From a virus, in the IMG/VR virus record IMGVR_UViG_3300021185_001297, positions 1 to 20,210 of that record: 20,210 bases of DNA. One strand, given 5' to 3'. Shown here one piece after another: positions 1 through 20,210 of the stretch; the stretch's first letter is position 1, and each line of letters opens with the position of its first letter. Position numbers and translations under genes: made by a program. The notes below the pieces were generated by a model. It saw only the letters and a program-made list of their open reading frames with translations, made no database searches and had not been told where the DNA came from.

Positions 1-3000
1 ATGTAGTACTTGTTACATTTGATATTACATATATACTAGTTAAATTGCCTTGATCTGCGCCTACAAAAGACACACTATGCGTATTAGAAATACCTTCTAC
101 ATTACCAGTAACAGTAACAATTCCGGATGCGTCATTTTGCGATACACTTACTGCTCTAGCAGTTTGATATGTTTTGTCGTTTAATGTAACATTAAAATCT
201 GTAATTGCACTAGTAGATTTTGCTTCTATGTTTGCGATTGTTGAGGAGACTGTTCCAACATTTATTTCTGCAGTTGTTACGGTCAAGCCAACAGTATCTG
301 TATATCCAGTACCTTGATTATTGACTGCTATAGAACTAATTAGTCCGTTAGTATTAAGTGTTGCTGTAGCCGTTGCATTTGCGCCGTCACCTGTGATATT
401 AATTACAGGTAATTCGAAATATTTATGATCTGTTTCTAAAACATCTATTCTGTCTATAACTCCTGTTGTATCTTCAGGGAAGGCCAATGTGAATAACTGT
501 GGGTCCTGTACAAAGTCTGATTTAACTAGTGCTAGTTCTACACTCTGATCATTTTCTAAATCACCGAAAGAACCAACTTTAAGAGCCCACTCATCATAGA
601 TGTCCATGTCTCCTTGTATGATAGCACTACTTCTTCCTATTCTACTTAAACTTGTTTTGGTTCCTTTATTCTGTATAAACCCTTTATAGAATTCAAATTG
701 TTGATCATCATCAATCTCTAATTCTGAGAGATATTTTTTCTCTTGGTATCCAAATAAACTTCTAGCAGTTTCGTATACTTGTTTCTCTACAGGTATAAAT
801 CCAAGTTCATGGTATCTTCCCATGCTTTCTGCTAAGTTATCTAGGTTAGGTTTTAAAGAATCTTCTTGTATCAGGAATCCTTCACTTATAAATCTACCGT
901 CCCAATTTGCTGTCCTATTACCTTTTAATCTTATTCTTGATTGTTGCTGATTCAATAAAGGATCAAATAATGTATCAGCAAAATCTGTAACATTATCTAA
1001 TACCATAGCATGTTCTATTTCTCTTACAAATAAACATACGGCATATATTTCTTTTCCTTTTGGGGGTATAATCTCTAGTCTTAAATCCTGTCTATTTATG
1101 GAACATTCTTTTGGATTTATAGACTTTCCGTCTTTATCCATAATGTTAAACATATTATATTCACTACGTTTAATTTTTGCAACAAACCCTTTTGTAGTTT
1201 CAAATGTTATTTTATTAGCCATCGGAGACAACTCTAAAGTATTACCTACTTGCCAGTTATCTTGCAACCAGAATAAGAATTGTTTTGCAGAATAGATCCA
1301 GTCTCTTGTATCGTTTATGTCTATGTCATATTCACCAAACGTATATCCTAAATCCTTTTGATATCTTCCTAAAGAAACTAAGAAGTCAAATACATCTTGT
1401 TCTGATGTATAAACTGTTTCGTAATCTACTTTTTTAATTGTTCCTGTTGTGTCTAAATATACCGCACCTTCTTTGAAATCAATCTGTGGTAACCTATTTA
1501 GTTTTTTATATAATAACCCGCTGAATGTATTTGCACCTGGTACATAATCTTTTGCTTCGTAATATACATCATTATAGTTTACTATAGTACCTTTGTTGTA
1601 GGATGTATTTGCCTGCCAGTCTACATAAGGATGAGGTTCTCCACCTACCTGTAGTTTTTCTGATCTCCCAGTGACGTCACTTTCTAAAATTTTAAAATGA
1701 CCTAAATTTTTATCGTAACCTTTTACTATATATCCTGTAGATGCTTTTTGTATTATTACACCCTGATATACATTTCTAGATTTATACGGAGAGTTATGTA
1801 CGGATAATGTAATATTTTCTTGAGGTATAATTAGATTAGTACTATTTCCTGTTGTACTATATTGATCCATGGACATTGTCATTGTGTCTTTGTCTACATA
1901 ACCTGAGAATCTATAACCTAGTTTTGTATTAAGTGTTCTAACTTTATCTGCAAAGAATGTTTTTATGTCTAAGCCTTGGAATCGTAACCAACTATTAATA
2001 AATTGTGTATAGCCTATATTAGTTACTATATTTCTGTCGTCATCTATATCACCATGTATTTCGAAATCTGTACTGGATGAGAAGTCCCAACTTTTTCTAG
2101 TAAGTTTACTTAAATAATTTCTATTAAATCCGCCTTCATATAGACTGTGTGACAGTTCTAAAACTTTTGTAGGGTCGCTGAATACTGTAGCAAATTGTCC
2201 TGGTTTGTGTAAAAGCAATGCTTCTACTACTGCAAATGGATATTTTTCACTATATTTCCATGCATTTTCTACAGGAGCACCATCTCCTAGTTTCCAAGAA
2301 TTTAGTATTTCCGTAGTATTAGATTGCCTGATATTTGGTGTACTTGTTTGAGCCTTAGTTGCACCGTCGTCTGGAACAACTTGTCCAACACTATTTTGTG
2401 CTATATTGTTAAGTGTAGCCAACGTTTTTCCTACGTATGTGTTCAAAGTCATACTTGACTCAGGTAGTTCTGAAGTTGTGTCTGCAACTCCTCCAATTGC
2501 GTAAGGGAACATTGGTGTTCCTGTATCGTCGATTGTAACAACGTAATATCTTATAGGCGAACTAGGGGAATCAGGAGTGTATCCTACTCTATGATTATAT
2601 TTACTTGCATACCCAAGGGCAGTATCAGTACTGGTATCATATCTGTAATCTTGTACAAATACACCTGTTGGTGCCCCACCTGGGCCATTCGGTCTTATAT
2701 CTGTGCTAAGAACAAATCCACTTTTAATGTTTGTTATAGCACTAGATGAATCCATTGGATCTGTATATCCATATGGTCCGTAAATTGGTAAGCCGTCAAA
2801 TGCCCATCCTACAATACCCGAGTGTGTTGAGCTATCTCCCCAAACACTACTATTTGACATTTCAGAAGTTATAACCGTTGTAGTTGCAACTCCGCTTGTA
2901 TTTGTTATTGCAATGTCACCTGAATTTCTTAATTTACTATCTTCATATTCTTTATTGTAAATCCAACCTGTTGTACTCCAGGTATTACTTGATAAAACAC

Positions 3001-6000
3001 TCATAAGAGGAAGACCGTTTATTAGTATTCCCACTGCACCGTCACTGAAATTATTATCTGTTCCATTGCCTTCTGCAACTGTTGTTAAGTCTATGGTATT
3101 AGATAAACTATATGTTTGCGTTAAGAACTTAATTGGATCAGGCTCTGTGACTAATTGTCTAGAATAGTTTGGCTTAGATATACTTCTAATATAAATTTTA
3201 TTAGCATCGTATGATATGTTTATGCCGTCTTTCTTTAAAAAACTTGTTGTTTTAAATCCTAGCGACGTGTCTAAAATGGTTTCACTGTATCTAATATTTT
3301 TAGTTGTAGACCCAGTATTACCTATGTCGTATGGGGATTTTAAATTTGCATCTGAATCTACAGGAAGTAAATCTAATAATCCTGTTCTTCTTCCTGATAA
3401 TTTTCTTGTATAAATATTGTGGTCACCATGAGAATTACCAATATAATTATCATTTGTAATGTTTTCTCTATTACCCTGCCTGATTATTCCTTTTTCTAAA
3501 TCACTCCACATAGGAGTATTGTTACTGCCATAATCACTATATGCTGTTGTAATATATTGTGAGTCCCACCAAGTTGGTTTTTCTGTGAACCCTAGCATTT
3601 CCCATGGATGTGTATGAGGTCTTACTGTATCGTAATAGTATTCAAACCAGCCTCTCCAGTGCCCTGGCAAGTCAGAGTCGCCTCTGTAATTCCATGTCCA
3701 TGAGTCGTTAGCATCATAGAATTCGTTTACAATAGGATCTACTTTATTTTCAATTACCCAGTTTTCGAAATTTGTTTGTAATAAATCATTAAATTCTGAT
3801 GTTGAAAGTCTATCTAATCTAAAAGCACCTGGTCTAGTTTCTGAAATATTAAGTGCGGGTAAACTGTTTGCTGTCCTAAATTCTGCTTTTGCTGAGTTAT
3901 ATATTCTTTTTTCAAATTCTAGTACTATGTCGTCTCTAAGATCGTTAAATACAGGAAGCCTACTACCGTCATGACCTATAATTACATCTTGTGCTTCTGT
4001 AAAACTCGTATCACTTTCTTTGTAAGGCAAATAAAGTGGATATAAACCCATAGTACTAGGTGTCGGAGGACACTCTACACTATCTCTATCTTTATTGTAA
4101 ATTTTGAATTCTAACTCATCTAATAGTTCTGGAGTGTAATTGTTAAATGTTACGGTTAAAGGACTATATGTTAATGTATAATCATCACCAATAGTCATTA
4201 ATGTTTTTACACCCTTCCTTGTGTAGTATACTAATAAACTATTTTCTATTTTATCTAAATCTGCTGTACTTGTTAATGTGTGAGAACTTAAAGTAATATC
4301 ATCTATTATCTTAGTCTCCTTCGCATAGTTATCACCAAATGGCATAACATAAGTGTCACCGAAAACATTTCTGCCAACACTAAACGATATTAAATTTCTT
4401 AAGACTTTTTCTAAAATTTCCTCATTACTAACTTCTGAGAAGTCAACTATATTAAAGTAGTTTTCTAACTCTTTAAAAAATCTTTTCTTATATTTTCCAT
4501 ATTCGTTTGCATTAAATCTTAGAGCCTCTACCAAATTGTGAGGTTTGTCATCTAATAAAAATGCTCCTAATATTAGATCTTCATTAGTTTGAACAATATC
4601 TGTAGCATAATCTGCCTTCTTTTCCAAGTCACTAAAATTGTTTACATTTAATGAATCCCCAGTAAACCCAATTTGACCTTCCATGTATTTTTTAAAATGT
4701 GACAAATATTCAGGTTCTGATATCTTTGTAATACTTTTATTTAAAGGGTTATTGCTCCATGCTAATGGTAAAGCATGTTTACTTTTGTTGCTTGTAGAAA
4801 TAATTAGTCCTGAGGAACTATATGCACTAACTTCAAATATATCGCCAACAGCAAGATATTTTCTTTCTATCGTAATGCTATTATCTATATAAGAAAAGTT
4901 AGTAAAAGATACACCGTTCTTTTTTACAATTAAATCAAGGCTACCGTCGTTGTCTACTATCGAATTAGACAATAGATCAGGTACACAACCTATATCAAAT
5001 TTTGTTGAGAACTCATCTAATTTTGTTCTTGTAATTTCATGTATTGTTTCTATTCGTTGTTTGCTTTTAGCAGTAACGTCTTTAAATGTATTAAAATACC
5101 TAGGCTTAGTTTTACATAATTTATACTTATAATTTCCGCTTATATCGGTATAATCTGTACCACCTAATGTAATATGCGAGTAAGTAGTAGTATCTATAAA
5201 GTTTATAAAACTTATTTCACTTGCACTTTTAAATGCTCTATATACTAAAGGAATTCCATAAATTGGGTCCTTAGTCCCAGTGCCTACTTCTAAACCAAAT
5301 ATTTTGTTGCCTGTAAATGTACTACTTGGGAATATAAGTTTGTTGCCTAAATATCTATGCATATCATCATATAGATTAAATAAAGGTGCTTGGTTTAATT
5401 TTGATTTAATTTGTGCTTGTACTAACCCGTCATTGTAATAGTACTCTTTTCCAATCTCTTGATTACCCGATGATATAAAAACAGTATTGTTTTCATCAAA
5501 GGTACTATCAACACTTAAACTAATTGCATTTGATAATGATGCATTGGCAACCGTTGCCACATAAATATTTTTGGAAATAGCAGAACTTTCATTAGGAAAA
5601 ATAATCTTTGTTCCTGTTTGCACAGTAACTGAGTCAATCGTTACATTACTTGCATCTAATCCATTTATCTCACTATATAATAATTCTGAACTAACGTCTA
5701 CGTTTCCTTTGCTAGTTATTCCGTGATTATATAATTCTAAATCTTTGTCAAATTCTAAAATAGGCCTGTCTGCTTGGTGTACTTTAGCCGGAATGTCGTC
5801 TCCAGCATCAGTAAAGTTTTCTTTATGATACCAAAAATTTACTCTACTCCAAACATTATTATTTACTGCTCCTCTGCCTAATAAAACATAATCTTTACTT
5901 GTTTGTGGATTGTTGTACCCATTAGAATAATTTTGTATTACTGGTACAAGTACTATTTCTTCGCCTACGCCTTCTACTATATATTCATTACCGCTGTACT

Positions 6001-6838
6001 TAGAATTATCTATAACATAACTTCCTGCGAATGCAATCTTCATGCCGTTTCTAAATGTTGTGCCGCCTAAAGGAGTATATGTAGGTTTACCTACAATGTC
6101 CTTGTCTACGTCTATAGGGTTAGTTGCAGTACCAGATACATTAATTGCTGTAGGTGATTTAATTACATCTGTAATTGTTAATGTAATATCAGCACCACCG
6201 CCACCGCCTAAATTAGCGTCTGTTATAGTTACAGTATCGTTTGTATCAAAATATAGACCTTCTTTATTAAGACTTACAGTTCCGGAACCGTTCGAAGAGA
6301 TTACCACAGAAAATTCTGCATTAAATCCATTGCCGCTTGTAGTATATTCACTAGAATCTATCGTGTAACTTCCTGCTGTTCTGTTACTATCTGCAGAAAT
6401 AGATGCAGTTAAAGTTTTTATGCTACCATGCGGTGTCCAAAAATATTCTTGATAATTTATAAATTTATTATATTCTATGGGAGGAAGAAACGATTGATAA
6501 TGTGTTGAAAATATTTTATTCTCATCCGACATTTCAACATTATAATTTTTTAATGTTGCTACTAATTCATCATAAAACATAAAGTCTTCACTTATGTTTG
6601 TTGTTGCATTTGTAGTGTTTACGGCAGGTGTTAAACTATAAAATTGCTTATTAACATCATCTTCGTATATCCATACGCCATCTACTAGTTTATCTTTAGA
6701 TGTTTTTTTACCTATAAAGCCACTTATTGGTTCTAAGTTTGCTTTACTATAAAGTTGCTCTACAGTACTTTCAAAAAAGTTTTTTACAGTATTTGTTTGT
6801 AGAATACCGGGTAATTTTTTATAAATTTTATTTGCCAT
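1..6838 (-). CDS. 7: Baseplate wedge protein gp7-like, giant form; 3' end beyond the window
   Basis: Likely the gp7 wedge subunit, which with gp6 and gp53 forms the arms of the T4-type baseplate. The ATG at 6838-6836 overlaps the gp6 stop (TAATG), and the frame stays open to the left edge: at least 2,279 residues against 1,032 in T4 gp7, so it is partial here. Seen in translation: an N-terminus beginning MANKIYKKLPGILQTN, NYQEYFW near residue 130, RVNFWYH (W336) then QADRPILEF, IIGHDGS (H956), and HWRGWFEYYYD then PHTHPWEMLGF (W1079). I recognise this W/Y-rich pattern as that of large wedge proteins of marine T4-like phages, and the position after gp25 and gp6 fits gp7. A YHYH-like domain (about 1340-1450), a CBM5/12-like motif (about 1741-1768) and beta-rich G-x-G-Y segments (about 2150-2210) follow. 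No Shine-Dalgarno is visible, so translation is probably coupled to gp6. The gp7 name rests on synteny and pattern and is less sure than the structural role. Confidence 0.8.
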   Translation of the reverse strand, partial: MANKIYKKLPGILQTNTVKNFFESTVEQLYSKANLEPISGFIGKKTSKDKLVDGVWIYEDDVNKQFYSLTPAVNTTNATTNISEDFMFYDELVATLKNYNVEMSDENKIFSTHYQSFLPPIEYNKFINYQEYFWTPHGSIKTLTASISADSNRTAGSYTIDSSEYTTSGNGFNAEFSVVISSNGSGTVSLNKEGLYFDTNDTVTITDANLGGGGGADITLTITDVIKSPTAINVSGTATNPIDVDKDIVGKPTYTPLGGTTFRNGMKIAFAGSYVIDNSKYSGNEYIVEGVGEEIVLVPVIQNYSNGYNNPQTSKDYVLLGRGAVNNNVWSRVNFWYHKENFTDAGDDIPAKVHQADRPILEFDKDLELYNHGITSKGNVDVSSELLYSEINGLDASNVTIDSVTVQTGTKIIFPNESSAISKNIYVATVANASLSNAISLSVDSTFDENNTVFISSGNQEIGKEYYYNDGLVQAQIKSKLNQAPLFNLYDDMHRYLGNKLIFPSSTFTGNKIFGLEVGTGTKDPIYGIPLVYRAFKSASEISFINFIDTTTYSHITLGGTDYTDISGNYKYKLCKTKPRYFNTFKDVTAKSKQRIETIHEITRTKLDEFSTKFDIGCVPDLLSNSIVDNDGSLDLIVKKNGVSFTNFSYIDNSITIERKYLAVGDIFEVSAYSSSGLIISTSNKSKHALPLAWSNNPLNKSITKISEPEYLSHFKKYMEGQIGFTGDSLNVNNFSDLEKKADYATDIVQTNEDLILGAFLLDDKPHNLVEALRFNANEYGKYKKRFFKELENYFNIVDFSEVSNEEILEKVLRNLISFSVGRNVFGDTYVMPFGDNYAKETKIIDDITLSSHTLTSTADLDKIENSLLVYYTRKGVKTLMTIGDDYTLTYSPLTVTFNNYTPELLDELEFKIYNKDRDSVECPPTPSTMGLYPLYLPYKESDTSFTEAQDVIIGHDGSRLPVFNDLRDDIVLEFEKRIYNSAKAEFRTANSLPALNISETRPGAFRLDRLSTSEFNDLLQTNFENWVIENKVDPIVNEFYDANDSWTWNYRGDSDLPGHWRGWFEYYYDTVRPHTHPWEMLGFTEKPTWWDSQYITTAYSDYGSNNTPMWSDLEKGIIRQGNRENITNDNYIGNSHGDHNIYTRKLSGRRTGLLDLLPVDSDANLKSPYDIGNTGSTTKNIRYSETILDTSLGFKTTSFLKKDGINISYDANKIYIRSISKPNYSRQLVTEPDPIKFLTQTYSLSNTIDLTTVAEGNGTDNNFSDGAVGILINGLPLMSVLSSNTWSTTGWIYNKEYEDSKLRNSGDIAITNTSGVATTTVITSEMSNSSVWGDSSTHSGIVGWAFDGLPIYGPYGYTDPMDSSSAITNIKSGFVLSTDIRPNGPGGAPTGVFVQDYRYDTSTDTALGYASKYNHRVGYTPDSPSSPIRYYVVTIDDTGTPMFPYAIGGVADTTSELPESSMTLNTYVGKTLATLNNIAQNSVGQVVPDDGATKAQTSTPNIRQSNTTEILNSWKLGDGAPVENAWKYSEKYPFAVVEALLLHKPGQFATVFSDPTKVLELSHSLYEGGFNRNYLSKLTRKSWDFSSSTDFEIHGDIDDDRNIVTNIGYTQFINSWLRFQGLDIKTFFADKVRTLNTKLGYRFSGYVDKDTMTMSMDQYSTTGNSTNLIIPQENITLSVHNSPYKSRNVYQGVIIQKASTGYIVKGYDKNLGHFKILESDVTGRSEKLQVGGEPHPYVDWQANTSYNKGTIVNYNDVYYEAKDYVPGANTFSGLLYKKLNRLPQIDFKEGAVYLDTTGTIKKVDYETVYTSEQDVFDFLVSLGRYQKDLGYTFGEYDIDINDTRDWIYSAKQFLFWLQDNWQVGNTLELSPMANKITFETTKGFVAKIKRSEYNMFNIMDKDGKSINPKECSINRQDLRLEIIPPKGKEIYAVCLFVREIEHAMVLDNVTDFADTLFDPLLNQQQSRIRLKGNRTANWDGRFISEGFLIQEDSLKPNLDNLAESMGRYHELGFIPVEKQVYETARSLFGYQEKKYLSELEIDDDQQFEFYKGFIQNKGTKTSLSRIGRSSAIIQGDMDIYDEWALKVGSFGDLENDQSVELALVKSDFVQDPQLFTLAFPEDTTGVIDRIDVLETDHKYFELPVINITGDGANATATATLNTNGLISSIAVNNQGTGYTDTVGLTVTTAEINVGTVSSTIANIEAKSTSAITDFNVTLNDKTYQTARAVSVSQNDASGIVTVTGNVEGISNTHSVSFVGADQGNLTSIYVISNVTSTT
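1531..1630 (-). other. CBM5/12-like carbohydrate-binding motif inside the gp7-like protein
   Basis: Residues about 1737-1768 show W1741 followed by YNKGTIVNYNDVYYEA and a later TF. This is the W-x5-Y-x2-G-x2-V-x-Y-x3-Y-x-A spacing of the short chitin-binding-type modules (CBM5/12) that occur in chitinases and phage tail proteins. The motif is seen directly. Sugar binding is inferred, and the segment may be purely structural. Confidence 0.5.
2491..2821 (-). other. YHYH-like domain inside the gp7-like protein
   Basis: Residues about 1340-1450 read GWAFDGLPIYGPYGY (W1345), then a Gly/Pro-rich loop, YNHRVGYT, IRYYVVT and MFPYAIGG (Y1446). The order of a G-x-x-x-DG-x-P-I-Y-G-P-Y-G-Y motif, a Y/H motif and a final P-Y-x-x-G motif is that of the YHYH family, a domain of unclear function found in secreted and virion proteins. 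Its His and Tyr residues suggest metal or ligand binding, which is inference. Confidence 0.65.
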
Positions 6839-9800
6839 TAGTTAGCCAATGTTGTTTTAGTAATTTTATCTATAATTTCTATATCGGAGACTTTTGCTGT
6901 ACTAACAAAAAACTCATTAGACTCTGCTTTAATTTGGAATAAATCTCCAAATGTTCCTGAATTATTTTTAGGTACGATCACAATGCTTCCTATGATTCCA
7001 CTTAATTGTTGATGTACATAACTGCTCAATTCTGTAAAGTAAAAATTCTCTCCAAACTCCCAATTGTCAACATTAAAATATTTATTGAATGCTTGAATAA
7101 CTTTTGTCTTAATTTCATTATCGCTTAGAGATGAACCTGCAAGTTTTACGACTCTAAATTTTGCTCTTGTGCTTTCTTCTGCATCTGCACCAAATAATCT
7201 TTTAAACTTAGCACTTTTGTATACAATAGTATCACTGGCATTTTTAAAGTTTTCTAAATTTATAAATTCATTAGATAATTCGTCACTTGTAGGTGCTAGA
7301 GGATATGCTGTACCTGGTACATTTATATATTTTTGTATAGCATCATAATAGGACAATGTTAGTACTAACATTTCTACGACATTACTAATGCTTGGGTCTA
7401 TTCTTACGTCGTTAGGTGCTCTGTGATCCCATTTTATAACACATGGTCTAACATCGCCTACTCTTGTATCTTGGTCTTTGCCTCGTCCTATTTTAACAAA
7501 GCAATCTGTTGTCTCTACTAGACTAATACTATTTGCATCTGTACTACTTCTTGTCATTACATAGAATTTCTCATTTTCTACAACATATATTTTAATACCA
7601 AAATATTGATTTGCTGTATTCTCAAACTTTTCTGCCATTACTAAAGTATCTAACAATATATAATCAACAGTACTCCATTCTACTGGGTCAGAATAAGTTA
7701 TAGGAGATATTGTAGGAGGTGTAGAACTAGATTTAGTATTATCCCAATCTGTCTCTCCTCTCCAGTCTAAAATAACTCCACTAACAGGTCGGTCATATAC
7801 ATACCCATCGAAGTCACTGTAATTTTCAAATATAATTAAATCTGTACTTGACACAAATTCATTAAATTGAAACGGTTTGTCTGGAACTAAGTCATTATTA
7901 GCATCTATTGGTGCGACTTTAACCTTTCTATTATCAGTATAACCATCTGTATATTTGAACACATCTGTAATTGTATAAACTATGTCTTCTTCTAGTCTAT
8001 CTTTTGCTGTAAGATACTCAACTAAAATCTTATCTCTACTAATAGCACCTGTTGTATCACTAGCAAAAGTGTAGTAATTGTCATCTAAGTTTGTATATGT
8101 TAATACCCCGGTCTCTGTTGCAAGGTCTACTGATGTTAATTCTAATCTTCCTCTGTCGGCGGTACTATTAAATACATTTCCTGTAATACCGTATGATCTG
8201 ACACCTGTTGTTCCAGTAGTAAATACACCACCATGGTAATATTCTGTTAATTGGGTCGTTGCATTGTATTGTTTGTAGGTAACATTTCCAACTGAATCTA
8301 AAATATTATATCCAAAAGTAGTATTTGTAAACGGTATGGTTATAGTGCTTGGTAACTTACTTATACGTCCATCATTATTAGATAATGTTACGTTATTTGT
8401 AGATACATTTCCATCATCAAAATAAGGATTTAAAGCAACATTAGCCGCATTTACGAATCTATTTTCTATTATAATATTTGCTTTAGGAGTACCTAAACCT
8501 TGTAATATTGCGAAGTTACTTTGCCATACTACGTTTACATCAAACCATTTTACATCTCTAGATCTTAATGCAATATTTGTTCTTAAACCATTTGGATCAT
8601 AGTATGCAGAATTATCTAAACTTTGCCATGCGTCTGCAATATTGTCGCTATCAGAATCTGCCCAAACAAAACTTTCAGTAACACCTGGTTTATAATTTAA
8701 GGTATTAAATGTAATTGTATCTTTTACTGCTTTTGTTGTGTTGTCTGTGATCTTAACAGATTTTACATTGTAGAATTTCAAATCGTTAACACTTTGTACA
8801 ACATATGACAGACCACGTATAGTTACATTGTATCTATAACTTGTAGCATCAATTGGGGAGAATTCAAACAACATTAACCAACTATTATCTAAGTTATTTA
8901 ACGTTGTATCTTTAGCATGTTCTATGCCTAATGCTCCTGTTTTCAGTAGATTGCTATTTGTAATTATGTAATATTCTTGAGCTGTAAGATCAAAACCTAA
9001 TCCAAATGTACTCTTATTAGAAATAGCATTCTGTATGGCTACTTTCTCATTTGCTGTAAATGTTTTTCTCAAACTTGAAATAACTTCTTCTGCTCTCCAG
9101 TTTGAGTTAATAGGTTGACTTAAAGTCCACGGTCCTATACTTGTACTTAATCCACTTGATAATGCGCCGTTGCTATCTACTCCGGTAATCCTAACCCATT
9201 TATAATCTGCTATGTTTGTTGGATCTACAAATTTAACAAACGTGTTTTCTTGAAACACCTTTGTGGATTCTGTATTGTTTACCATTACTACAGTATCTTC
9301 ACTACTAAATGTTTCTGTCATATAACCTGTAGTACTTTGTGTAGCAACTGGTAATGGGTTCCATCTAATATTTAATGTATCTGTAATAAATTTAGTTGGT
9401 ATGAAGTCGTTCCATTTTTCTCTTAGAGTATCATAAACTGTATTATTTAATCTTTGCCCTTTTAGGAATGTAACAATAGTGTTATCAATAACTTCTGAAG
9501 GCGTATTGTTATCACTTACAATTAATTGCTTTGTACTCGGATCGTCATCTTTATAAAGATACCCGTCTTCTGCATAAGTCTCAACACTTTGAAATGTTCC
9601 AGTGGGATCACTTATATCAATATATCTGCTATGGCCTGCATGTGTTCTATTTGTTGATTTTAGTTTTAAAATGTTAGATGTTTGACTTAAAGGAAACACA
9701 TTATAGTCTTGTGCTGACACCATTCTATTTTGCGTATAGAATGTTTGCGGTGCTCTTGCTTTAATATTTGCTAAACTTTCTGCAGGCAAACTATTGTTTA

Positions 9801-11013
9801 CAACATTCTCTAACCCGAATGTTACTGTTAATCTATATTGAGAGCCTTCTGCGTTTACATACGGTATAGTTGCTTGTAAATTATTTGCATCATCTGGATG
9901 TATTGAATATCTACTGCCGTCACTTGATCTATGCCATATTCTAAAAATGCCCGATGGCACATTACCAAAATTTCCATCTGGAAACTTAATTCTTATTCCG
10001 TCGTTATTTAAATTTTCTACTGAATATAAATTTCTAGTGTTTAATGCTTGGCTATTATAGTTCAATGTTTGGCCAACTGTATTTGGGATTTTAGTCCATT
10101 GGTTTTCTACAACACCTTGTGTATTTACTTCTTGCACGAAAACATCTGTTTCGTTAATATTTTGTTTTAAAATATCTTCAAATCTACTTGTTAATGGTGT
10201 TTCGTAATTAAAGTCATCAAAAGATAGTGCGCCTTGTTTGAATAGTAAAAAGAAACCTGTATTCTCACTTGCTAGGCCTAATCCGTCGTTTCTATAGTAG
10301 AAGCCAAAATCATTTGTTGGGTTAGGTTGCTTTTCGTAAAAGTATTCATTATCGTAAAAATCACCATTAACAATTTCAAAAGGTCTAGTAACACCATTTA
10401 CATTTATTTCAAATGCATGTGCTATAGGGGAAGTAATAGGTGTACTTATAGTGTATTGATCTGTATTAATTCCTCGTATTTTGCCGGACTTTACAGGCGT
10501 TGAGAATCTATTGCTAGTGCCCATTGCCGCATTTAAAACTGTAATGAATTGTTCGTAACTATCTGAGTTATTAGCATCGTCCCAAAAAATATTTTGATTA
10601 GACAGTTCATTACCCTGGCTGTCAGTTAAAGGTTCATTAGTACTAATGCTTGTAACCTTCATTAATCCACTTGCAGGAATATTTCTTTTAGGATTATATC
10701 CTAACATCCTTGCAAGTTTAAATACTGAGTCTCTTCTTTCAGCAGTTTCTAAAAAGTTTTCTCTTGTATTAACATCCATTCTAAATGCAATACTTGTGCT
10801 TAGGAAAGAAAGCAATTCTATGATTGCGATGAATTCTGAACTTTCTATATAATCATTAAAGTTTTCTGGAAAGTTTGTTCTTATGTATTCTACTAAAGAA
10901 GATCTAATAGTATCAAAATCATATGCTTGAAAGTCTACTTCACTGTATGCCTTATATGCCACTTTCCAATCTTCTGCGGCGAATAGATTATTTTGTCTAT
11001 TTACTATTGACAT
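6838..11013 (-). CDS. 6: Baseplate wedge protein gp6-like (enlarged)
   Basis: Wedge subunit; in T4, gp6 dimers form the inner baseplate ring around the hub. At 1,391 residues it is about twice T4 gp6 (660). The N-terminus carries the family signature: an FDTIRSSLVEYIRTNFPENF stretch, then IAIIELLSFLSTSIAFRMD and RRDSVFKLARMLGYNPKR (residues about 34-108). The C-terminal 200 residues are also gp6-like (LTLSYYDAIQKY..., then FNKYFNVDNWEFGENFYFTE and a hydrophobic GIIGSIVIVP). The middle is an expanded beta-rich region with two D-rich loops at about 786-794 (DSDSDNIAD) and 1037-1045 (DANNDLVPD). The ATG at 11013 overlaps the gp25 stop (TAATG) and has an AGAGGAA ribosome site. It sits between gp25 and gp7, as expected for a wedge operon. 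Confidence 0.92.
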   Translation of the reverse strand: MSIVNRQNNLFAAEDWKVAYKAYSEVDFQAYDFDTIRSSLVEYIRTNFPENFNDYIESSEFIAIIELLSFLSTSIAFRMDVNTRENFLETAERRDSVFKLARMLGYNPKRNIPASGLMKVTSISTNEPLTDSQGNELSNQNIFWDDANNSDSYEQFITVLNAAMGTSNRFSTPVKSGKIRGINTDQYTISTPITSPIAHAFEINVNGVTRPFEIVNGDFYDNEYFYEKQPNPTNDFGFYYRNDGLGLASENTGFFLLFKQGALSFDDFNYETPLTSRFEDILKQNINETDVFVQEVNTQGVVENQWTKIPNTVGQTLNYNSQALNTRNLYSVENLNNDGIRIKFPDGNFGNVPSGIFRIWHRSSDGSRYSIHPDDANNLQATIPYVNAEGSQYRLTVTFGLENVVNNSLPAESLANIKARAPQTFYTQNRMVSAQDYNVFPLSQTSNILKLKSTNRTHAGHSRYIDISDPTGTFQSVETYAEDGYLYKDDDPSTKQLIVSDNNTPSEVIDNTIVTFLKGQRLNNTVYDTLREKWNDFIPTKFITDTLNIRWNPLPVATQSTTGYMTETFSSEDTVVMVNNTESTKVFQENTFVKFVDPTNIADYKWVRITGVDSNGALSSGLSTSIGPWTLSQPINSNWRAEEVISSLRKTFTANEKVAIQNAISNKSTFGLGFDLTAQEYYIITNSNLLKTGALGIEHAKDTTLNNLDNSWLMLFEFSPIDATSYRYNVTIRGLSYVVQSVNDLKFYNVKSVKITDNTTKAVKDTITFNTLNYKPGVTESFVWADSDSDNIADAWQSLDNSAYYDPNGLRTNIALRSRDVKWFDVNVVWQSNFAILQGLGTPKANIIIENRFVNAANVALNPYFDDGNVSTNNVTLSNNDGRISKLPSTITIPFTNTTFGYNILDSVGNVTYKQYNATTQLTEYYHGGVFTTGTTGVRSYGITGNVFNSTADRGRLELTSVDLATETGVLTYTNLDDNYYTFASDTTGAISRDKILVEYLTAKDRLEEDIVYTITDVFKYTDGYTDNRKVKVAPIDANNDLVPDKPFQFNEFVSSTDLIIFENYSDFDGYVYDRPVSGVILDWRGETDWDNTKSSSTPPTISPITYSDPVEWSTVDYILLDTLVMAEKFENTANQYFGIKIYVVENEKFYVMTRSSTDANSISLVETTDCFVKIGRGKDQDTRVGDVRPCVIKWDHRAPNDVRIDPSISNVVEMLVLTLSYYDAIQKYINVPGTAYPLAPTSDELSNEFINLENFKNASDTIVYKSAKFKRLFGADAEESTRAKFRVVKLAGSSLSDNEIKTKVIQAFNKYFNVDNWEFGENFYFTELSSYVHQQLSGIIGSIVIVPKNNSGTFGDLFQIKAESNEFFVSTAKVSDIEIIDKITKTTLAN

Positions 11014-11387
11014 TAAATTTCCTCTGTATTCCTTTTATTAAATTCTATATACAGTACGTCTGCCTGATCTATATTATAATACTTAACTGAAACTTCAGCT
11101 CTTATTGTTTGATCATTTATATATAAAATTGTATTTTCTAATTCTACACGTGGATCTAAATCTACGATTCTTTGAATATCTTCTTTTATTTCTTCTTGTA
11201 ACATAGGACTATCTTGTTCCATTAACATGTCCCAAATTATGCTACCAAAATTAGGTCTCATTACTCGCTCTCCCTTCTTTGTATAGAAGTGATTCAATAA
11301 ATCTCTTTTTATAAGATCAGTATCTGTTAGGGTATAAGGTGCCCTATTTTTGTCTACAGTACTGAAGCCTTTGAATAATGTTGCCAT
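11013..11387 (-). CDS. 25: Baseplate wedge protein gp25 (GPW/gp25 family)
   Basis: Small wedge protein that links the inner baseplate to the sheath; related to TssE of type VI secretion and gpW of phage P2. With the start at the ATG at 11387 it is 124 residues, close to T4 gp25 (132). The family core is plain: LIKRDLLNHFYTKKGERVMR (residues 25-44) then PNFGS, the conserved G-E-R-x-M-x-P-x-F-G segment, with a mixed alpha/beta C-terminal half (ILYINDQTIRAEVSVKYY). The frame could be extended five codons to a TTG at 11402, but those bases are the GATAAATA promoter box, so I prefer the ATG. There is no Shine-Dalgarno, and the predicted transcript start falls on the ATG itself. It overlaps gp6 by one base and is the first gene of this late block. 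Confidence 0.93.
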   Translation of the reverse strand: MATLFKGFSTVDKNRAPYTLTDTDLIKRDLLNHFYTKKGERVMRPNFGSIIWDMLMEQDSPMLQEEIKEDIQRIVDLDPRVELENTILYINDQTIRAEVSVKYYNIDQADVLYIEFNKRNTEEI

Positions 11388-11392
11388 GTAAG

Positions 11393-11400
11393 TATTTATC
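11393..11400 (-). promoter_or_regulatory. T4-type late promoter box (GATAAATA) for gp25-gp6-gp7
   Basis: Read leftwards the bases are GATAAATA, one mismatch from the T4 late consensus TATAAATA, which is recognised by gp55 with host core polymerase. The same 8-mer lies upstream of the other late block (18811-18818). With T4 spacing (box at -13 to -6), transcription would begin at 11387, the first base of gp25. Confidence 0.6.
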
Positions 11401-11430
11401 AAATTAATTAAATATAGTTTTAATTTATGC

Positions 11431-11458
11431 TTGACTTATTCTGTAATGATGCTACAAT
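11431..11458 (+). promoter_or_regulatory. Sigma70-type promoter for the hydrolase cassette
   Basis: TTGACT (11431-11436), a 16-nt spacer, and TACAAT (11453-11458) match the -35 and -10 consensus at five of six bases each. The expected start, about seven bases after the -10 box, coincides with the hydrolase ATG at 11465. AAGGA lies at 11459-11463, unusually close to the ATG. Host sigma70-type (early) expression is inferred. Confidence 0.65.
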
Positions 11459-11464
11459 AAGGAT

Positions 11465-12070
11465 ATGAAGAATGTGATTTACTTACACGGTGCCAATGCA
11501 GACCCGGATAACTTTAATTATTTTACGTTAAAGATACCGGAACATCCTTTCTTTGCACCAGCATATGATATGGAACAAGATCCTTACGATTTAGTTGAAT
11601 ACATTAGAATGCAAAAAGAAAGAGAATGGGGCAAAGGCAAAGTTGTACTAGTAGGTCACAGTTTTGGAGGGTTACTAGCAAGTTGGTATGCAAGTGTTTA
11701 CCCTAATAAAGTTGATCACTTAGTTACTATTGCGACACCATGGCAAGGTACGCCAGTGGCTAGGATACTTTCTATGATTTTCAGAAATAGTAAAGTATTT
11801 GAAAATACTAAGCCTGGCGCAGATGTACTAAGACTCCTACAAGAAAAAACTTATACAGGCAAGCACACTAATGTTGTTTGTACCGGTAGTTCTAATCCTT
11901 TAGCAGGGTTAGGCGGCCAAGCAAATGATGGTATGATATTAGTTTCTAGTCAATCCTCCACACCCCCAAAGTTCAAAAATACCGAGAATGTCTATATAGA
12001 AGCAGGACATAGCGGAGTTTTGTTAAATAATGATGTAACAGATTTGTTACAGAAAATAATTGAGAAATGA
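11465..12070 (+). CDS. Alpha/beta hydrolase (lipase/esterase-like)
   Basis: A 201-residue serine hydrolase of the alpha/beta fold. Strand 1 and the oxyanion region read VIYLHGAN (residues 4-11). The nucleophile elbow is G64-H-S66-F-G68-G, followed by a helix and HLVTIATPWQGTP, a segment typical of lipases of the PGAP1/triacylglycerol lipase type. The acid is probably D155 (in ANDGMI) and the base H182 (in EAGHSGVL), giving a complete S66-D155-H182 triad in the usual order. There is no signal peptide or membrane segment, so it should act in the host cytoplasm unless packaged. The substrate cannot be read from the sequence; a lipid, ester or thioester is possible. It opens a two-gene plus-strand cassette between two minus-strand baseplate blocks, with its own sigma70-like promoter, suggesting host modification or lysis-related roles rather than structure. 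Confidence 0.85.
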   Translation: MKNVIYLHGANADPDNFNYFTLKIPEHPFFAPAYDMEQDPYDLVEYIRMQKEREWGKGKVVLVGHSFGGLLASWYASVYPNKVDHLVTIATPWQGTPVARILSMIFRNSKVFENTKPGADVLRLLQEKTYTGKHTNVVCTGSSNPLAGLGGQANDGMILVSSQSSTPPKFKNTENVYIEAGHSGVLLNNDVTDLLQKIIEK

Positions 12071-12071
12071 T

Positions 12072-12269
12072 ATGTCAGAAGTAAAACCCTTGAACGATAC
12101 TTTAGAAGAACAACTAAGACGTATGCTTGTTGATAAGAACAATGAATGTGCTAATTTAAGAGCTAAAATCAAACTGCTTGAAGAAAATATTGCAATCGAG
12201 CAAGAACAAAAATACAGAGCGTTAGTTGAAGTTGCTGATCTTAAAAAATCTAATAGACAGATAGCCTAA
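12072..12269 (+). CDS. Small coiled-coil protein, function unknown
   Basis: A 65-residue protein starting at the ATG at 12072, two bases after the hydrolase stop, so probably co-translated. A TTG at 12060 in the same frame would add four residues and overlap the hydrolase. It is highly charged, almost wholly predicted helix, with leucines and isoleucines in heptad-like spacing (LEEQLRRML, then LRAKIKLLEENIAIE, then LVEVADLKK), indicating a coiled coil from about residue 10 to 60. I do not recognise a family. It has no signal peptide, membrane segment or cysteine pair. Its 3' end overlaps the convergent lysozyme-like gene by four bases. Partnership with the hydrolase is only suggested by position. 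Confidence 0.6.
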   Translation: MSEVKPLNDTLEEQLRRMLVDKNNECANLRAKIKLLEENIAIEQEQKYRALVEVADLKKSNRQIA

Positions 12270-12850
12270 AAGAATATACCTAGTTTGTTAAATGCTCGTT
12301 TTTTAGCGAATATCAATATTGCTCTCATTTCATTAAAGTTTATATTCTTTTGATCTGGAAACAATGTGTTCTGTGAACCTTCTGCTTCTACTTGCCATTT
12401 CAAGTGACCCGGAGTAGAAAATAATTCTGCTTCATACCTTCTCCTAGCAACATAATCTGCTCTTACAGTAGGTCTAGAAAACTTTCCTATCTTACCCACT
12501 CTAAATCTTTGCATAAGTTTAGGTACTGCTTTATAATTTCCCTTATTAAGTTGAACTAAGAGTTCGCTTCTTGCAAAGTTATCTATACCTATATGTGCAA
12601 TAAGACTTGCTAATGCGCCAAGTTGATTTTTATTTAGTGGCACAGTTACAATATCCTTAGCCTGAGATAAGGCATTTTTTAGTTCAGATTCTAGAGCAAG
12701 TCTATCAGCCGCAGGGCCTATGCCATTTATAAATTCTACTAATTTGACCCCTGTTTTTTTATGAATATAAATTATACTAGGACCGTCTAAATACACTTCT
12801 ATTCCTTTATCAGATAGTCGTTCTACTACTTTATCAAATACATCAGCCAC
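12266..12850 (-). CDS. Lysozyme-fold (GH24-like) baseplate-associated protein, apparently lacking catalytic residues
   Basis: A 194-residue protein. Residues about 72-144 resemble the C-terminal lobe of phage lysozymes (GH24): LNKNQLGALASLIAHIG, then FARSELLVQLNKGNY, then RRRYEAELF, matching the family pattern Q-x-A-L-x-S-x-x-x-N-x-G, S-x-L-L-x-x-L-N-x-G-x-Y and R-R-x-x-E-x-x-L-F. The N-terminal 70 residues show no E-x-x-x-L-x-x-Y-x-D nor T-I-G-x-G motif, so the T4-type Glu/Asp/Thr set is not visible. A structural or binding role is as likely as peptidoglycan cleavage. The start is GTG at 12850 with AGGAG at 12861-12857; it overlaps the gp5 stop by eight bases. In T4 the lysozyme lies inside gp5; here this protein follows a gp5 without one. 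Confidence 0.6.
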   Translation of the reverse strand: MADVFDKVVERLSDKGIEVYLDGPSIIYIHKKTGVKLVEFINGIGPAADRLALESELKNALSQAKDIVTVPLNKNQLGALASLIAHIGIDNFARSELLVQLNKGNYKAVPKLMQRFRVGKIGKFSRPTVRADYVARRRYEAELFSTPGHLKWQVEAEGSQNTLFPDQKNINFNEMRAILIFAKKRAFNKLGIFF

Positions 12851-14894
12851 CTGTGTCTCCTAATATTTTTTTAGTTTTGTCGTCTGCGGCCGATTTGAAA
12901 TCTTCTACGTTACCGCCTGTAACCTCATTAACTATATTACTAATATCGTCTTTCATTCCTGCTACTACACTATCTTTTAAATCTAAAGGTAACCCAAATT
13001 CATCTAAAGAAAATTGGTTGTACTGTGCCTCTAAGTCTTTAAGTATTTTAGATTGCCCAATAATTTTTTGTGATAATGCATTTGTTGTAGGTATTCTGAA
13101 GGGAGGTATAGCAATGTTAAGCATATCTGCCATTTGCATGATTCCATCTAGATTACTCAAATTTAAATTTTTAATAGCATTAAAGTCACTTAATGCACTA
13201 TTATAATCTTCATACACACTTTTTACGCCGTCTTTTGCTTCTTGGAATGCTTTACCTACATTTGTTCCTTCCGGAGTATCTGCATCTGCAGGCGTATCAT
13301 CTGTAGGGTCTATTTGGTTTTCTAATGTTTCACCATCTACAGATTTATCTTCTTCGATACTGCTGGGGTCTTCAGTACTAGGATCAAACTGCCCATGGCC
13401 ATTAAATGGCTCTGCGGTAATTAATTTTCCTACTATAGTATTAATAAGAGGTCCCTTTTCAGGCCTTTGCCCGCCATTTAATATAGGGTTAGCCTCTTCT
13501 CGATCGTATTCAGGTGATGCAGAAGACTGGTCAGGTTTCTCTACTCCGCCTAGTTGTTGAGCTGGTATTGCCGGGATAAGATCTGGAGAAGGAGGTGTAC
13601 CTGGATTATTTAATCCTATGGTTGATCCAAATAAATTTGTAGTCCCTCCTGCTGAAAGAGTTGCGGCACCTCCGGCTAATACGTCTACCTTTAAATCAGC
13701 CTGTACAGTCATATATCCTTTTGATTGCAATGCTGTACCTAACGTACTAGTCATAGTCATTCTGCCTGCGGCACTCAGTTGCATTTCACCGGAATTCGCT
13801 GTTGCAAGGAAATTAGAATTAGCATGAATATTTGTATCTTCTGCAGAATGTAAATTTACTTTGCCGCCCACTCCTAAAGGGGGCAGACCCAAGGCACCAA
13901 CTGCTGATGCTACGCCTTTATAACCTGATCTGTCGTTATCGCCGACTGCTTTTATATTTACGTCATTACCTGCTTCTATATTAACATTCTTATCAGCTCG
14001 TAAATTAAAATCACCTTTACTTCTAATGCTCATAGAGCCCTCGCCGAAAAAGTTTATATTACCGTCTTTATCTAATTCAAACCATGCTTTACCGTTTTTA
14101 GTAATCACATATATAGAACCGGTCGTATCGTCCATTAATATTTGTGTTCCGCCACCTGTTCTTAATCTTATATTAGAATTGTTTTGTGCATCATCCATTA
14201 TAAATTGATGCCCCGGACCTATAGAATCTCCCTTATCGTTTCTAGGTCCTTTAGTAAGTATACCTAATACTTCACTAGGTGATTCTCTTCTAGAACTACT
14301 TGATGTTGCCCCTCTTAAAGGATCATTTATAAGACCCTGTTTAGTAATTGCTTCTGCAAAATCATGGTATATAGGCCTTAACTTTCCATTGTGAATGGGA
14401 TCAGGGTCATATTGATTCTTTTCTGTTGTAGGTGTATTAAACGGACCACCTTGAAAACTAGGACCTCCTGCAATACCAGGTACCATTTGATTAAATGGCA
14501 TGCCGTTAGTTGTTTGACTGATTATATAAGGTTTAGAAAGTAGCCCATCTCCAAATACTATTAATACTATACTGCCTACGTCAGGCGGTGGCGTCCAAAA
14601 TCCATAGGACTTAACTGCATTATCGTCTAATGTTATATCGTCACTTTTTACATTTCCATATGGTGACGTTCCGAAAAACTGAGATGTATAAACAGCATCA
14701 AACAATACCTGTTCACAAGGATCATCATTTAATGCAGAAATATAAACTGCAACTGTACCTGTTTTTTCTGTATTTACATTTTCATCTACGACACCGGTAT
14801 ATACACCAAAGTATCGTTTTGTACTATCACGCTCTTTTGTAGGATCACTATGTGAGACCTTGTTAGATTTTGATGTGTAATAATGTTTAGCCAC
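12843..14894 (-). CDS. 5: Baseplate central spike protein gp5-like, without lysozyme domain
   Basis: Membrane-puncturing spike under the hub. The 683 residues read as an N-terminal OB-fold (about 28-130: YFGVYTGVV..., FWTPPPDVGSIVLIVFGDG at about 99-117, then MVPGIAGG), a linker of about 100 residues, and a VgrG/gp5-like beta-prism (about 228-425). In the prism, QFIMDD, IRLRTGGGTQILMDD and WFELDKDGNI lead into eight-residue repeats (GDFNLRAD, KNVNIEAG, NDVNIKAV). T4 gp5 (575 residues) carries a lysozyme between OB-fold and prism; nothing like it fits here. The last 250 residues are an acidic linker and helical tail with no T4 counterpart that I recognise. The GTG start at 14894 overlaps the upstream stop by eight bases and has GGAAGG upstream; no ATG lies near. 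Confidence 0.85.
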   Translation of the reverse strand: MAKHYYTSKSNKVSHSDPTKERDSTKRYFGVYTGVVDENVNTEKTGTVAVYISALNDDPCEQVLFDAVYTSQFFGTSPYGNVKSDDITLDDNAVKSYGFWTPPPDVGSIVLIVFGDGLLSKPYIISQTTNGMPFNQMVPGIAGGPSFQGGPFNTPTTEKNQYDPDPIHNGKLRPIYHDFAEAITKQGLINDPLRGATSSSSRRESPSEVLGILTKGPRNDKGDSIGPGHQFIMDDAQNNSNIRLRTGGGTQILMDDTTGSIYVITKNGKAWFELDKDGNINFFGEGSMSIRSKGDFNLRADKNVNIEAGNDVNIKAVGDNDRSGYKGVASAVGALGLPPLGVGGKVNLHSAEDTNIHANSNFLATANSGEMQLSAAGRMTMTSTLGTALQSKGYMTVQADLKVDVLAGGAATLSAGGTTNLFGSTIGLNNPGTPPSPDLIPAIPAQQLGGVEKPDQSSASPEYDREEANPILNGGQRPEKGPLINTIVGKLITAEPFNGHGQFDPSTEDPSSIEEDKSVDGETLENQIDPTDDTPADADTPEGTNVGKAFQEAKDGVKSVYEDYNSALSDFNAIKNLNLSNLDGIMQMADMLNIAIPPFRIPTTNALSQKIIGQSKILKDLEAQYNQFSLDEFGLPLDLKDSVVAGMKDDISNIVNEVTGGNVEDFKSAADDKTKKILGDTGG

Positions 14895-17556
14895 CGTATT
14901 TCGCCTTCCAGTTGTTGTATTGTGCTGATGTTATAGTTCCGTTCTTCAACATATCCTCTGCTGATGTGCTGGCTGAACCAGTAGCAACTTTCTGAACATA
15001 GTCAGGGTTGTCCCATAGCTCACTTCTTTCTTCGGTTTCCTTGTTCTTACGATCTAATATAGATCTGCCTTCTTCTTCGTATTGTTGTTGTATATCTTCC
15101 ATACTATCCTCATATCTGTTATCCATTTTAGATAAATCGATACTTAATTCCTTAGCCGTTCTAAGATTACAAGTAAATACTCCCCCATTGAAACTGTTAA
15201 TAACTTCAATTATTCTATATACTCCGGTTATAAAATAACTTTGTCCGCCTGTTGCGTATAAGCCAACATTATCGTCTTCATCAGATATAAAAGGATCGAA
15301 ATACATAGGCTGTCTCAATTCAAACAGCACAAAATTATCACCGCCACTGGTAATTAAGGCATCTGTAGTAGATTTATTTGTTTTTACTGGTTTATTTTCT
15401 TCGCTATCTGTAAACCCTTTATCAACTTCACCTAAATACCATGGGTCTCCTCTAAGTTGCATATCTAAATTTAATAATATATCTGCACTAGATTTTTGTC
15501 CATATAAGTAACCGAATAAAGTATTACTGGGACTTTGTGGTCCTCTTGCTTCTTCTTTATTTACTTCTGATTTAGTAGATATGTTTAGCCCGTTAGAAGT
15601 GTCCTGACTATCAATGTTTTCTTGAATAGTTTTTTTCGCTTTATTTCTTTGTTCTTGTGTAATACCCTCGCCAAATGCATGTGTACCACCTAATAGATCA
15701 GCACCATATACATAACCACTAGGTTCAGGACTGTATTCTTCTCCTACGGAGGAATCTATTAATCTTTGTCTGTCGCTTTCTGTAGCAGAGCCAGACTGGT
15801 TAGAAGTACTACGTTTACTAGTTAAAGCACTTGCTACAGCATTTGCTATTTGTTTATTAGACAAACTTTCAACTAGTGCAGATGCTGTCTCCCCGGCTTT
15901 ATCGGCAAGTACGTCTTTTATTTGTGCAGGGTTAAGTCCGGCCGCTGTTGCAAGATCACTGATACTTCCATCTTTTGCCTTTTTAAATATGTCTAAGAAT
16001 TTTTTAGCATCACTTAGAAAAGCGGCCACACCTGCAAGAGCCTTACCGTCTAGAGATTCACTTGCACTTTGAGGTTCAGAACTAAACTTGGTAATATTAC
16101 TCAATAAAGGAGTAGAAAATCTACCTCCCTTAGCAGGTATTAGCATATTTACACCTAACGGATATTTAAGATCGATATTTAAAATTTGATCATTTCTTCC
16201 TGTAAATATATATTCGTAAGCCTTTTTAATTTCCATAGCCTGTATTCTACTTGCTGTGGCTTGCTTATCTAATTTGGTTTCTTTAACATCTTGAAGTTGT
16301 CCTTCAACCGGGGTCTTGTAAACTGCTGGTTGATAAATTATTTCTCTCGGGTATCTTTCTCCAACAATGTCAAATTCTAATTGTTTAATGCTTCCGTTAA
16401 TAGAAAACCAATTTACGTGAGTCTGTTGAGGGTCTGCTTCGCCCTCTATGTTTTCAACAGTCATTCCCTTTGTACGAGTAACATGTTTTACAAAGTCGTC
16501 ATTCTTTGCAAGTAATTCGCCTATAAATTTCTCTATAGTTATACCTGCTTCAAAAGTCATTTCAAATTGTTCTGCCTTTTCATTTTCAGAAAGAGATTTA
16601 TCTGCTGTCTTCTTTTCATTATCTTGTCTAACAGTTGCATCTTTATCCGGAGCGTCTTTAGGTTTTTTATCTGTTGATGTGTCTAATCTGTTTTCTGCTA
16701 AATTTTCATTTGTTATAATTTCTTGTCCGCCACCTTCTCCTGGTACTAGATTAGATAAATTAAATGTATACTTGTCCGGCGAACCTGTTTTTTCAGAGTC
16801 TGCTTTTTGTTTTTCGTATTCGTTTAATTTTTTTTCGAAATCTTTTACATGTTCTGTTATTGTGCTACCCAGTGTTTTTATTGTACTTTTTGTTTTATAA
16901 TGAGTATCAGCAAAAATTAGATCATCCATTACTGCAAAATCTAAATCATATCTAGATCCAGTAGAGTCTAATTCAATAATTGCATTTATAAGTTCTAGCC
17001 TCCATCTATATGGTCCGGTAATATCCTTTATTTGTCCACCTGCATCTACATCTGCAGAACCTGTACTATAAGCCATATCAGATTCTTGATATCCTTGAAA
17101 GTTTATTTCCAAAAAGAAAGGAGCCTCACTTGCCAATCCTGGAATCCCTAATCTTCTCCTTGCAAGTACTATCATGTCCATAAAGTTTGCGGCTCCAGGT
17201 TGTCTTATAGAACATGAAACTGTTTTACTTAATGATATACCTTGTCCACTAGGAACTGAAAGTATTTCTATATTGTCTATTAAAATCCCAGTTACGCCGG
17301 TTTGTGCAAGTATTACAGTATTTTCGGGCTTTGCATGATTGGCTCCGTTAAGGAATCCACCGTGAGAGATTGTCTTTTTTCCGGTATCTTCTCGACTATT
17401 ATCGTCTGACGGAGTTGTTGTACTATTATCTTCTGATGCGGCTATTAAATATAGTTTAGCATTGTAAGAAGGATTATCAAATTGGTCTAAAAGATTACCA
17501 GCAACTTTTCCTAGGAAGCCGTTGTCTTTTTCGTTTGTATAGTAATTGCCGGGCAT
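14887..17556 (-). CDS. Large baseplate hub-like structural protein (gp27-type, tentative)
   Basis: An 889-residue virion protein. Residues 20-40 (LLDQFDNPSYNAKLYLI) and 80-100 (VILAQTGVTGILIDNIEI) are patterns I associate with hub proteins of marine T4-like phages. Residues about 446-470 hold AYEYIFTGRNDQILNIDLKY, a segment recurrent in phage hub proteins. Near 702 is GDPWYLGE, and residues 772-808 hold YFITGVYRIIEVINSFNGGVF, the usual C-terminal hub strand pair. Charged low-complexity linker (about 245-332) and an Ala/Ser-rich helical stretch (about 500-580) interrupt these. T4 gp27 has only 391 residues, so the gp27 label comes from lying just before gp5 and could be wrong. ATG at 17556 with AGGA upstream; three bases separate it from gp53. 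It ends in Gly-Gly-TAA, inside which gp5 starts. Confidence 0.6.
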   Translation of the reverse strand: MPGNYYTNEKDNGFLGKVAGNLLDQFDNPSYNAKLYLIAASEDNSTTTPSDDNSREDTGKKTISHGGFLNGANHAKPENTVILAQTGVTGILIDNIEILSVPSGQGISLSKTVSCSIRQPGAANFMDMIVLARRRLGIPGLASEAPFFLEINFQGYQESDMAYSTGSADVDAGGQIKDITGPYRWRLELINAIIELDSTGSRYDLDFAVMDDLIFADTHYKTKSTIKTLGSTITEHVKDFEKKLNEYEKQKADSEKTGSPDKYTFNLSNLVPGEGGGQEIITNENLAENRLDTSTDKKPKDAPDKDATVRQDNEKKTADKSLSENEKAEQFEMTFEAGITIEKFIGELLAKNDDFVKHVTRTKGMTVENIEGEADPQQTHVNWFSINGSIKQLEFDIVGERYPREIIYQPAVYKTPVEGQLQDVKETKLDKQATASRIQAMEIKKAYEYIFTGRNDQILNIDLKYPLGVNMLIPAKGGRFSTPLLSNITKFSSEPQSASESLDGKALAGVAAFLSDAKKFLDIFKKAKDGSISDLATAAGLNPAQIKDVLADKAGETASALVESLSNKQIANAVASALTSKRSTSNQSGSATESDRQRLIDSSVGEEYSPEPSGYVYGADLLGGTHAFGEGITQEQRNKAKKTIQENIDSQDTSNGLNISTKSEVNKEEARGPQSPSNTLFGYLYGQKSSADILLNLDMQLRGDPWYLGEVDKGFTDSEENKPVKTNKSTTDALITSGGDNFVLFELRQPMYFDPFISDEDDNVGLYATGGQSYFITGVYRIIEVINSFNGGVFTCNLRTAKELSIDLSKMDNRYEDSMEDIQQQYEEEGRSILDRKNKETEERSELWDNPDYVQKVATGSASTSAEDMLKNGTITSAQYNNWKAKYGG

Positions 17557-17559
17557 GGA

Positions 17560-17859
17560 TTATCCTAACAATGTTTTCACATCTTCTGGGGAAGGAATTT
17601 TTATAATTACTCCTGCTTTGAAATCTTCTAAAGGGTCTCTTAAAACATCAGGATTCCTAAGAGCGAATACCCACCAAAGTCTAGAATTTTCGTACAAATT
17701 ACCTGCTAGAATATCAGGCCTGCCTGCTTCTGTTTCCTTAATTTTGTAATCTATATCAAAAGCACCAGATGGTATCTTAGGTAAATTGTTTACATCTAAA
17801 AAACTTCCAAATGTTCCTGCACTTTTTAAAAAACTGTCTCTTCTGTGAAAATCTGCCAT
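17560..17859 (-). CDS. 53: Baseplate wedge protein gp53-like (LysM-like)
   Basis: Wedge subunit that in T4 helps join wedges into the hexagonal baseplate. It is 99 residues, about half of T4 gp53 (196). The diagnostic part is residues 46-90: GRPDILAGNLYENSRLWWVF, then ALRNPDVLRDPLEDFKAG and VIIKIPSPE, the R-P-D-x-L-A-x-x-L-Y-x-x-x-x-x-W-W-x-x-x-x-x-N segment of gp53 and related LysM-like baseplate proteins. The first 45 residues are a variable arm. The ATG at 17859 overlaps the upstream stop by one base (TAATG), with no clear ribosome site, so it is probably translationally coupled. Next to the tube initiator and hub genes, a baseplate role is well supported. Confidence 0.82.
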   Translation of the reverse strand: MADFHRRDSFLKSAGTFGSFLDVNNLPKIPSGAFDIDYKIKETEAGRPDILAGNLYENSRLWWVFALRNPDVLRDPLEDFKAGVIIKIPSPEDVKTLLG

Positions 17860-18791
17860 TAGATGTACCCGTCTTTGTATGCGGCTCCGGTTCTTAATGT
17901 ATCAAGATTAAAGTTCTTACGCAATTTATGTGGTGTATAATTAGGGAATATATCACAAGTAACAGTGGCTTCTGTAGGCACATACGTTGTGGTCTCTTCT
18001 TCTCCTACTTTAACTGATACTGGTACATAGTCAACGTCTTGTCTAAATTCAAAAGAATAAGATAAAACAATAACAGGAACTTTATTAAATCCATGATCAC
18101 CTAAATACTCAAATAGCATAACTGGTGGTGGAGTACCAAATGTTCCTGCGGCCACTGAGGCATCTCCATAGAAAGATTTCGTAACAACTCTAAAAAATTG
18201 CATCATTGCTAAAAAGTATCTACCCTCGTCTATATTATTTACAGTGAATTCTGAGGTAAGTGTAAGTCTAGGAGGTGTAGAACTTTGGTATGTATTAATT
18301 GGGAAGTTCATACCTTGCATCTGCGCCATATCATATTCTGCAGAACCAGATACATAAATCTGAGGCACATATTGCCAAACTAATCCGCCTGATGCTTTGA
18401 TTGGATCCATTATACTACTACCCGTACCTGATCCGTAGAATCGATCTCTACCACCATTTTTTGGTCTAAGTCTTGCTCTCCAGTCAAAGTTACTAGTAAA
18501 GCCTTCGCCTTCGCTGGGATTTATTGCTGTAGAACTAGCCGCTTGATTACTTTGTTGTCCTAATTGTTGTTTTAATTGCTGTTCACTTAATTGCCTAGCA
18601 CCAAATAATAAATTACTACCTGGGTTTCTAGAAGGACCTGCATTTCCATCGTAAAAGAAAGAATAGAAATCTTTATCAGACAATGCACCTAAAACTGCAC
18701 CTGATACTACTTTCCCACCCGGAACTTTACCTATAAGTTTGTTACCTACACCACCTATTAGTCCCTTTAAATAATCCTTTCCGCTTGGCAT
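17859..18791 (-). CDS. Baseplate tail-tube initiator/cap, gp48/gp54-like
   Basis: A 310-residue protein that probably forms the platform from which the tail tube polymerises. Size fits T4 gp54 (320) and gp48 (364), which share a tube-like fold. The first 100 residues are Gly/Ser/Gln-rich (LIGGVGNKLIGKVPGGKVV, then a Q-rich stretch). From about residue 105 come FDWRARLRPK, a W-Q-Y-V-P-Q-I-Y-V-S-G segment, PRLTLTSEFTVNNIDEGRYF and MMQFFRVVTKSFYG, VPVIVLSYSFEFRQDVDYVP, and VTCDIFPNYTPHKLRKNF; the T-x-x-F-x-x-x-x-x-x-E-x-x-Y-x-x-x-x-x-x-F-x-R-x-x-T run is typical of tube-type proteins. I cannot decide between gp48 and gp54 by eye. It is first in its block: ATG at 18791, AGGAG at 18801-18797, and a late promoter box 20 bases upstream. 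Confidence 0.75.
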   Translation of the reverse strand: MPSGKDYLKGLIGGVGNKLIGKVPGGKVVSGAVLGALSDKDFYSFFYDGNAGPSRNPGSNLLFGARQLSEQQLKQQLGQQSNQAASSTAINPSEGEGFTSNFDWRARLRPKNGGRDRFYGSGTGSSIMDPIKASGGLVWQYVPQIYVSGSAEYDMAQMQGMNFPINTYQSSTPPRLTLTSEFTVNNIDEGRYFLAMMQFFRVVTKSFYGDASVAAGTFGTPPPVMLFEYLGDHGFNKVPVIVLSYSFEFRQDVDYVPVSVKVGEEETTTYVPTEATVTCDIFPNYTPHKLRKNFNLDTLRTGAAYKDGYI

Positions 18792-18810
18792 TTAATCTCC
18801 TGTATATAAC

Positions 18811-18818
18811 TATTTATC
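18811..18818 (-). promoter_or_regulatory. T4-type late promoter box (GATAAATA) for the hub/spike block
   Basis: Read leftwards the bases are GATAAATA, identical to the box before gp25. T4 spacing puts the transcript start near 18805, leaving a 14-nt leader that contains the AGGAG ribosome site (18801-18797) before the ATG at 18791. The exact repeat at the heads of both late blocks is the main support. Confidence 0.68.
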
Positions 18819-18853
18819 GTATTCATTAAAACTAGTTTTAAATTACCAGTTTC

Positions 18854-18861
18854 TATAAATA
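18854..18861 (+). promoter_or_regulatory. T4 late consensus TATAAATA upstream of gp55
   Basis: A perfect TATAAATA on the plus strand in the 144-nt divergent region, with a predicted start near 18867. It could let gp55 drive its own gene late in infection. The AT-rich setting makes chance occurrence possible; it lies just upstream of a stronger sigma70-type promoter. Confidence 0.4.
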
Positions 18862-18865
18862 CTTA

Positions 18866-18893
18866 TTGACAATACACTAGAACTGTGTATAAT
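18866..18893 (+). promoter_or_regulatory. Consensus sigma70-type promoter for gp55-gp47
   Basis: TTGACA (18866-18871), a 16-nt spacer and TATAAT (18888-18893) are perfect consensus hexamers. The transcript would begin near 18900 and carry a leader of about 35 nt with GAGGAG at 18922-18927, well placed before the ATG at 18936. This implies host-polymerase (early) expression of the late sigma factor. Confidence 0.85.
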
Positions 18894-18935
18894 ACTAACA
18901 ATATAAATGAATTATAATTTTGAGGAGAGTTATTA

Positions 18936-19793
18936 ATGGCACAGCCAAAAAAGGTTAATTACCTAAACAACAAAGATATTCTAAAGGAAATCCATAAAAG
19001 TAAGATGACTTACTGCTATGTTGCAGACGAAAACTACGGAAAGTATGATGTTATTCTAGAAGATGTTAAAAAAATAAACAGAAACAGTATTAAAGTTGCT
19101 AGAGAAAACAGAGCGGCATTAATTCAATCAATAGGATACCAGGCCGCAATGGCAGTACATGATCCTAAAGATTATAAAAATAAACCAAAACAGAAAGAAT
19201 TCGCAATAGATCCTAAAAGTATAGATCAAGAAGATTTAGTTTTCCGAGTTATGGACATGGATCATATTCCATTAGAGCCAGGCAGGAAAAAGAATCCTAG
19301 GAACGAAGCAGAAACAAAAGCAAAAGTAAACTTTCCTCCCTTTAAACATTATGCTTACATAGGCGGTGAAATAAAAGAAGTTGCAAGGAGTCATTGGCAG
19401 GGTAGTTTAAGTAATGGCGAGTTTTGTGTAGATCACGGAAGGATTACAAACAAACTAGGAACCATGTTTTTAAAATTAGTAGAAAGGTATTCACACAGAG
19501 CAAACTGGAGAGGCTACACTTATGTAGACGAAATGCGTGGACAAGCATTAGTTCAGTTATCTCAAATTGGATTACAGTTTAACGAAGCAAAATCAGATAA
19601 TCCATTTGCATACTATACTGCGGCAGTTAATAATAGTTTTACTAGAATTTTAAATTTAGAAAAACGAAATCAAATGATTAGAGATGATATTCTAATTGAT
19701 TCAGGACATTTACCAAGTTACGGTAGACAGATTAAACACGAAGAAGAAATGCGTTTAATTAGAGAATCCGCAGAAAAAGATACTGATAATTAA
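18936..19793 (+). CDS. 55: Late-transcription sigma-like factor gp55, N-terminally extended
   Basis: T4 gp55 is a small sigma-70-related factor that, with the sliding clamp and gp33, directs host core polymerase to TATAAATA promoters. Residues about 163-252 match it: VDHGRITNKLG, ANWRGYTYVDEMRGQALVQL (189-208), then SDNPFAYYTAAVNNSFTRIL (220-239) and LEKRNQMIRDD, the region-2-like core with the N-P-F-A-Y motif. At 285 residues it is 100 longer than T4 gp55 (185); the excess is N-terminal. The first 75 residues (YLNNKDILKEIHKSKMTYC...) look like a separate small domain seen in marine phages, and residues 100-160 hold a basic, Pro-rich segment (PGRKKNPR, FPPFKHYAYIGGEI). The ATG at 18936 has GAGGAG upstream. 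gp47 starts three bases after its stop. Confidence 0.88.
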   Translation: MAQPKKVNYLNNKDILKEIHKSKMTYCYVADENYGKYDVILEDVKKINRNSIKVARENRAALIQSIGYQAAMAVHDPKDYKNKPKQKEFAIDPKSIDQEDLVFRVMDMDHIPLEPGRKKNPRNEAETKAKVNFPPFKHYAYIGGEIKEVARSHWQGSLSNGEFCVDHGRITNKLGTMFLKLVERYSHRANWRGYTYVDEMRGQALVQLSQIGLQFNEAKSDNPFAYYTAAVNNSFTRILNLEKRNQMIRDDILIDSGHLPSYGRQIKHEEEMRLIRESAEKDTDN

Positions 19794-19796
19794 TTT

Positions 19797-20210
19797 ATGG
19801 CTCAACTGTTTAAAACAGCGGCCTGTTTTACCGACATACATTACGGATTAAAGTCAAACAGCCGTTTACATATAGAGGACTGTCACAGGTATGTTGACTG
19901 GTTTATTGCAGAAGCAAAAGCCAGGAATGCAGAAACCTGTATATTTTTAGGCGACTGGAATCATCACAGAGCAAGTATTAGTGTTGCCACTATGAATGCA
20001 TCTCTAGAAGATTTTAAGAAACTTAATGACGCATTTGAAACTGTATATTTTATTACAGGCAATCATGACTTATATTACAAAGATAAAAGAGAACTTAACA
20101 GTATAGAATATGCTAGAGATCTTTCTAACTTTGTTATGATAGATGAACACTTCCTACAAGATGATGTTGCTATTATACCTTGGTTAGTAGGCGACGAATA
20201 TAAACAAGTT
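19797..20210 (+). CDS. 47: Recombination endonuclease subunit gp47 (Mre11/SbcD-like), N-terminal part
   Basis: Nuclease half of the gp46/gp47 complex, which resects DNA ends in phage recombination and recombination-dependent replication. Only 138 residues lie in the window; T4 gp47 has 339. Calcineurin-type phosphoesterase motifs are in order: D13-I-H15 (TDIHYGL), G52-D53-W (FLGDWNHHR) and G88-N89-H90-D91 (ITGNHDLYY), giving the first metal ligands and the catalytic His. The start is the ATG at 19797, three bases after the gp55 stop, with no strong ribosome site, so coupling to gp55 is likely. gp46 would be expected further right but cannot be seen. Confidence 0.9.
   Translation, partial: MAQLFKTAACFTDIHYGLKSNSRLHIEDCHRYVDWFIAEAKARNAETCIFLGDWNHHRASISVATMNASLEDFKKLNDAFETVYFITGNHDLYYKDKRELNSIEYARDLSNFVMIDEHFLQDDVAIIPWLVGDEYKQV

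Follow-up and report, generated by a model that had tools for sequence, protein, structure and literature searches.

The central spike protein gp5 of phage T4 carries its lysozyme, with the catalytic residues Glu184 and Asp193, between the OB fold and the prism (PMC7677548). Another position of the enzyme has already been described for the RaK2-like jumbo phages (RaK2, PMC3622015; CBB, PMC5259590), in which gp5 (RaK2 gp078, CBB_240 and 121Q gp587) comprises an OB fold, spike repeats and a C-terminal lysozyme that follows the prism, and separate lysozyme genes are also found in the baseplate cluster. In 121Q, RaK2 and Vibrio phage 2.275.O the C-terminal lysozyme of gp5 is of the T4 type, with the E..D..T motif intact. 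The baseplate hub can likewise bear wall-degrading domains; several are present in gp15 of A-1(L) and were reported to be active, in a paper that does not describe a pseudo-lysozyme (PMC10966104). A study of SAR11 myophages recorded a marked divergence of gp5 and speculated that it reflects adaptation to the wall of the host (PMC7029224).

The DNA analysed here, referred to as the window, is an IMG/VR fragment of 20,210 bases that represents the baseplate region of a T4-like myovirus. The order of genes on the minus strand begins with a 310-aa virion protein, a gp53-like wedge protein, the gp27-like hub and gp5, and continues with a gene for a 194-aa protein (hereafter the pseudo-lysozyme), gp25, a protein named gp6-like by its position and homology, and a large protein. 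On the plus strand lie the gene of a late sigma factor resembling gp55 and the beginning of a further gene. As in T4, a gp5 with an OB fold and a prism spike is thus located beside hub and wedge genes, and the two open reading frames on which the original prediction was based were confirmed on the minus strand (Table 1). A close relative of the window was not found in a DNA-level search of the annotated phage collection.

Two further genes are located inside the baseplate operon on the opposite strand, between the pseudo-lysozyme and gp25, namely a 201-aa alpha/beta hydrolase (11465-12070, plus strand; GHSFGG; Abhydrolase_1, E 7e-12) and a coiled-coil-like ORF of 69 aa (12060-12269, plus strand). 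This pair is equally placed in the nearest relatives and in several others, not in all.

Table 1. Features of the spike locus and its flanking genes, with positions in the window.
Feature	Position	Strand	Remarks
gp27-like hub protein, 889 aa	14887..17556	-	no wall-degrading domain found in profile searches
gp5-like central spike protein, 683 aa	12843..14894	-	GTG start; without lysozyme
gp5, OB-fold domain, residues ~28-130	14505..14813	-	AF2 strands 31-128
gp5, linker, residues ~129-209	14268..14510	-	pLDDT <50, no predicted fold; conserved motifs
gp5, beta-prism/spike repeats, residues ~210-440	13575..14267	-	AF2 repeated strands 209-284, weaker beyond
gp5, C-terminal extension, residues ~496-683	12846..13409	-	disordered linker and conserved helices 606-677
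AGGAGA, Shine-Dalgarno-like	12856..12861	-	within the end of gp5, 5 nt before the pseudo-lysozyme GTG
Pseudo-lysozyme gene, 194 aa	12266..12850	-	GTG start; 8-nt overlap with gp5
Pseudo-lysozyme, remodelled N-lobe, residues 1-45	12716..12850	-	GH24 topology, catalytic motif replaced by another signature
Pseudo-lysozyme, GH24 C-lobe, residues 46-146	12413..12715	-	
Pseudo-lysozyme, C-terminal extension, residues 147-194	12269..12412	-	low-confidence 158-168, then helix 172-189 (AF2)
gp25-like baseplate wedge protein (context)	11013..11402	-	PF04965, E 3.6e-10

Both features typical of T4 gp5, the OB fold and the spike prism, are present in the gp5 of the window. The protein matches phrog_13211 (baseplate hub/tail lysozyme; E 6e-27), with the best stretch falling in the prism, for which a match to DUF2345 was also obtained (E 1.7e-4, below the Pfam cut-off), and the OB fold of its relatives matches PF04717. 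The AF2 model of gp5, computed from an alignment without two rows from annotated records, has a mean pLDDT of only 57.8 and is therefore used at the level of domains only; a Foldseek search with it matched contractile injection system spikes, VgrG, R2 pyocin and T4 gp5. The linker contains invariant columns, e.g. E158, Q186 G187 L188, D191 and R194 G195. Neither the profile libraries nor AF2 revealed a lysozyme between the OB fold and the prism, in agreement with the predicted succession of OB fold, linker and prism without the enzyme. A recognisable lysozyme domain was looked for at residues 130-228 in particular, and a hidden one was rejected for want of both a profile match and a predicted fold. 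The equivalent of the C-terminal helices 606-677 runs into the pseudo-lysozyme in relatives in which the two are fused.

The 194-aa protein had been described as similar to the C-terminal lobe of GH24 lysozymes over residues 72-144, with an N-terminus lacking the catalytic motif. The similarity is real, and its range is about residues 39-146. The profile PF00959 (Phage_lysozyme) was matched with 45.6 bits at a cut-off of 22.3 bits, residues 50-119 corresponding to profile positions 41-110 of 125, and the better sequence matches in the PDB were all GH24 lysozymes, including the SpmX muramidase domain. Profile-profile comparison with intact GH24 gave a probability of 99.5% over residues 39-146; with the N-lobe on its own, no match to GH24 was obtained. 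These results show that the likeness of the C-lobe, in which most GH24-conserved positions are retained, is far beyond chance and that the motif of the N-lobe is truly missing.

The structure prediction proposed together with the profile search also returned a lysozyme (GH24) fold. The AF2 model of the 194-aa protein, built on an alignment of 35 relatives, is of moderate confidence (pLDDT 80.7, pTM 0.67), with an uncertain residue-to-residue register in the N-lobe, and comprises helix 2-14, strands 17-22, 25-30 and 36-39, and then the helices of the C-lobe. Since this helix-strand-strand-strand topology is that of GH24, the N-lobe is predicted to be remodelled rather than absent, and its complete replacement was rejected although the profile comparison of the N-lobe finds nothing. 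The best structural matches of the model, with Z of 12-13 and a maximum of 13.4, are AbLys1, PHAb10/11, a prophage muramidase and the muramidase-like domain of SpmX from Caulobacterales (6h9d, Z 12.4). The SpmX domain arose by co-option of a phage lysozyme. This GH24-like domain functions in binding and oligomerisation and has no detectable activity (PMC5347347). However, it has kept the catalytic Glu (E19) and belongs to a bacterial polarity complex, whereas the 194-aa protein has lost the Glu and is associated with a phage spike.

In a search of unaligned sequences, the GH24 motif E..D..T[IV]GxG was found in 27 of the 34 reference GH24s and in none of the 65 family members, so that a catalytic Glu masked by misalignment can be rejected. 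Column counts revealed that E13, T28 and the IGxG block are near-invariant in the 34 references, while the family has other conserved residues. The signature common to the 65 members consists of L12, G16-I17, D22-G23, I27, G34, D/E39, N42-G43 and G45-P46; D22 is present in 63 members, as is an acid at position 39. The dN/dS values among the members of the split clade, 0.08-0.23, are close to those of gp5. The replacement of the motif by a shared signature, together with these values, makes decay or sequencing error very unlikely. Judged from the sequences, the pseudo-lysozyme is a maintained, conserved family; the initial description of the gene as degenerate does not hold in the sense of decay, given the conserved signature and purifying selection.

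The best matches of the 194-aa protein in both sequence and structure are the endolysins AbLys1, PHAb10/11, P22 and R21, which have the GH24 N-lobe motif and are not parts of a spike. The 194-aa gene itself does not look like that of a phage endolysin: the motif is absent, the context is a baseplate operon, and in relatives it is fused to gp5. In hhalign comparisons the family matched endolysin-type GH24 with 99.5% and T4-type GH24 with 20%; in the control, the endolysin-type and T4-type profiles found each other over the full motif with 98.7%. The profiles thus place the domain in the endolysin (P22/R21-like) branch of GH24 and not in that of T4, and an origin from a T4-type lysozyme is rejected on these values. 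T4 gp5, the presumed starting point of the split, is consequently the wrong model, the domain being of the endolysin type and C-terminal.

A search with gp5 yielded 80 related contigs, which are fragments. In 37 of them the domain is fused to gp5 as its C-terminus, in a single chain of about 840-950 aa, and in 33 it has its own ORF, which immediately follows a gp5 of 671-731 aa, with overlapping or abutting stop and start codons, often TAATG, after a purine-rich stretch. Because the fused relatives carry the domain C-terminally, it belongs to the end of gp5 and not to the middle as in T4. The placement known from RaK2, C-terminal to the prism, is thus found in the fused relatives and corresponds to the next gene in the window; unlike in the RaK2-like phages, the domain is of the endolysin type, has lost its motif and, in the window, has a gene of its own. 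Of the options considered originally, detachment of the domain and its conversion to a structural part has the best support, except that the domain was not cut from the middle of a T4-like gp5.

In a tree built on the OB-plus-prism part of gp5, all gp5s associated with a pseudo-lysozyme form one group (100/99), and the window falls inside a nine-member split clade (100/100). The fused or split state changes two to three times on this tree, suggesting that the split occurred more than once or was reversed. In some contigs gp5 is cut at other places, into 583 and 383 aa in L071 and L072 and into 476 and 464 aa in L078, which indicates repeated cutting of gp5 in this phage group. Contig L155 encodes a T4-type lysozyme (1588-2028), a gp5 OB-fold ORF (2025-2489) and an ORF comprising the prism and the pseudo-lysozyme (2477-4531). 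No isolate with a pseudo-lysozyme was found in the phage collection, where the tblastn matches in phages were endolysins; Roseobacter phages CRP-3 and CRP-235 scored well as candidate carriers but have endolysins with the intact motif. A scan of prokaryote genomes with one family member found none.

In relatives with the pseudo-lysozyme the C-terminus of the hub is often a wall-degrading module, as in gp15 of A-1(L). It is an M23 peptidase in L058, L071 and L072 (E 2e-30), an SLT-like module in L059, L060 and L174 and a SleB-like module in L038, L039, L040, L046, L048, L170 and L172, the latter two kinds scoring below the Pfam cut-offs. An M15-like metal motif is present in L049, L057, L162, L165, L166, L168 and L169, this label being given by the pattern HxxGxAxD...HxxHLH alone, with no recognition by Pfam or PHROGs. 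In L152 and L155 a T4-type lysozyme gene is located directly upstream of gp5, with the motif intact in L155. These figures are counts of contigs rather than independent events, since several contigs are from the same or nearly the same phage.

The hubs of the window and its clade contain no recognisable wall-degrading module. Searches of the window and 13 related records at E 0.01 found no SLT, M15_4, M15_3, Amidase_2, NLPC_P60, Amidase_3 or Hydrolase_2 domain, and an M23 match was obtained in the record of L071 only; the SleB- and SLT-like hub domains occur only in contigs outside these 14 records. The GH19 search was uninformative, as its controls were silent. It had been suggested that, if neither spike protein cuts peptidoglycan, entry must rely on another enzyme or on force alone. 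The adjoining wall-degrading modules of many relatives provide a partial answer; for the clade of the window none was found, in records that are fragments and thus do not establish the absence of a wall enzyme.

Taken together, we estimate at about two in three the probability that the 194-aa protein is a GH24 domain of the spike without catalytic activity, formerly the C-terminus of gp5, that binds rather than cuts. In an ancestor of this T4-like group, gp5 would have ended, beyond its prism, in a GH24 domain of the endolysin type. The N-lobe would then have been remodelled, with the loss of the catalytic residues and fixation of the new conserved signature, and the gene would have been cut in two by a stop/start overlap, probably more than once, so that gp5 and the domain would be made as separate, translationally coupled subunits. 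The domain most likely binds partners in gp5 or the hub, the cell wall, or both. Peptidoglycan would be cut by other modules; in many relatives these may be the C-terminal domain of the hub, which resembles a peptidase, a transglycosylase or a cell-wall hydrolase, or the product of a separate lysozyme gene. A binding part is the simplest account because the domain accompanies the spike, has no cutting residues and is conserved as a whole. It most likely serves the spike without catalysis, as a structural element or by binding to the wall; we infer that it is present in the virion and lacks activity, and that the enzyme of the window's phage is located elsewhere.

A more specific role, in which the C-lobe and the cleft anchor the spike to peptidoglycan or another glycan while another enzyme cuts, can be proposed only tentatively. 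The C-lobe keeps most GH24-conserved positions, and the wall enzymes of the neighbouring hubs differ in chemistry and would benefit from one common targeting domain; however, a purely structural domain would show the same conservation, and half of the substrate cleft, the N-lobe, has been remodelled. A broader scenario appears rather doubtful, in which an entire aquatic T4-like lineage has exchanged its tail lysozyme for a pseudo-lysozyme that anchors or orients the spike on the wall, with cutting outsourced to exchangeable hub modules, and in which the marine clade of the window has lost the outsourced enzyme too and crosses the wall without a dedicated virion hydrolase. It is unlikely that the protein has remained an enzyme by means of a non-canonical active site, formed for example by D22 and D/E39: these acids are kept in all but two members each and lie in the remodelled sheet, but no member retains the E, T and IGxG that are near-invariant in GH24, and a distinct, recognisable wall enzyme is present within the hub or next to it in many relatives. 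The gene could also be an independent late gene, such as an endolysin relative or a lysozyme regulator, whose product is not part of the virion and which lies beside gp5 by chance. Its separate ORF in the window and the endolysins as its closest named families fit this origin, which is nevertheless very improbable, as the domain is in frame with gp5 in 37 contigs and directly follows it where separate, and a holin-like context was not seen. The missing catalytic residues and split ORF might finally point to a decaying lysozyme leftover or a sequencing or assembly artefact, but the clean stop/start junctions of 33 split contigs, dN/dS values well away from the value near 1 of neutral sequences and a new signature common to 65 homologues leave this a negligible chance.

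The C-terminal position of the domain was known before; the kind of domain, the loss of its catalytic residues and the split set the present case apart, and no account of a catalytically dead lysozyme on a phage spike was found in the papers searched. The spike described here, which preferably is read as carrying a binding domain, supplies a case from phages in which a lysozyme has become a conserved protein that apparently is no enzyme, on a device where phage lysozymes are usually assumed to cut. Annotations as 'tail lysozyme' made from PF00959 or from gp5 homology can therefore name proteins without catalytic residues. Wall-degrading modules shift among the spike, the hub and free genes in related phages, which raises the testable question of the tail domains required for crossing the wall. 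The present comparison may also provide one concrete form of gp5 divergence of the kind seen in SAR11 myophages.

Relatives of gp5 in PA5oct, SCTP-2, Atu_ph07 and Phosso showed no lysozyme, that of Phosso being viewed without a profile search. The gp5 relative of Agrobacterium phage Atu_ph07 (L087, 4908-7505) has a C-terminal trypsin-like peptidase (Trypsin_2, E 6e-17). In Xanthomonas phage XaC1 (L090) the C-terminal T4-type lysozyme of gp5 (4938-7580) looks degenerate, with SVGFGH in place of TIGYGH, and the next gene (7593-8081) encodes an intact lysozyme copy; from its sequence, XaC1 may be another instance of this development.
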